From: Hymenobacter persicinus
GTDB lineage: Bacteria > Bacteroidota > Bacteroidia > Cytophagales > Hymenobacteraceae
NCBI RefSeq assembly: GCF_004167665.1
Contig: NZ_SEWE01000032.1
Coordinates: forward strand, 1-64,000
Direction: 5' to 3'
Length of the DNA stretch: 64,000 bases
Below the pieces are notes generated by a model. It saw nothing but the letters and a program-made list of their open reading frames with translations, was not told the origin of the DNA and did no database searches. The translations under genes were made by a program, and so were the position numbers. Shown here piece by piece: positions 1 to 64,000 of this stretch; position 1 is the stretch's first letter, and the number at the start of each line of letters is the position of its first letter.

Positions 1-222
1 CCCGCCGGGCGTGATTTTACGGATAACGTGGGCGTTGCCACCCGCCACGTAGATGTTGCCGGCCGGATCAATGGCCACGCCCAGAGTGAAGCCGGTGCTA
101 GTACCGGTGCCGGAGGTGGTTCCGTCGCCGGCCACCGTTGTAATCGTCTGGGCATGGCCGGATAGCCTGAGCCCCAGCAGCAGCAGCACTGCCAGGCAAA
201 GCCTGACCAGTCCCTGCCGCAT
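1..222 (-). CDS. NHL-repeat secreted protein, N-terminal part
   Basis: Only the first 74 codons are in the window; the gene continues past base 1. The ATG at 222 is followed by a signal peptide (MRQGLVRLCLAVLLLLGL, then SGHAQ), so the product is exported. The mature part starts TITTVAGDG and then reads GVAIDPAGNIYVAGGNAHVIRKI, the typical blade sequence of an NHL/beta-propeller repeat (A.D..GN.YVA...N..IRKI). Such proteins are usually long extracellular propellers, often with a T9SS sorting domain, but the C-terminus cannot be seen. The open frame reaches the window edge without a stop. Function is unknown beyond a likely binding or adhesive role. Confidence 0.75.
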   Translation of the reverse strand, partial: MRQGLVRLCLAVLLLLGLRLSGHAQTITTVAGDGTTSGTGTSTGFTLGVAIDPAGNIYVAGGNAHVIRKITPGG

Positions 223-365
223 AAAGTATGGGTGATTCACGAGAAAAAGGATTTAGTGAAAAAATGGGACGCCAAGCAATGCAAAGTTGGTAGTCGCAAC
301 GGGCACCGCCCTGCTGCCATCGGGCAGGCAGAACGGTGCCCTACGCTGGGGCCACTGGGCCGATA

Positions 366-908
366 TTAGTTGCGCGAGGGATAGATGCCTTCCGTGCAGA
401 TGATGTAGTTCAGGCCCAGGTAAGGCTGCATCACGCTTACGGGCTGGTTGCCGCCGGCCACCGAGGTCTGGCCACCCGCTACAGGCGAACCAGTCGACCC
501 GTAGATGTTGGTCGTGGTGGTATCACCGGTACCCGGCACCGAACCGTTGGTCTGGGCCAGTGAAAGGCCGGCCGCCGGAGTTGCCGCCGTGGCTGCGCCT
601 GACATGAACTGCTGGCCGTGCGTGTGCGCGGGCATGTTGTTGGTCGTCAGCGTTACGGTGGGCGTGCCAGCTATCTGGCCCTGGACCACTTGGGGCAGGC
701 CCGGCCCGGTGCCAACGCCTACTGGTACGCGGCCCATCAAGTTGGGCAGGGCAAACGTGGTCTGGCCATTGCCACCATACGTGGTGCCAAGCAGGGAAAA
801 CAGGGCACTATTCTGGGCAATGGATAGGATCTGGCCGTTGCAGAACATGAAGCCACGGGGCGCGAAGTTGCCTGCAAACAGTTTGATAACGCCGAGGTAC
901 TCTTCCAT
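366..908 (-). CDS. Phage tail collar (MdpB-like) domain protein
   Basis: A 180-residue protein beginning MEEYLGVIKLFAGNFAPRGF. The first ~60 residues carry the tail-collar fold signature (GxIKLFAG...P.G...CNGQ.L......ALF.LLGT.YGG.G..TFALP.L.GR.PVG), and MPAHTHG lies near residue 95, both standard in the microcystin-dependent-protein/tail-collar family. The start at 908 is chosen because family members begin right before EEYLG; upstream in-frame codons to 1004 look non-native. No signal peptide is visible. The C-terminal third is a Gly/Thr/Ser-rich stretch ending in QPYLGLNYIICTEGIYPSRN, the usual family ending. It is followed within 115 bp upstream by a second collar gene, likely a shared operon. 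Role in bacteria outside phage tails is not established. Confidence 0.85.
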   Translation of the reverse strand: MEEYLGVIKLFAGNFAPRGFMFCNGQILSIAQNSALFSLLGTTYGGNGQTTFALPNLMGRVPVGVGTGPGLPQVVQGQIAGTPTVTLTTNNMPAHTHGQQFMSGAATAATPAAGLSLAQTNGSVPGTGDTTTTNIYGSTGSPVAGGQTSVAGGNQPVSVMQPYLGLNYIICTEGIYPSRN

Positions 909-1022
909 ATGGAAAAAAAGAAAGGAAAGGATGGAAATTAACTTTAGCACCCTGCTAAAGCGAAGGGAAAAAGATTCTTGACGCAGGAAGGTGTTGAGCG
1001 GCAATGCTGCCGCTGGGAGGGC

Positions 1023-1526
1023 TTAGCGCACCAGACGCGTTTTGGCGCGGCGCAGGTGCTGCAAGCGAAGCTCAATGCCGGCCTCGGTCGTGGCGGGGGC
1101 ATTGGCTACTTTGATAGCCAGCGTGAAGGGAGCCACTGACTGCTCCGGGCTGTGGCCCGGCACGGCCCGACCCGTCGGCACAAGCTTGGGAAGGGCAAAG
1201 TTTGCGTTGCCGTCGCCGCCGTACATGGTGCCCAGTAAGGCAAACAGGGCCGGGTGCTGGCTGACGGGTAGTTCGCGCCCGTCGCAGAGAGCCCAACCCT
1301 GGGGGACGGTGGGGCCGGCCAGCAGCTTTACCATCCCGATGTATTCTTCGCCGCCCACGTTAGCCGAGGCGGGTAGGGCTGGCGTAGCGGGGGCCGCCAG
1401 CAAGGTAGCAGGCGCGGCCAGTAAGCCACTCCCAACGAGGGCGCCCAGTCCTTTCAGCCAGTGGCGACGGGAAGCAAGGCGGGGTTGAGCGGAAGCAGTG
1501 GAGAGTTGAGTAAAAAGTATTCCCAT
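1023..1526 (-). CDS. Tat-exported tail-collar domain protein
   Basis: A 167-residue protein. The start at 1526 gives an N-terminus with a twin-arginine-type signal: SRRHWLKGLG near residue 27, then a hydrophobic stretch and an AAPATPALPASA cleavage region. The mature part opens with EEYIGMVKLLAGPTVPQGWALCDGRELPV...LFALLGTMYGGDGNANFALPKL, the same collar module as the downstream gene. After about residue 125 it diverges and lacks the PAHTH segment and the C-terminal YIICTEG ending, so it is a shortened or divergent member. It ends in a basic tail (LQHLRRAKTRLVR). The neighbour at 366-908 has no signal, so the pair may act in different compartments. Tail-collar assignment is firm; Tat export is inferred from the motif. 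Confidence 0.7.
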   Translation of the reverse strand: MGILFTQLSTASAQPRLASRRHWLKGLGALVGSGLLAAPATLLAAPATPALPASANVGGEEYIGMVKLLAGPTVPQGWALCDGRELPVSQHPALFALLGTMYGGDGNANFALPKLVPTGRAVPGHSPEQSVAPFTLAIKVANAPATTEAGIELRLQHLRRAKTRLVR

Positions 1527-2183
1527 GTTGCGAGGCGTGAGGACTGGAACGAAGGTTGTGTGAGGTCGTAGGAAGGAGGGTGATTGTTGCTTAAATCCAA
1601 GTGGCAGCGATGAATGCAACAAAAAGGGAGGAAAACCAGTAAGCGTGGAGCCACCAATGGCCTTTCTTTGCTTGCTAGCAAAAGTTAGGCGCGGCAGGAG
1701 AGGTTAGAGGGGAAGGAAAGCACAACAGTAGAGGTAAAGGGCACTAGTAAGCAGCTCAGCACCGGTTGGAGCGAGTAATCAAACACGACCGGAGTCATGG
1801 GGGCTAAGGCTATGCCGGGGTAAAAAAGCCCAGCAAAGCTTCAGAGGCAGTAAGAGGAGCGGAAATCGAGGCCAGAAAGCGGCCTAATGCAATAGGAGTA
1901 ACAGGGCGGGTAAGCAGTAGCACACGACGGGCTAAAACTTATACCAAAAGTAGAAAAACTAATTTATATTTTACAATCTTTTAAGAATTTCCATAGTTAA
2001 TCCAATGTCTTAAGCTCTTATCGGCAGTATGGACGGGCTTTATCTATACCCAGTGCAAACCCTTGGGAATACACTGAACGAACATGGTACATATAATATA
2101 TACTTATACATTACCTAGGTAGGCGCTGTGGCTGAATACCGAGACAGGACCGAGACCCGCGGTAGGGCGGCCATTGGTAGTAC
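1527..2183. other. Gene-free region with long leader and AT-rich promoter zone
   Basis: About 650 bases between the Tat-type collar gene and the galK stop. Bases 1920-2120 are much richer in A/T than the surroundings and hold a good Bacteroidota-type promoter on the minus strand. The roughly 410 bases between that promoter and the start at 1526 contain only short open frames without recognisable similarity, for example a 37-codon minus-strand frame opening with MTPVVFDYSLQPVL. No tRNA, repeat or known riboswitch was recognised. Confidence 0.5.
1945..1977 (-). promoter_or_regulatory. Bacteroidota-type promoter (-33/-7)
   Basis: On the minus strand, ATTG (1974-1977) is followed by 21 bases and then TACTTTTG (1945-1952), a match to the Bacteroidota consensus TTTG-N19-21-TAnnTTTG. 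It sits in AT-rich DNA and points toward the two collar genes, leaving a leader of about 410 nt before the start at 1526. Assignment rests on motif match and spacing. Confidence 0.55.
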
Positions 2184-3338
2184 CTAAGCTTCGACCGTAC
2201 TCACGCCCCCTACGATCGTGGCGTCGTAGGTTTCCAAGGGGCGACCAAAAAACTTTTCGTAGCCCTGGGTCATGTGGTGAGTGAAGTGCTCGACATGCTC
2301 GGTGGCCACCAGATTGATAGTGCAGCCGCCAAAACCGCCACCCATCATGCGGGACCCAAACACGCCCGGCGTGGTGCGGGTGAGTTGGACCAGCGTGTCG
2401 AGCTCAAGGCAACTCACGGCGTAATTGTCGCGCAGGCCGGCGTGGGAGGCGTAGAGCAGATGGCCGACGGCGCGTAGGTCGCCGGCGGCCAAGTGGCGGC
2501 AGGTTTCCTCCACCCGGTGGTTTTCCTGCACCACAAACACGCACCGCTTATGCACCGTAGGGCCTAGCTCGGCACGATGGGCGTGCACCTGGGCCAGGGT
2601 CACGTCGCGCAGGGACTGAATTTCGGGGTAGTGTTGCTGCAAAACGGCCATGCCCTGCTCGCACTCCCGGCGGCGGGTGTTGTACTCCGAGCTGGCCAGG
2701 CTGTGCTTCACCCCCGAATTGCAGAGCACCAGGTGGTAGGCGGCCGAATCGAAAGGAAAATACTCGTATTCCAGCGAGCGGCAGTCGAGACGCACAACCT
2801 GGCCGGCGCGCCCGTGCAGGCTGGCAAACTGATCCATGAGGCCGCACTGCACCCCGGCAAACGTGTGCTCGGCGGCCTGCCCGATCAGGGCCAGCTCCAG
2901 CAGGCTGAAGCCGGTACGCAGCAGCTCATTGAGGGCAAAGGCCAGCCCGCATTCTACCGCCGCCGACGAAGACAGCCCCGCCCCCATCGGCACGTTGCCC
3001 CCGAACACGCAGTCGAAGCCCGGCACAACAACGCCGCGCTGCTGAAACTGCGCCACCACGCCCAGCAGGTAGTTGGCCCAGGCCGTGTTGGTGCGCTGCA
3101 CGGCGGCGGCCTCAGCGGTAAAGGACTCGTGCAGGTCGTGGGCGCGCAGGTGGATGGTGGGCGTATTGTTCAAGGCGACGGCAAAAACCATTTCCCGGTC
3201 GATGGCCGCGGGCAGCACGAAGCCGCCGTTGTAGTCGGTATGCTCCCCGATGAGGTTGATGCGGCCGGGAGCCCGGACCAGCAGTGGTTCCAAGTCGAAG
3301 TGCTGGCGAAACGCGGTGAGAATGGCTTGGGCGAGCAT
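2184..3338 (-). CDS. galK: Galactokinase
   Basis: A cytoplasmic GHMP kinase of 384 residues that phosphorylates alpha-D-galactose to galactose-1-phosphate with ATP, the first committed step of the Leloir pathway. All three family motifs are visible: the galactokinase signature GRINLIGEHTDYNGG (residues ~25-39), the ATP-binding PMGAGLSSSAAVE (~117-129) and GGGFGGC (~333-339). The catalytic Asp lies in CGLMDQFAS. Length matches the family. The start follows the usual N-terminal spacing to the signature. No galT, galE or transporter is adjacent. The DUF5686 gene ends 118 bases upstream in the same direction, so a shared transcript is possible but unproven. A clear call. Confidence 0.97.
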   Translation of the reverse strand: MLAQAILTAFRQHFDLEPLLVRAPGRINLIGEHTDYNGGFVLPAAIDREMVFAVALNNTPTIHLRAHDLHESFTAEAAAVQRTNTAWANYLLGVVAQFQQRGVVVPGFDCVFGGNVPMGAGLSSSAAVECGLAFALNELLRTGFSLLELALIGQAAEHTFAGVQCGLMDQFASLHGRAGQVVRLDCRSLEYEYFPFDSAAYHLVLCNSGVKHSLASSEYNTRRRECEQGMAVLQQHYPEIQSLRDVTLAQVHAHRAELGPTVHKRCVFVVQENHRVEETCRHLAAGDLRAVGHLLYASHAGLRDNYAVSCLELDTLVQLTRTTPGVFGSRMMGGGFGGCTINLVATEHVEHFTHHMTQGYEKFFGRPLETYDATIVGGVSTVEA

Positions 3339-3456
3339 AAGCGGCAGGAAAAGCGGGCGGGAGAACGGACGCTGTGGGCATTATACAACGAAAATCCGGC
3401 GCAATGGATAACGTTCTGCCCCGGCTTAATGCAAGGCTTGGGGCAGCCACCCAGGC

Positions 3457-5970
3457 CTAGAGCTTAAACTGCAGGCTGAGCTTGACGCCAAAAGTCCGGG
3501 CCTCGGGGGCGTCGCGGTAGGTGAGGCGGTGCAGGAAGTCGAGGCGCACCACCTTGAAGATGTTTTCCACACCGTAGCCCACCTCGGCGTAGGGCACGTG
3601 GCTCAATGACTGAAACGTGGGCAAGGGCCGGCCGTCGAGGGGATGGAAGGCCGGGGTGAGCTGGCGGTTGGCCGCGCTGACGCCGCCGTAGAGCACGTTG
3701 GCCGAAGCTAGTAGGCGCCAGTTGAGCTTTTTGAGCAGGGGCACCGAGTTGAGCAGCATCCCCTCGAAGTGGTCCTCGACCCGCAGCGCCACGTACCGGT
3801 CACTGACAAACTCGAAGTAGCGCATCAGGTTGAACGCCGCCCCGTTGTAGAACGGCGACTGGTTGCCCAGGTGCGTCTTCAGGATCGGGTAAGGCACCGT
3901 GCTCGGAATGTAGCCCGCGTCGAGACGGTAGTCGGCGCGGCCGAGTTGGCCGAGCTGCAGGCTCTGGGTGACGATGAAATTGAACTTCTGGTACTGGAAG
4001 TTGCTGCCCAGCACGTGGTTGGCCCCCACGGTATAGCGCAGCGTAAACACCGGCCACTTCATCAGCCCGATGGCTTTGCGGCGGTTTTCGGTTTCGACCA
4101 GCACCTCGTCGCGGGCGTAGCGCGACTCCAGGATAACTTCGGCCAAAGTGAAGTTGGCCGACGTAGGCGCGCCGGGCTCCCGCTGCGGGGTTTTGTAGTA
4201 GGCAAACTCGTAGAGCGGGTCGAACTGCTGGTGGCGGACCGTGACTTTCTGGGTGAAGCCCCGGAACAGATCGGTTTGCAGGGAGGCCGATGAGAGGTTG
4301 CGCATCAGCGGCCGGCCCCGGCGCACGTTGCCCAGGCGGGCCGCGGCGTCGAAGAGGGGATTTTCCTGCCCAAACTCGTTGTCGAGCAAAGCGACCTGGT
4401 CCAGGTCGTGGCGGTATTCCACGGTGGCCACGGTCCAGTGGTTACGCTCCACGATGCGGTTGATGCGCACCCCGTATTTGAAGCGGCCGTCGTGGGTGCC
4501 GTAGGCCAGGTAGGCCTTGGTGAGCCAGTCGCGGCTCAGCTCGGGCGTGGTGCGGAAGCCGAGGCGGAAGCGGTGGCCCTCCACGTTGTTGAAGCCATAA
4601 GTAGCCAGCAGCGGCCCCACGTCGAGCTTGCCCACGCGCTTGTAGCCATTGACCACGATATCGGCCAAATCCAGCAACGACCGGACGCTGGGCAGTTCCT
4701 TCACCGAGTCGAGCAGTACGAAGGTGTGCTGCTCCTGGGCACTGAGCGAGTCGGGGCGGTGCTGGGCGAAAAAGTCCCGGGGTACGTCGTAGGCGTCGGC
4801 GGCCGTGGCCACCGGCCGGTCGTAAAAGGCCAGGTCGTGGGGGGCGTTGCGGGTGAAGTTGGAGTTGAGGGTGAGCAGGTTGAGCAGCACCCCGGCCTGC
4901 TTTTCGGCCGGCGTGACGCGGATAGCAACCTTGGTGCGCACCGGCAGGCCCGGACCCTCGGCGGGCGGGGTCAGCTCCTGAAACACCGTGAACTGGTCCA
5001 CGAAGTTGATGTTGGCCTGGGGGCTTTTGCGCAGGTCGAGGCGGCGCAGGGCATAGGTTTCGGCCGTAATCCAGATAGTGCCCACGAAAGCCAGATCCTG
5101 GGGCCGCCGGGGGGTGACGCCAATCTGGTAGCACCAATCCTTGCCAATCCAGACCGAATCCTGGAGCTCGTACTCGTACGTGAAGCGCCAGCCGTCGGCA
5201 ATGGGCGAAATGAAGTCCTTGCCCAGCACGTTCTGCCAGTTGGGGTAAAAATCGTAGTCCTGAAAGGAGGAGCCCAGAATCTGGGACAAAACCGAGCCTT
5301 CCCGCGGGCCGAGGCCCCGCATCTGGGTTTTGCGGATTTCCTCCCGCTTGCGCCCGGGCCGGTTGCGGGCGTAGTAGCGCGACAGAATTTCGGAGGCGAA
5401 GATGGGCAGATTGGCCGCGCCGTCCGCCGGCCGGGCCGCACCCAGACTGTCAGACAAGGTCAACATGTCCTGAATTACGCGGCGCTTGGCCAGGCGGTCG
5501 GGCAGGTTGGTGAGCGTGGTCTGGACGCGGTTGTAGGAATCAAACTCAAAGGCCTCGAGGCTGCGCTTGTCGTTTTGGGGCTTGCGGGCCTGCACCCGGC
5601 GCAGAATCTCGTAGGCCGGGTTTTCGTGGGGGCGTACCACTACCTCGCCCAGGGAAAAAGCCCCGGAGCCCAGCGCGAAGTTTACCGTCTGCCGGGGCTG
5701 GCGACCCACGGCTTTTTTCAATGCCGCAAAGCCCAGGGCCGAGGCCGCCAGCGTATCGAAGGGCTGGGTCACGGTCAACTCGTAGCGGCCCTCAGCGTCG
5801 GCGGTGATGCCAATGGCCGTGCCGGGCACAAACAACGACGCGAAAGGTACCGGCTTGCCGTTGCTGGCCTCGGTCACGCGGCCCGAAAACACGAGGCGCT
5901 GGGCGCTTCCCGGCAAAACGCCAACCAGCAGCAGGAGCACAAGCAGAAGCAGCGGGTAAACGTTTCTCAT
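3457..5970 (-). CDS. DUF5686 protein with carboxypeptidase-like regulatory domain
   Basis: An 837-residue exported protein. The ATG at 5970 gives a clean signal peptide (MRNVYPLLLLVLLLLVGVLP, then GSAQ); longer in-frame starts to 6039 would bury it. Residues ~27-105 form a carboxypeptidase D regulatory-like beta-sandwich (FSGRVTEASNGKPVPFASLFV...). The rest is DUF5686, recognisable by NPAYEILRRVQARKPQNDKR near residue 120 and by a C-terminal half rich in alternating aromatic and polar residues ending in FGVKLSLQFKL, as expected for outer-membrane beta strands. In Bacteroidota this architecture marks an outer-membrane protein of unknown role. It precedes galK, but nothing shows a link to galactose. 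Family assignment is strong; molecular function is unknown. Confidence 0.85.
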   Translation of the reverse strand: MRNVYPLLLLVLLLLVGVLPGSAQRLVFSGRVTEASNGKPVPFASLFVPGTAIGITADAEGRYELTVTQPFDTLAASALGFAALKKAVGRQPRQTVNFALGSGAFSLGEVVVRPHENPAYEILRRVQARKPQNDKRSLEAFEFDSYNRVQTTLTNLPDRLAKRRVIQDMLTLSDSLGAARPADGAANLPIFASEILSRYYARNRPGRKREEIRKTQMRGLGPREGSVLSQILGSSFQDYDFYPNWQNVLGKDFISPIADGWRFTYEYELQDSVWIGKDWCYQIGVTPRRPQDLAFVGTIWITAETYALRRLDLRKSPQANINFVDQFTVFQELTPPAEGPGLPVRTKVAIRVTPAEKQAGVLLNLLTLNSNFTRNAPHDLAFYDRPVATAADAYDVPRDFFAQHRPDSLSAQEQHTFVLLDSVKELPSVRSLLDLADIVVNGYKRVGKLDVGPLLATYGFNNVEGHRFRLGFRTTPELSRDWLTKAYLAYGTHDGRFKYGVRINRIVERNHWTVATVEYRHDLDQVALLDNEFGQENPLFDAAARLGNVRRGRPLMRNLSSASLQTDLFRGFTQKVTVRHQQFDPLYEFAYYKTPQREPGAPTSANFTLAEVILESRYARDEVLVETENRRKAIGLMKWPVFTLRYTVGANHVLGSNFQYQKFNFIVTQSLQLGQLGRADYRLDAGYIPSTVPYPILKTHLGNQSPFYNGAAFNLMRYFEFVSDRYVALRVEDHFEGMLLNSVPLLKKLNWRLLASANVLYGGVSAANRQLTPAFHPLDGRPLPTFQSLSHVPYAEVGYGVENIFKVVRLDFLHRLTYRDAPEARTFGVKLSLQFKL

Positions 5971-6218
5971 GCGGGCGTCAGCGCAACGGGTAGGGGTAAG
6001 GCAACAAGGGCAGCTTCGTAAATTATCGGGCCAAGACAAGCGTTTGCCGCCCGCGCCGCATTTCGAATGGATACCGGATTAGCAAGCTAACCAAAAGCCG
6101 GTCGGTTCAAAACTGAGCGGGCAAAATTGCGCGTCCAATCCCCGGGCTGTTCCCCCCAACCATCGGCGTTCCGGGAAAGTGCACGGCTGCCCGGAATTGT
6201 CCGGTTTTCGGCCGGGAG

Positions 6219-7184
6219 TTAGCGCGGGCATTCCTCCCGGGTCATCATCTCGTTGATAATCATGGCGGCCCGGGTGCCGTCGGCAGCGGCAATGATGGCT
6301 TTCTGGGGGCCGGGGGTGTTGTCGCCGGCGGCGTAGATGCCGGGCACGCTGGTTTGCCCACCCTTGTCGACCCACACCGCGCCCTTGCCCGTAATGCGGC
6401 AGCCCAACTCCTGGGCCAACGGGCTGCGTTGGTGCTGCTGGGGATGCAGAAATACCGCGTGTCGGGCCAGCTTGTCGCCGTTCTTAAACACAATGTGGCG
6501 CAGTTCCCCGCGCTTGGTGCCTTCGAGGTGGCTGATGGGTTCTTCCAGCACCCGGATGTGCTGCTGGCGTAGGCGCCGCCGGGCGTTCTGGGTCAGGTTG
6601 CCGGGGCCGTCAGTTACCAGTATCACGTCCTTCGACCACCGACTGATCAGCAGGGCCAGGCCCGTGGCCGACTTGCCGTGGCCGTACACGGCCAGGGGCG
6701 TGTCGCGGGCTTCCCAGCCGTGGCAGTAGGGGCAGTGCAACACGCCGCGGCCCCACATTTCGCGCATGCCGGGCAGGGGTGGCAGTTCGTCTTCCACGCC
6801 CGTCGCCAGCAGCACCTTGCGGGCCGTGACCGAGTAGGCGCGGCCGGCCTCGCTTTCTATGGCAACCTGAAAGCCGTAGTCCGTCGGCCGAATCTGGCTG
6901 ACGCAGGCTTGCTGCAGCTGCACGGTAGTGTAGGGCTTCAACTGCTCCCGCCCCAGCTGGAGCAGGTCGGCGGGCTTGGTGCCGTCGCGGGAGAGAAAGG
7001 CATGGACGGCCGGGGACGTGACGTTGCGCGGGGCACCGCTGCCGCACACCAGCACCCGGCGCAGGCAGCGGCCGAGCAGCATGGCGGCGCTGAGGCCGGC
7101 GCTGCCCGCGCCCACAATCAGAACGTCGAAGTCGGTGCGGGGCTTTTCGGGCGGGGCGTGGCGGGGAGCAATTTTCTTGGGCAT
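6219..7184 (-). CDS. Thioredoxin-reductase-like FAD oxidoreductase with CPYC motif
   Basis: A 321-residue FAD/NAD(P)-binding oxidoreductase. The FAD Rossmann motif is VLIVGAGSAGLSAA (residues ~21-34), the redox-type motif is CPYCHGWE (151-158), the nucleotide site begins VYGHGKSATG (~165), and the second FAD contact is GIYAAGDNTPGPQKAIIAA near the C-terminus. The order matches low-molecular-weight thioredoxin reductases, but the CPYCHGWE pattern replaces the usual CATC and is typical of a related subgroup that includes dithiol oxidases. The substrate cannot be named. The ATG at 7184 is preferred; an upstream in-frame start at 7229 only adds a short non-conserved tail. It stands alone between the DUF5686 gene and a terminator. 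Confidence 0.88.
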   Translation of the reverse strand: MPKKIAPRHAPPEKPRTDFDVLIVGAGSAGLSAAMLLGRCLRRVLVCGSGAPRNVTSPAVHAFLSRDGTKPADLLQLGREQLKPYTTVQLQQACVSQIRPTDYGFQVAIESEAGRAYSVTARKVLLATGVEDELPPLPGMREMWGRGVLHCPYCHGWEARDTPLAVYGHGKSATGLALLISRWSKDVILVTDGPGNLTQNARRRLRQQHIRVLEEPISHLEGTKRGELRHIVFKNGDKLARHAVFLHPQQHQRSPLAQELGCRITGKGAVWVDKGGQTSVPGIYAAGDNTPGPQKAIIAAADGTRAAMIINEMMTREECPR

Positions 7185-7281
7185 GGCTGATTTGGGAATG
7201 CCTACCCTATACCCGCAAAGGGCCCGCACGGTTAAGCTGCCCGCCCGGAAAATGCCCGTTCGGCGCCCGGAGCAGGGGCAT

Positions 7282-7315
7282 AAAAAAAGCCTCTCCCGAG
7301 GGGAGAGGCTTTTTT
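7282..7315 (-). terminator. Intrinsic terminator of the giant T9SS protein gene
   Basis: A perfect 9-bp stem GCCTCTCCC/GGGAGAGGC (7289-7297 and 7301-7309) with a 3-base loop, flanked by seven A on the left and six T on the right. It lies 19 bases past the stop of the gene ending at 7334 and can work in both directions. Confidence 0.88.
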
Positions 7316-7333
7316 GGGCTTACGCGGGGAAGG

Positions 7334-10300
7334 TTAGTTTTTCACCAGCGTCTTGGTAATCTTCAGGCCCTGGCCGCGCACGAGCACCACGTAGGTGCCG
7401 CGGGGCGCCTGCTCGAGGCTGAGCGTGTGCGAAAGACCACCGGCGCAAGTCGACGTGCTGATGGTGCGGCCCGTCATGTCTACTACCGTTACCTGGTAGC
7501 TGCCAGCAGGCAGCGTCGACAGGTCCAGGGTGCTGGCTTCCGTCGTGGGGTTCGGGTAGAGCTGGAACTCACCGGCTACCTGCGCCGTGAAGCTCAGCGT
7601 GCGGACGGGGCTGGTGCTGATGGTGCCGTCCGTATCAACCTGCTGCAGGCGGTAGTATACCGTGCCGCTGTACTTGGCGCCCACACCGGCATCGGTGAAG
7701 CTGTAGCTGTGCTCCTGGGTGGTGCTGCCCTGGCCTTTCACGGTGCCAATGGCTACGAAGTCGCCGCCGGCAATGGAGCGCTCCACGGTGAAGTGGTCGT
7801 TGTTACGCTCCGAGGCCGTGGTCCAGCTCAGGCGAGCGTCGTTTTTCACGGCTTTGGCAGCAAACTCCTTCAGCTCCACGGGCAGGGGCTGGTTGCTCGA
7901 TACAGTGAACACGCCCGAGTACTCCGAGGTGTTGCCCACGGTCAGCCCGCCCACTACGGCCGGGAGGGTGGCCGTGGCCGTAATCTTGTTGGCCACGAAG
8001 CTGGCGGCCTGGGCCGGCGTCACGTCGAACGAGAAGGCGAAGCGGCTGGCGTTAACCTGCGAACCTTGGTTGAGGCCCATGTTGCCCACCACGCCGCTGT
8101 ACGAACCGATGCGGTTGTCGACGTCGGCCGCGGTGTTCTCGGTAGCCGTAGCGAAGTAGGTAGCGCCTTCGCCGAAGTTCGTGGGGTCGGCGCTGGCAAT
8201 GAAGAACTCAATCAGAGCACCGGTCCGCGAGTAGCCCGTTACGAGCAGCTTGCCGTTGTTGATGGTGGCCTGGGTGATAACCGGGAAGTTGAACAGACCG
8301 TTGGCGCCGCTGGCGGCAGTTTTGCCGTCGGCGTTCAGCGTTACAGCATCGCCGTTCGGGTTAGTGTTGTTAGCCGACAGGTCGATGCCCAAGTCGCCAG
8401 CAACCCCGTTGCCGTTGTTGGCGCTGATGTTGTTCTGGCTGAAGCGGTTGCCCGACGTGCCGCTCATGGCCACAATACCGTCGCCGGAGTTGGCCGTGAT
8501 GGTGTTGCCGCTGAACAGGTTGTTGTTGCCCGACTGGATGCTGATGCCCGCGTCAGTGGCCGAAATCGTACCCACCCCGTTGCCGCTGATGGTGTTGCCG
8601 CTGATGGTGTTCGTGGCGTTGGCCCCGATACCGCCGGGCGTGATGAAGGTAATACCGTAGCCGTTGTTGGAGCTGATGGTGTTGCCGCTGATGGTGTTGC
8701 TCGAGGCATTAGAGAACAGGATACCGTTGCCGTCGTAGGCAATGGTGCCCGCACCCGCCGCGCTGGAGCGGGCCGAGAGCAGCAGGTTGTTGCTAACCGT
8801 GATACCGGTAGCACCGCCGGTGAGCAGCACCGAAGCAATGGCGTTGCCGGAGCTGGTCACGTCCGTCAGTACCGAACCCGTGGCGGCGGCGCCGTTGAAG
8901 GTCACGGCCGAGCCGTCGGAGGCTGGGCCACCGGCGGTGCTCAAGCTGCCACCCTTGGCGTTCAGCAGGCCAATCGAAGCAATGCGGGTGTTACCAGCGT
9001 TCACCAGCAGGCCGCTCACGCCGGCGTTGAAGCCGAAGTCAATCACCACTTCCGGACCGGTGCTCGTGGCCGACACGGCAGCGGTTTCCCCCGTCAGGTT
9101 CGACTGCACCTTGCCGTCGATGGTCGTGTTGGCGTCCGTGATGGCGGGCAGGGACGACGAAGGCGAGAAGGTGAAGACCTTGTTCGTAGCATCATACCCG
9201 GCAGCAGCTGCGGTGCCCAGGCGGATGCCCGGTACTGCCGTGCCTGTCGTGCGGCCGTCGCTCAGCATGAAGACGGCGCTTTCCTTGGCGGCCGTCAGGC
9301 CCTGCTGGGCCAGCTTGCCGTTGTCGAGGCGGTTGCTGTTGGTGATGAACTGCCGCAGCGAGCCGGGGCCCGAGTCGTTGGTGTTCACCACGGCGTCGAA
9401 GTTGAAGCCGAAGTCGTTGATCTGGGCCGTCACGTTCCGGTTTGGTACCACCACGGCGGCCACCGACTGGGGAGCGAAGGAGCCCGAGGTCAGGGCGCTC
9501 AGGTTCTGGCTGCCGTTGTTAGCGGCGGCATCGGTCAGAGCCGGGACTTCGCCACCTACTTTGTCCGTCACGCCGGTGCGGAAAGTCTGCACGGGCACCA
9601 CGGCACCCGAGGCGGTGCGAACCGACGTCACGCCGCTATTCACTACCCGAACGGTGTAGTTGCCGCTGAACACGATGGGGAAGGAGTACAGGCCACCGGT
9701 CGTGGTGGTCGTCGTGGCCGACAGCACGCCCGTCTCGTCGTAGAGCTCTACGGTTACGCCGCTGCGGCCAATGGCGTTGGCTGCGAAGCCCGAGGCAATG
9801 GCCGAGTTATTGGCATCCTCGTAGGTGCGGCCAGCGCCGCCGCCGTAGTTCACGTCGTCGAAAATGGTGCCGCTCACGGCGGCCGTGATGAACACCGGAA
9901 TGGTGAACGTGGCCGAGTTGGAGCTCAATGCCCCCGAGTTGTCGTAAGCCTGGTAGCCGAAGGCGGCGTTGCCGGCATAGCCCGCTACGGGGTCAAACTT
10001 CAGCTGGCCGGCTTCGGTTGGCGTCAGCTCCTGGCCAGCCGTGACGGCCACGCCATTCAGCGACAGAACCCCTTGCGAAGCATCCGGAATGCTGGTAATC
10101 AGGAACGACGCAATGCTGCCGTCCGAATCCGAACCCGACAGGGCCGAGATGCTCGTGGGACCATACTGGTCCGACATCCGCGCGTTGGTCACGTCAGCCA
10201 CGGTGGGCACCACGTTGGCCGAGCAGTCAGACTTGGCCGCCGTCGTGGCATTCGTGATAACCAGATCATCTACAGTGAAAACAGTCGTACCACGAGTGTT

Positions 10301-13300
10301 GACGAATACGATCTGGACTTTAAGGTTTCCAGTGACCGTGTAAGGCGACGAAACCGGGAAAGCATTGGTGGATGTAATGTCAGCCGAAGTCACGGAAGCA
10401 ACCGTAGTGCCTGCGGCATTAATGTAGTTGATGATGTAGTTGGGGCGGTTCTGGTTGTTCTGAACGGTGTTTACCTTGAGGTTGAAGGAAGTGGTACCAC
10501 CGGTCAGATTGAGGAAAGGCGTCGTATACGAGGTCGTAACGTTGGCCGGCACAGAGGCAGACAGCGACTCACGACCCGTGAGGGAGTTTTCGGTAATGGT
10601 CACATCGCCAACGGTAGCTGCGCAGAAGTCAGCAATCCGGCCTTCAAAATCTTCCGAGTAGGTACCGTTGTTGGCCGTATTGATGGTTTGTACAGCCGTG
10701 TTATTGCTGTTGTTCCGGTCAGGAGTGGTAGTGGAACCAATGTTGGCAGTGGTCGTCAGATCACCGGTTTGCGTTACGCGGGCCGTAACGGTGAGGGTCT
10801 GCGAGCTGCCGGCCGTCATTGCGCCAATGTTCCATACGCCGGTACCGCTGTTGTACGTAGTGCCGGTAGGCGCGGCGGCGCTGACGAAGGTAAGGCCGGT
10901 TGGCAACAAATAATCAACCGTAACCCCCGCGCCAACGGCGGAAGAGGAGGCTACTACGGTGTAGGTAACCGTTTGTCCCACGCGGTAAGGGCCGAGCGTC
11001 GGCCGCTGCGTTACGCTGAAGTCGGAAGGAGTGGCAATGGTCGATACAACCGGAATGGTGTACGTAGCCGTGTTCGACGACGTCAGAGTCAAATCATCAG
11101 TAGCCTTATAGGTGAAGGTGCGGTTGCCGGTCGTGCCGTTGGGCGAGAAAGTGAGGTTGCCGGCATCGGCAGCGGCGATAACCTGGTTTAGGGTTACGTT
11201 GGCGCCGTTCAGCTTCAGCGTGCCGTTGCCGGGCAGCGATAGAATCGTGAAGCTGGCAACGGTAGCATCGCCTTGGGGGTCGGTGCCCTGTAGGGGCTCA
11301 ATAGGGTTGTCCGTCGTGTTGATTGTCAGGGCGCCGGTCGTGACGTTGACGGCCGTGGGGGCCGCGTTGACGACGGTCGTAATCTGCGCGGCGGGCGTGG
11401 TGCCGTTGTTGTTGCCCGCTACCGGGTCTGAGGTGTCAGCCGTGTTGCGGGCCGTGCCGGTAACGGTGCTGTTAGGCATGAAGAACGATACCTTGTTGGT
11501 CACTGAGGCACCGCTGGCCAGCAGGGGCGTGGTGTTGAACGTCACGATGCCGGTGTTGGCCACGTAAGTGCCATTGGTCACGCTCACGCCGTTGGAGAAA
11601 GGCGGCAGCTGAATCGTGGGAACCACGTTGTGCGCCGCGTCCAAGCCCGAGAGGTTGGTGGTCGTGGCAGTGTAGGTTACCAGGGTGTTGAAGTTGGCGT
11701 AGGTCGGGCCGCTGATGGTGGTAGCGACGTCGGCCTGCTCGCACCAGGTGAAGGCGGAGATGTACACGGCCTGGGTGCCGGGGTTGGCAATTTCGGTCTG
11801 CAGGTTTTTGTAAATCAGTTCCAGACGAACGATGGGCTCGGTGAAGGTGATGGTCACGTTGCCGTCGGGGCCAAACGTACCGCCCGTGCCGGTGGCCGGG
11901 TTGGTGCGGCCCGTGATGCGGTTGTTGCCGCTGAAGAAGTTGTTGCCGTTGGGGGCCAGGGAAATGTCACCGGCGTCCAAGCGGACAATCGTGCCGTCGG
12001 CCCGGTAGCCGTTGAAGGTCACGTCATCGATGAAGGCGCTGCCTTCCGCGGCCGTACCCTTGTCCAGGTCACCCATGGTGAAGCTGAAGTTGTTCAGCGC
12101 CCGGTTGAAGTAGAAGTTGGCCGTGCTAGTCGTGTTGGCCGTCGAGGTGTAGTCCGTAAACCAGTCCAGGGCGTAGCCGGGGCTTGCGGCGCGGTAATCC
12201 ACGGTGAACTGGGTTTCGCCAGCGGCGGCCGTAGACGAATAGCCGCTCACGCCGTTCAGGTTGTTGGAAATCGTGACCGAGCTGTTGGTAACGGTTGCCG
12301 TCCGGTTGGTTTTCCAGTTTTCACCGTCGGTACGGGTCGTGAAGTCGAACACGGAAGCCTGGCCGCAGGTGGCCTTGTTAACCGGAATGCCCAGGCGGCC
12401 CGTGTTGGTCGACGTGTTGCCGCTGTTGTCGATGGTGACGAAGCTGGCAATGGCATCGGTACCCGAATAGCCCGCCGCGGGCCGGAAAGCCAGCGTGGTG
12501 GCCGCCGAGTAGGTGTAGTTCTGACCCGTAGCTGCGGCGGCGCCGTTCACGAACAGGGCACCCGTGGCAGCATCCGGCAGCTGGGTGAAGCGGAACGAGC
12601 TGATCGAACCGTCCGTGTCAATCTGCCGCCAGGCGGTTGGGTCGCGCAGGTCCTGCAGCATCCCGTTGCCAATCAGCGTGGGGTTGGTGTAGTCCCGGGC
12701 TTCCGGCGGGAGGTTGTTGACTACCTGGAAGGAGTAGGTAGCCGTGTTGGAAACTTCGTTGTTGGTATCGGTGGCGCGGAAGGTGAAGCTGCGCGCGCCG
12801 ACGGCGCCGGTGGTCGCAAAGGCAATATACTGGGCCTGGTTGGCCGAAACCGTCATGCCTGCCGTCACCTGGATAAACTGGCTGATGGCCGCGTTGGCCG
12901 TGTACAGCGTGCCGTTGGCGGGAATCGTCACGAAGGTGAAGGTGTTCAGGTTGCCGTCGGCGTCGGTGGCGGCCAGGCCGCGGTCCATCTGCACGAGGTT
13001 ACCGTCGTTCTTCACCAGCGTCGGGGACGTGACGTTGGTGGCCACGGGAGCCGTCGCCGGCTTGCCGAAGCCCGTACCCTGCAGGGGCTGCTTGGCCGTC
13101 GGCTTCACCGGGGGAAGAAATGCGGCGGGGAGCAGGGCCTCCGCGGCGGGGCCGCTGAAAGCACCCCGCGACAGCCCCAGGGCCGGAACGGCCGGGGCCT
13201 GTTCGGCGGCCGGCTGAGCACTATTTACACGCGGTAGAAATTGTTGAGCCCTGGATTGTTGCAGGGGTGTCAATGTCACACCAAGCAACAAGGCTGCTGT

Positions 13301-13321
13301 TAAGCGTAAGATTGTTTTCAT
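7334..13321 (-). CDS. Giant secreted T9SS cargo protein with Ig-like, DUF11, SdrD-B and beta-helix domains
   Basis: A 1995-residue exported protein. A signal peptide (MKTILRLTAALLLGVTLTPL, then QQSRAQ) is followed by cadherin/Ig-like repeats (residues ~90-310), a region with an acidic C-type lectin-like look, two DUF11-type modules (~540-660 and ~790-900, e.g. PYRVGQTVTYTVVAS), further Ig-like repeats, an SdrD B-like domain (~1150-1270, SGTIFDDVNYGGGAGRTYED), a right-handed beta-helix with NTISGNTI-type rungs (~1500-1650), an FN3-like domain starting LPVELKEFAAKAVKNDARLSW (~1830), and a type A T9SS sorting domain (FQLYPNPTTEASTL to the terminal KITKTLVKN). The product is therefore expected to be secreted through T9SS and attached to the surface. 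It is monocistronic, with its own terminator and candidate promoter. A role in adhesion is inferred from architecture only. Confidence 0.93.
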   Translation of the reverse strand: MKTILRLTAALLLGVTLTPLQQSRAQQFLPRVNSAQPAAEQAPAVPALGLSRGAFSGPAAEALLPAAFLPPVKPTAKQPLQGTGFGKPATAPVATNVTSPTLVKNDGNLVQMDRGLAATDADGNLNTFTFVTIPANGTLYTANAAISQFIQVTAGMTVSANQAQYIAFATTGAVGARSFTFRATDTNNEVSNTATYSFQVVNNLPPEARDYTNPTLIGNGMLQDLRDPTAWRQIDTDGSISSFRFTQLPDAATGALFVNGAAAATGQNYTYSAATTLAFRPAAGYSGTDAIASFVTIDNSGNTSTNTGRLGIPVNKATCGQASVFDFTTRTDGENWKTNRTATVTNSSVTISNNLNGVSGYSSTAAAGETQFTVDYRAASPGYALDWFTDYTSTANTTSTANFYFNRALNNFSFTMGDLDKGTAAEGSAFIDDVTFNGYRADGTIVRLDAGDISLAPNGNNFFSGNNRITGRTNPATGTGGTFGPDGNVTITFTEPIVRLELIYKNLQTEIANPGTQAVYISAFTWCEQADVATTISGPTYANFNTLVTYTATTTNLSGLDAAHNVVPTIQLPPFSNGVSVTNGTYVANTGIVTFNTTPLLASGASVTNKVSFFMPNSTVTGTARNTADTSDPVAGNNNGTTPAAQITTVVNAAPTAVNVTTGALTINTTDNPIEPLQGTDPQGDATVASFTILSLPGNGTLKLNGANVTLNQVIAAADAGNLTFSPNGTTGNRTFTYKATDDLTLTSSNTATYTIPVVSTIATPSDFSVTQRPTLGPYRVGQTVTYTVVASSSAVGAGVTVDYLLPTGLTFVSAAAPTGTTYNSGTGVWNIGAMTAGSSQTLTVTARVTQTGDLTTTANIGSTTTPDRNNSNNTAVQTINTANNGTYSEDFEGRIADFCAATVGDVTITENSLTGRESLSASVPANVTTSYTTPFLNLTGGTTSFNLKVNTVQNNQNRPNYIINYINAAGTTVASVTSADITSTNAFPVSSPYTVTGNLKVQIVFVNTRGTTVFTVDDLVITNATTAAKSDCSANVVPTVADVTNARMSDQYGPTSISALSGSDSDGSIASFLITSIPDASQGVLSLNGVAVTAGQELTPTEAGQLKFDPVAGYAGNAAFGYQAYDNSGALSSNSATFTIPVFITAAVSGTIFDDVNYGGGAGRTYEDANNSAIASGFAANAIGRSGVTVELYDETGVLSATTTTTTGGLYSFPIVFSGNYTVRVVNSGVTSVRTASGAVVPVQTFRTGVTDKVGGEVPALTDAAANNGSQNLSALTSGSFAPQSVAAVVVPNRNVTAQINDFGFNFDAVVNTNDSGPGSLRQFITNSNRLDNGKLAQQGLTAAKESAVFMLSDGRTTGTAVPGIRLGTAAAAGYDATNKVFTFSPSSSLPAITDANTTIDGKVQSNLTGETAAVSATSTGPEVVIDFGFNAGVSGLLVNAGNTRIASIGLLNAKGGSLSTAGGPASDGSAVTFNGAAATGSVLTDVTSSGNAIASVLLTGGATGITVSNNLLLSARSSAAGAGTIAYDGNGILFSNASSNTISGNTISSNNGYGITFITPGGIGANATNTISGNTISGNGVGTISATDAGISIQSGNNNLFSGNTITANSGDGIVAMSGTSGNRFSQNNISANNGNGVAGDLGIDLSANNTNPNGDAVTLNADGKTAASGANGLFNFPVITQATINNGKLLVTGYSRTGALIEFFIASADPTNFGEGATYFATATENTAADVDNRIGSYSGVVGNMGLNQGSQVNASRFAFSFDVTPAQAASFVANKITATATLPAVVGGLTVGNTSEYSGVFTVSSNQPLPVELKEFAAKAVKNDARLSWTTASERNNDHFTVERSIAGGDFVAIGTVKGQGSTTQEHSYSFTDAGVGAKYSGTVYYRLQQVDTDGTISTSPVRTLSFTAQVAGEFQLYPNPTTEASTLDLSTLPAGSYQVTVVDMTGRTISTSTCAGGLSHTLSLEQAPRGTYVVLVRGQGLKITKTLVKN

Positions 13322-13917
13322 GAAAAATTACAAAAAGAACAAGAAAGGTTGCAAAAGAAGAGTGCTGAGCACAAGGTCTGCGTACGAAAGTGCAAACTTA
13401 CTCTGTGTAAATTAATTACGTAGGATTTTTCCCATAAATCTTGCTGAATATTTATCCGCGCCATTGGGTTATTAGCTGAATATTGAACAAAATCCGGGCT
13501 CCAGCGTACGGCAGCGCCGATTATGGTGGTCCAGCCAAACCAAGTCCAGCAACTGCCCAAGCGCGGCATTCGACAATAGTTGGCAAGAAGCGCATCACAG
13601 AGGGCAGGGCTAAGGCAAACAACGTGAGAAAACACTCCGGACCTATGGCGCGCGGCGGCGGCTAGAGCCCAGCTACAAACTTACTTCTTTGGTCCCAGAG
13701 CCGCCCTAGGTTCTCGCTGAACAACCCTGATTACTCGGTGAATGGAAGCTGGACAATACCGAACGGCAGATGGCTCCGCGCCAGCCCTCGGTCCTGCCGC
13801 GGACGTACCGCCCGATACATACTACGGCCCGCCCCAAACGGATTTCGCCCGAAGGCTCAGCGCGTCATATTCCTATGAGGCTCTGGTCTTTCGGGCGAAA
13901 AATCGCTTTGCAAAGGG
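13322..13917. other. Gene-free region between the giant T9SS gene and malQ
   Basis: About 600 bases. The 5' leader and candidate promoter of the T9SS gene occupy 13322-13430. The remainder holds no ORF with recognisable similarity: a minus-strand frame at 13318-13635 is Cys/Phe-rich and overlaps the promoter, so it is not called. No tRNA, array or mobile element was recognised, and no convincing terminator was found beyond the malQ stop. Confidence 0.5.
13393..13400 (-). promoter_or_regulatory. Candidate -7 element of the giant T9SS gene
   Basis: The minus strand reads TAAGTTTG, an exact TAnnTTTG match, about 70 bases upstream of the ATG at 13321 and in locally AT-rich DNA. A TTG -33 element at the expected distance is not evident, so this is a partial match. 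Confidence 0.4.
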
Positions 13918-16650
13918 CTAGTAACTGCGGTTGCGGCCGCTGCGGGCCACGAGCTGGAGCAAGTCGTGGTTAAAGCCGGCTTGGTGAACCAAGTCTTCCA
14001 GCTCCAGGTGCAGGCGGTACTTCCAGAAGTGGGTGGGGTTGGCCGGCACGTTGATCTGCTCGTCCAGCGGGTTGGCCCGGCGCAGGTCCCGGTCCATGGC
14101 CAGCAGATCCTGGAGCGGGAATATGGCCCACATAGCCGGGGAGTGCAGGTGCTGGGCCGTGATTTCGCGGGCTACCCAAGGCTCGCAGTGGTAGGGCGCA
14201 CCCTCGCCCCAGTGGCCCAGAATGGTTTCGAAAAAGCGCTGGGTCCGCTGCGGGTCTTCTTCCCACCAGCCGCGCACGGTGCTCATGTCGTGGGAGCCGG
14301 GGCTGACCACCGACAGGTAGGGAGCCGCGTCGGGGTGGCCGAACTCCACCTTGGGGTCGGAGGGCATGCGCTGGATGTTGAGCCCCAGCATGCCCAGGGC
14401 CTTCATCACGCCCGGCACCGAGGCCGGTACCATGCCCAGGTCTTCGCCGCAGATGAGCATGTCGGTGGCGTAGCGCACGGGCGGCAGCTTCACCATGCCC
14501 TGCTCCCGCCAGAAATCCTCGTGGCGGCGGTAGAAGTAGTCGTTGTAGATGTCGGCCATGCGGTGCCGGTCGGCATCGTTGAGCTCCCGGAACGAGTAGC
14601 TCTTGTCGACGGTGATGCGCGGGTGAAACTCGTCGGGGCCGGTCTGCACGAACAGCACCTCGTTGCAGAGCTTGTAAAGGCCCGTGCGCAGCCAGAGCAG
14701 GTGCTCGGCGGCGCTGGGCTCGGCGGCGAGCTTGAGCTCGAAGGCGGCTTCAATCTCGCGCTGGGTCTGGTAGCCTGCCTTCAGCAGGAAAGCCCCGTAG
14801 CCGACGTCCTGCAGAAACTCGTTTTTGACGGCTTCGGCCTGATCCTTAAAGATATCGGTTAGGATGTGCCAGCGGATGTAGGGCTGGCAGAGGCGGCCGT
14901 AGTCGAACCAACCCAGGCGCTGCCCAATCTCGGCGCGCGACATCGGCAGGGCCGGCGAGAAGTGTCCGAGCAACCCTTCTACCGAATGCGCCGGCATTTC
15001 CCAGATGCGGAAAAAGCCCAGAATGTGGTCGATGCGGAGCGTGTCGAAGTAGCGGGCCAGGTGGCTCATGCGCTGCTTCCACCAGGTGTAGCCGTCCTGG
15101 GCCATTCGTTCCCAGTTGTAGGTCGGGAAGCGCCAGTTCTGGCCCGTGGTGGAGAAGTCGTCCGGCGGGGCGCCGGCCTGCTGGTCCATGTGGTAGAGCT
15201 CGGGCTGAGTCCAGGCGTCGACGGAGTGACGGTAGATGCCGATGGGCAGGTCGCCCTTGAGCACCACCCCGCGCTGGCGGGCGTAGTCCACGGCTTCGAG
15301 CAGCTGCTTGTCGAGGTGAAACTGGGTGAAGAAGTGCACGCCCACCTCGTCGAAGTCGGGCTGGCTTTCGTCGGTAAAGGAATCCAGGTTCTGCGGGGTC
15401 TGAAACTCGGCGGGCCACTGCGAGAAGTCGGCCGTGCCGAACTGGTCGCGCAGGGCGCAGAAGGCGGCGTAAGGCACCAGCCAGCTTTTTTGCTCCTCGC
15501 GGAAGGCTTTAAAGGCCGGGTCGGCCAGAAACTGCTTTTTCTCCTGCTGATAGAGCTTCTTGATAAACCGCCACTTGGCTTCCATCACCGGCTCGTAGTC
15601 CACGAAGTCGCGGCCGTTGAGCTCGGTGCGCAGGCGTTCCAGCTCGGCTTGGTCGGTGGGGTCGGCCAGCTCGGCAATGGCGTCCAGGTTCAGGTACTGC
15701 GGGTGCAGGGCAAACACCGAAATGGCCGCGTAGGGGTACGAATCGACCCAGGTGTGGGTGGCGGTAGTATCGTTGATGGGCAGAATCTGCACCAGCTTCA
15801 GACCGGTGCTCACGGCCCAGTCGACGAGCAGCTTCAGGTCGGGAAACTCGCCTACGCCCAGTCCGCGGCGGCTGCGCAGGGCAAATACGGGCAGGGCTAC
15901 GCCGGCTCCGCGCCAGTTGCCGGTGGGGTAGCGGAAATTCTCATCGGCCAGCACGCGCAGGGTTTTGCGCTCCGCCGAGGCCGAAATCACCCGGTCGTCG
16001 CCGCTTTCCAGGTGCAGAATCTTTTTCTCGCGCGGGTCCCAGATGCCGTACTTGTACTGAGCGGTGCGCTCGGGGTATTCCAGGGCCACGTCGGCCGTCC
16101 AGGTCGGGTAGCGCTGGTCCGAGAGCACCACGGCCTTGCGGGCGTCCCAGGCGCCCAGGGCCGGGTCGGAGCCGAGCACGCAGAGCTGGTGGTCGGAGTC
16201 GACGCGGGGGGCGTCGAGCTGGAAGCGCACCACGGAGTCGGCGAGGCGGGCCGTGGGCTTCTCGGGGGCCGCAGCCGGGGTGGGGCGGCGCATCAGGGCT
16301 TTGGTAAAGGCAGCCGTGTGCAGCTCGTTTTCGGGCTGGGCCGCCGGGCGCCAGTAGTCGGCCAGCACGAGGCGGCTGAACTGCCGGCCGTCGTAGCTCA
16401 CCGTACGGTTGGGGCCCCATTCCCAGTCCTGGCTGCCGGTGCGCTCATCGAGCAGCACGTACTTATACTCTACCGTGCCGGCCTGCTCATCGGGCAAGCT
16501 GATTTCCTGGCTCCAAAGGCCCGCCGCGGGCTGGTAGTGCAAGCTCAGGGCGTGGTCGAGGTTCCAGGCACCCAGCGCGGGTGCGGAGCCGCAGACCACC
16601 AGGCGCTGGCCCCAGGTGGTGCGGAAGGGCAGAGTAAAGCGAAGAATCAT
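13918..16650 (-). CDS. malQ: 4-alpha-glucanotransferase with two CBM20 domains
   Basis: A 910-residue GH77 amylomaltase that transfers glucan segments between alpha-1,4-glucans and releases glucose from maltose and maltodextrins. Two N-terminal CBM20 starch-binding domains (residues ~1-105, opening MILRFTLPFRTTWGQ, and ~130-235 with GSDPALGAWDARKAV) precede the GH77 barrel (~245-905). The catalytic triad is visible: nucleophile D541 in RIDHILGF, acid/base E736 in GEDLGMVP and D788 in SPGSHDMS. This layout is that of plant DPE2 and its Bacteroidota relatives, not the shorter E. coli MalQ. The ATG at 16650 starts exactly at the first CBM20; the open frame extends to 16875 without family support. 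It is transcribed divergently from tamB. Confidence 0.95.
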   Translation of the reverse strand: MILRFTLPFRTTWGQRLVVCGSAPALGAWNLDHALSLHYQPAAGLWSQEISLPDEQAGTVEYKYVLLDERTGSQDWEWGPNRTVSYDGRQFSRLVLADYWRPAAQPENELHTAAFTKALMRRPTPAAAPEKPTARLADSVVRFQLDAPRVDSDHQLCVLGSDPALGAWDARKAVVLSDQRYPTWTADVALEYPERTAQYKYGIWDPREKKILHLESGDDRVISASAERKTLRVLADENFRYPTGNWRGAGVALPVFALRSRRGLGVGEFPDLKLLVDWAVSTGLKLVQILPINDTTATHTWVDSYPYAAISVFALHPQYLNLDAIAELADPTDQAELERLRTELNGRDFVDYEPVMEAKWRFIKKLYQQEKKQFLADPAFKAFREEQKSWLVPYAAFCALRDQFGTADFSQWPAEFQTPQNLDSFTDESQPDFDEVGVHFFTQFHLDKQLLEAVDYARQRGVVLKGDLPIGIYRHSVDAWTQPELYHMDQQAGAPPDDFSTTGQNWRFPTYNWERMAQDGYTWWKQRMSHLARYFDTLRIDHILGFFRIWEMPAHSVEGLLGHFSPALPMSRAEIGQRLGWFDYGRLCQPYIRWHILTDIFKDQAEAVKNEFLQDVGYGAFLLKAGYQTQREIEAAFELKLAAEPSAAEHLLWLRTGLYKLCNEVLFVQTGPDEFHPRITVDKSYSFRELNDADRHRMADIYNDYFYRRHEDFWREQGMVKLPPVRYATDMLICGEDLGMVPASVPGVMKALGMLGLNIQRMPSDPKVEFGHPDAAPYLSVVSPGSHDMSTVRGWWEEDPQRTQRFFETILGHWGEGAPYHCEPWVAREITAQHLHSPAMWAIFPLQDLLAMDRDLRRANPLDEQINVPANPTHFWKYRLHLELEDLVHQAGFNHDLLQLVARSGRNRSY

Positions 16651-16937
16651 AGGGCGGGAATTCGAATGGGGGCGAAAGATACTAGAGTCTAGGGGGAATC
16701 GGGTGTAATCGGGGCCCGGAAAACGTAAATATTTAACGCAACTAATCCGGGGTGAAACGGCGAACCCGGCCCGGTACCGGCGCCCCGCGGTCCGCCCCGA
16801 AACCACCCGCCGTTTTCGGGGTCCTAAGCTGAGCCCTACCGCCTTCCGGCCGGCAGCCGGCCAATTCAGAGCCAACCCCGGCGCGGTTTCCTGCGTTTGG
16901 ACGAACGGAACTTTACGCTTTTTGCCCTATCAACACC

Positions 16938-19900
16938 TTGCCTACTTACGTTCGTCGCGCCCTCTACGTCATTCTCGGCCTGCTGGCGCTGGTGCTGCTG
17001 CTCGTGGTGGTGGCCGTGGTGGCCCTGCAGTTTCCCGCCACCCAAGACTTTGCCGCCCGCCAGGCCGAGAAGTACCTGCGCGGCAAGCTCGGCACGGAGG
17101 TGCGCATCGGAAAATTCCGCACCGACTTCCGCCACGCTATTTCCCTCGACAACGTGTATCTGGAAGACCAGCAGAAAGATACGCTGCTGGCTGTGGGGCA
17201 CGTAGGGGTAGATCTGGACCTGTGGGCCCTGACCAAGTCGCAGATCAACGTGAAAAGCCTGGAGCTCAACGACGGCCGGCTGGCCATCAAGCGCACCGAG
17301 CCCGACAGCGTGTCGAACTACGACTTTATCGTGGACGCCTTCACCACGCCTGCCGACCCCGCCGCCCCGGTAGATACCACCGGCGGCTTTAAGTACGACA
17401 TCGGCGACCTGCACCTGTCCAACATTTTCCTAACCTACCAGGACCAGGTCGACGGCAACGATGTGCGCACCAAGGTTGGGGATCTGGCCGTGACCATGGA
17501 CGAGGTGGACGTGGACCGGTCCATTTACAAAATCAACTCGGCGGCGCTGAAGAACACCAGCATCGGCATCGTGCAGACCAAGGTGCCGCCGGACACGCCC
17601 TCCGAGCCGCTCACGCTCACGTTTGGGCTTAACTCGGCCGCGCTCAACAATGTGCGCCTGACTTACCGCAACCAAGTGGCGGCCCAGTTTATCAGCACCC
17701 GCATCGGGGAGGCCGAGGTGACGGCCGACAACATCGACCTGATCCACTCCCGCGTGGCCCTGAATCAGCTCAAGCTGCGCAACACCTCGGTGGCCTACGC
17801 CCAGAACGAGAACGTGCCCGTGGAGCAGCGCGTGGTGAACCCCGCCGAAGCCGTGCGCAACCTGAACGAGTCGGTAGAAAAAGCCACCGGCCAGGCCACC
17901 AGCTGGGTGGTGACGCTCAAAAAGTCCGATATCAGCGGCGTGGACGTGGCCTTCGACAACTTCGACGAGCCCGCCCAGCGCACCCGCCTGCCGGCTATGG
18001 ACTACAACCACCTTAAGTTCACGGACCTGGTGCTCAACACGGAGAACCTGTTCTATTCCGAAAACCGCACCACCGGCCGCATCGTGAACCTGGCCGGCAA
18101 GGAAAAAAGCGGCTTTCAGGTGGAAAGTGCCCGGGCCGACGTGGTGTTCGACTCGGTGCAGACCCGCCTCGACAGCCTTGACCTGATTACGCCCCACACC
18201 CGCATCCGCCGCACCCTGGCCATGCGCTACAAGAGCCTCGACGCGCTGGCCGACGTGAAGCAGCTGCCCAACCTGGGTATCGAAGGCGACCTGCGCAACG
18301 TGCGCCTGGGCTTCCGCGACATCCTCTACCTGGCTCCCGACCTGGCCGGCACGGCACCGTTTAACACGGGACCCAACCAGTCGGTGCTGATCAGCGGGCT
18401 GGTGAACGGGCGCGTGGGCGACTTCCGGGTGAAGAATCTGGAGTTCGTGGGCTTCCGCAACACGATTCTGCGCGCCGACGGCCGCATTCAGGGTTTGCCC
18501 GAAACGGACCGCCGGTTGTACACCGACCTTAACATCAAGCAGTTTACGACCACCAACGCCGACCTGCAGAGTTTGCTGCCCAAGGGCACGATTCCGAAGG
18601 AGTACCGCCTGCCCGACCGGATGAGCGTGGCCGGCACTTTTAAAGGGCGCCCCACGGCCCAGGTGTTCGACGCCAACCTGCGCGCGACGACCTCCTTCGG
18701 CAACGCTACGGCCCAGGTGAACATGGGCGCCGGGCCGAAAGGGCAGGAGCCGATTACGGCCACCTTCGCCACCCAGGGCCTCGACGTGGGCAAGTTTCTG
18801 CGCGACCCGACTATCGGCAAGGTCACGGCTACCGGCCGCCTGAACGCCCGCGGCCTCGACCCGACCCAGATGCGCGGCAAGCTCGTGGCCAACGTGCAGA
18901 GTGCCCGCTACAACGGCTACAACTACCGCGGCATCACGGCCAACGTGGACATCGACCGGCAGCTGTATAAGGTGGACGCCAAGAGTAAGTCAGACCCCAA
19001 CCTGGACTTGGACCTGCTGGCCACGGTGAACCTGCGCGACGCCAAGAACCCAACCTATACCGTGGACCGCCTGAATCTGCGCGGGGCCAACCTCACGGCC
19101 CTGGGCTTTTACACCGGCGGCGACCTGCGCATCCAGGGGGATTTGCAGGCCAACATCAGCGGCTCGGATCTGAACTCCCTCAACGGCACGTTTGGGGGCC
19201 GCCGCATCGTGATTGTCAAGGATAACCAGCCGTTTGCGTTGGATTCGGTGAACGGGCGCATCCTGCAGCGGCCGGGCCGCACCGAGGTCGACTTTGCCTC
19301 CAACGTGCTCGACGCCACGCTGCGCGGCAACACCCGCCTGGGTGACCTGGCCCTGGAGCTGCAGCGCCACCTCGACCGGTATTTCGACCTACCCGGGGTG
19401 CAGTACCGGCCGTCGGCTACCTACCGGCAGTTCACCTTCGAGGCCAACCTGAAGAATCCGAAGATTGCCACCCAGCTGGTGCCCGACCTCAAGCAGATTT
19501 CGCCTTTCAAGCTCACCGGCAGCTACGACAGCCGGGCGGCTAACCTGACCGTCGACAGCCGCATCCCGCTGATTAAGTACCAGACGTACACCCTCGACTC
19601 CCTGCGCTTCCACGTCGACTCCGACCCGCAGAAGCTCGACTACGCCCTCAAGCTGCGCCAGGCCCGCCAGGACACGACCCTGCGCCTGCCCAACCCCAGT
19701 CTGACCGGCAGCATTGCCGACAACAAGATTGGCACTAACCTGCGCATCGCCGAGTCGGACAGCGCCCAGAAGCTCAACCTGAGCGGGGTGCTGCAGGTGC
19801 TGAATCAGGGCGCGGCCTACGCCTTCAGCTTCGGGCCCAACCTGGTGCTCGACAACCAGCAGTGGACCGTGGCGCCCGGCAACGAGCTGCGTTACACCAC

Positions 19901-22127
19901 CGCCACCGGCGCCATCCAGGCCAACAACGTCCAGCTCAGCCAGGGCAACCAGTCGCTGAAGCTCCAGACCCTGCCCGGCACCCAGTACCCGCTCCAGGCC
20001 CTGATTTCCAACTTCGACCTCAACGGCCTGGCCAAGTCGGCCGGCATGCCCGACTCGATGGTGGCCGGCACGCTCAACGGGCAGGCCGTGGCCTACAGCA
20101 TCGGCAAGCCCAAGCAGGCCTTTACTGCAGACTTGAAGCTGACCAACTTCGCCTACAACAAGGCCGCCATCGGCGACATTGCCCTGCAGGCCACCAACCC
20201 CACTCCGGACCGCTACAACGTGGATGCCCGCCTGACCAACGCCACCGGTACCGACGTGCGGGCCGTGGGCTACTATTTGGCCACGCCGCCCAGCCCGATT
20301 GAGTTTGCCGTTACGGTCAACAAGTTCGACCTCAAGACCATTGAGCCCTTTTCGGCCGGGCAGCTGCGCGAAATGCTCGGCGGCATCACCGGCAACCTCG
20401 CCGTGACGGGCACCGTGGCCCAGCCCCAGATTCGGGGTGTGCTCACCACCACGCCCGACGCGGGCTTCACGCTCACCCAGCTCGGCGCGCCCTACCGCCT
20501 GGTTAGCCAGGACGTGACCTTCGGCGGCCGCGGGCTGGAATTCAGCAACTTCACCGTACTCGACTCGGTGGGCAACAAGGCCGTGGTGAACGGCAACGTG
20601 TACACCAAAAACTACGTCGACGACTTCCGCTTCGACCTGGAGGCTACTACCGACAAGTTCCTGGCCGTGCAAAGCACCCAGAACGAGAACCCGCTGTTTT
20701 GGGGCAAGCTTGTCGTGGACTCCGACTCGCGCATCACCGGCAACCTCACCCTGCCCGTGGTCAACACCCGGGCCGTGGTGGTCGAGGGCTCCGACCTGAA
20801 GGTGGCCGTGCCCAACGACGAGGCCGGCTTGGTGGAAAGTGACGGTATCGTCAAGTTTGTGGACAAAAGCGCCCCGCTCGATACCATGCTGGCGCGCAGC
20901 GTCAAGCTCGACTCGGCCGAAGCGGCGCCCGGCTACGATATCCGGGCCGTGGTGACGGTGAACGACAACACGCCCTTCACCATCGTTATCGACCCCGTTT
21001 CGGGCGACAACCTCAAGGTGTACGCCGCCGGCACGCTCAACACCAAGATTGACCCCAGCGGCAACATCACCCTCACCGGTCGCCTGGAAGTGACCAAGGG
21101 CAAGTACGCCATGTCGCTCTACGGCCTGGCTTCCCGGGATTTCGACATCGGTCAGGGCAGCTACATTCAGTGGAGCGGGGACCCCTATAACGCCCAGCTC
21201 AACGTGGCCGCCATCTACAACGTGAAGGCGCCGCCGGCCGAGCTGCTCTCGGCCCAGGGCGTGGAAGAGGAAACCCTCAAGGCCGTGGGCCGCAACCAGC
21301 TGCCCTTCCAGGTGTATCTGAACGTGACCGGGGAGTTGCTCAAGCCCGTTATCGGCTTCGACATCAAGCTGCCCGAGGAGGCCCGCACCGACTTGCGCGG
21401 CCCCATCGAGGCCCGCCTCACCCAGCTGCGCCAGCCCAGCGAAACCACCGAGCTCAACAAGCAGGTGTTCTCGCTGATCGTACTGAACCGCTTTCTGGCC
21501 CAGGACCCCTTCCAGAACTCCAACGGCAACTTCGTGGCCGACCAGCTGCGGGGCTCGGCCAGCCAGGTGCTCACCCAGCAGCTCAACAACCTGACCGGCT
21601 CCTACCTGTCGAATTTGGGCGTGGAGCTGGGCGTGGATTCCTACGCCGACTACTCCTCGGGCGCGGAGAAAACCCGCACCGACCTGAATGTGGCCGTGCG
21701 CCGGCAATTGTTTAACAACCGCCTGACCGTGCGCCTGGGTACCGACGTGCCCCTGGGCGGGGGCAACCAGGCTTCCACGGGGCAGAGCCAGGCCGGCCTG
21801 AGCGCCTTCGCCGGCGACGTGAGCATCGAGTACAACGTGCTGGCCAATGGCCGGATTCGCCTGCGGGCCTTCCGCAACAACGCCTACGGCGACATCGACG
21901 GCCAATTTGTGCGCACCGGGGCCTCGCTCATCTTCCAGCGCGACTACCAGACCCTGGCCGACCTGTTCCGCGGCATCGACAAGACGGTGAAGGAGGAAGT
22001 GAAACTGGAACGCCGCCGCACCCGCCAGGAGCGCAAGGCTGAGCAGGATTCCACCAAGGTGGCTGCCCCGCCCCTGGCCCGCCGCGACACCACTCGCGCT
22101 ACTCCCCCCGCCGCTACCAGCCGCTAA
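16938..22127 (+). CDS. tamB: Translocation and assembly module protein TamB
   Basis: A 1729-residue AsmA-like/DUF490 protein anchored by an N-terminal membrane helix (residues ~7-30) and expected to span the periplasm as a long beta-sheet groove, working with the outer-membrane partner TamL encoded next. The N-terminal part has DFAARQAEKYLRGKLGTEV, typical of the AsmA/TamB start; the DUF490 domain occupies roughly the last 450 residues (LYGLASRDFDIGQGSYIQWS). A basic, Lys/Arg/Pro-rich tail of about 45 residues ends the protein. The start is a TTG at 16938; no ATG or GTG fits in frame near the membrane helix. tamL begins 35 bases downstream, so the two are probably co-transcribed. Transport of lipids or outer-membrane proteins is known for the family; the substrate here is unknown. 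Confidence 0.93.
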   Translation: MPTYVRRALYVILGLLALVLLLVVVAVVALQFPATQDFAARQAEKYLRGKLGTEVRIGKFRTDFRHAISLDNVYLEDQQKDTLLAVGHVGVDLDLWALTKSQINVKSLELNDGRLAIKRTEPDSVSNYDFIVDAFTTPADPAAPVDTTGGFKYDIGDLHLSNIFLTYQDQVDGNDVRTKVGDLAVTMDEVDVDRSIYKINSAALKNTSIGIVQTKVPPDTPSEPLTLTFGLNSAALNNVRLTYRNQVAAQFISTRIGEAEVTADNIDLIHSRVALNQLKLRNTSVAYAQNENVPVEQRVVNPAEAVRNLNESVEKATGQATSWVVTLKKSDISGVDVAFDNFDEPAQRTRLPAMDYNHLKFTDLVLNTENLFYSENRTTGRIVNLAGKEKSGFQVESARADVVFDSVQTRLDSLDLITPHTRIRRTLAMRYKSLDALADVKQLPNLGIEGDLRNVRLGFRDILYLAPDLAGTAPFNTGPNQSVLISGLVNGRVGDFRVKNLEFVGFRNTILRADGRIQGLPETDRRLYTDLNIKQFTTTNADLQSLLPKGTIPKEYRLPDRMSVAGTFKGRPTAQVFDANLRATTSFGNATAQVNMGAGPKGQEPITATFATQGLDVGKFLRDPTIGKVTATGRLNARGLDPTQMRGKLVANVQSARYNGYNYRGITANVDIDRQLYKVDAKSKSDPNLDLDLLATVNLRDAKNPTYTVDRLNLRGANLTALGFYTGGDLRIQGDLQANISGSDLNSLNGTFGGRRIVIVKDNQPFALDSVNGRILQRPGRTEVDFASNVLDATLRGNTRLGDLALELQRHLDRYFDLPGVQYRPSATYRQFTFEANLKNPKIATQLVPDLKQISPFKLTGSYDSRAANLTVDSRIPLIKYQTYTLDSLRFHVDSDPQKLDYALKLRQARQDTTLRLPNPSLTGSIADNKIGTNLRIAESDSAQKLNLSGVLQVLNQGAAYAFSFGPNLVLDNQQWTVAPGNELRYTTATGAIQANNVQLSQGNQSLKLQTLPGTQYPLQALISNFDLNGLAKSAGMPDSMVAGTLNGQAVAYSIGKPKQAFTADLKLTNFAYNKAAIGDIALQATNPTPDRYNVDARLTNATGTDVRAVGYYLATPPSPIEFAVTVNKFDLKTIEPFSAGQLREMLGGITGNLAVTGTVAQPQIRGVLTTTPDAGFTLTQLGAPYRLVSQDVTFGGRGLEFSNFTVLDSVGNKAVVNGNVYTKNYVDDFRFDLEATTDKFLAVQSTQNENPLFWGKLVVDSDSRITGNLTLPVVNTRAVVVEGSDLKVAVPNDEAGLVESDGIVKFVDKSAPLDTMLARSVKLDSAEAAPGYDIRAVVTVNDNTPFTIVIDPVSGDNLKVYAAGTLNTKIDPSGNITLTGRLEVTKGKYAMSLYGLASRDFDIGQGSYIQWSGDPYNAQLNVAAIYNVKAPPAELLSAQGVEEETLKAVGRNQLPFQVYLNVTGELLKPVIGFDIKLPEEARTDLRGPIEARLTQLRQPSETTELNKQVFSLIVLNRFLAQDPFQNSNGNFVADQLRGSASQVLTQQLNNLTGSYLSNLGVELGVDSYADYSSGAEKTRTDLNVAVRRQLFNNRLTVRLGTDVPLGGGNQASTGQSQAGLSAFAGDVSIEYNVLANGRIRLRAFRNNAYGDIDGQFVRTGASLIFQRDYQTLADLFRGIDKTVKEEVKLERRRTRQERKAEQDSTKVAAPPLARRDTTRATPPAATSR

Positions 22128-22162
22128 TCATCGTTTTTCGCCGCTTTATTTCGCTTTCGTCC

Positions 22163-24508
22163 GTGCTTGTACCCCGCCGCCTTTCTTCCGTTTCTTCCCT
22201 GCCGCGCCGCGGTCTGGCCGCGCTGACGCTGGCGCTGCTGGCTTCCTGCTCGGGTACGAAGTTTATTCCCGAAGGCGCCAAGCTCTATACCGGCAGCACG
22301 GTGAAGGTGAAGTCGGAGGCGCCCATCAAAAACGAGGCGGCCCTGGTCACGGAGCTCGAAGGCGTCGTCACGCCCAAGCCCAACTCCTCCATTCTGGGGC
22401 TGCGGCCCAAGCTCTACTTCTGGCACATGGGCGAGGGTAAAACCAAGGGCCTGGGCCACTGGCTGGCCGATAAGTACGGGGAAAAGCCCGTGCTGCTCAG
22501 CCAGGCCGACACCCAGAAAGTGAAGCAGCTGATGGTCAACCGCCTCAACAACAACGGCTACTTCAAGCCCAGCGTGGGCAGCAAGATCCAGACCAAGGGC
22601 CGCACGGCTTCCATCGACTACACGGCCCTGGTGGGTAAGCCCTACCTGATCAAGGAAATCCACTTCCCCGAGGGCGACACGCTCCTGACCCGGGCCATCC
22701 GGGCCACCGAGCCGGGCACGCTGCTCAAGGTTGGCGACCCGTACAGCCTGCAAACCTTTATCAACGAGCGGAACCGTATCGACGGCGTGCTCAAAAACCA
22801 GGGCTATTACTACTTCACCCCCGACTACCTGCTCTTTGAAGTCGACAGCACGCTCGACAACCAAGCCAACGTGTACCTGAAGGTGAAGGGCTCGGTGCCG
22901 CGCCGGGCCGCCAAGCCCTACGTGCTCAGCCGCGTGACGCTGAACACCGACTACTCCCTGTCGGATACGGCCTCGCTGGGCCGCAAGCCCATCATCTACC
23001 AGAAGTACCGCTACTTCCCCGATGAGGAGGTGTTCAAGGCCAAGGCCATTACCAACGCCACCTTCCTGTACCCGGACAGCGTGTACCGCCGCCGCCGCTC
23101 CGACCAGACCCTGAGCCGCTTGATGAGCCTGGGCACGTTCAAGTTCGTGGACATCCGCTTCCGCCCCGACCGCGCCGTGCCCGACTCGGCCGGCTTTGGC
23201 CACCTGATCAGCAACGTGCGCATGACCCAGCTGCCCAAGAAAAGCCTGCGGGCCGAGGTGCTGCTGGTCAGCAAGAGCAACGGCTTCGTGGGGCCGGGCT
23301 TCCGTATCCAGTTTCGCAACCGCTCGGCTCTGCGCGGGGCCGAGCAGTTGCTGGTGAACGTGACGGGCTCGTTTGAAAACCAGACCAAGGCCGGCTCCAA
23401 CACCATCGGCCTGACTTCCTACGAGCTCGGCGCCGATGCCCAGCTCGTGGTGCCCCGCCTTATCACGCCGCCCTTCGACATCCGGCTGCGCAACTCCGAC
23501 TTCCAGCCCCGCACCACTTTCGGAGCCGGCTATAAGTACGTGGAGCGCCTGCAGGCCTTCCGCGAGGACGTGTTCAACCTCAACTACGGCTACACCTGGA
23601 AAACCAAGCTCACCAACGAGCAGGAGCTGCGCCCCATCGACTTGCAGTATATCCAGCTCAGCGGGACTTCCGACCAGTTCAAGCAGTTGCTGGCCGACCG
23701 GCCGTTCCTTGCCAACAGCTTCCGCCAGCAGTTTATCCTGGGCAGCAGCTACCGCTACACCTACAATCAGCAGGCCCTCGAGCAGCGCCGCAACCAGATC
23801 TACTTCAGCGGGGGCGTGGAAGTGTCCGGTAATTTGGCTTATCTGTTCAGCAGCCTCACGGGCCAGCCCCAGATAACCACGGCCAGCGGCGACAAGGCCT
23901 ACACGTTGCTGGGCCAGCAGTTTGCCCAGTATACCAAAGTGGACCTGGAGCTGCGCAACTACTTCCGCACCTCCACCAACCCGACCAGCGGCAACAAGAT
24001 TGCCACCCGCCTGCTGATCGGGGCTGGCTTGCCCTACCAGAACTCCAACGTGCTGCCCTACCTGAAGCAGTACGGCATCGGCGGACCCAACAGCGTGCGG
24101 GCTTTCCGGGCCCGCGGCATCGGGCCGGGGACCTACATGCCGACTACGGCGACCCAGGAAACCAATTACTTCTACGACCAGGTTGGTGACCTGCGCCTGG
24201 AGGCCAACGCCGAGTACCGCCAGGATTTGTTTCCCTACGTGAAGGGCGCTTTGTTCGTGGATGCGGGCAACATCTGGCTGGTCAATGAGGACCCGGCCCG
24301 CCTCGGCGGCAAGTTCAACCCCGGCACCTTCCTCAACCAGCTGGCCGTGGGCGCCGGCGCCGGCATCCGCATCGACGTGCAGTTCTTCGTCATCCGCCTC
24401 GACGCGGCCGTGCCCGTGCGCTACCCTGATGGCCGCACCACCGACCCCGACGGCGGCAAGCGCAGCACCGCCCCCGTCTACAACATTGCCATCGGCTACC
24501 CCTTCTAA
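22163..24508 (+). CDS. tamL: TamL, BamA/TamA-family outer-membrane lipoprotein
   Basis: A 781-residue Omp85-superfamily protein. The GTG start gives a lipoprotein signal with lipobox LLASC, placing the lipidated Cys at residue 29 (then SGTKFIPEGAKLYTG). POTRA-like segments follow (to ~residue 400, e.g. LLVNRLNNNGYFKPSVG-like and LKNQGYYYFTPDYL), then the C-terminal 16-strand barrel with GGPNSVRAFRARGIGPGTY, the conserved (V/L)RG(F/Y)-type lid-lock region, and a terminal strand ending in IAIGYPF with an aromatic last residue. Lipidated TamA homologues paired with TamB are characteristic of Bacteroidota. The 35-bp gap to tamB supports an operon. Downstream is a convergent gene and a hairpin. 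Confidence 0.93.
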   Translation: MLVPRRLSSVSSLPRRGLAALTLALLASCSGTKFIPEGAKLYTGSTVKVKSEAPIKNEAALVTELEGVVTPKPNSSILGLRPKLYFWHMGEGKTKGLGHWLADKYGEKPVLLSQADTQKVKQLMVNRLNNNGYFKPSVGSKIQTKGRTASIDYTALVGKPYLIKEIHFPEGDTLLTRAIRATEPGTLLKVGDPYSLQTFINERNRIDGVLKNQGYYYFTPDYLLFEVDSTLDNQANVYLKVKGSVPRRAAKPYVLSRVTLNTDYSLSDTASLGRKPIIYQKYRYFPDEEVFKAKAITNATFLYPDSVYRRRRSDQTLSRLMSLGTFKFVDIRFRPDRAVPDSAGFGHLISNVRMTQLPKKSLRAEVLLVSKSNGFVGPGFRIQFRNRSALRGAEQLLVNVTGSFENQTKAGSNTIGLTSYELGADAQLVVPRLITPPFDIRLRNSDFQPRTTFGAGYKYVERLQAFREDVFNLNYGYTWKTKLTNEQELRPIDLQYIQLSGTSDQFKQLLADRPFLANSFRQQFILGSSYRYTYNQQALEQRRNQIYFSGGVEVSGNLAYLFSSLTGQPQITTASGDKAYTLLGQQFAQYTKVDLELRNYFRTSTNPTSGNKIATRLLIGAGLPYQNSNVLPYLKQYGIGGPNSVRAFRARGIGPGTYMPTTATQETNYFYDQVGDLRLEANAEYRQDLFPYVKGALFVDAGNIWLVNEDPARLGGKFNPGTFLNQLAVGAGAGIRIDVQFFVIRLDAAVPVRYPDGRTTDPDGGKRSTAPVYNIAIGYPF

Positions 24509-24570
24509 GGAGCAATAATTTTGCTGTCCTGAGCGCCGTGTTGAACCTTACTCTGCGCCCTTGCTAACCC

Positions 24571-24623
24571 ATAAAAATGAGCACAGCCCCTGACCGTTGG
24601 CGCGGTCAGGGGCTGTGCTCATT
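24571..24623 (-). terminator. Terminator hairpin, 20-bp perfect stem
   Basis: Arms 24576-24595 and 24604-24623 are perfect 20-bp inverted repeats with an 8-base loop. An A-rich run (ATAAAAA) on the left becomes the U tract for minus-strand transcription, so it terminates the gene ending at 24688. There is no T tract on the plus side, so it is a weaker stop for tamL. Confidence 0.8.
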
Positions 24624-24687
24624 ACTAGAGGCGTTGGAGCCGAGTGTAGAAGGAGTGTTACCCTACCGGCCTTATTCAGGCCGACGG

Positions 24688-25248
24688 TTAGGTATGGTGC
24701 GCGGCCATGCGGCTATGGTAGGCCAGCACGTCTTCGGGGCCATCCTTTGCCATTTGCGGAGCCAGCACCTCGTTGGGCTGAAGCTGCCCGCCGGCCTGCC
24801 GGAAAGCGTCGTAGTGCGCCTGGTCCAGGAAGCCGGGCAGCTGATCCTGGGGGAGCCAGTCGCTGAGCAGGCTGGCGAAGTCGAGCCCCTCGAAGGTGGC
24901 GTAGGTGCCCGCAGCAGGATCGAGCAGGCCGATGGGGGCGTCGGTGCCTTCGTCGGTGGTTTGCTCGGCCACCAGCAGCATGCCGTAAGCATTGCGGCCA
25001 ATGACGGTCCGCTCCACACCCGGCGTCAGTCGGTGCGCCCACAGGTCCAGAATGGGGGTGAGCCCGGGCAGCTCGGCCCCAAACAGGTACAGAAACCCGT
25101 TGCGATACCAGCCCGCGCCCACCTCGTCGTACATCATCCGCCACAGGCTCTTGTCGAACTTGTCGGCGAAAAAGTCGCCGGGCGGCACGGCGGGCTCAGG
25201 GCGGCCGAAGTGGTGGGTGAAAACAGAAATTTCGGGCTCGTCGGACAT
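24688..25248 (-). CDS. GAD-like/DUF1851 (Tdi1-like immunity) domain protein
   Basis: A 186-residue soluble protein without signal peptide. The N-terminal half (FTHHFGRPEPAVPPGDFFADK, then SLWRMMYDEVGAGWYRNGFLYLFG, residues ~10-57) resembles the GAD-like domain, and the C-terminal half (NAYGMLLVAEQT, then ATFEGLDFASLLSDWL) resembles DUF1851, the C-terminal domain of type VI immunity protein Tdi1. Proteins of this architecture are often immunity or antitoxin-like and encoded beside toxins; no toxin is recognisable here, so an orphan immunity gene or another housekeeping role is possible. It is preceded by a 21-bp tandem array and followed by a strong terminator. The domain call is by eye and moderate. 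Confidence 0.6.
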   Translation of the reverse strand: MSDEPEISVFTHHFGRPEPAVPPGDFFADKFDKSLWRMMYDEVGAGWYRNGFLYLFGAELPGLTPILDLWAHRLTPGVERTVIGRNAYGMLLVAEQTTDEGTDAPIGLLDPAAGTYATFEGLDFASLLSDWLPQDQLPGFLDQAHYDAFRQAGGQLQPNEVLAPQMAKDGPEDVLAYHSRMAAHHT

Positions 25249-25310
25249 AAAGGAAAAGTTGCGGGCCGCAAGATTGCGAAGGGAATATTGTTCAGCCCCG
25301 CCCGGAACCG

Positions 25311-25520
25311 AACCAGTTGGGCTCTAAACCTAATCAGTTGGTTTCAAAGGTAAACCAGTTCGGTTTCGAGGTGAACTAGTTGGGTTCCGAGACGAACTGG
25401 TTCGGTTCGAAGGTAAACCAGTTAAGTTCTGAACTAAGCTAGTTCGGGTCCGAGGTGAAGTAGTTGGGTTCAAAGGTAAACCAGTTGGGTTCCGAACCCA
25501 ACCAGTTGGCTTCCGAGCAT
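25311..25520. repeat. Tandem array of ten 21-bp units
   Basis: Ten consecutive units of exactly 21 bases without insertion or deletion, consensus near AACCAGTTGGGTTCCGAGGTA. Units start at 25311, 25332, 25353 and so on to 25500. Each begins with the near-palindrome AAC(C/T)(A/G)GTT; positions 9-21 vary more. The period equals two DNA helical turns, placing the AACCAGTT boxes on one face. Read on the minus strand, one frame is open as a heptapeptide repeat of the type N-P-T-G-L-P-L, but it has only a GTG inside the terminator as start and is not called as a gene. The array lies in the upstream region of the GAD-like gene. Confidence 0.9.
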
Positions 25521-25541
25521 CCCAGGTGGAGATAGTAGTCG

Positions 25542-25574
25542 AAAAAAGCCCCGGCACGGATGGGCGCCGGGGCT
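25542..25574 (-). terminator. Intrinsic terminator of the YdeP-type gene
   Basis: Stem GCCCCGGC/GCCGGGGC (25548-25555 and 25566-25573), 10-base loop, with six A at 25542-25547 giving a U tract for minus-strand transcription. It begins 25 bases past the stop of the gene ending at 25599. Confidence 0.85.
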
Positions 25575-25598
25575 TCGTCAGTCTGTACTAGCCGGCAG

Positions 25599-28163
<2,565 letters not shown>

Positions 28164-28213
28164 GACGGGAGGTGGCAAAGTGAAAACGAAGGAGTGAGAA
28201 ACCTAGCCGCGGG

Positions 28214-28537
28214 TTAATGTCGGCAGTCCAGGTCTTTTTCAACCAGAATACGCAAGGTCTGGTTTTCGGCTACCAGCAAGGTGGCTGCCAAACCGTTCTG
28301 GTCGGTGCCGGTCCAGTGGGCGGCCAGCGTGGCAGGCACCTTCACCGTGACGGCTCCGGCCCCGTAGGTTACCCGAAACTCCTCGGATTCGGCCCGTTCC
28401 AGGGCGTAAGTCAGGGTGTCGGTGGCCGTGGGACCCAGGGGCAGGGCGACGGCCACCCGGCCGGTGGCGGCAAACTGCTGCACCTCAGCTTCGGACAGGC
28501 GCAGACGTAAGGAGTTTTCTTCGAGGCGAAGCTTCAC
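28214..28537 (-). CDS. DUF7009 family protein
   Basis: A 107-residue protein from a GTG at 28537: VKLRLEENSLRLRLSEAEV at the N-terminus and LRILVEKDLDCRH at the C-terminus. This matches a small Bacteroidota family (DUF7009) with the conserved start MKLRI..NSIRLRL and the ending ILVEKDF.C. No signal peptide or membrane segment. It lies between fdhD and the YdeP-type molybdoenzyme, 50 bases from the latter, so a helper role in molybdoenzyme maturation is a reasonable inference from position, not from a known activity. The open frame extends to 28606, but that part is made of an intergenic repeat. Confidence 0.75.
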   Translation of the reverse strand: MKLRLEENSLRLRLSEAEVQQFAATGRVAVALPLGPTATDTLTYALERAESEEFRVTYGAGAVTVKVPATLAAHWTGTDQNGLAATLLVAENQTLRILVEKDLDCRH

Positions 28538-28635
28538 TGGGTGGAATTCTGAAGGGTGAACTACGAATGCTGGATTACGCAGAGTTGGCGGAAAAGGCGA
28601 AAGCAAGCCCTGCTAATTCAGTATTCATGTTTTAA
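28538..28635. repeat. Palindromic AATTC-type intergenic element
   Basis: The whole gap between fdhD and DUF7009 is an imperfect inverted repeat. On the plus strand the left part contains ACGAATGCTGGATTA (28570-28584) and the right part TAATTCAGTATTCAT (28613-28627), which are complementary at 12 of 15 positions; outside them GAATTC-like and AGAATT segments also pair. The fdhD stop codon lies inside the right arm and the DUF7009 GTG directly next to the left arm. Confidence 0.55.
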
Positions 28636-29498
28636 GAATTACCCCGGATGCGCCAGGGGTGGGTGTACACGTTGTAGCGCTGCTGGCGCACGAAGCCGCA
28701 GAGCGTCATGCCGAAATCCTGGGCGGCCCGCACGGCCAGGGAGCTGGGTGCGCCCACGGCCGCCATGATGGGAATCCCGGCCACGGCTGCTTTCTGCACC
28801 AGCTCAAACGAAGCCCGCCCGCTCACGAGCAGCACGTGCTGGTGCAGGGGCAGCTGGTCGGCGAGCAGCGCGGCCCCAATCACCTTGTCGAGGGCGTTGT
28901 GGCGGCCCACGTCTTCGCGGAGCAGGAGCAGCTCCCCGGCGGGGGAAAACAGCGCCGCCGCGTGCAGGCCGCCGGTTTGCTCAAACAGTTCCTGGGCCGC
29001 CCGCTGCCGCCCGGGCAACTCGTGAATCACGGACGCCGCCACGTGGGGGCCATCGGCGGGCAGCACGGGGCAGGCGGCGGCGTGCACGGCCTCAATGCTG
29101 GTTTTGCCGCAGACCCCGCAGCTGCTGCTGGTGTAGAAGTGGCGCTCCAGCCGCGGCATATCCAGGGGCAGGCCCGCGGCCAGCTCGGCCCGGACCACGT
29201 TTTCGCGCTCCTCGGCCTTTTCCACATCGGGGCAATAGAGGACGCCGGTCAGCTCGGCGCGGCTGCGGATGAGCCCCTCAGTGAGCAGGAAGCCTGCCGT
29301 CAGCTCGAAGTCGTGGCCCGGCGTGCGCATCGTCACCGACAAGGTGCGGTGCTCCCGCTGCCCCGCCGGCCCGTAGCCCAGCCGGATTTCCAGGGGCTCC
29401 TCGGCGGCCAGCACGTCGGAGGCCTCGGTCAGGTGGGTACCCGCCACTTTCTGGATGGTGGCGTACTCGTAGCTGGTCGGCGGCAGGAAGGCTTTCAC
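28632..29498 (-). CDS. fdhD: Formate dehydrogenase accessory sulfurtransferase FdhD
   Basis: A 288-residue protein that transfers sulfur from a cysteine desulfurase to the molybdenum centre of formate dehydrogenase-type enzymes. Visible motifs: the reactive-cysteine segment SSSCGVCGK (~residue 125), FEQTGGLHAAALF (~180) and REDVGRHNALDKVIGA (~205), all diagnostic. The GTG at 29498 (VKAFLPPTSYEY) is the likely start; in-frame codons further up to 29687 read through an intergenic repeat. It is divergent from moeB and is followed by DUF7009 and the YdeP-type enzyme it presumably matures. The ending HPWRIRGNS places the stop inside a palindromic intergenic element. Confidence 0.95.
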   Translation of the reverse strand: MKAFLPPTSYEYATIQKVAGTHLTEASDVLAAEEPLEIRLGYGPAGQREHRTLSVTMRTPGHDFELTAGFLLTEGLIRSRAELTGVLYCPDVEKAEERENVVRAELAAGLPLDMPRLERHFYTSSSCGVCGKTSIEAVHAAACPVLPADGPHVAASVIHELPGRQRAAQELFEQTGGLHAAALFSPAGELLLLREDVGRHNALDKVIGAALLADQLPLHQHVLLVSGRASFELVQKAAVAGIPIMAAVGAPSSLAVRAAQDFGMTLCGFVRQQRYNVYTHPWRIRGNS

Positions 29499-29686
29499 GG
29501 GAGAATTATGAATGCTGAATTGGTACTTACGGGCTTCCGGCGGGCTTGGGGAAAGGGCTGAAGAAAGCCGAGGGCGGGCCGAAGGGTAACTTTTAAGTTG
29601 GGGCGTAAGTTTAGAACCAGAGCTGAATTCGGAAACGCGCCTGCTGCGAATTCCGAATGCACAGTCCAGATTTAAAATTCTCCGCA
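29499..29686. repeat. Divergent fdhD-moeB spacer bounded by inverted AATTCTCC segments
   Basis: The 188-base spacer begins on the fdhD side with GGAGAATTATGAATGCTGAA and ends on the moeB side with a segment whose complement starts GGAGAATTTTAAATCTGG. The start codon of each gene is thus preceded by AATTCTCC plus a few bases. An internal CTGAATTCGGAAACGCGCC/GCGAATTCCGAATGC region adds further inverted sequence. Both promoters must lie here. Confidence 0.4.
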
Positions 29687-30796
29687 ATGCTTACTCCCGA
29701 CGAACGGCAGCGCTACCGCCGCCACCTGCAGCTGCCCGAAATCGGGGACGCCGGCCAGGAAAAGCTCAAGGCGGCCCGGGTGCTGGTGGTGGGTGCCGGC
29801 GGCCTGGGCTGCCCGGTACTCCAGTACCTGGCCGCGGCCGGCGTGGGCACGCTCGGCATTGCCGACGACGACCAGGTCGAAACCAGCAACCTGCAGCGCC
29901 AGATCCTGTTCGGGTCCGCCGACCTGGGCCAGAACAAGGCCGAGGCCGCCGCCCGGGCCGTGCAGCGCCTCAACCCACTGGTGCACTGTCAGGTATATCC
30001 GCACCGCATCGACCGGGCCGCCGTGCGCGAGCTGGTGGGCCGCTACGACGTGGTGGTGGACGGCTCCGACAACTTCCCGACCCGCTACCTGCTCAACGAC
30101 GCCTGCGTGAGCACCGGCCGGCCCCTAATTTCGGGCGCCATCTACAAGTTTGAGGGGCAGGTGTCGGTGTTCAACTACGCCGGCGGCCCCAGCTACCGCT
30201 GCCTGTTTCCGACCCCGCCCTCGGCCACCGAGGCGCCCAACTGCGACGCCACCGGCGTGCTGGGCGTGCTGCCGGGCTTGATTGGCTGCGCCCAGGCCAA
30301 CGAGGCGCTGAAGGTAATTCTGGACCTGGGCGAAGTGCTCAGCGGCCGGCTTTGGGTGTTCGATGCCCTCTCGTTTCAAACCCGCATCCTGAAGTTTCCG
30401 CGCCACGCCGAGCGGGCCCGCATCAGCCTCGAAACTGCCGACCCCGCCGACTACGCCGAGCTCTGTCAGCCCGGCCTGGCCAGCCTGACGGCGCCCCAGC
30501 TCCAGCTGCAGCTCAGCTCGGCCACCCCGCCCTTTCTGCTCGACGTGCGCGAGCCCGAGGAGTACGCCACCTGCCACCTGCCCGGCGCCACGCTGGTGCC
30601 GTTGGGCAGCCTGGAGCACAGCCTGGCCCGGATTCCGCGTCACCATCCGGTGGTGGTATATTGCCACCGCGGGGGCCGCAGCGCCCAGGCCATTGCTCGC
30701 CTGCAGCACGAGTTCGGCTTCGACAACCTGCTCAACCTGCAGGGCGGCATCCAGGCCTGGGCCGAAACCGTCGACGCCGACATGCCGCAGTATTAG
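29687..30796 (+). CDS. moeB: MoeB-type adenylyltransferase with C-terminal rhodanese domain
   Basis: A 369-residue protein. Residues ~1-245 are an E1-like ThiF/MoeB domain that adenylates the C-terminal glycine of MoaD: GAGGLGCPV (residues 36-44) binds ATP, DNLQRQ-type NLQRQILFG follows, and NCDATGVLGVLPG near residue 195 includes the conserved Cys. Residues ~265-365 are a rhodanese domain with VVYCHRGGRSAQA carrying the active Cys. This fusion is common and resembles eukaryotic MOCS3/Uba4, which both activates and sulfurates its carrier; the partner is probably MoaD at 37492. Start is the ATG at 29687; an in-frame ATG at 29657 lacks support. The transporter gene follows 33 bases later. Confidence 0.92.
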   Translation: MLTPDERQRYRRHLQLPEIGDAGQEKLKAARVLVVGAGGLGCPVLQYLAAAGVGTLGIADDDQVETSNLQRQILFGSADLGQNKAEAAARAVQRLNPLVHCQVYPHRIDRAAVRELVGRYDVVVDGSDNFPTRYLLNDACVSTGRPLISGAIYKFEGQVSVFNYAGGPSYRCLFPTPPSATEAPNCDATGVLGVLPGLIGCAQANEALKVILDLGEVLSGRLWVFDALSFQTRILKFPRHAERARISLETADPADYAELCQPGLASLTAPQLQLQLSSATPPFLLDVREPEEYATCHLPGATLVPLGSLEHSLARIPRHHPVVVYCHRGGRSAQAIARLQHEFGFDNLLNLQGGIQAWAETVDADMPQY

Positions 30797-30829
30797 AGCC
30801 GTTTTTTCTCCTGATTCCTCCCTTTTTTC

Positions 30830-31999
30830 GTGCCGCTTACCGCTCCTCCCGCCGTTCCGGCCCGCCCCCGCATCCGCTTCGACCGCAACGAGCTGGCCGG
30901 GGCCTTTGGCGACCTGGGCACCGACCTGCCCCTGCTCATCGGCATCATTGCCGCTTCCGGCGTCGATAGCGCCGGGGTACTGATTGTGTTCGGGCTGCTG
31001 CAGGTGTTTTCGGGGCTCTGGTACGGTATGCCCATGCCAGTGCAGCCGCTCAAGGCCTTTGCGGCGCTGGTTATTGCCCAAAAGATTCCCGGCCGCATCA
31101 TCTTCGGGGGCGGCTTGGCCATTGGGCTGAGCATGCTGGTGCTGGCCGCCACCGGCCTCATCGACGCCCTGGCCCGTCTGATTCCCAAGCCGGTCATTCG
31201 CGGCATTCAGTTCGGGCTGGCCTTGCAGCTGGCCACGCTGGCGCTCAAGGAGTACGTGCCCGCCGACGGCCTGCCCGGTTTTGCCCTGGCCGCGGCGGCG
31301 TTTCTGATTACGGTGGTGCTGCTCGGCAACCGCCGCTGGCCCGCGGCCCTGGTCGTTATTGCCCTGGGCGTGGCGTATGCGCTGGTTTTCAAGCTCGATC
31401 TGGCCACGGCCCAGAAAGCCATCGGCCTGCACCTGCCCGGGTTCCACATCCCCGGGCGCGCCGACATCCTGACCGGGGCCGTGCTGCTGGCGCTGCCCCA
31501 GATTCCGTTGTCGCTCGGCAACTCGATTTTAGCCACCAAGCAGGTGCTCACCGACCACTTCCCCGAGCGCAAGGTCACGGTGCGGCAGATCAGCTTCACC
31601 TACGCCTGCATGAACCTGGTGGCCCCGTTTTTCGGCGGCTTTCCGGTCTGCCACGGCTCGGGCGGACTAGTCGGCCACTACGCCTTCGGGGCCCGGACCG
31701 GCGGCTCGGTGGTGCTCTATGGCAGCCTGTTTCTGGTGCTGGGCCTGTTTTTCAGCCAGGGCTTTGCCGAAGTCGTGCAGATCTTCCCGCTGCCGGTGCT
31801 GGGCGTGTTGCTGCTCTTCGAAGCCCTGACCCTGGCCGCCCTGCTCCGTGACATCATCATCTCGAAAGCCGACCTGACGGTGGCCCTGCTCGTGGGCTTG
31901 CTCTGCGCGGGGCTCCCCTACGGCTACCTGGTTGGGCTGCTGGCGGGCACGGCAGTGTATTACGCTATGCGTCAGGGCTGGATCGGCTTGGGGAAGTAG
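30830..31999 (+). CDS. MOT1-type molybdate transporter
   Basis: A 389-residue multi-pass inner-membrane protein with about ten hydrophobic segments. Two motifs mark the MOT1 (putative sulfate/molybdate transporter) family: NELAGAFGDLGTDLPLLIGI (residues ~20-39) with GMPMPVQPLKA (~65-75), and FPVCHGSGGLVGHYAFGARTGG (~280). MOT1 proteins of plants and algae import molybdate with high affinity, and the neighbours moeB and fdhD support that substrate. No modABC genes are in the window, so this may be the main molybdate importer of the locus. The GTG start at 30830 comes 33 bases after moeB, probably in one operon. Its 3' end overlaps the convergent LRR gene by 28 bases. Confidence 0.88.
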   Translation: MPLTAPPAVPARPRIRFDRNELAGAFGDLGTDLPLLIGIIAASGVDSAGVLIVFGLLQVFSGLWYGMPMPVQPLKAFAALVIAQKIPGRIIFGGGLAIGLSMLVLAATGLIDALARLIPKPVIRGIQFGLALQLATLALKEYVPADGLPGFALAAAAFLITVVLLGNRRWPAALVVIALGVAYALVFKLDLATAQKAIGLHLPGFHIPGRADILTGAVLLALPQIPLSLGNSILATKQVLTDHFPERKVTVRQISFTYACMNLVAPFFGGFPVCHGSGGLVGHYAFGARTGGSVVLYGSLFLVLGLFFSQGFAEVVQIFPLPVLGVLLLFEALTLAALLRDIIISKADLTVALLVGLLCAGLPYGYLVGLLAGTAVYYAMRQGWIGLGK

Positions 32000-33276
32000 G
32001 GGTAGTATTTCAGCTCCAGCTTTTTGAGCTTCGGCAGCCGCCGCAAGTTCACGTCGGCAGAGTCAAGCCCGTTGTCTTGAACATTTAGTTCTTCCAACGG
32101 CAACTGATAAATAACCTCGGGCAATTTGTTGGCAAGACCACCTTTCAAATTGAGTTTCCGCAGCCGTGGTAGGGCCAGCAGGGCGTCAAGATCCGTCATT
32201 TGGTTGCGGTGTTTATCGTTCCAGAAGCCCTCCAGCCCCAATACCTCCAGCTGTTGAAGTCGACGGATGCTTCCGGGCACTATCCGGAGGTTGGCATTGC
32301 CCAGGGAGAGTTTCCGCAGGCTGGTCAGGCCATTCACGGCTTCCGGATACCGCACTAGGCGATTATCATCGAGGTTGAGCACGCGCAAGCTTTTCAGCCG
32401 GCTGATTGAAGCCGGAATGCTGTCCAGGCGGTTGTATTCCAGATTCAGCTCCTGCAGGCTGTCGAGCTGGTAAAGTACCGTCGGGAATTCCGTCAGGTGA
32501 TTGTAGCTCAGGTCCAGCTTTTTCAGGCGCTTTAGCTTCTCGAAGCCAGCTGGCAGACGCGGCAGGCCGCTCAAGTGCAGGCGTAGGCTGTCGAGATTAT
32601 ACAGCTCGCCCAGCCGGCTGTACAGCGTATCGGGGCCGCTGTCCCGGCCGTTGCGCTTCTCGTACTGAATTGCGTAGGTGGTCAGATCCAGTGACCTGAC
32701 TTTCGCCGGCTCTTTCAGGGCCAGGCGTAGGTCATCATAATGGCCCTGAAAGTCCTTGCGAGTACGCTGGAAGTAGGTGGAATCCAGCCGGAAAGTAAAC
32801 GTGCCCCGCACCAGGGGCTTCTGCTGCCCTTTCGAATTCACATACTGCAAATCGAGCCGCAGGCGGGGCTGAGTAGGCGAGTTGTTCAGCCGGGTAACGG
32901 TGCCCGTGATGTTCCGGAACTGCTCGAAGTGCCACGTGGCCCGGTCGTAGCCAATGACGGAAAAGGCCGAGTTGGGAACCGGCAGCGGCTGGCTGATGGG
33001 CAGATTGGCTATTTGCTTGACGCGTACAAACAGCTCTTTGCTATACCAAGTGTCACTGATGTAGGGCCGGGTAGAAGAATAGCTGTACTGCAACACTTCG
33101 AAGCGGCCACTATCCAGCTCCGTGCCGCCGATTATATCCGCCCGGCGCAGATACTTGGTCCGGGTTTGACTTTCCTGCCAGTGGAGTGTACGCCTATAAA
33201 TTCTTTTCACAGGCTTGCAGGCCACCGCCACCTGCAAGCAACTGAAGAGCAGCCAAAAATTATAGTTTATCCGCAC
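31972..33276 (-). CDS. Leucine-rich-repeat exported protein (possible lipoprotein)
   Basis: A 434-residue protein. The GTG start follows an in-frame stop two codons upstream, so it is the only choice. The N-terminus RINYNFWLLFSCLQVAVACKPV is a short export signal that may end in a lipobox at Cys20, although the -3 residue is Ala. Residues ~25-200 form an unassigned domain, residues ~215-430 carry about nine leucine-rich repeats of the type L..L.LSYNHLTEFP..L (for example LDSLQELNLEYNRLDSIPAS). LRR domains bind proteins; the target is unknown. Base composition is lower in GC than its neighbours, which could mean more recent acquisition. The 3' end overlaps the MOT1 gene by 28 bases on the opposite strand. 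Confidence 0.85.
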   Translation of the reverse strand: MRINYNFWLLFSCLQVAVACKPVKRIYRRTLHWQESQTRTKYLRRADIIGGTELDSGRFEVLQYSYSSTRPYISDTWYSKELFVRVKQIANLPISQPLPVPNSAFSVIGYDRATWHFEQFRNITGTVTRLNNSPTQPRLRLDLQYVNSKGQQKPLVRGTFTFRLDSTYFQRTRKDFQGHYDDLRLALKEPAKVRSLDLTTYAIQYEKRNGRDSGPDTLYSRLGELYNLDSLRLHLSGLPRLPAGFEKLKRLKKLDLSYNHLTEFPTVLYQLDSLQELNLEYNRLDSIPASISRLKSLRVLNLDDNRLVRYPEAVNGLTSLRKLSLGNANLRIVPGSIRRLQQLEVLGLEGFWNDKHRNQMTDLDALLALPRLRKLNLKGGLANKLPEVIYQLPLEELNVQDNGLDSADVNLRRLPKLKKLELKYYPYFPKPIQP

Positions 33277-33378
33277 AGCTTACAGTTACTCTACATCGAA
33301 ATGCTCTTCCCAACCCGAAATTTGCTGTTCTAAATTACAGCATTGCCAGCCATTTCTGCTCACGGGCCGGGCGCCATG

Positions 33379-34077
33379 CTATTCCGTTTTCCGTTCCAGC
33401 ACCTCGTCAATCAAACCGTACTCTTTGGCCTCGTCGGCGCGCATCCAGTAGTCTCGGTCGGAGTCGTCGTGGATCTGCTGGTAGGTTTTGCCGGTACGGT
33501 CGGCGTAAATCTGGTAGAGCTCCTGCCGCAGCTTGACCACTTCCCGGGCCGTTATTTCGATGTCGGCCGAGGGGCCCTGCACCCCACCGGAGGGCTGGTG
33601 AATCATGACCCGGGCGTGGGGCAGGGCCGAGCGTTTGCCCAGGGCCCCACCGCAGAGCAGGAACGCGCCCATCGAGGCCGCCAGCCCGGTGCAGATGGTG
33701 GCCACGTCGGGCTGCACGTACTGCATGGTGTCGAAAATGCCCAGGCCGGCGTACACCGAGCCCCCGGGGGAATTGATGTAGAGCAGAATGTCCTTCTTGG
33801 CATCCACCGACTCCAGAAAGAGCAGCTGGGCCGTGATGATGTTGGCAATATTGTCGTCGACGGCCTGGCCCAGAAAGATGATCCGGTCCATAATCAGGCG
33901 CGAAAACACGTCGATTTCGGCGAAGCGGGTGGGCCGCTCCTCAATCACGGAGCGGGTCATGCCCGTGAGCTGGGGATAGAAGCGGCCTTCGAACTGGTGC
34001 TGGTACCGGTCGAGGCTGGCGCCGGACAGTCCCTGGCCCTGGACGGCAAATTTTCGGAATTCCTGGGAAATGAGCAT
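33379..34077 (-). CDS. clpP: ATP-dependent Clp protease proteolytic subunit
   Basis: A 232-residue serine protease subunit that forms the ClpP barrel and degrades proteins fed by ClpX or ClpA/C. The catalytic triad is in place: S135 in [11 protein letters not shown]160 in [11 protein letters not shown] and D209 in DRDYWM, with the spacing (25 and 49 residues) of E. coli Clp[18 protein letters not shown] is the oxyanion-hole region. The N-terminal extension of about 35 residues ([20 protein letters not shown]) is typical of Cytophagales ClpP. The ATG at 34077 is chosen for that conserved start; an ATG at 34104 would add nine residues. clpX is not adjacent, so this may be one of several clpP copies. 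Confidence 0.94.
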
Positions 34078-34163
34078 GGAAAAGAAGGGGTTAGGAGAAG
34101 GCATGGTAAAGCCGGTCGGCCTTTTCAGGGGTCGAAAGCAAACGGTAGGAAAGCGGTAGAAAA

Positions 34164-34448
34164 CTAGCGGCGGCCCAGCAGGTGGCTTAGGTGGTCGGTG
34201 GCAGTTTGCAGCCAGGTGCGGCGGCGGGTGGTGCGCTCCAAGTGGGCGTGAATCTGGCGCAGCTCATGGCGCAGCTGCTGGCGGCCGGCCTCGCGCAGGG
34301 CCTGGTAGAGCTGAACCTGCGTTTGGGCGTCGGCGGCCAGGTTGGGGTCGGTGAGCAGCTGAACCTGCCACTGGGCGGCCTCAGCGGGCGTGGGCCGGCC
34401 CAGCAGGTGGTGCTCAAGGTACTGCAAACGGTCGAGGGCGGGGCGCAT
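34164..34448 (-). CDS. Small sigma-factor-associated protein
   Basis: A 94-residue, Leu/Arg/Gln-rich, probably alpha-helical soluble protein ([20 protein letters not shown]...). It starts three bases after the stop of the ECF sigma gene and is surely co-transcribed with it. There is no zinc-binding HxxxCxxC motif and no membrane segment, so it is not a standard anti-sigma factor, but the position and the [11 protein letters not shown] segment, which resembles the helical N-terminal region of some anti-sigma proteins, make a regulatory role plausible. The function is not established. Confidence 0.7.
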
Positions 34449-34451
34449 GGC

Positions 34452-35003
34452 TTAGTGGGCTAGGGTGGCTACGGCGGCCCGCACCGACTTGCGCAGGCGC
34501 TCCAGGCACTTGAACTTCTGCACGGTGGCCGAGCGCACGCTGCCGTAGTCATGGGCCGCAGCAATCTGGTCCAGGGGCTGCTGGAAGTAGTAGAAGTCCA
34601 GCAGCAGGCTCTGGCACTTCTCCCCGAGGCGGGCCAGATAGTCGAGCACAGGCACGGAGGCAGGCTCATCCGCCGGGGTTTCGGCGGGCGGCTCGGGCTG
34701 GTTGGTGAGGTCGGTAAGGGGCAGGCGGGCGCGGCGGTCCAGCTCCTGCCGCCACCGGTTGCGGCTGATGCCCACCAGCAGCGTGCTCACCGAGGACGAC
34801 AGCACGAAGGTGTCGGCCACGGCCTTTTCGTAGAAGATGACCATGGCGTCCTGGAAAATGTCCTGGGCATCCTGGGCCGAGCCTCCGTGCTGCTGCACGT
34901 AGCGGCGCACCAACGGAAAGGCCCGTTGGTAGATTCGGGTCATGGTGTGTTCTCGGTCGGTGAGCAGGGCCTGCCGGAGCGAGGCGGAGGTTTCGGTTTC
35001 CAT
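34452..35003 (-). CDS. ECF-type RNA polymerase sigma factor
   Basis: A 183-residue sigma-70 family protein. Region 2 (residues ~25-95) has AQDAQDIFQDAMVIFYEKAV and the -10-contacting helix VSTLLVGISRNRWRQEL; region 4 (~130-178) has KCQSLLLDFYYFQQPLDQIA then a helix-turn-helix with SVRSATVQKFKCLERLRK. The ATG at 35003 is preferred; the frame runs to 35063 but those residues are not family-like. A small protein gene follows after three bases, in the place where anti-sigma factors often sit. The target regulon cannot be told. The upstream region carries the second 21-bp array. Confidence 0.92.
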   Translation of the reverse strand: METETSASLRQALLTDREHTMTRIYQRAFPLVRRYVQQHGGSAQDAQDIFQDAMVIFYEKAVADTFVLSSSVSTLLVGISRNRWRQELDRRARLPLTDLTNQPEPPAETPADEPASVPVLDYLARLGEKCQSLLLDFYYFQQPLDQIAAAHDYGSVRSATVQKFKCLERLRKSVRAAVATLAH

Positions 35004-35130
35004 AATACTGGTGCGCCTGGGAAGTGGGAGAGTGCCGTTCTGCCAGTTAATCGGCAAAAGCACGAACTATCACCCCCGGCCACCCCAAAAATTACCACTT
35101 ACTTTTCACTCTGCGCCCCGCCACCCCGCC

Positions 35131-35361
35131 GCCGTGAACGAACGCAGGGACGCCGTGAGTCATCGGAGGAGCAGCGGGAGCCAGCGCAGGGCCGGTGTTA
35201 ACGAACGTAGGGCCGGCGTGAACGAGCGCAGGGCCGGTGTTGGCGAACGTAGAGACGGCGTGAACTATCGTAGGGACGGTGTGAATGATCTACTGCAGGC
35301 CGTGAGCGACTTACGGCAGGGTGTGAATCATCTACTGCAGGGCGTGAGCGAGATACTGCGC
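35131..35361. repeat. Tandem array of eleven 21-bp units
   Basis: Eleven consecutive units of exactly 21 bases without insertion or deletion, consensus near GGCGTGAACGAACGTAGGGAC. Units start at 35131, 35152, 35173 and so on to 35341; from 35362 the match fades. The right-hand units drift to GGTGTGAATCATCTACTGCAG, so two sub-types exist. Read on the plus strand, one frame is open as a heptapeptide repeat (G-V-N-E-R-R-A and later G-V-N-H-L-L-Q). The sequence is unrelated to the array at 25311-25520, but the period and absence of gaps are the same. Confidence 0.9.
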
Positions 35362-35392
35362 AGCAAGCAGGTGCGGGCTGGGGTGAGGCCAA

Positions 35393-35446
35393 CGAAGCGG
35401 GAGAGATGCTTCGACTCCGCTTGATTCGCGGAATGCTCAGCATGAC
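35393..35446. repeat. Hairpin-forming dispersed intergenic repeat
   Basis: The segment GAGAGATGCTTCGACTCCGC, then TTGATTC, then GCGGAATGCTCAGCATGACG folds on itself (TCCGC/GCGGA and ATGCT/AGCAT). It resembles a kind of dispersed sequence common between bacterial genes. A weaker look-alike (TGTCCTGAGCGCCGTGTTGA) occurs at 24523-24542 downstream of tamL. Confidence 0.4.
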
Positions 35447-35491
35447 GGACTGGAAAAGAAAAGGGAAGGTGTCATTTCTGGCTTGTTTTCC

Positions 35492-36307
35492 TTAACCCAA
35501 CGGCTGGCCCAGCACCTGCCGCAGGGCGGCCTGGTAGAATGGGTTAGTGGTCATGCCGTTGTGGCCCACGCCGGGTAGGGTGATAAACTGGTCCTGGGGC
35601 TTAAGCAGGGCCTTGAGCTGGAGCGTGGTCCGGTGGTCGATGACCTCGTCCTGGTCGCCGTGGAAGATGACGACGGGGCAGGCTACGCGGGGCAACACGG
35701 CGTCGGTGTTGAGGGGGTAGCGCACAATGGCGCCGGGCACCCAGGGATAGTGCTGCCGGGCCACGGCCCGCATGCTGAAGTAGGGGGCTTGCAACAGCAG
35801 CCGCTGCGGGTGTTCCTGGGCGGCCAGCCAGGTGGCCAGGCCCGTGCCGAGGGAGTAGCCCAGAATGGTGATATGGCTTTCGGGAAATTCCGTCAGCAGC
35901 TGTCGGTAGGCGGTCTGCACGTCGGCCAGCAGCTGGGCCTGGCTGCTGATAACGCCTTCGCTTTTGCCGTAGCCGCGGTAGTCGAGCATAAACACCGAGT
36001 AGCCCAGCCCGGTGTAAGTAGCCGCGGCTTCGCCCCAGCTGTCGAGGGCCCCGCTGTTGCCGTGCAGGTAGAAAATCAGGCCCCGGGGTGAGTCGGCCCG
36101 AAACAGCAGGCCATGCAGGCGGGTGCCGTCGGCCATGGGCAGCCAGCGCTCCTCCCAGGGGGTGGCGAAGGCAAAGCGGTAGTCGGCGGGCAGCTTGGTG
36201 GGAAAGAACAGCAGGCGCTCCTGCCGGAAGTAGATAAAGCTCACTACCGCCGCGTACAGCAGCGCGCCGAGGCCCAGGAGCCAGAGCAGAATTTTCAAAG
36301 CCAGCAT
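35492..36307 (-). CDS. Membrane-anchored alpha/beta hydrolase
   Basis: A 271-residue protein with one N-terminal membrane helix (LKILLWLLGLGALLYAAVVS) followed by an alpha/beta-hydrolase fold of the BEM46/ABHD13 type. The oxyanion segment is FYLHGNSG, the nucleophile Ser lies in LGYSLGTG (~residue 152), the Asp in FHGDQDEVI (~218) and the His in LPGVGHNG (~250). DYRGYGKSEG is also typical. The active site is complete, so it should be an esterase, lipase or peptidase; the substrate is unknown. It sits 48 bases after moaA in the same direction but has no evident link to cofactor synthesis. Confidence 0.88.
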   Translation of the reverse strand: MLALKILLWLLGLGALLYAAVVSFIYFRQERLLFFPTKLPADYRFAFATPWEERWLPMADGTRLHGLLFRADSPRGLIFYLHGNSGALDSWGEAAATYTGLGYSVFMLDYRGYGKSEGVISSQAQLLADVQTAYRQLLTEFPESHITILGYSLGTGLATWLAAQEHPQRLLLQAPYFSMRAVARQHYPWVPGAIVRYPLNTDAVLPRVACPVVIFHGDQDEVIDHRTTLQLKALLKPQDQFITLPGVGHNGMTTNPFYQAALRQVLGQPLG

Positions 36308-36355
36308 CTTGAGTCGAAGTGAGCCGGGAAGATGCGCAAAGAAATCGAGGGAAGC

Positions 36356-37363
36356 CTAGCCCCCAATCGTGCTCATCGACTCGAAGCTGAGCTGGTGCAC
36401 GGGGCGCTGCCGCTCGGCCTCGAAGCCGTCGGCGGCCCGGTGGCGGAAGGCGTGGGCCAGGGCCGCCGTCACCTCAGCATCGGAGGCGCCGCCGCGCAGC
36501 AAGGCCCGCACGTCGAGCACCCCTTGGTCGTAGAGGCAGGTTTTGAGCCCGCCCTCGGCCGTCAGGCGCAGGCGGTTGCAGGTGCCGCAGAACGTGCGCG
36601 AGTACGCCGCAATAATGCCCACCGTGCCCTGGTGGCCGGCCAGGCTGTACTCCGAAGCCGTGGCCCCGGGCTGCTTGGTGATGGGCGTAAAGGCGCCCAG
36701 GTGCGCCTCCAGGTGCTCGCGGATGCGCACGTGGCTCCACGGAATCTGGATGGCGCCGTGGCTGCCGCCATTAAAGGGCATCTCCTCGATAAAGCGCACT
36801 TCCACCGGCAGGTCCCGGGTCAACTCGGCCAGGGGCACTAGGTCCTGGGTGTTCTGCCCGTCCATCACCACGGCGTTGATCTTGACCTTGATGCCGGCGG
36901 CCAGCAGGGCGTAAAACGTGTCGAGCACCCGGGGCAGCTCGTCGCGGCGGGTGATGGCGGCAAACCGGGCCCGGTCCAGGGTGTCGAGGCTCAGGTTGAC
37001 GGTCCGCACGCCCAACCGCACCAGCTCGGGAATGTGGGGCTCGGTGAGCACGCCGTTGGTGGTCAGGCTGATGTCCTGAATGCCCGGAATCTGGCTCAGG
37101 CGCCCGATAAACGGCACCAGGTCGCGGCGCACGAAGGGCTCCCCGCCGGTGAGGCGCACCTTGCGCACGCCCAGGCCGGCCAGCAGTCCCACCACCCGCT
37201 CCATCTCCTCGTAGGTCAGCAGTTCGCGCTTGGGCATGTACTGGATGCCCTGCTCGGGCATGCAGTAGAAGCAGCGCAGATTGCAGCGGTCCGTGACGGC
37301 CAGGCGCACGTATTCGAGCGGGCGGCCGTGGTTGTCGAACAAAACGGGGGAGGCAACGGACAT
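36356..37363 (-). CDS. moaA: GTP 3',8-cyclase MoaA
   Basis: A 335-residue radical SAM enzyme that converts GTP to 3',8-cyclo-GTP, the first step of molybdenum cofactor synthesis, with MoaC acting next. The SAM-cluster motif is CNLRCFYC (Cys 27, 31 and 34), LTGGEPF follows at ~75, and the C-terminal second [4Fe-4S] cluster is FCGTCNRLRLTAEGGLKTC. The protein ends in STIGG, matching the conserved Gly-Gly tail needed for activity. The ATG at 37363 gives the standard N-terminus; the frame runs to 37450 without support. It is divergent from moaD (129-base spacer), which probably holds both promoters. Confidence 0.97.
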   Translation of the reverse strand: MSVASPVLFDNHGRPLEYVRLAVTDRCNLRCFYCMPEQGIQYMPKRELLTYEEMERVVGLLAGLGVRKVRLTGGEPFVRRDLVPFIGRLSQIPGIQDISLTTNGVLTEPHIPELVRLGVRTVNLSLDTLDRARFAAITRRDELPRVLDTFYALLAAGIKVKINAVVMDGQNTQDLVPLAELTRDLPVEVRFIEEMPFNGGSHGAIQIPWSHVRIREHLEAHLGAFTPITKQPGATASEYSLAGHQGTVGIIAAYSRTFCGTCNRLRLTAEGGLKTCLYDQGVLDVRALLRGGASDAEVTAALAHAFRHRAADGFEAERQRPVHQLSFESMSTIGG

Positions 37364-37491
37364 AGCAGGGAAAATCAGGTAGTGCCTCAACGTAAGCACC
37401 GGCAAAAGGGGTTCAGAACAAAAAACGACAAATTTGCCTTTCTGTTCCACCGCGGCCCGCGTATACCAGCCCCGGCGACTGAGATAAACAA

Positions 37492-37734
37492 ATGAAACTG
37501 AAAATTGCTCTTTTTGGCATTGCCAAAGAAATTGTGGGTAGCTCCCAACTCGACCTGACCGCGCCCGACCAGCAGTCGGTAACCGGCCTGATGGACCAGC
37601 TGCGCGGCCAGTATCCCGCCCTGGGCGAGCTGACCAGCTTTGCCGTGGCCGTCAACAGCGAGTACGCCGCCGCGGACTACCGCCTGCAGGAAAACGACGA
37701 AATAGCCCTGATTCCGCCCGTCAGCGGGGGCTAA
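37492..37734 (+). CDS. moaD: Molybdopterin synthase small subunit MoaD
   Basis: An 80-residue ubiquitin-like sulfur carrier. It ends in PPVSGG, the Gly-Gly tail that MoeB adenylates and that carries the thiocarboxylate used by MoaE to build molybdopterin. The N-terminus KLKIALFGIAKEIVGSS and the segment NDEIALIPPVSGG are typical. Length equals the family norm. moaE lies 72 bases downstream, so both subunits of the synthase are encoded together. The partner MoeB is at 29687. Confidence 0.95.
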   Translation: MKLKIALFGIAKEIVGSSQLDLTAPDQQSVTGLMDQLRGQYPALGELTSFAVAVNSEYAAADYRLQENDEIALIPPVSGG

Positions 37735-37806
37735 GGATTAAGAAGAACGGCTGACCTTCTGCCCAAGCGCAGGAGGTCAGTTTACGAAAGACGACAGCAA
37801 AACCGA

Positions 37807-38223
37807 ATGCACATATTTCTTACCGACCAGCCCATCGACGTGGCCGCCGTGCTGGCGTCCGTGCAGGACGAGGGCGCGGGAGCCGTCAACTCGTTTATCG
37901 GCACCGTCCGCAACCAGAGCACCGGCCGCCGGGTGGTTCGCCTCGACTACGAAGCCTACGACGCCATGGCCGTGCACCAGATGCGCCGGGTAGCCGAGCA
38001 GGCCCAGGAAATGTGGCCCATGCTGCGGCAAGTGGCCGTGACGCACCGCAAGGGCCGCCTCGACATCGGGGACGTGGCCGTGGTCGTGGCCGTGTCCACC
38101 CCCCACCGCGCCGACTCCTTTGCCGCCTGCCAGTTTATCATCGACACCATCAAGCAGGTGGTGCCCATCTGGAAAAAGGAAGAATACGAGGACGGCTCCG
38201 TCTGGGTGGCCGCCCATCCGTAG
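37807..38223 (+). CDS. moaE: Molybdopterin synthase catalytic subunit MoaE
   Basis: A 138-residue catalytic subunit that inserts two sulfurs into cyclic pyranopterin monophosphate to form molybdopterin, using MoaD thiocarboxylate. Family motifs visible: GAVNSFIGTVRNQSTGRRV (residues ~25-43), LDYEAYDAMA, VTHRKGRLDIGD and PIWKKEEYEDGS, the latter with the active-site Lys pair. Length fits the family. It follows moaD by 72 bases and ends 9 bases before the convergent S41 peptidase gene. Confidence 0.96.
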   Translation: MHIFLTDQPIDVAAVLASVQDEGAGAVNSFIGTVRNQSTGRRVVRLDYEAYDAMAVHQMRRVAEQAQEMWPMLRQVAVTHRKGRLDIGDVAVVVAVSTPHRADSFAACQFIIDTIKQVVPIWKKEEYEDGSVWVAAHP

Positions 38224-38232
38224 GCGCCGGGT

Positions 38233-40044
38233 TCAGGGCTTTGGACTATTGGTAAGCAGCTCCACGGCCCGCTCCAGCACCTCGTCGCGCCCGGCTCGGA
38301 TGCCGGCAATGGTAGGCTTCACCTCCACGTCGGGCACGATGCCCACGCGCTGGGTCTCGCGGCCGTCGGGGTAGTAAACGCCCAGGCCCGAAATGCGGGT
38401 GACGATGTTGCCGGGCAGCACGATGGCCGACACGTTGCCATCGGCGCCGGCGGTGGTGCTGCCCAGTACGGTGGCGCCTGGCACCGCGCGCAGGGCCAGG
38501 GCCGTGTACTCGGAAAGGCTCTGGGACAACTCGTTCACCAGAATGACCACCTTGCCTGCGTACACCGGACCTTCCCCCTCAGGCAACTTATAGTAAGGTT
38601 TGCGCACGAAGGTGCCGGGGTAAGTCGTGAGCGGCTCGCTGAACTGTACAAAGTCCACCGGTTTGGCCAGCAGGTATTGCGGCAGGGTGAAGACCACGAA
38701 GTCCGCCGGGTAATTGCGAATGTCGATGATCAGGCCCTTCGTGGTTCGGGCCTGCTGCATGATGGCCGGCAGGTCTTTGCTCAGCAGGGAGCCCAGGGTA
38801 AGGTGGCCGATATTGCCGGGCAAGGTGTGCCAGGCGGGGGCATTGGGGTCGGCAGTGCCGTTGTTGAGGCCCATATTCAGGCGGGCGGCAGGATAGCGCG
38901 GTAGGGTCACGGGCCGCTCCTGGCCGTCGCGGCGCACGAGCAGCGTCACTTGCCCGGTGCTGCCGCGCAGCAGGTCCCGGGCCACGTTGCGCAACTGGGC
39001 CGCGTCGTTGGAGGCCGGCGTGAGCGGGCGGCGCTGCGCAAGCAGTGTGGGCACCGGCTGCCCGTCCACGGCCGTTACCACGTCGCCGGGCAGCAGGCCG
39101 GTGGCGGGGCCCAGCAGCGGGTCGAAGTAGCCCGTCACCACGGCCTGGCCCTCCACGAAACGCACCTGCACCGGCGCGAAGAACGTGCCCCGGTAAGCGG
39201 CAACCACCTTGTCGGCGTCGAAGAGGGTGGCGTGGGAGTCGTGGAGACGCGCAATGAGGGCCAGGGCCGCCAGCCGGTACTGTTCGGGCGTGCGGGCGCC
39301 CAGAAACGTCGGAATAAACTCGTTGAGCACCGGCTGCCAGTCCTCGCCAATGGCGTAGCGGTAGGGGAAAAAGTAGGCAATCATGTTCCAGTAGCGAAAC
39401 AGCGCCAGCAGGCGCAGGCCGTCATCGGGCAGGCTGCCTTGCAGGCGCGGGTAGCTGCTCTCGTGCTCAAAGACCGGGTTGTGGGCGCCCGCCGCCAGCC
39501 GCACGTAGTAGTGCGGGCCCTGGTTGCGGTTGCGGCGCAGGTGTTCCAGCTGCCGGCTTAGCTGCGCACTCACCTGCTTTTTGTCGGTTAGCCAGGCCAG
39601 GTCGGGCTGCAGGCGCAGGGAGTCGGGGGCGGGCTCCCGGCAAGTAGGGCAGGCCGGCACGGGACCCAGGCGGCTGAGCCAGGCACTCAGCACGCGGCTG
39701 CGGGCCTGTACCGAGTGGCTGCGCAGCACCAGGGGCAGCACCCGCAGCAGGGCGGCATCGAGGTTGTGCTGCCCGGCCGCCACTGCCGGATGATAATACT
39801 TGGCAAAGCCCCACACCCGGCCCAACACCGCCAGGTTGTCGAGCTGGCGGCGGCTCAGGTTGGTCAGTTGCAGGCCCGAGCCCGTGGCAAATGCCGTATC
39901 GTGGTCGGCTGGGTAAGTCGGACCGGTTTCGAGCGGGGCCGGCCCGGTGAGTTGGTGGTCTGGCAGCCGGTCAGGTAGCGAGGTGGCAGTGGCAGTAGTT
40001 GCGCTGAGCAGGACGCTGAGCAGGAGCAGATAGTAGCGGATCAT
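38233..40044 (-). CDS. S41-family peptidase with PDZ-like domain
   Basis: A 603-residue exported protease. Signal peptide MIRYYLLLLSVLLSATTATA; then an N-terminal helical region including LGRVWGFAKYYHPAV, which is common in Bacteroidota S41 proteins; a PDZ-like domain (~residues 300-385, GLLPGDVVTAVDGQPVP); and the tail-specific protease core (~405-590). The core has IGHLTLGSL, GLIIDIRNYPAD, VILVNELSQSLSEYTALAL with the nucleophilic Ser region, and GNIVTRISGLGVYYPDGRETQRVG with the usual substrate-binding end. Probably acts in the periplasm or at the surface; the substrate is unknown. It lies between moaE and mobA without an obvious link to either. Confidence 0.9.
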   Translation of the reverse strand: MIRYYLLLLSVLLSATTATATSLPDRLPDHQLTGPAPLETGPTYPADHDTAFATGSGLQLTNLSRRQLDNLAVLGRVWGFAKYYHPAVAAGQHNLDAALLRVLPLVLRSHSVQARSRVLSAWLSRLGPVPACPTCREPAPDSLRLQPDLAWLTDKKQVSAQLSRQLEHLRRNRNQGPHYYVRLAAGAHNPVFEHESSYPRLQGSLPDDGLRLLALFRYWNMIAYFFPYRYAIGEDWQPVLNEFIPTFLGARTPEQYRLAALALIARLHDSHATLFDADKVVAAYRGTFFAPVQVRFVEGQAVVTGYFDPLLGPATGLLPGDVVTAVDGQPVPTLLAQRRPLTPASNDAAQLRNVARDLLRGSTGQVTLLVRRDGQERPVTLPRYPAARLNMGLNNGTADPNAPAWHTLPGNIGHLTLGSLLSKDLPAIMQQARTTKGLIIDIRNYPADFVVFTLPQYLLAKPVDFVQFSEPLTTYPGTFVRKPYYKLPEGEGPVYAGKVVILVNELSQSLSEYTALALRAVPGATVLGSTTAGADGNVSAIVLPGNIVTRISGLGVYYPDGRETQRVGIVPDVEVKPTIAGIRAGRDEVLERAVELLTNSPKP

Positions 40045-40104
40045 ATAACGGCTAGAGTCGGGGTGACGCCCGAAAGTAGCAGGCGCCCCCCGACTCCGGC
40101 CGGT

Positions 40105-41301
40105 TTATTTTCCAGTGGGCTGCCCTAACTCCCGGCGCACCTGCTCCGCCTCGTCGGGCGTGTTCACGTTGCGCAGCTCCCGCGGGTCGGGGGCGGCCAG
40201 CAGCTCGATATCGGAGTTGATCAGGGCCTTGCGGGGGCAGGAATAGCCCAAACTCAGAAAGCGGAGCAGCACGCCGTAGCTGCGGGGCTCCCAGATGGTA
40301 ATCAGGGGTTCGGGAAACTCGTTTTCGGGGCTCTGAAACGCCGTGGCGACCTTGGCCGCGTTGCGGTGGCCAGCCAAGTGGCGCAGGGTGGCTTCCGTCA
40401 GCAAAGGCAGGTCGCAGGCTACCACCAGCCAAGCCGCGTTGGGGTCAGTTTGCAGGGCACTCAGAATACCGCCCAGCGGCCCCAGCTCCAGGAATCGGTC
40501 GGGCAGGGCCTGCAGGCCGGCGGGCAGCTCGGCTACTTGGTCGGGGCGGCAGGACACGTGCACGTTGGAGCACACCGCCGCCAGCAGCTGCGCCGCGTAG
40601 GCGCGCTGTTCCTGGCCGTGGTAGGCGAGGCGGCCCTTGTCGGTGAGCATGCGCTGGCTCCGACCCCCGGCCAGCACCAGGCCCCGCAGCGGCGGCCGGT
40701 GCAGCTGCCACCACTCCCGGATAAAGGCCGCAACAGCTTCGGTATCGTCCAGCAGCAGGGTCGGAATCTGGCCCTTTTCGGCAAAGTGCGCCAGCAGGTA
40801 CGCCGGCAACTCCCGCACGCCTTCGGAGAGCAGGATCAGCTGCACGTCGGTGAGGCGGTCCAGCTTCTTTTCCAACGGCTTGGCCGGGTCCAGGATGATG
40901 ATCTGCTGGCGGGCGCGAAAGTGGTTGCCATTAACGAGCACCAGGCTCTGGTGGGCCAGCAACTCTTTCTGGGCAAAGCTGTCCAGCTCCCGGCGCTGGT
41001 CGACCCGGCGGAAGGTAATTTTGTCGGTCAGCTCGGCGCTGGCTCCGGCCTGCATAATGGGGCTGGCCCCGCCCGCGCCGCCCTCGGCGGCCTCGTCCCC
41101 GGCGGCGTGGTCGGCATCGACGTAGCCCACGCTCAGCGCGGGAGCCAACAAGGGTAGCAGCCGGGTGACCAGCTCCTTGATCTTGCCGCAGGGCGCACCC
41201 AGAATAGCCAGCTCGTGGCGGCTGAATTCGCCCACGGCGGGGCGGGCCAGGGCGGCGTGCTTGGTCCGGGTCTGGGACGGAGTGGGGGCATTAGCCGGCA
41301 T
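40105..41301 (-). CDS. mobA: MobA-like nucleotidyltransferase with an extra N-terminal domain
   Basis: A 398-residue protein. The C-terminal half (~residues 205-395) is a MobA-type guanylyltransferase that attaches GMP to molybdopterin: LRGLVLAGGRSQRMLTDKGRL is the nucleotide-binding loop, CDLPLLTE the metal-binding segment, NVNTPDEAEQV the usual ending. In the loop RML replaces the common RMG. The N-terminal ~195 residues (ELAILGAPCGKIKELVTRLL at ~30-49) look like a MobB-type NTPase in which the Walker A motif is degenerate (GAPCGKIKE lacks the second Gly and the K-T/S step). A MobB-MobA fusion is the best reading. Its start overlaps the end of moaC by 11 bases, a clear operon. Confidence 0.85.
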   Translation of the reverse strand: MPANAPTPSQTRTKHAALARPAVGEFSRHELAILGAPCGKIKELVTRLLPLLAPALSVGYVDADHAAGDEAAEGGAGGASPIMQAGASAELTDKITFRRVDQRRELDSFAQKELLAHQSLVLVNGNHFRARQQIIILDPAKPLEKKLDRLTDVQLILLSEGVRELPAYLLAHFAEKGQIPTLLLDDTEAVAAFIREWWQLHRPPLRGLVLAGGRSQRMLTDKGRLAYHGQEQRAYAAQLLAAVCSNVHVSCRPDQVAELPAGLQALPDRFLELGPLGGILSALQTDPNAAWLVVACDLPLLTEATLRHLAGHRNAAKVATAFQSPENEFPEPLITIWEPRSYGVLLRFLSLGYSCPRKALINSDIELLAAPDPRELRNVNTPDEAEQVRRELGQPTGK

Positions 41302-41782
41302 GGTGGAAGTCGTTTTTGCCGCCGGTTTTGTCCAGCAGGCGGGTTTCCTGAATCACGATGTCGTGCGACATGGCCTTGCACATATCGTACACGGTGAGGG
41401 CCGCCACGGAAGCGCCGGTCAGGGCTTCCATCTCCACGCCGGTTTTGCCGGTTACGGTGGCCGTGCAGATGATGTGGATGGCGTCGGGTTCCTGCACCTC
41501 AATCTGAATCTGGCAGTCGTCGAGGCCCAGCGGGTGGCAAAGCGGAATCAGGTCGGCGGTTTTCTTGGCGGCCATGATGCCGGCCAGAATGGCGGTTTGA
41601 AACACCGGTCCCTTGCGGGTGGGCAGGTCGCCGGCCTGGACCAGCTTCAGAATGTCGGCTCCCAGCACCACGCGGCTGCGGGCCCGGGCCAGGCGGCGGG
41701 TTGGAGTCTTGGCCCCCACGTCGACCATAGCGGGCTGCCCGGCGGCGTTGAGGTGGGTGAAGGAAGAAGCAAGGTCGGACAT
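41291..41782 (-). CDS. moaC: Cyclic pyranopterin monophosphate synthase MoaC
   Basis: A 163-residue enzyme that converts the MoaA product 3',8-cyclo-GTP to cyclic pyranopterin monophosphate. Diagnostic segments are KGPVFQTAILAGIMAAKKTA, DLIPLCHPLGLD and KTGVEMEALTGASVAALTVY then DMCKAMSHDI, containing the catalytic Lys, His and Asp residues known in the family. The ATG at 41782 gives SDLASSFTHLNAAGQPAMVD, the usual beginning; the frame is open up to 41884 without support. The mobA-like gene overlaps its last 11 bases. Confidence 0.97.
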   Translation of the reverse strand: MSDLASSFTHLNAAGQPAMVDVGAKTPTRRLARARSRVVLGADILKLVQAGDLPTRKGPVFQTAILAGIMAAKKTADLIPLCHPLGLDDCQIQIEVQEPDAIHIICTATVTGKTGVEMEALTGASVAALTVYDMCKAMSHDIVIQETRLLDKTGGKNDFHHAG

Positions 41783-42002
41783 AAGGCAGAAGGAGCGTGT
41801 GAAGAAAAAGCCGGAGCAGCCGGCAAAAGTTGCGAGAAACTGCGGAACCCCGCGTAAAAACCAGCCGGGCCCCGGCCGGGGCAACGCAGCTTAAACGGCA
41901 AATCCAGCTCGGCGGCGGACGCCGGGCCCCGGCGCGGGCGCCGATGAGCGGGTTCGGGCGTACTTTGCGCTCCTGCTTTCCCGTTTGCCATATTCCGCCG
42001 CC

Positions 42003-43226
42003 ATGATTTCCGTTGAAGAAGCCTCCCGCCTCGTGCTGGCCACCGTCCGTCCCCAGCCGACTGAAACCGTTGCGCTGACCGAAGCTACCGGCCGCGTGCT
42101 GCAAATCGCGCTGCACGCCGACCGGGACTTTCCGCCCTTTCACCGCGTGGCCATGGACGGCATTGCCGTGGCCTTTGCCGCCGTGGCCGGGGGGCAGACG
42201 GAGTTTCCCATTGAGGCCACCCAGCTGGCCGGAGCCGTGCCGCAGCCGCTGCTGAACCCGGGCGCGGCCATCGAAATTATGACCGGAGCCATGTTGCCGC
42301 CCGGCACCGACGCCGTGGTGCGCTACGAAGACCTCGAGCTGCGGGAAGAAGCCGGCCGCCGGATTGCCCGGGTGCTGGTGCCGCCGCCCGCCGCTGGCCA
42401 CAACGTGCACCGCCAAGCTGCCGACCGCCGGCAGGGCGACCTGCTGCTGCCGGCCGGGGTGCGGCTGGGGCCGGCCGAAATTGCGGTAGCGGCAACTATC
42501 GGAGCCAGTACGGTGCCGGTGGCCCGGCGGCTGCGGGTGGCCGTGGTCAGCACCGGCGACGAGCTGGTGGAACTCGACCAAGCTCCGCTGCCCCACCAGA
42601 TCCGGCGCTCCAATGCCTACATGGTGCGGGCGGCGTTGCTTGAAGTCGGGGCCGAAGCAGAAATCTTTCATTTCAACGACGACCAGGCTGCCCTGCGCCA
42701 GGGGTTGCCGCCGCTGCTGGCCACCTTCGACGCGCTGGTACTCAGCGGGGGCGTCTCGAAGGGCCAGGCCGATTTTCTGCCCGGCGCGTTGCAGGAAGTG
42801 GGAGTGGCGCAGGTATTTCACGAGGTGCGGCAGCGGCCGGGCAAGCCGTTCTGGTTTGGGCAACAGGCCGGCGGGGCGGTAGTCTTTGCTTTGCCCGGCA
42901 ATCCGGTGTCCACTTTCGTTAATTTCTACCAGTACGTGCGGCCCTGGCTGCGGCAATGCCTGCAGCCCCAGGCCCCGCGGCCCGAGCTCAAAGCTCAGCT
43001 GGCCGCGTCCGTTACCTTCCGGCCGCGCCTGACCCACTTTCTGCCCGTGCAACTAGACTATTCGCCTCAGGGCTGCCTGCTGGCCCACCCCCAGCCCGCC
43101 GGGGGCTCCGGCGACCTGGCCTCCCTGCTCCAGTGCGACGGATTTCTGCGCCTCGATGCCGAGCAGGAGGAGTTTCGGGCCGGGGAGGCTCTGCCGCTGG
43201 TACGCTTTCGGGAAGAGGTGAGATAG
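42003..43226 (+). CDS. moeA: Molybdopterin molybdenumtransferase MoeA
   Basis: A 407-residue enzyme that inserts molybdate into adenylated molybdopterin. Visible motifs: PPFHRVAMDGIA (~residue 47, the family SAMDGYA region), IMTGAMLPPGTDAVVRYED (~90), VVSTGDEL (~182), LSGGVSKGQADF (~245) and ALPGNPVST (~292). Length fits the family. The start is the ATG at 42003; an ATG at 41985 would add six residues. It is divergent from moaC-mobA. The stop TAG at 43224-43226 is part of a repeat element (GGTGAGATAGTG), which has probably fixed the C-terminus REEVR. Confidence 0.95.
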   Translation: MISVEEASRLVLATVRPQPTETVALTEATGRVLQIALHADRDFPPFHRVAMDGIAVAFAAVAGGQTEFPIEATQLAGAVPQPLLNPGAAIEIMTGAMLPPGTDAVVRYEDLELREEAGRRIARVLVPPPAAGHNVHRQAADRRQGDLLLPAGVRLGPAEIAVAATIGASTVPVARRLRVAVVSTGDELVELDQAPLPHQIRRSNAYMVRAALLEVGAEAEIFHFNDDQAALRQGLPPLLATFDALVLSGGVSKGQADFLPGALQEVGVAQVFHEVRQRPGKPFWFGQQAGGAVVFALPGNPVSTFVNFYQYVRPWLRQCLQPQAPRPELKAQLAASVTFRPRLTHFLPVQLDYSPQGCLLAHPQPAGGSGDLASLLQCDGFLRLDAEQEEFRAGEALPLVRFREEVR

Positions 43227-43316
43227 TGGGATGGTGAGTTGTCGTTCCGTTTGCGCATTTGGCGTAGATCCGCGCCGGCCGAACATCAATTCACCAATTC
43301 ACCATTTCACAGTTTC
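43217..43316. repeat. Roughly 100-bp element with 8-bp terminal repeats, copy A
   Basis: The left end (43217-43240) reads GGTGAGATAGTGGGATGGTG then AGTT; the right end (43287-43316) reads CAATTCACCAATTCACCATT then TCACAGTTTC. Both ends are made of period-8 units (TTCACCAA on one strand) and are inverted relative to each other around 46 bases of unique sequence. The moeA stop (43224-43226) and the stop of the convergent DUF2007 gene (43307-43309) both lie in the arms. A second copy is at 49093-49218. Confidence 0.7.
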
Positions 43317-43759
43317 CCCTCCGTGCGCTTGAACTCGTGGCGGCAGTGGAAGCAGTGGTAGCGCTTGCCCCGCAACGGGTAGCCCAGCACCATCGACAGC
43401 AGCAGCATGGGCCAGCTGTAGGTGTTGCGCGTGGCGGGTCCGAAGGCCACGTCGGTGGAGTCGCAGGCGGGGCAGTGCAGCTCGTCGGCGGGTGGGGTGT
43501 CGTCGGCCCGGGCGACGGTCATGGGCACGGTTTCGTAGCGCAGGATTTCGGCGGCGGCCGGCGCGTCCTGCTCCCGCACGTGCAGGCGCACGCCGCCCGA
43601 GGCCGGCCCGTAGAGGCGGTTGAGCGAAACTAGGTTTTCATTCGTCAGAAAGCAGGGAATCTGCTCGGCCTCCAGGCGGCCCTTGGCCAAGTGGGCCGTG
43701 ATGGGGTCAGCAAAGGATTCGAGGAGCACAATGCGGGATTCCGGCGGCTGGGAGGTCAT
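43307..43759 (-). CDS. DUF2007 and zinc-ribbon protein
   Basis: A 150-residue protein. Residues ~8-75 are a DUF2007 (putative signal-transducing) domain: RIVLLESFADPITAHLAKGR, then LEAEQIPCFLTNENLV and GGVRLHVREQDAPAAAEIL. A C-terminal part carries two CxxC pairs (CPACDST at ~96 and CFHCRHEF at ~138) flanking a short hydrophobic stretch (SWPMLLLSMVLGYPL), so it probably binds zinc. The ATG at 43759 starts directly before the domain; the frame to 43837 overlaps the terminator. The stop codon lies inside a repeat element. Function is not known. Confidence 0.8.
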   Translation of the reverse strand: MTSQPPESRIVLLESFADPITAHLAKGRLEAEQIPCFLTNENLVSLNRLYGPASGGVRLHVREQDAPAAAEILRYETVPMTVARADDTPPADELHCPACDSTDVAFGPATRNTYSWPMLLLSMVLGYPLRGKRYHCFHCRHEFKRTEGKL

Positions 43760-43795
43760 GATTCGGAAGGCATAATCGGAGCCTAAGAAACAAAC

Positions 43796-43832
43796 AAAAA
43801 GAGCATTTGGCGCCCGGCCAAATGCTCTTTTT
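43796..43832. terminator. Bidirectional intrinsic terminator
   Basis: Stem AAAAAGAGCATTTGGC paired with GCCAAATGCTCTTTTT (43796-43811 and 43817-43832) around a 5-base loop, with A-rich and T-rich flanks. It lies 28 bases past the small-subunit stop on the minus strand and ends the MFS transporter operon. Confidence 0.88.
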
Positions 43833-43859
43833 TTCATGGGTATGCGCCGAAATACGCGG

Positions 43860-44009
43860 CTACTGAAACAAGGCCAGGGCCTTCACAAAAGTCTGCGACA
43901 CGCCCCAGAGCAGCGGGATACCCACGAAGGCCCAGGCAATGACCAGCGCGCCGGTGGAGGAGCTGGTTTCGGTGGTAGAAGCGGGAGTCGAATTGGCGGG
44001 TTGATTCAT
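43860..44009 (-). CDS. MFS transporter small subunit (oxalate/formate type)
   Basis: A 49-residue protein: MNQPANSTPASTTETSSSTG is a flexible head, followed by one membrane helix (ALVIAWAFVGIPLLWGVSQT) and FVKALALFQ. This pattern, a Ser/Thr-rich head then W..VGIPL.WGV.QT..KALALF, is that of the small partner encoded beside OFA-family transporters. It begins 36 bases downstream of the transporter stop and precedes the terminator, so it is expressed with it. Position and sequence both support a stabilising or assembly role, although no activity is known to me. It is easily missed because of its length. Confidence 0.85.
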   Translation of the reverse strand: MNQPANSTPASTTETSSSTGALVIAWAFVGIPLLWGVSQTFVKALALFQ

Positions 44010-44045
44010 GGCGAACTAGGGAAAAGAAAAGTGAACAGGTGGGGC

Positions 44046-45446
44046 TTAGTGGCCGCCGGCCTCGGGCGTTACGGGCCCTTTTTCGTTGTAGCGCTCATTG
44101 ACGGCCGTCACGGCCAGGTTGGCCAGAAAGCCTACGGCCAGCAGGCCCGCCATGGTGTAGAACACGGGCTGGTAAGCGGCGGCGCCCTTGAGCCCTTCGG
44201 CCTTGCGGCTCTCCGACAGCCAGTTGACGATAACCGGGCCCAGCACCCCCGCCGTGCTCCAGGCCGTGAGCAGCCGGCCGTGGATGGCACCGACCTGGTA
44301 CTTGCCAAACAGGTCGGAGAGGTAGGCCGGAATCGTGGCGAAGCCCCCACCGTACATGCTGATAATCACGCAGGCCACCACCACGAACAGCGTGAGCTGA
44401 GCGTTATGGCCCAGCGTGGGCACCAGGGCGTACATCACGATGCCCAGACCGAAATAAATGGCATAGGTGACCTTGCGGCCCAGCTTATCCGAGGCCGACG
44501 ACCAGAAGAATCGGCCGAGCAGGTTGAACAAGCTCAGCAGCCCCACAAAGCCGGCGGCGGCGGCCACGGTCACGCCCCGGCCCGGGCCCATGGCCTTGTC
44601 GGAAAATGTTTCCTGAATCAGGGGCGAGGCCGTTTCCAGCACGCCGATACCCGCCGTCACGTTGGTCAGCAGCACCACCCACAGCAGCCAGAACTGGGGC
44701 GTCTTGATGGCATTGTCGGCTGATACGTTGCCGCTGGTAATCAGGGCGCTGTGCTCGGCGTTGGGCACGTAGCCGGCCGGGGCCCAGTCGTCGGCGGGCA
44801 CCCGAATGGTCCAAACGCCGAACTGCATGAACAGGAAGTAGATGATGCCCAGCGTGATAAAGGTGGGTGCCACGCCCATTGGCGCTGAGTCCTTGAAGTG
44901 AGCCATCAGGGCCACCGACAGCGGGGAGGCAATCATGGCCCCGCCTCCGAAGCCCATAATGGCCATGCCGGTAGCTACGCCTTTGCGGTCGGGAAACCAC
45001 TTAATCAGGGTGCTGACGGGCGAAATGTAGCCGATGCCCAGGCCGATGCCCCCCACGAAGCCGTAGCCGAAGTACAGTAGGGGCAGGCTGTGCAGGTGCA
45101 CACCCAGGGAGCCGATAAAAAAGCCGCCCGCAAAGCACAGGGCCGCCGCCATCATGGCCTTGCGCGGCCCAACCCGTTCGAGCCACTTGCCGAAGATGGC
45201 CGCCGACAGCCCCAGCAGCACAATGGCAATGGAGAAAATCCACCCGATCTGGCCGGGCGTCCAGTCGCCGGTGGCCGGATGGTCCACGTCGCCGCTAAGC
45301 AGGGCGCCAAGCGGTTTTTTGAAGACGCTGAAGGCGTAGGCCTGGCCGATAGCAAGGTGAATGGCGAGGGCGGCGGGCGGAATCAGCCAGCGGTTGTAGC
45401 CGGGGCCCGCAATGGTGCGGCTGCGGTCCAGTAGAGAAACTGCCAT
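44046..45446 (-). CDS. OFA-family MFS transporter (oxalate/formate antiporter-like)
   Basis: A 466-residue inner-membrane protein with 12 hydrophobic segments. It begins with a cytosolic head and RWLIPPAALAIHLAIGQAYAFSVF, which is characteristic of the OFA family, as are YISPVSTLIKWFPDRKGVATGMAIMGFGGGA and the cytosolic loop SDKLGRK. Members exchange oxalate for formate or move related monocarboxylates. The location next to a formate-dehydrogenase-like enzyme and Moco genes fits formate or oxalate handling, but the substrate is inferred. The 49-residue small partner follows 36 bases downstream, then a terminator. Confidence 0.9.
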   Translation of the reverse strand: MAVSLLDRSRTIAGPGYNRWLIPPAALAIHLAIGQAYAFSVFKKPLGALLSGDVDHPATGDWTPGQIGWIFSIAIVLLGLSAAIFGKWLERVGPRKAMMAAALCFAGGFFIGSLGVHLHSLPLLYFGYGFVGGIGLGIGYISPVSTLIKWFPDRKGVATGMAIMGFGGGAMIASPLSVALMAHFKDSAPMGVAPTFITLGIIYFLFMQFGVWTIRVPADDWAPAGYVPNAEHSALITSGNVSADNAIKTPQFWLLWVVLLTNVTAGIGVLETASPLIQETFSDKAMGPGRGVTVAAAAGFVGLLSLFNLLGRFFWSSASDKLGRKVTYAIYFGLGIVMYALVPTLGHNAQLTLFVVVACVIISMYGGGFATIPAYLSDLFGKYQVGAIHGRLLTAWSTAGVLGPVIVNWLSESRKAEGLKGAAAYQPVFYTMAGLLAVGFLANLAVTAVNERYNEKGPVTPEAGGH

Positions 45447-45606
45447 GGGGATGTGGTGGGTTAGAAGAAAAAGAGCGAGGTCCCGGCCGCAGCCCGGCCA
45501 GCAATTGGGGTCGTGGTGCTTGGAGACAAGGAAGATAGCCGCTTTAACGGCCTATTCTCACCCGTGTACGGATAAATATTGCTAAACAGCTATAGGTGCC
45601 TCGCGT

Positions 45607-47145
45607 TTAGCGCAGCGCGGGCTCCTTCAGCAGCCAGCCCCGCGGACCTTGGGCCCGGCTGGCACGCAGAAAACCTTCCAGGCCGGCCCGCATCCGTTCG
45701 GCCATCTGCTGCTGAAACTGCGGGTCCACGAGCCGCTTTTCGTCTTCGGCATTCGAGAGAAAAGCCGTTTCAACCAGAGCGTTGGGGTATTCGGTAGGGC
45801 CGTTGAGGCCGAAGTTGAAGCTGCCCACGTTGCCGAAACCCTTGAGGCCAGTCTGCCGCATCTGTTCGTAGAGGGCCAGCGCCAGCGGCCGAAAGGCCAC
45901 GTAGCGGTAAAAGGTGCTCGTGCCCTGCACTGCGGGGCTGCCCGCCGAGTTGACGTGGATGCTGACCAGCAGATCGGGGCGCAGCTGGCGCAGCAGCAGC
46001 ACCCGGTAGCCGTTGTCGACGGTGGCTTGGGTTTCGCGGGTCATCAGTACCCGGGCGCCGGCCTGCTCCAGTTCCCGGCGCAGCTTCTGGGCAATGGCCA
46101 GCGTGAGCACCTTCTCCTGGCTGCCGGCGGTGCTGGTGGCTCCCACGTTTTCGCCCCCGTGCCCGGCGTCGATGGCGACGATGAGGCCGCGCAGGCGCAT
46201 CTTGGCCGGGGGGCGCTTTACTTTGATGACCAGCGTGTTGCCCTGGTAGCCAATGCTGTAGCCCCAGGCCTGCTGGTGGCGCAGGGGCAAAATCAGGCGG
46301 AAAACGTCGGGCTGGAGCTGCTGGTAGCGCACGTCGCCGAGCTCCCGAATGCCGTCGCGCTGGGTTATCCAGTTGGTGTTGGAAGTGGCCCCGAATACGT
46401 CCACAACCAGCGTGGTCGGGTCCTGGAGCAGCTCGGAGCGGTAGGGTAGGCGGGCATCGAGCGGCACGCGCACGTAGTCGTAGAGCGAGTCGCCGCTGAC
46501 GCTCCAGGAGCCGGTCAGGGACGTAGGCACGAAGCTGCCGGGCGGCAGCAGGCGCACCACGTCCTGGGGCACCCAGGCCTGCTGATTCTCGGCTAGCCGC
46601 ACCCGGTACTGGCCGCCCACCATGCCGGTGAGGTGCAGCACCACGAGCGAATCGAGGTAGCCCATCTTGGCCCCGCCGAGCCGGTCTTCGCCCAGGCCGT
46701 AATTCAGATACGCCAGCGGCCCCTTGGTAACGGCCAGCTGGGGTATATTCGCGTCCAGAAAGCGCACCTTCGAGCGGCTGACGGCCGAGGCCAGCACCGT
46801 GCTGTCGGGGCGCAGAACCTGAAACTGAATGGGCCGGTTGTGGAGCGTGTCGCCGGGCTGGACCACGTAAGTAGCCTGGTAGATGCCGCGCTGCCCCTTC
46901 GTCAGTGCCGGGTTCAGTTCCGGCATGGGCAAGCCGCGCAGAAACGTGACGCGCTGGCCGGGCAGACCCTTTAGGCGCACCTGCAGCCGGTCGCCGGGCT
47001 GAAGCCACTGGTTGGCGGCGGGCACGGTTTCGGCGCTGGTAATCGGGCTTTGGGCGTGGGCAGAGCCGGCCAGCAGTGCCAGGGCGGGCAGTAGACGCAA
47101 AAAGCCCCGTAACGAAGACGGGGCTTTACGAAGCGGGGTAAGCAC
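45607..47145 (-). CDS. N-acetylmuramoyl-L-alanine amidase (amidase_3)
   Basis: A 512-residue exported zinc hydrolase that cleaves the amide between N-acetylmuramic acid and the peptide stem. Signal peptide around FLRLLPALALLAGSAHAQ; a long N-terminal region (~35-315) of uncertain fold with beta-rich repeats; catalytic domain from ~325: zinc ligands in VAIDAGHGGENVG, SQEKVLTLA and SIHVNSAG, and catalytic Glu in NALVETAFLSN. Length is at the upper end for the family. The start is uncertain: GTG at 47145 lies two bases from the preceding stop, while TTG at 47100 would also give a complete signal peptide. A terminator-like hairpin lies between the two. Confidence 0.88.
   Translation of the reverse strand: MLTPLRKAPSSLRGFLRLLPALALLAGSAHAQSPITSAETVPAANQWLQPGDRLQVRLKGLPGQRVTFLRGLPMPELNPALTKGQRGIYQATYVVQPGDTLHNRPIQFQVLRPDSTVLASAVSRSKVRFLDANIPQLAVTKGPLAYLNYGLGEDRLGGAKMGYLDSLVVLHLTGMVGGQYRVRLAENQQAWVPQDVVRLLPPGSFVPTSLTGSWSVSGDSLYDYVRVPLDARLPYRSELLQDPTTLVVDVFGATSNTNWITQRDGIRELGDVRYQQLQPDVFRLILPLRHQQAWGYSIGYQGNTLVIKVKRPPAKMRLRGLIVAIDAGHGGENVGATSTAGSQEKVLTLAIAQKLRRELEQAGARVLMTRETQATVDNGYRVLLLRQLRPDLLVSIHVNSAGSPAVQGTSTFYRYVAFRPLALALYEQMRQTGLKGFGNVGSFNFGLNGPTEYPNALVETAFLSNAEDEKRLVDPQFQQQMAERMRAGLEGFLRASRAQGPRGWLLKEPALR
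47099..47127 (-). terminator. Terminator-like hairpin inside the amidase start region
   Basis: Perfect 10-bp stem AAAGCCCCGT/ACGGGGCTTT (47101-47110 and 47118-47127), 7-base loop, followed in the minus direction by five T. In form it is an intrinsic terminator for the lipoprotein gene ending at 47148, but it overlaps codons 7-16 of the longer amidase frame. Confidence 0.65.
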
Positions 47146-47147
47146 GG

Positions 47148-47684
47148 CTAGTTTTTAACGGCTTGGCCCAAATCCTTCACGTCGCGGCCAGTTTCGAGGG
47201 CCGTAAACTCGGCCTGCAGGGCGCGGATGTGGAGCTCGTCGCGGCCTTTCACGTCGAGACGGATGGCCTTGAGCTGCTCGTTGAGGCGCTTGTAGATGGC
47301 TGTGGCGTAGTCCCAGTCGCGCTGGGTCCACTGCTTCTGCCGGGCGCGCACCTGCTGCAAAAACTGCTTGTAGGCCGGCTCGATGGTGGTGGGCGTCAGC
47401 GTTTCGATGCTCGCGTAGGTACCCAGCAGCTCGGCCGTAAACGTGCTCAGACTGGTGTTGTCGAGAGGCTGACGGTTGCGGGCCCGCGAGGTTGAGTCGA
47501 AGGTAGCGGCGCGGTGCCCGGCCGTTTTGAGCTTGGCCGCGGCCCGGTCGGCGAGGCTGTCGAGGTTGCGGGCTTCGGTGCGCACAATCTCCTGCCGCTC
47601 CCGCGGGGTAGTGTCGCAGCTGGTCAGGGCAACGGCCGCCAGCAGGGCCGCCGCTGGCAGAAAAAACAGGCTGGATGATTTCAT
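47148..47684 (-). CDS. Hypothetical lipoprotein
   Basis: A 178-residue protein with a lipoprotein signal: MKSSSLFFLPAAALLAAVAL, then TSC with the lipidated Cys at residue 23. The mature part (DTTPRERQEIVRTEARNLDS...) is charged and strongly helical, with heptad-like spacing, and has no motif I recognise. It is followed after two bases by the longer amidase frame and a hairpin, so it is likely an envelope protein co-transcribed at least partly with the amidase. No functional call is possible. Confidence 0.8.
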   Translation of the reverse strand: MKSSSLFFLPAAALLAAVALTSCDTTPRERQEIVRTEARNLDSLADRAAAKLKTAGHRAATFDSTSRARNRQPLDNTSLSTFTAELLGTYASIETLTPTTIEPAYKQFLQQVRARQKQWTQRDWDYATAIYKRLNEQLKAIRLDVKGRDELHIRALQAEFTALETGRDVKDLGQAVKN

Positions 47685-47750
47685 AGCCGGGGTGTACGTA
47701 ATTCCGGCGCCGGGGATGTAGGCCCCATCTGCCCGGCGCCGGCCTGCGCC

Positions 47751-48341
47751 TTACTGCGCAACCACCACCGGCGCCTGGAGCTTGAAGGTAAAGGGCAGCT
47801 CGTAGACCACCGGCACCGCGTGGCCGTCCTTACGAGCCGGAATCCACTGGTTGGGAATCTTGCGGCACACGCGCATGGCTTCCTCGTCGCAGCCCCCGCC
47901 CACGCTGAGCAGAACTTTGTGGTTGGAAGCCTGGCCCAGCGTGTCGATGGTAACGGCAATGAGCACCTTGCCCTGCAGGTTGCGCTGCTGGGCGGCCGTC
48001 GGATACACCAGCTTGCTCGTGTAAGCTGCCAAGGCCACGTCGCCACCGATAAACAGCGGAGGCTGGTCGACGCGGCTGCGGGTCCACTGCCCGGGCTGCA
48101 GCTCGACCAGGTAGGGAATGTCTTCCACGGGGCGGAAGAAAATAAGCTTCTTGGTGGTGTGGTCGTACTTCTGCACCTTCACCTGGCGGCCGTCGCGGGT
48201 GTGGGCGTAGTACTCCCAGACGCCGACTTTGGTGCCTTTCTCCAGCATACCGCTTTCGGTGTCGGTAGTGCGCAGGCGCTGGGCAAGGGAGGAAAAAGGC
48301 AGGAGCAGGGCGAAGAGCCCAAACAGTAAGAGTTTGTTCAT
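47751..48341 (-). CDS. TonB C-terminal domain protein
   Basis: A 196-residue exported protein. The ATG at 48341 gives a signal peptide MNKLLLFGLFALLLPFSSLA. The middle (ESGMLEKGTKVGVWEYYAH, then GRQVKVQKYDHTTKKLIFF) resembles a MORN/antitoxin-like repeat common in Bacteroidota TonB-type proteins. The C-terminal ~90 residues have LVYPTAAQQRNLQGKVLIAV then TIDTLGQASNHKVL, the typical YP..A...G.QG.V.V.F.ID..G pattern of the TonB C-terminal domain. There is no N-terminal membrane anchor besides the signal, so energy transduction in the usual way is doubtful. The upstream frame to 48461 lacks support. Confidence 0.82.
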   Translation of the reverse strand: MNKLLLFGLFALLLPFSSLAQRLRTTDTESGMLEKGTKVGVWEYYAHTRDGRQVKVQKYDHTTKKLIFFRPVEDIPYLVELQPGQWTRSRVDQPPLFIGGDVALAAYTSKLVYPTAAQQRNLQGKVLIAVTIDTLGQASNHKVLLSVGGGCDEEAMRVCRKIPNQWIPARKDGHAVPVVYELPFTFKLQAPVVVAQ

Positions 48342-48618
48342 AATTGGTGGGAATTGGGGATGGCAGCAGGGCGCGGGCAAAAGCCAACCACTTCCTTTTT
48401 CCATGCGGCGGACCGAACGGGGAAGAAAGTAATTGGTAAAATTATTACCGTTTAAATACAATTAAGGGCGCTGGATATTGATAGCGCTGCTAAACTGTAT
48501 TTAACTCGGTAACCAATGATAAGCAGACTGATACGGAGACTAATACCGGGCTTGAGCAAACCATTGATCCGGGAAATTTACAACTATTCCGGTTCTCGCC
48601 AAAAAATAAGTTGGTTTG

Positions 48619-49146
48619 TCAGGCCTGCCCGCCGAGGCGGTCCTGCAGGTCACGCAGCTGGCTTTGCAGGCCGGGCAGGTGGGGGCAGATGCGGGCCAGC
48701 CGCTGCAACACGTGCAGGGCACCCCGGTCGTCGCCGAGCATGCGCAGGATGGTGGCCCAACCGGCCAGGGCGCCGAAATGGCGGGGCTCACGCCGCAGGG
48801 TTTCGGCAATGTCGAGCAGGGAGGTGCGGTACTCGCCGCGCAGGTAGCGGGCCGTGGCGCGCTTGTTCCAGCCCTCGGCAAACGCCGGCCGGGCCTCAAT
48901 GATGGCACTGAACTCGTGGATGGCGAGGGTGTAATCGTCGGCGGCCAAGGCGCGCATGCCGGCCTCGAGCTGCTTGTCGAGCAGGGCGTCGCCGGTTTCG
49001 AGCCAGAGCTGCCAGATGCCGTTTTGCAGGGCTTCAATCTCGGCCGGCACCGTGGCCGTGCGCAGCTGGTCAAACAGGGCGTCGAGCGGAGTCAAATGGT
49101 GAGATAGTGAAATGGTGAATTTGTGAAGGTGACGCTGGGCTGCCAT
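48619..49146 (-). CDS. TPR-like repeat protein
   Basis: A 175-residue soluble protein with about three tetratricopeptide-like helical hairpins (residues ~70-165, for example ALAADDYTLAIHEFSAIIEA, then RPAFAEGWNKRATARYLRGE and LRREPRHFGALAGWATILRML). Such domains mediate protein contacts; the partner is unknown. The ATG at 49146 is the longest start, but its first ~17 codons (HKFTISLSHHLT) are encoded by repeat element copy B. A TTG at 49095, giving LTPLDALFDQLR, would start directly outside the element and may be the native one. It follows metF by about 75 bases in the same direction. Confidence 0.8.
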   Translation of the reverse strand: MAAQRHLHKFTISLSHHLTPLDALFDQLRTATVPAEIEALQNGIWQLWLETGDALLDKQLEAGMRALAADDYTLAIHEFSAIIEARPAFAEGWNKRATARYLRGEYRTSLLDIAETLRREPRHFGALAGWATILRMLGDDRGALHVLQRLARICPHLPGLQSQLRDLQDRLGGQA

Positions 49147-49218
49147 GCTGCCGTGCCATTGGCGCAGGTAGCGCTAATAGAACGAAAACTCGCCATTTCA
49201 CAAGTTCACCAGTTTACC
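49093..49218. repeat. Element with 8-bp terminal repeats, copy B
   Basis: The left end (49095-49134) reads AATGGTGAGATAGTGAAATG then GTGAATTTGTGAAGG; the right end (49192-49218) reads GCCATTTCACAAGTTCACCA then GTTTACC. The arms are inverted and built of period-8 units, as in copy A (43217-43316); GGTGAGATAGTG..ATGGTGA is shared almost exactly. The element fills the space between the TPR protein and metF, and its inner part overlaps the longer reading of the TPR gene. Confidence 0.65.
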
Positions 49219-49219
49219 T

Positions 49220-50176
49220 TTAAAACAGCGCCGCGGCCACCCGGCGGATGGATTCGGACTTGCCCATGGAGTAGTAGTGCAGGCAGGGCACGCCGTGGGC
49301 CATCAGCTCCCGGCTCTGGTTGATGCACCACTCAATGCCAATCTGGCGGGCCGCCTCGTTGTCGGGGGCCAGGTGCACGGCTTCGGCCAGCTCCTCGGGG
49401 ATGTTGAGGTAGAAGGAGCGGGGCAGCATGGTGAGCTGGCCCTTGGTGGTCAGGGGCTTGAGGCCGGGAATGATGGGCACGGTGATGCCCGCGTCGCGGC
49501 AGCGCTTTTCGAAGGCGAAAAACTGCTCGTTATCGAAAAACATCTGGGTCACGATGTACTCGGCGCCGCGGTCCACCTTGTGCTTGAGGTAGCGCAGGTC
49601 GGCGCCGTAGTTGGGGGCCTCGAAGTGCTTTTCGGGGTAGCCGGCCGTGCCGATGCAGAAGTTGGTGGCCCAGGTGTCGTCCTGTTCCTCGTCGAGGTAC
49701 TCGCCCTTGTTGAGGTTGGCTACCTGCCCGATCAGGTCGCAGGCGTAGCTGTGGCCGTCGGGCTCGGGCTTGAACATTCCTTCGCTCTTAATCGGGTCGC
49801 CGCGCAGGGCCAGCACGTTGTCGATGCCCAGAAAGTGCAGGTCAATCAGGGCGTTTTCGGTTTCCTCCTTCGAGAAGCCCCCGCAGATGAGGTGGGGCAC
49901 GGTGTCCACGTCGAAGCGGTTTTTGATGGCCGCGCAGATGCCCACCGTGCCGGGCCGACGACGCACGGTTTTCTTCTCGAGCAGGCCGTTGGGGTGCTGG
50001 CGGTACACGTACTCCTCGCGGTGGTAGGTCACGTCAATAAACGGCGGCTTGAACTCCAGCAAAGGTTCGATATTCGAAAACAGCGTCTGGATATTCTCGC
50101 CCTTGCGGGGCGGCAGCACCTCGAAGGAAAACAGCGTCTTGCCGGCGGCGCGGGACAGGTGGTCGGTTACTTTCAT
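49220..50176 (-). CDS. metF: Methylenetetrahydrofolate reductase MetF
   Basis: A 318-residue flavoprotein that reduces 5,10-methylenetetrahydrofolate to 5-methyltetrahydrofolate, the methyl donor used by MetH. Motifs: TLFSFEVLPPRKG (residues ~14-26, with the catalytic Glu), DVTYHREEY, NVLALRGDPIK (~120), FCIGTAGYPEKH (~173) and EYIVTQMFFDNEQF (~207). Length fits the family. It follows metH in the same direction with a 189-base spacer filled by a palindromic element. The riboswitch upstream of metH may therefore also control metF if the transcript continues. Confidence 0.96.
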   Translation of the reverse strand: MKVTDHLSRAAGKTLFSFEVLPPRKGENIQTLFSNIEPLLEFKPPFIDVTYHREEYVYRQHPNGLLEKKTVRRRPGTVGICAAIKNRFDVDTVPHLICGGFSKEETENALIDLHFLGIDNVLALRGDPIKSEGMFKPEPDGHSYACDLIGQVANLNKGEYLDEEQDDTWATNFCIGTAGYPEKHFEAPNYGADLRYLKHKVDRGAEYIVTQMFFDNEQFFAFEKRCRDAGITVPIIPGLKPLTTKGQLTMLPRSFYLNIPEELAEAVHLAPDNEAARQIGIEWCINQSRELMAHGVPCLHYYSMGKSESIRRVAAALF

Positions 50177-50222
50177 AGAGAGCTCCGACCAGGGGCCGAA
50201 GAGGCATTGCGTGGGTAATGGT

Positions 50223-50357
50223 AGCTCCCCTCCTCAGATGAGGAGGAGTTGGGTGGGTGACAGTCGTTGAACAAGTCAGAATTAGTTTTAACGGGTCGTT
50301 CAACAATTTTACCACCCCGGCCTTCGGCCACCCCTCCTTGAAAAAAAGGAGGGGAAC
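50223..50357. mobile_element. MITE-like palindromic element between metH and metF
   Basis: A compact segment with nested hairpins: CCTCCTC/GAGGAGG (50229-50235 and 50240-50246), GGCC-TTC-GGCC (about 50319-50328), and CCCCTCCTT/AAGGAGGGG (50331-50339 and 50346-50354). The outer ends are inverted relative to each other (CTCCCCTCCT at the left, AGGAGGGGAA at the right), and an inner pair GTTGAAC/GTTCAAC lies at 50265-50304. It has no coding capacity. The right hairpin could also end or process metH transcripts. Confidence 0.6.
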
Positions 50358-50365
50358 TTACGTTC

Positions 50366-54082
<3,717 letters not shown>

Positions 54083-54119
54083 ATCGGCGGCTTTCCAAAT
54101 AAGGCGGTACTAAAAAGCC

Positions 54120-54131
54120 TATCCAGAAAGA
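54120..54131 (-). promoter_or_regulatory. metH: Candidate expression platform of the SAM riboswitch
   Basis: In the RNA this reads UCUUUCUGGAUA and is perfectly complementary, over 12 bases, to UAUCCAGAAAGA in the 5' strand of the aptamer (54246-54257 on the plus strand), so it can compete with the P1/P2 fold. GGCUUUUUAG follows directly. The mechanism is inferred from pairing alone. Confidence 0.5.
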
Positions 54132-54153
54132 GCCGCGCGGGGCGAGTCCTGTT

Positions 54154-54259
54154 CTTATCTTCTTCCAGAGCCGGAGCTGTGAAATGGGAGTTGGCACCTT
54201 GTTTTATTTCAGGTTGCCAAGACGTCGTCGGGCCCAGTCCCTCGGTCTTTCTGGATAAG
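54154..54259 (-). ncRNA. SAM-I riboswitch (S box)
   Basis: On the minus strand, 5' CUUAUC and 3' GAUAAG close P1 (54254-54259 and 54154-54159). Between them stand the S-box core segments: CCGAGGGACUGGGCCCGACG, then GGCAACC, then GGUGCCAACUCC, the SAM-binding and kink-turn parts. It lies 72 bases upstream of metH and about 3 bases after the predicted transcription start. It is expected to lower metH expression when S-adenosylmethionine is plentiful. The match to the known aptamer is close. Confidence 0.93.
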
Positions 54260-54267
54260 TAACATCA

Positions 54268-54299
54268 CGAAGATACAGCAGGAATTTGCGGAATCCAAT
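54268..54299 (-). promoter_or_regulatory. Promoter of the metH riboswitch transcript
   Basis: On the minus strand ATTG (54296-54299) is followed by 20 bases and then TATCTTCG (54268-54275), one mismatch from TAnnTTTG. The inferred start point lies a few bases before the riboswitch. Confidence 0.6.
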
Positions 54300-54365
54300 T
54301 TTGAAAGAACCGGGGTATTCCGCTTTTTCGGCTGTCCTTCGGGCCACGGTTTACGCCGGCCCGCC

Positions 54366-55505
54366 ATGCTTCGTATTGCTATGCTACCTCCCCTTCGCCT
54401 GCTCCTGTGGACTGCCTTGCTGCTGCTGCCCGCGGCGCTGCTAGGGCAGCGCCTGCCCAAAACGGCCGGCGCCGGCCTGCGGGCGCAGTACTACGACGGC
54501 AGGAACTTCGAGAAGCTGGTACTCACCCGTCTCGACCCGACCATCGACTTCAACTGGACTCTGGGCCCATCCAGCCCCAACAAGGCGCCCCAGCAGTTTG
54601 TGGAGCCTGGTCCGGGCGTGCCGGCCGAGTATTTCTCGGTGCGCTGGATGGGCCACCTCTACGCCCCGGTCACCGGCCGCTACACCTTCCGCATGGTCAG
54701 CGACGACGGCATGCGGGTGTGGGTGGGCGGCAAGAAAGTCCTGAGTTCCTGGCACGACCAGGCGGCCACCGAAGTCACGGCCGAAGTCGACCTAATCGGG
54801 GGGCGCTACTATCCGCTGCGGGTCGAGTACTACCAAATGCAGCGGGACACCCGGGCCCTGCTGGCCTGGCAGCGCCCGGATGAGCCGTCGGCCGAACCCG
54901 CGCCGATACCACCTGCTTTTCTCTACGCCGCGCTGCCCCCCACGGCCAAGCCCATTCCGGTTCCGGCAGCCGCGCCGCCCGTGGCAGCGAAGAGCTCGGG
55001 CGGGCCGGCACCCGCCAAGCCTGCCCTGGTACCCGCTCGGCCACCCGCCCCGAAGCCCACGGCCGTACTGCGCCGCCGGCCCGCCGCCGTAGTGCCCACG
55101 CCAGTGCCCCGGCCCGCTGCTGATAGTGCTACCAAGTCGTTGCCCGATTTATCGGCCCTGAGCCGGGGGGCGGCCGTTACGCTGCCCAACCTGTACTTCA
55201 CCCAGAGCACGGCCGCGCTGCTACCGGCCTCGCGGCCCATGCTCAACCAGCTGGCCCGCACCCTGCAGGCCCAGCCCGCGCTTCGCCTCGAAATTGCGGG
55301 CCACACCGACAACGTGGGCGAGCCGGCCCTGAACCTGCGCCTGTCGGAGCAGCGGGCCCGGGTGGTGCGGCGCTACCTCGTGCAGCAGGGCATCGATTCG
55401 GTGCGGCTGACGGCCAAGGGCTACGGCGATACACGCCCCGTGGCCGACAACCGGGACCCGCAGCAGCGGCCCCGCAACCGCCGGGTGGAAGTGGTGGTGC
55501 AGTAA
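54366..55505 (+). CDS. PA14-OmpA fusion protein
   Basis: A 379-residue exported protein. Signal peptide PLRLLLWTALLLLPAALLGQ; PA14 domain (~residues 35-175: GLRAQYYDGRNFEKLVLTRL, then YFSVRWMGHLYAPVTGRYTF, RMVSDDGMRVWVGGKKV); a Pro/Ala-rich linker (~180-255); and an OmpA-type peptidoglycan-binding domain (~265-378) with LPNLYFTQSTAALLPAS, LEIAGHTDNVG, LSEQRARVVRRYL and RPRNRRVEVVV. PA14 domains bind carbohydrates, and the OmpA domain binds the peptidoglycan stem, so the protein probably links an envelope-facing sugar ligand to the wall. An ATG at 54381 would shorten the signal slightly. It is divergent from metH. Confidence 0.88.
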   Translation: MLRIAMLPPLRLLLWTALLLLPAALLGQRLPKTAGAGLRAQYYDGRNFEKLVLTRLDPTIDFNWTLGPSSPNKAPQQFVEPGPGVPAEYFSVRWMGHLYAPVTGRYTFRMVSDDGMRVWVGGKKVLSSWHDQAATEVTAEVDLIGGRYYPLRVEYYQMQRDTRALLAWQRPDEPSAEPAPIPPAFLYAALPPTAKPIPVPAAAPPVAAKSSGGPAPAKPALVPARPPAPKPTAVLRRRPAAVVPTPVPRPAADSATKSLPDLSALSRGAAVTLPNLYFTQSTAALLPASRPMLNQLARTLQAQPALRLEIAGHTDNVGEPALNLRLSEQRARVVRRYLVQQGIDSVRLTAKGYGDTRPVADNRDPQQRPRNRRVEVVVQ

Positions 55506-55515
55506 GAAGCAGAGC

Positions 55516-57189
55516 TTAAGGCTGGACTTCCACGCTCAAAATAATGGTGCGCATGGTGGGCAGCCATAGGCGCTGCCGGGCGTGGTGCTGCTCCAAAAAT
55601 GCCGCCACGGCCGGGGTGGGTGGCGTATCCGGGTTCAGGTCAAACAGCATAAGCGTGGGCCGGGAGGTGCGCAGGGGGGCGTGGGCCAGCAGGGAGTCGG
55701 CATCGAGCACGATGTGGCCGGCCAGCCGGGCCGCAATTTCCACCCGCTTGTTGTAGTAGTTACGCCCCATAATCACCGGTTCCCCGGGCTGCACCGTGCG
55801 CAAAAACCGGTCGAGCTGGCGCACGTCGGCACTGATACCCTGGGATTTATCCATAAAGAAAGCCGGCTCCTTCAGCAGGTTCTGGGCCGTGCGCCGGTCC
55901 CGGGTGGCCAACGACAAGAGCAGCGAAAACCCGAGCAGCGCTACGGCCACCCTACGTCCGGCGGGATTCAGCCGGGCGGGGCGGGCCAAGGTCAGCACCA
56001 ACAGCATGGCCGAAACGCTCATAAAGGCCGGTAGAAAGTAGCGGGTGTCGGCCACGTAGGTCCAGCGGCCGCCGGCAAACCAGCCTACCAGCGCGGCCGG
56101 GTAGCGCAGGGAAAGCGCCGTCAACAGGCCGGCGCAGAGCAGGGCCGTGCCGCCCGCCAGCAGGTGAAACAGCACCCCGGGCGTGGGCCAAAGCCGTCCT
56201 TGCCGGTAGGCTGCCCGCCATTCCTGCCGCAGCCCCAGGGCCAGCACCCCGGCTACTACTACCGATACCGCCAGCACCGCCCCAACTCGTAGCGCGACGC
56301 CGTGAGGCACCCGGCTGAAGTCCAGCTCGTTTGAGAAAAAGCTGTGGTAGAGCACCGGGTCGAATTGTCCGAGATGGTACCAGTACAGGCCCAGCCGGGC
56401 GGCCGTTGGGGCCTCGGTGGCCAGCTGGGTGTAGAACTTGGTGATGTAGTAGGCGTCGCCGGCAATGCGAGCCTGATAGAGCAGCAGCGCCCCGACCAGC
56501 GCCAGCAGCAGCAGCAGACTCGCCAGAGCCGGGCGCCGCAGTTGGGGCCGCCAGCGCCAGGCAAACACCAGCAGGGTCAGCGGCAGAAAAAACGCCAGCG
56601 GGTAGTAGGCAAACCGCAGCAGGCAGGCCCCAAACCCCAGCGCGCTCATCAGTAGCGGGCCCGGGCCGGGCGGGCGGCGGGCCGGGCGAGTAAGCAGCTG
56701 CAGCAGCACCGCCAGCCCACCGGTGTAGCAGGCCAGGGCCAGCAGGTCAGTGCCGAACAGCAGGTGAAACGGGGCATTGCTCAGGCCCCAGAACAGGAAG
56801 ATTACCGCCGGGGCGTAGGGCACTAGCCTGCTTTTGAGCGGTTTGAGTAGCCACCACCAGGCCAGCAGCAACCCCAGCAGGCCGGCCCAGTGCATCACCT
56901 GAGTGCCCACCAGCACCTCGGGCGACACCCAGCGCAGCAGCCCCGCCATCAGCCAGGCGTAGCCGGGCGGCCACAGGTTCAGGGGCTCAAACACCGGGGC
57001 CGACACATCCTGCCAGTTCACCCGGGCCAGGCTCACCCCGTGCCCGCGCAGCAGATTGACCGCGCTTTCGGTCTGGGTCTGCATGTCGCGGGTGAGGGCG
57101 GGCATGGCCAGCTCGTGGGCCCAGCGCAGCAGCACGGCCAGGCCGAAAGCCAGTCGGTTGAGCAGGGGCCAGGAAAGCTTGGAAGGCAT
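55516..57189 (-). CDS. Multi-pass membrane protein, possible GT-C glycosyltransferase
   Basis: A 557-residue integral membrane protein with about ten to twelve hydrophobic segments and a soluble C-terminal region (~residues 430-557). The first loop has ALTRDMQTQTESAVNLLRGH and FEPLNLWPPGYAWLMAGLLR, a layout reminiscent of GT-C or PMT-type transferases, in which an acidic residue in the first large loop is catalytic. The C-terminal VIMGRNYYNKRVEIAARLAG and PTLMLFDLNPDTPP are also compatible with that group. No family-specific signature is certain, so the enzyme call is tentative. The ATG at 57189 is preferred; residues upstream to 57357 are Arg/Pro-rich and lack membrane character. Confidence 0.75.
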   Translation of the reverse strand: MPSKLSWPLLNRLAFGLAVLLRWAHELAMPALTRDMQTQTESAVNLLRGHGVSLARVNWQDVSAPVFEPLNLWPPGYAWLMAGLLRWVSPEVLVGTQVMHWAGLLGLLLAWWWLLKPLKSRLVPYAPAVIFLFWGLSNAPFHLLFGTDLLALACYTGGLAVLLQLLTRPARRPPGPGPLLMSALGFGACLLRFAYYPLAFFLPLTLLVFAWRWRPQLRRPALASLLLLLALVGALLLYQARIAGDAYYITKFYTQLATEAPTAARLGLYWYHLGQFDPVLYHSFFSNELDFSRVPHGVALRVGAVLAVSVVVAGVLALGLRQEWRAAYRQGRLWPTPGVLFHLLAGGTALLCAGLLTALSLRYPAALVGWFAGGRWTYVADTRYFLPAFMSVSAMLLVLTLARPARLNPAGRRVAVALLGFSLLLSLATRDRRTAQNLLKEPAFFMDKSQGISADVRQLDRFLRTVQPGEPVIMGRNYYNKRVEIAARLAGHIVLDADSLLAHAPLRTSRPTLMLFDLNPDTPPTPAVAAFLEQHHARQRLWLPTMRTIILSVEVQP

Positions 57190-57379
57190 AGCGAAAGGGC
57201 GAGGCGGGCCGGACAGGGGTGCGGCGAAGGTAGCGCAAGGCCGGGCAGCGGACAACGTTGCCGGTGGGCGCGCATGCCGGTCGGCAACTTTACGGGGCTC
57301 CGGTGGTTCATACCCGCAGCCGCCCCGCCCACGTCCGCGGCGGAAGCGGCTTTTCACCCGCCGTAAACCTTACGTTCTC

Positions 57380-58486
57380 ATGTCCCAAGACCAAGCCATC
57401 CTGTTTTCGCCCGCTACGCTGGGCGCCCTCACGCTTAAAAACCACGTGGTAATGGCCCCTCTGACCCGCAGTCGGGCCATTGGCAACACGCCCAACGAGT
57501 TGATGGCTACCTACTACGGGCAGCGCGCCGAAGCGGGCCTGATCATCACCGAAGGCACTTCACCCGCCCCCGAGGGCCTGGGCTACGCCCGCATTCCGGG
57601 CTTGTTCAACGCTGATCAGGTGGCCGGCTGGAAGCTGGTCACGGATGCCGTACACGCCCGGGGCGGCCGGATTTTCGTGCAGTTCATGCACACGGGCCGG
57701 ATTTCCCACCCCCTGAACCTGCCCGCCGGGGCCGAAATCGTGGCGCCCTCGGCTCTGGCCGCCGCCGGCGAGATGTGGACCGACCAGCAGCAGCTCCAGC
57801 CCCAGCCTACGCCCCGGGCCCTGACCACGGCCGAGGTGAAAGATCTGGTGCAGCAGCACGCCGCCAGCGCCAAGCTCGCCATCGAGGCCGGTTTCGACGG
57901 GGTGGAGCTGCACGGGGCCAACGGCTACCTGATTGAGCAGTTTCTGAACCCGGCCGCCAACCAGCGCACCGACGAGTACGGCGGCAGCGTCGAAAACCGC
58001 AACCGCTTTGCCCTGGAAGTAGCCCGGGCCACCATCGCCGCCATCGGGGCCGACAAAGTGGGTATCCGCCTCTCGCCCTACGGCCTGGCCGGCGACCTGA
58101 AGCCCTTTGCCGAACTGGACGAGCAGTATCTGGCCCTGGCCGGGCAGCTCCAGCAGCTGAATCTGGTCTACGTGCACCTGGTCGACCACTCCAGCATGGG
58201 CGCCCCGAAAGTGCCGGCGGAGCTGGTGGCTGGCATCCGGGAGCGGTTTACCAACACCCTGATTCTGAGCGGGGGCTACGACAAGCAGCGCGCCGAAGCC
58301 GACCTGCAAAGCGGCAAGGCCGACCTGGTTGCTTTTGGCCGCCCCTTCATTGCCAACCCCGACCTGGTCACGCGTCTGCAGCAGGACGCCGAACTGGCCC
58401 AGCCCAACCCCGAGAAGTTCTACACGCCCGGCCCCGAGGGCTACACCGACTACCCAACCCTGGCCAAGCAGAACGCTACCGCCTAG
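57380..58486 (+). CDS. Old Yellow Enzyme-type alkene reductase
   Basis: A 368-residue FMN-dependent, NAD(P)H-using ene-reductase. FSPATLGALTLKNHVVMAPL then TRSRA opens the barrel; GVELHGANGYLIEQFLNPAA, then NQRTDEYGGSVENRNRFALE, is the diagnostic region with the substrate-binding His and Asn; and LVAFGRPFIANPDL binds the FMN phosphate. Length and order fit the NemA/OYE family, which reduces activated C=C bonds or nitro compounds; the physiological substrate is unknown. The ATG at 57380 begins just before ILFSPATLG; the open frame extends upstream to 57056 but overlaps the opposite gene. A terminator follows. Confidence 0.94.
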   Translation: MSQDQAILFSPATLGALTLKNHVVMAPLTRSRAIGNTPNELMATYYGQRAEAGLIITEGTSPAPEGLGYARIPGLFNADQVAGWKLVTDAVHARGGRIFVQFMHTGRISHPLNLPAGAEIVAPSALAAAGEMWTDQQQLQPQPTPRALTTAEVKDLVQQHAASAKLAIEAGFDGVELHGANGYLIEQFLNPAANQRTDEYGGSVENRNRFALEVARATIAAIGADKVGIRLSPYGLAGDLKPFAELDEQYLALAGQLQQLNLVYVHLVDHSSMGAPKVPAELVAGIRERFTNTLILSGGYDKQRAEADLQSGKADLVAFGRPFIANPDLVTRLQQDAELAQPNPEKFYTPGPEGYTDYPTLAKQNATA

Positions 58487-58505
58487 CCCGCGGGTGACGT
58501 TGCCT

Positions 58506-58546
58506 AAAAACCCCGGTTCGCGTCGTCGCGGGCCGGGGCATTTTTT
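58506..58546 (+). terminator. Intrinsic terminator of the alkene reductase gene
   Basis: Stem built of CCCCGG/CCGGGG (58511-58516 and 58533-58538) and an inner CGCG/CGCG, with a run of five A before and six T after. It starts 19 bases past the stop of the gene ending at 58486. Confidence 0.8.
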
Positions 58547-58635
58547 GCGCACTCAAGCTCGGCGGTAGCGCCGGTGGGCACGACTACCCGGCGGTTTTTT
58601 GCGTAAGCGGAAGTTCTACTCTATTCCGCCTTGCT

Positions 58636-59586
58636 ATGACTGCCAAAAAAGCTGCCACTCCCGCCAAAACCGCTGCTGCCGCCAAAGCGCCGGCCAAGAA
58701 GGCCGCCCCCGCCAAGCCCGAGAAGCGCCCCACGGCCAAAGACATGAAGTCCGCGGCCCAGAAGCTGCCTTACCCGGCCAAGCAGGCCGACATGAAGCTC
58801 CAGCCCGACACGGATTTTGCCAACTACAAGGCCGCCGGCAAGCTGGAAGGCAAAATTGCCCTCGTCACCGGCGCCGACTCCGGCATCGGGCGGGCCGTGG
58901 CCATTGCCTTCGCTCTGGAAGGCGCCGACGTGGCCGTGCTCTACAACGAAAACGACGTGGACGCCCAGGAAACCCAGCGGCAGATTGAGAAGCGTAAGCG
59001 CAAGTGCTTATTGCTCAAGCTCGATGTGCGTGACCCGGAACAGTGTCGGCAGGCCGTGCGCCGCACCCGCGCCGAACTGGGCGGCCTCAACATTCTGGTC
59101 AACAATGCCGCCTTCCAGATGGCCCAGGAGAAGTTCGAGGACATCCCCGAGGAGCAGATTCGCCGCACCTTCGACACCAACATTCTGGGCTACTTCTGGA
59201 TGGCCCAGGCTGCCGTACCCCACTTCAAGGCCGGCGACTGTATCATCAACACCGGCAGCATCGTGGGCCTGACCGGCAACCCGCTGCTGATTGATTACAC
59301 GGCCACCAAGTCGGCCATTCACGCCTTTACCAAGTCGTTGGCCACCCACCTGGGCGAGCGGAACATTCGGGTCAACTGCGTGGTGCCGGGCCCGGTCTGG
59401 ACGCCCAACATTCCGGGCACCATGCCCCGGGAGGAAGTCGAGAAGTTCGGCTACGAAGTGGCGTTGGCCCGCCCTGGTCAGCCCGAGGAATTGGCGCCCG
59501 CCTACGTGCTGCTGGCCTCCCAGGATGGCTCCTTCATGACCGGCAGCCTGGTCCACGTGACGGGCGGCAAGATGAGCTCCGACTAG
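58636..59586 (+). CDS. SDR-family oxidoreductase with Lys/Ala-rich N-terminal tail
   Basis: A 316-residue short-chain dehydrogenase. The nucleotide-binding motif is LVTGADSGIGRA (TGxxxGIG at residues 78-85), NNAAF follows, the catalytic Ser is in INTGSIVG and Tyr221/Lys225 lie in DYTATKSA; the C-terminal FMTGSLVHVTGGKMSSD is typical of the YhdF/YghA-type NAD(P)-dependent group. The first ~33 residues (AKKAATPAKTAAAAKAPAKK...) form a highly basic, Pro/Ala/Lys tail like histone H1 or Hc1, which is unusual for an SDR. The remaining N-terminal linker with KLPYPAKQADMKLQPDTDFA is common in this subgroup. The substrate is unknown. Confidence 0.92.
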   Translation: MTAKKAATPAKTAAAAKAPAKKAAPAKPEKRPTAKDMKSAAQKLPYPAKQADMKLQPDTDFANYKAAGKLEGKIALVTGADSGIGRAVAIAFALEGADVAVLYNENDVDAQETQRQIEKRKRKCLLLKLDVRDPEQCRQAVRRTRAELGGLNILVNNAAFQMAQEKFEDIPEEQIRRTFDTNILGYFWMAQAAVPHFKAGDCIINTGSIVGLTGNPLLIDYTATKSAIHAFTKSLATHLGERNIRVNCVVPGPVWTPNIPGTMPREEVEKFGYEVALARPGQPEELAPAYVLLASQDGSFMTGSLVHVTGGKMSSD

Positions 59587-59610
59587 TAAGCAACAGCTTC
59601 GTTTCAACGC

Positions 59611-59641
59611 AAAAGGGCGGCTCCACTGCGGAGCCGCCCTT
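59611..59641. terminator. Terminator between convergent genes
   Basis: A perfect 12-bp stem AAGGGCGGCTCC/GGAGCCGCCCTT (59613-59624 and 59630-59641) with a 5-base loop. It is flanked by A on the left and TGTT on the right. It separates the SDR gene (ends 59586) from the T9SS gene on the other strand (ends 59665). Confidence 0.78.
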
Positions 59642-59664
59642 GTTACGTTGGATTCACCAGTCGT

Positions 59665-62600
59665 TTATTCCACCACGATTCGTCGGCTGGTGGTCTGGCC
59701 CTCGGTGGTCAGGCGCAGCAGATACATTCCTTTCGTCAGGCTCTGCAAATCGAGGGGGTGCTGGGTGGCGCCGCCGCGGTGGCTGACCTGCTGCTGCAAC
59801 ACCGGCCGGCCCAGGGCATCGACCAGCTCCAGAGCAATAGCCCGGGCCGGACCCTGCACGGCCAGGGTCATCAGGCCCGCCGTGGGGTTGGGGTAGCACG
59901 AAACGCTCAGTTCGCGCAGGGCGGCCACGGTGGCCGTGCCCTGCTGAATGGTGAGCGTGACGGCCGTGGCCGGGCTCACGCAGGCATTCAGCGAATCGAC
60001 CACGTAGTAGGTGTACACGCCCACGGCGGTGCGGCCAGTGGCGTAGCTCGGGCCGGCAAACAGGCGCTGGGTCAGGGCCGCGTTGGCGTACCACACCGCC
60101 ACGCCGGGGCTGGTGGTCGTGGCCATCAGGTTTGGCACGGGCTGGTTGAAAATGGCGGTTTGATTGGATGCCGCGGGCGCCGGGCGGGCCTCGGGCGTGA
60201 ACTCAAACGCGCCAATGTCGGGGGCCGTGGTGCTGCGCAGGGTGCCGTTGTAGTCGGTCGTGACGCCGGCCACCGGGCGGGCGCGGCCGTTGAGGTTGCA
60301 GTTGGCATTCGGCAACGGCGCCAGGTCCGTGGCGTTGACCAGACGGTACACGGGGTTGGTAACGAGGCTGGCCGCATCCTGGCCGGTGGCGGTGCGTAGC
60401 GCTGCCAGCGTGGGGCGGGGGGTGCCATTGACATACGCCAGCGTGGCCCGCGGGCCCTGAGCCGAGTAGGCGTTGTTGTCGGACAGGGTGAAGGGCGAGG
60501 CCGTCGGCGCGGAGTAAAGCGCGTACGCCTTGCCGCCCGTCGCCGTCGTGGTCTGCTCGTTCACCAGCACGTTGTTGACCAGCGCCACGTCCGTCACGCC
60601 ATTGGCGACTGTCACGGCGCCGGAAACGGGCGTGGTGCCCTCGGCCAAGTTGCCGGTCATGCGCACGGTGTTATAGGCCAGCTTATAGCCGCCGCCGCTG
60701 GTCAGGTACACGCCGTGGGGCGTGAAGGAAATGCCGTCGTCGCCGCTGCTCAGGATTTCAGAAATGACGTTGTTGGCTACGGTCACGTTGGCATTGCTCC
60801 CCGTGGCCGACAGGCGGATGCCCGTAGCACCGTAGCTGTTGGAAGTACCCGTGCCGGTGTGCACGACGTCGCGAATACGGTTGCCGTCGATAACGCCATC
60901 GGTTGAGGTGCCGCTTACCACTATCCCGGCCACGGCCGGACTCGTGGCCCGGGTTATGCCAAGGACGACATTCTTCTCCAGCCGGAAGCCCGTGGTATTG
61001 ACGATGACAATGCCGCTACTGCCAATTTTGTCGGCTGCCACGCTGCTGCTGCCGACAGAGTTGAAGGCAGCCATGAAGTTGGTACAGTTGCTCTGGGCCT
61101 GAATGCCCGTGGCCGTGCGTGCGATGCTGCAGTTGCGCACCATGCCGTTGGCCGCGCCACTGAACGCCACACCGTAGGCCGTCAGGGAGCTGGCCGCCCG
61201 CAGCTCCACGGACCGCAGCGCCACGTTGTTGCCCGTCACGAAGATGACGCCACTGCTGGTGGCCGTGCCGGTATTGGCCAGGGCCAGGGAGCCGCTGTTG
61301 CCCACGGGCGTAACGCCTTCCACCGTAACGTAGCTGGCATCGATGATGAGCAGGGGAGTGGCGGCGTTGGCCGTGAGCACTACCGTCCGCAGCGGCCCCG
61401 GCTTCAGCAGCACCGTGTTGGCCACGCTGGAGCCGGTGTTGGCATTGAGCGTGATGGGGTAGGTTTCGTTGGGGTAGGCCGTGTCGATGAGCTGCAGGGT
61501 GAGGGCCCCGCTGAGCTCATTGCTGTTCAGGGCGGCCACGGCGGCCGTCAGGGTGGGGTAGTCAGCCGCTGCGGAAACGCCCACGGTTTTCACCCCGCTG
61601 ATCAGGCCCAGCACCCGGTAGGAATTGGGCGCAGTGGGCGCGCTACTGATGCTGGCCACGCTGGTGGCGGCGAAGCCCGGGGCGGGGGAGGCCCCCACGT
61701 TGGGCGTGGCGGCTAAATCCTGGGCCGTAACGAAATACTCGATAACGTCGCCAGCCGTAGGGGGCGTGCGGAGCTTGCTCACGTCGAGGGTAAAGTTGAC
61801 GCTGCCCCCGGGCGCGGCCCCGGTGTCCACCCATTTCCAGCCGTTGCCGGTGGCATCGTTGGGAACGGTGAAGACGTTGGCGTCAGAGCTTTTCTTGTAG
61901 TACAGGCGCGGGCCGAGCGGGGCGGTGGTATTCACGCCGCTGGGGTCGTTGATGAACACGTTCAGGCTGCGGTTGCCGGTGCTGGCGGTGTTAGGCAGGG
62001 ACGTATACACGATGCTGGGCCCGGAAAGGTCGACGCCCTGGAAGGCGCCCTCGTCGGCACCCAGGTCGGGGCTGGCCACGGTGCGGGCCTGCGCGTCGAT
62101 GTCGGTGGGCACGGGCAGGGCCGAGGCCGACAGGTTCTGGCCGCCGCCTTCCACCTGGGTAGGCACGCCGGTCTGGATGTGCGGGTCGGTCAGCGGGTTC
62201 ACAAACGGCACGTTCTCCGTCACCGAATTCTGCTCGGCCGGCGCCGCGCGCTGCTTGTACTGAGCCAGAGTCTGATCTACGCCCGGGGCGGTGGCCACGC
62301 CGTAGAAGATGGGGGTTTCGGCGGAAGGCGGGCCGGCGTAAAACAGGTTGTTGTTGGACGCGGCGGCCAGATTGGTCAGCGCGGCAGTGCTCTTAAAGAA
62401 CGCCGCGGCCACCCCGCCCCCGCCCGCGGGCAGGCCGGTCACTAGGTTCACGAAGATGTTGTTGCGCAAATCCACGGCCGGAGTTCCCGAAATATAGAAG
62501 GCCCCGCTTTTGTTCGATGGCGCCGTGGCCGCGTAGGTCAGCACCACCGTGTTGTGGTAGCAGTAGTTGTTGGTGCCCCCGCGGAAGCTCAGGGCCCGCA

Positions 62601-63666
62601 CCGAGGTGCCGGCCGTGCTCACCGTAGCCCGGATGTCGTAGACGAAGTTGTTGAACACGTTGTTGGTCGTGCCCGCGGTGATGTCCATGCCCGAAGCAAA
62701 GCCCGAGGTGCCGGTGGAAGCAATGTCGTAGGTGCGGTTGCGCCCGATGTTGTGGAGCGTGCCGCTGTTGACGTAAATGCCCTGGGAGGCCGAGGTCGTG
62801 CCCGTGCCGGTCATGGCGTGGACGCGGTTGTCGAGGATGTCGACCACGTTGGCCGCGCCGCTGGAGTAGATGCCGTACACGGCGCTCGACGAGCTCAGGC
62901 CCGACACGTCCATGCCGGTGACTTTGGCGCTGGTCTGGCTGCGCAGGTAGATGCCGTACACGGTGCCGGTGGTAGGACCGCCGCTGGCGGGGTAGCCCAC
63001 GCTCAGCACCCGGCCCGGGGCCCCGCCCGCCAGCGTCCCGATTTCGTTGCCGCTGTCGGTGAGCGTGCTGCCCGCGTCGAGGTTGTAGCCGTTAAAGCAA
63101 TCCTGCACGGTGTTGGACAGGAAGCGGTTGGCGTTGTTGCCCCCGTCCTGCACAAACACGCCGAAGGTGCGGGTGGTATTGGCGCGGTTCAAATCCAGGG
63201 TGCAGTTCTGCACGAGGTTGTTGGTGGCGCCGCCCTTGAGCCAGAGGCCGTATTCGAGCTGCTGGGCCGGGGTGGTGTTGGCGGCCGGGTCCGAAATGTC
63301 TACGCCGTCGAGGGTCACGTAGTCGGCCCCGTCGAGGGTCAGGCCCGCGTCGGTGGCGCCAGTGCCGGTTCCTTCGAGACGGGGGTTGGCCGCCGTACCG
63401 TCCTTGCGGAAAATAATGGGGTTACTGGCCGTGCCGCTGGCCGTCAGGGCCGGGGGCAGCTCACTGAACACGGCCCCGCTTTTCACCTGAAACGTGACGC
63501 CGCCCGCGCCCACGCCGCCCGCATTCAGGGCCGTAATGGCGGCCGTGAAGGTCGCATAGTTGTTGGGCCCCGTCCCGGCGGGGTCAATGGTTTTGGTGCC
63601 TGCCAGTTGGGCAAAAGCGCCGTGGCTGAGCGCCAGGGCCAGCAGGGAGTAGAAGATTCGTTGCAT
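59665..63666 (-). CDS. T9SS-sorted beta-helix surface protein
   Basis: A 1333-residue exported protein. Signal peptide MQRIFYSLLALALSHGAFAQ; then a right-handed beta-helix of Asn- and Gly-rich rungs (~residues 25-520, NNLVQNCTLDLNRANTTRTF; rungs recur to ~1020), an Ig-like domain in the middle with ARL-type FVTAQDLAATPNVG, a second helix region (~700-1080), an Ig-like domain (~1150-1240) ending in ATAVTLTI and a type A T9SS sorting domain (VSCYPNPTAGLMTLAVQG to the terminal TTSRRIVVE). Residues 20-60 (TIDPAGTGPNNYATFTAAIT) repeat at ~700 as GVSAAADYPTLTAAVAALN, so the gene contains an internal duplication. The ATG at 63666 is preferred over a TTG at 63672. Function is probably carbohydrate binding or adhesion, not shown. 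Confidence 0.92.
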   Translation of the reverse strand: MQRIFYSLLALALSHGAFAQLAGTKTIDPAGTGPNNYATFTAAITALNAGGVGAGGVTFQVKSGAVFSELPPALTASGTASNPIIFRKDGTAANPRLEGTGTGATDAGLTLDGADYVTLDGVDISDPAANTTPAQQLEYGLWLKGGATNNLVQNCTLDLNRANTTRTFGVFVQDGGNNANRFLSNTVQDCFNGYNLDAGSTLTDSGNEIGTLAGGAPGRVLSVGYPASGGPTTGTVYGIYLRSQTSAKVTGMDVSGLSSSSAVYGIYSSGAANVVDILDNRVHAMTGTGTTSASQGIYVNSGTLHNIGRNRTYDIASTGTSGFASGMDITAGTTNNVFNNFVYDIRATVSTAGTSVRALSFRGGTNNYCYHNTVVLTYAATAPSNKSGAFYISGTPAVDLRNNIFVNLVTGLPAGGGGVAAAFFKSTAALTNLAAASNNNLFYAGPPSAETPIFYGVATAPGVDQTLAQYKQRAAPAEQNSVTENVPFVNPLTDPHIQTGVPTQVEGGGQNLSASALPVPTDIDAQARTVASPDLGADEGAFQGVDLSGPSIVYTSLPNTASTGNRSLNVFINDPSGVNTTAPLGPRLYYKKSSDANVFTVPNDATGNGWKWVDTGAAPGGSVNFTLDVSKLRTPPTAGDVIEYFVTAQDLAATPNVGASPAPGFAATSVASISSAPTAPNSYRVLGLISGVKTVGVSAAADYPTLTAAVAALNSNELSGALTLQLIDTAYPNETYPITLNANTGSSVANTVLLKPGPLRTVVLTANAATPLLIIDASYVTVEGVTPVGNSGSLALANTGTATSSGVIFVTGNNVALRSVELRAASSLTAYGVAFSGAANGMVRNCSIARTATGIQAQSNCTNFMAAFNSVGSSSVAADKIGSSGIVIVNTTGFRLEKNVVLGITRATSPAVAGIVVSGTSTDGVIDGNRIRDVVHTGTGTSNSYGATGIRLSATGSNANVTVANNVISEILSSGDDGISFTPHGVYLTSGGGYKLAYNTVRMTGNLAEGTTPVSGAVTVANGVTDVALVNNVLVNEQTTTATGGKAYALYSAPTASPFTLSDNNAYSAQGPRATLAYVNGTPRPTLAALRTATGQDAASLVTNPVYRLVNATDLAPLPNANCNLNGRARPVAGVTTDYNGTLRSTTAPDIGAFEFTPEARPAPAASNQTAIFNQPVPNLMATTTSPGVAVWYANAALTQRLFAGPSYATGRTAVGVYTYYVVDSLNACVSPATAVTLTIQQGTATVAALRELSVSCYPNPTAGLMTLAVQGPARAIALELVDALGRPVLQQQVSHRGGATQHPLDLQSLTKGMYLLRLTTEGQTTSRRIVVE

Positions 63667-63875
63667 AGGCAATAAGCAGGAGGGTGAAAGGTGGTGTGGA
63701 AGATAGAAAGAATAGGATGAAACAGCCAGGCCGCCGCCCGGATTCGCCTGCCCGGAACAGACAAAACGCCCCCGGCGCGGTTGTGCTTATTCCCCGGCCG
63801 CGGGCGCCAACAACCTTCCGGCAAGCTCGGCAGTACAGGGAAGCACCTTCTCCTTCTGGTTTCGTCTGTTTTTAT
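63667..63875. promoter_or_regulatory. Divergent intergenic promoter region
   Basis: A 209-base spacer between two divergent genes must carry promoters for both. No perfect TAnnTTTG element was identified. No other feature was seen in it. Confidence 0.35.
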
Positions 63876-64000
63876 ATGCCCGATTCGTCTTATCCCGCCG
63901 GTACCGTCCGGGCCCTGCTGCCCACTGAGCTGGTCACGGAAGCCACCCGCGCCGCCCTGACGGCCCGCCTGACGCCCCCAGCGGCCCCGCAATTCTTCGA
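63876..64000 (+). CDS. Probable gluconate 2-dehydrogenase subunit 3 family protein, N-terminal part
   Basis: Only 41 codons lie inside the window. From the ATG at 63876 the frame reads MPDSSYPAGTVRALLPTELV then TEATRAALTARLTPPAAPQFF and is open to the edge. The pattern of a short head, then ALTARL..P..APQFF, resembles the start of gluconate 2-dehydrogenase subunit 3 proteins of Cytophagales, which act with a GMC-family flavoprotein subunit. With so few residues the family call is tentative; that this is a coding start is more certain. Confidence 0.45.
   Translation, partial: MPDSSYPAGTVRALLPTELVTEATRAALTARLTPPAAPQFF

Follow-up and report, generated by a model that had tools for sequence, protein, structure and literature searches.

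The methionine synthase gene (metH) of Hymenobacter persicinus is preceded by a SAM-I riboswitch that probably controls its translation through a contest for one short downstream strand (strand B), which can pair with the 5' strand of the aptamer (strand A) or with the stretch immediately before the start codon (region C). In the mechanism that we propose, B would invade the aptamer when SAM is absent and pair with A at the 5' end of the mRNA, taking up P1, J1/2 and P2 together. This A:B duplex would dismantle the aptamer and leave the region upstream of the AUG open, so that metH could be made. With SAM present, A would be locked in P1 and P2 and B would be free, and the free B, together with the bases that precede it, would fold onto region C and repress metH. 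We infer that SAM is bound, which way the switch works and that it acts on translation rather than through Rho or RNA decay; the logic of a translational off-switch fits a methionine synthase gene. All coordinates (Table 1) refer to the window, the whole stretch of 64,000 nucleotides that was analysed (positions 1 to 64,000 of contig NZ_SEWE01000032.1).

Table 1. Features of the metH leader in the window and the evidence for each
Feature	Position	Strand	Basis
Bacteroidota-type promoter	54268..54298	-	TTG at 54298-54296 and TATCTTCG at 54275-54268
SAM-I riboswitch aptamer (RF00162)	54152..54261	-	68.9 bits against a cut-off of 44.4; model positions 1-108
Strand A, UAUCCAGAAAGA	54246..54257	-	Most of the P1 5' strand, J1/2 and the P2 5' strand; exact in 118/118 genus metH leaders
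Strand B, UCUUUCUGGAUA	54120..54131	-	Switch segment; complements A and in part the region before the AUG; exact in 106/118 genus leaders
Candidate sequestor hairpin	54085..54139	-	Fold of 54151-54080; 54139-54117 would pair with 54105-54085, ending 2 nt before the AUG
Region C, just upstream of the AUG	54083..54102	-	-18..+3 opens when B is withheld in 115/118 predicted folds
metH, methionine synthase (1238 aa)	50366..54082	-	NF007024 (2092.7 bits) and TIGR02082 (1752.2 bits), both above cut-off

The aptamer, its gene and its promoter

The covariance model of RF00162 matches 54261-54152 on the minus strand over its full length and above its gathering score; the window has no other Rfam match at the gathering threshold, and its genome contains four SAM-I matches in all. 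Read from the sequence, P1 consists of CUUAUC (54259-54254) and GAUAAG (54159-54154), and the end of the RF00162 match lies 69 nt from the AUG of metH. The gene that follows the aptamer thus belongs to methionine metabolism, and the claim of an earlier note, made from the DNA letters, that a complete SAM-I aptamer stands before metH is borne out by the RF00162 score and by both MetH protein models. On these sequence grounds we regard the element as a real SAM-I riboswitch, predicted to bind SAM, with an expression platform that is not the textbook one. Downstream of metH and on the same strand is a methylenetetrahydrofolate reductase gene (window 49220-50176; TIGR00676, 300.6 bits), and upstream lies a divergent gene (window 54366-55505, plus strand) with an OmpA-like C-terminal part, for which the matches shown are below their cut-offs.

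The same note had placed a promoter so that transcription starts just before the aptamer, which proved right in substance. A sigma-70 promoter was rejected, as the sigma-70 scan gave none, and a Bacteroidota-type box with an upstream TTG is present instead. Across Hymenobacter the box TAnnTTYG ends 8-11 nt before the UAUCC of the aptamer in 117 of 118 metH leaders, compared with 2 of 317 control windows, and the available text of a study of flavobacterial promoters gives the consensus TAnnTTTG at -12 to -5 (PMC9723704). Transcription would therefore start near 54263, which would put P1 at the very 5' end of the metH mRNA.

For these and the following comparisons within the genus we took one metH leader from each genome with a metH match (118 of 120 genomes), the two genomes lacking a match being 81% and 83% complete. 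This set leaves out a second, broken metH copy in one genome (G062:C1:3531734-3532054), an N-terminal fragment that is 85% identical to the intact gene, has one internal stop and lies about 1.7 kb from it.

Pairing of strand B with the aptamer 5' strand

Strand A (54257-54246) and strand B (54131-54120) are perfect complements over 12 nt, and a single G.U pair would lengthen the duplex to 14 nt (54259-54246 with 54131-54118). When the downstream stretch of the window was shuffled 200 times, no shuffle matched the native complement of A, in agreement with the 12-base complementarity pointed out before. Since A covers most of the P1 5' strand, the joining bases and the P2 5' strand, the A:B duplex and the aptamer are mutually exclusive.

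All 118 genus metH leaders have the SAM core by pattern and an exact A, and B is exact in 106 of them. The other 12 differ by a single base in B, six of these substitutions being compatible with a G.U pair and six leading to one A.C mismatch. When 81 leaders less than 90% alike were aligned, nine columns of B were invariant and the other three nearly so, the mean column identity being 61%. Because A and B hardly vary in Hymenobacter, the genus alone cannot show covariation between them.

To see which part of the aptamer has a partner, we moved 14-nt windows along it and compared the best downstream match with that in shuffled sequence. The 5' end has such a partner in all 38 genus representatives (mean z -7.12; at most 1 of 40 shuffles equalled the native one) and in 22 of 41 order leaders (mean z -2.7), whereas for the 3' end the values are -0.25 (2 of 38 representatives) and -0.5 (5 of 41 order leaders). 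As a negative control, the 5' end of a second aptamer type in the same genomes gave a mean z of -0.17 (3 of 69). Switching by the P1 3' strand was thus rejected, as a downstream partner is confined to the aptamer's 5' end. We also rejected a ribosome-binding site inside the 3' side of P1, an arrangement that the accessible part of an earlier survey notes for one SAM-I type (PMC2258182), as this strand (54159-54154) ends 71 nt before the AUG.

The two states are close in predicted energy. With A:B enforced, the fold lies on average 4.6 kcal/mol below the aptamer plus hairpin among 117 leaders (lower in 102; L179 was dropped from this set) and 4.1 kcal/mol below it in the window, both figures excluding the ligand and tertiary contacts. 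Left unconstrained, 74 of 118 leaders are predicted to fold with at least 8 of the 12 A:B pairs, and in the window A:B is present in the fold of one stretch and absent from that of a slightly different one. Such close energies fit the needs of a ligand-driven switch.

Covariation outside Hymenobacter

The wider comparison took in 110 SAM-I leaders, found in 60 genomes of the order and drawn from the 126 matches listed (30 from the first loci collected and 80 added to them); six leaders without the core pattern were retained. By the sequence of P1, 41 are of the CUUAU type and 68 of the UUUAU or AUUAU type, with one (L306) unclassed but counted with the second type in the strand scan and in the Cys-run count below; the CUUAU class includes three leaders (L268, L307 and L318) that look closer to the second type. 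Among 80 named metH loci examined, 22 have the SAM core by a pattern that can miss some. L035, from Hymenobacter, was excluded from the outside-genus sets, and L036 and L037 were dropped from the covariation set as having a P1 without UUAU by pattern. Of 60 outside-genus leaders of the CUUAU type, 44 have the MetH motif, the sole basis on which an order leader is called metH here, and removal of two with less than 40 nt before the chosen start (L087 and L233) left 42.

Three variable positions were masked while B was being located, and Watson-Crick pairs at these positions were then counted and compared with permutation. The masking and the cutting of leaders at the start codon were adopted because a first covariation table had been contaminated by the coding motif of MetH. 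In the 42 outside-genus metH leaders, 75 of 126 masked pairs are Watson-Crick against 56.2 ± 4.0 when permuted (0 of 5000 permutations as high, the tree being ignored). A wider set of 74 leaders, 72 of which entered the count, gave 117 of 216, where permutation gave 94.2 on average and reached the native count in 0 of 5000 cases (again ignoring the tree); 13 of its members are related genus leaders of the metB type, the only other SAM leaders of the genus in these statistics, and many are not cut at the start codon, the cut having been made only where the MetH motif lay within the 150 nt used. The J1/2 position illustrates the pattern, with G:C in 11, C:G in 9 and A:U in 7 of the 42 metH leaders (27 of 42) and no Watson-Crick pair in 15. 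Two states occur even within a family: f19 has G:C in L235 and L264 and C:G in L296, L316 and L320, and f1 has C:G in Hymenobacter and A:U in L265.

Duplex energies gave a similar picture. For metH leaders outside the genus the native A:B duplex has -16.20 kcal/mol, compared with -12.57 ± 0.42 when strands are re-paired between leaders (0 of 10,000 as low, the tree being ignored), and the signal is gone when A is reversed (828 and 2519 of 10,000 re-pairings). Against shuffled sequence the pairing stood out at the 5% level in 41 of the 60 outside leaders, hence not in all. A simple cross control ranked the native partner first among 21 in no more than 5 of the 41 order leaders, a weak result due to B strands being alike between genera. 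Overall, the comparison supports an A:B pairing that is conserved and that covaries outside the genus, and so the suggestion that this long-range pairing is part of the expression platform. The earlier note had named in advance what should count against it, a B segment that is unconserved or does not covary in homologous leaders; neither was found.

A possible second partner before the start codon

The earlier note did not contain a second possible partner of B, region C, which may give B its translational role; this pairing is supported within the genus and weak outside. When B was withheld from the folds of 118 leaders, the mean unpaired probability of -18..+3 rose from 0.36 to 0.57 (0.51 with a shuffled B), with a rise in 115, and in the window from 0.21 to 0.42 (0.28 with a shuffled B). 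The start codon itself was unchanged in these predicted folds (0.53 against 0.54). The case for B:C is a comparative one: with 17, 38 or 81 genus representatives, each of 10,000 re-pairings did worse than the native pairs, and the genus alignment has clade-specific bases before B and before the AUG (CGGCUCUU/AAGAGCCG, GUUUUCUC/GGAGAAAC and UUUCUUUC/GAAAGAAA).

Other measures are less clear. Folded alone, 54151-54080 has -23.7 kcal/mol (z -1.56), which 12 of 200 shuffles equalled and which by itself is not striking. RNAalifold on a MAFFT alignment of 81 genus segments gave no conserved hairpin (-0.05 kcal/mol and three pairs, none compensatory), perhaps, we think, since the 3' side was not aligned by structure. 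Outside the genus the B:C duplex is weak overall (-6.56 kcal/mol against -5.33 ± 0.34 for re-pairings; 3 of 10,000), and 7 of 36 leaders have a strong duplex of -12 kcal/mol or lower. Region C of two outside leaders (L048 and L320) contains a copy of CAGAAAGA from A, which makes A and C look like rivals for one strand.

Alternative explanations

These mixed results for B:C bear on a reading that we consider unlikely but worth weighing, in which A:B is the real SAM-free state and B:C is incidental, the output coming from some other element that opening of the aptamer exposes or hides, through Rho loading, RNA decay or a genus-specific hairpin. It is favoured by the support for A:B far beyond the genus next to so few strong B:C duplexes there (7 of 36), by a start codon that is not freed when B is withheld and by a lone 3' hairpin that is unremarkable against shuffles. 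Against an incidental B:C pairing, however, stand the native pairs of the genus, which outdo every re-pairing at all three levels of redundancy, and the pair sets that differ between its clades. Still harder to credit is the idea that something other than pairing conserves B (it could be a protein or small-RNA site, for instance) and that its match to A is a by-product; this we hold to be extremely improbable. Near-invariance of B in the genus agrees with it, and the genus alone cannot separate such a site from pairing, but in leaders from elsewhere changes in one strand are matched in the other, and both f19 and f1 contain two states.

Transcription attenuation, in which A:B, or B with the U-run that follows it, would act as an intrinsic terminator or antiterminator, is in our view very unlikely. 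The U-rich run reported after B is indeed present in the window, as it is in several outside leaders, and a terminator-like hairpin occurs in the genus leaders of the metB type. As a conserved feature, though, the run did not hold up, since no more than 44 of the 118 genus metH leaders have at least five U after B, and 49 of 118 have at least four. No terminator-like site was found on the minus strand of 53800-54700 either, and on these two counts we rejected a U-run terminator for metH and with it the U-run platform that had been hinted at. A terminator formed by A:B would moreover, as we reason, turn metH off at low SAM, which is the wrong logic for this gene. We therefore retain translational control by competition between A and region C for strand B as the probable mechanism.

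Other SAM-I leaders

Leaders of the second aptamer type often have an open reading frame of about 20-50 codons that lies about 10-15 nt after P1 and ends in a run of 3-7 Cys codons. It was found in 29 of 69 leaders of the second type and in 2 of 41 of the first (0.0 expected from shuffles), with examples at the order-level loci L010, L017, L239, L258, L288 and L291. A leader in the H. persicinus genome itself (L031, G000:C6:30550-30642) has a tiny open reading frame, MGCCCCC, read by eye. These leaders look as if a cysteine attenuator had been fitted with a SAM riboswitch, an arrangement that we did not find in the literature searched.

In eight genus leaders (L008, L009, L012, L018, L020, L025, L029 and L030) and in L002, a terminator-like hairpin (GCTCTTC..GGAAGGGC and a T-run) precedes the B strand, and a rival hairpin lies across it. 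Judging from its start, the gene that follows them may encode cystathionine gamma-synthase or a related protein. At one locus (G120:C17:575715-576241; L002 and L265) two SAM-I riboswitches are arranged back to back at a distance of about 310 nt; metH follows one of them on the minus strand, and a metB-type gene follows the other on the plus strand.

Comparison with known systems

SAM-I riboswitches in Bacteroidetes, and translational control as the commonest form outside Firmicutes, are already described in the accessible text of earlier surveys (PMC2258182, PMC2211319). We did not find the capture of the aptamer 5' strand in the literature searched, the coverage of which was incomplete and from which other wording could escape. 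On balance we think it likely that this SAM-I type in Bacteroidota is a distinct lineage of expression platforms, in which the 5' end of the transcript would do the switching and a downstream segment would recapture P1, J1/2 and P2 together, with the region before the AUG competing for that segment in Hymenobacter and some others. As the aptamer is complete before segment B is made, such a platform would be better suited to control near equilibrium than to control that is purely co-transcriptional. Expression platforms usually vary too much for comparative study; here the aptamer and its platform share a pairing that can be followed through many genera and that uses an unexpected strand, which makes the mechanism of Bacteroidota SAM-I riboswitches directly testable with a few matched changes. 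The covariation of A:B bears on a 2026 study of RF00162 which, in the portion available, used a SAM model built on leaders with terminators and reports that covariation of the aptamer with the platform was not significant (PMC13273304).

With the SAM-I (S-box) family RF00162 the metH leader shares a full-length aptamer, above the cut-off, before a gene of methionine synthesis, but its platform recruits the 5' strand of P1 with J1/2 and P2, while the P1 3' strand has no partner. A SAM-I aptamer likewise precedes the met operon of Xanthomonas campestris, whose riboswitch is translational and, when SAM is bound, hides the start region in a hairpin; that platform also binds uncharged initiator tRNA, a feature of that system, and capture of the aptamer 5' strand is not described for it in the sections available (PMC7270179). 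A mechanistic parallel may be drawn with the P1-switched, or strand-exchange, riboswitches, which like the element described here place one aptamer strand in two mutually exclusive pairings. The available text of a 2024 review makes the P1 3' strand their third characteristic (PMC11477058). Those riboswitches use that strand and the metH leader would use the 5' strand, which, if true, reverses the textbook rule of switching by the P1 3' strand.
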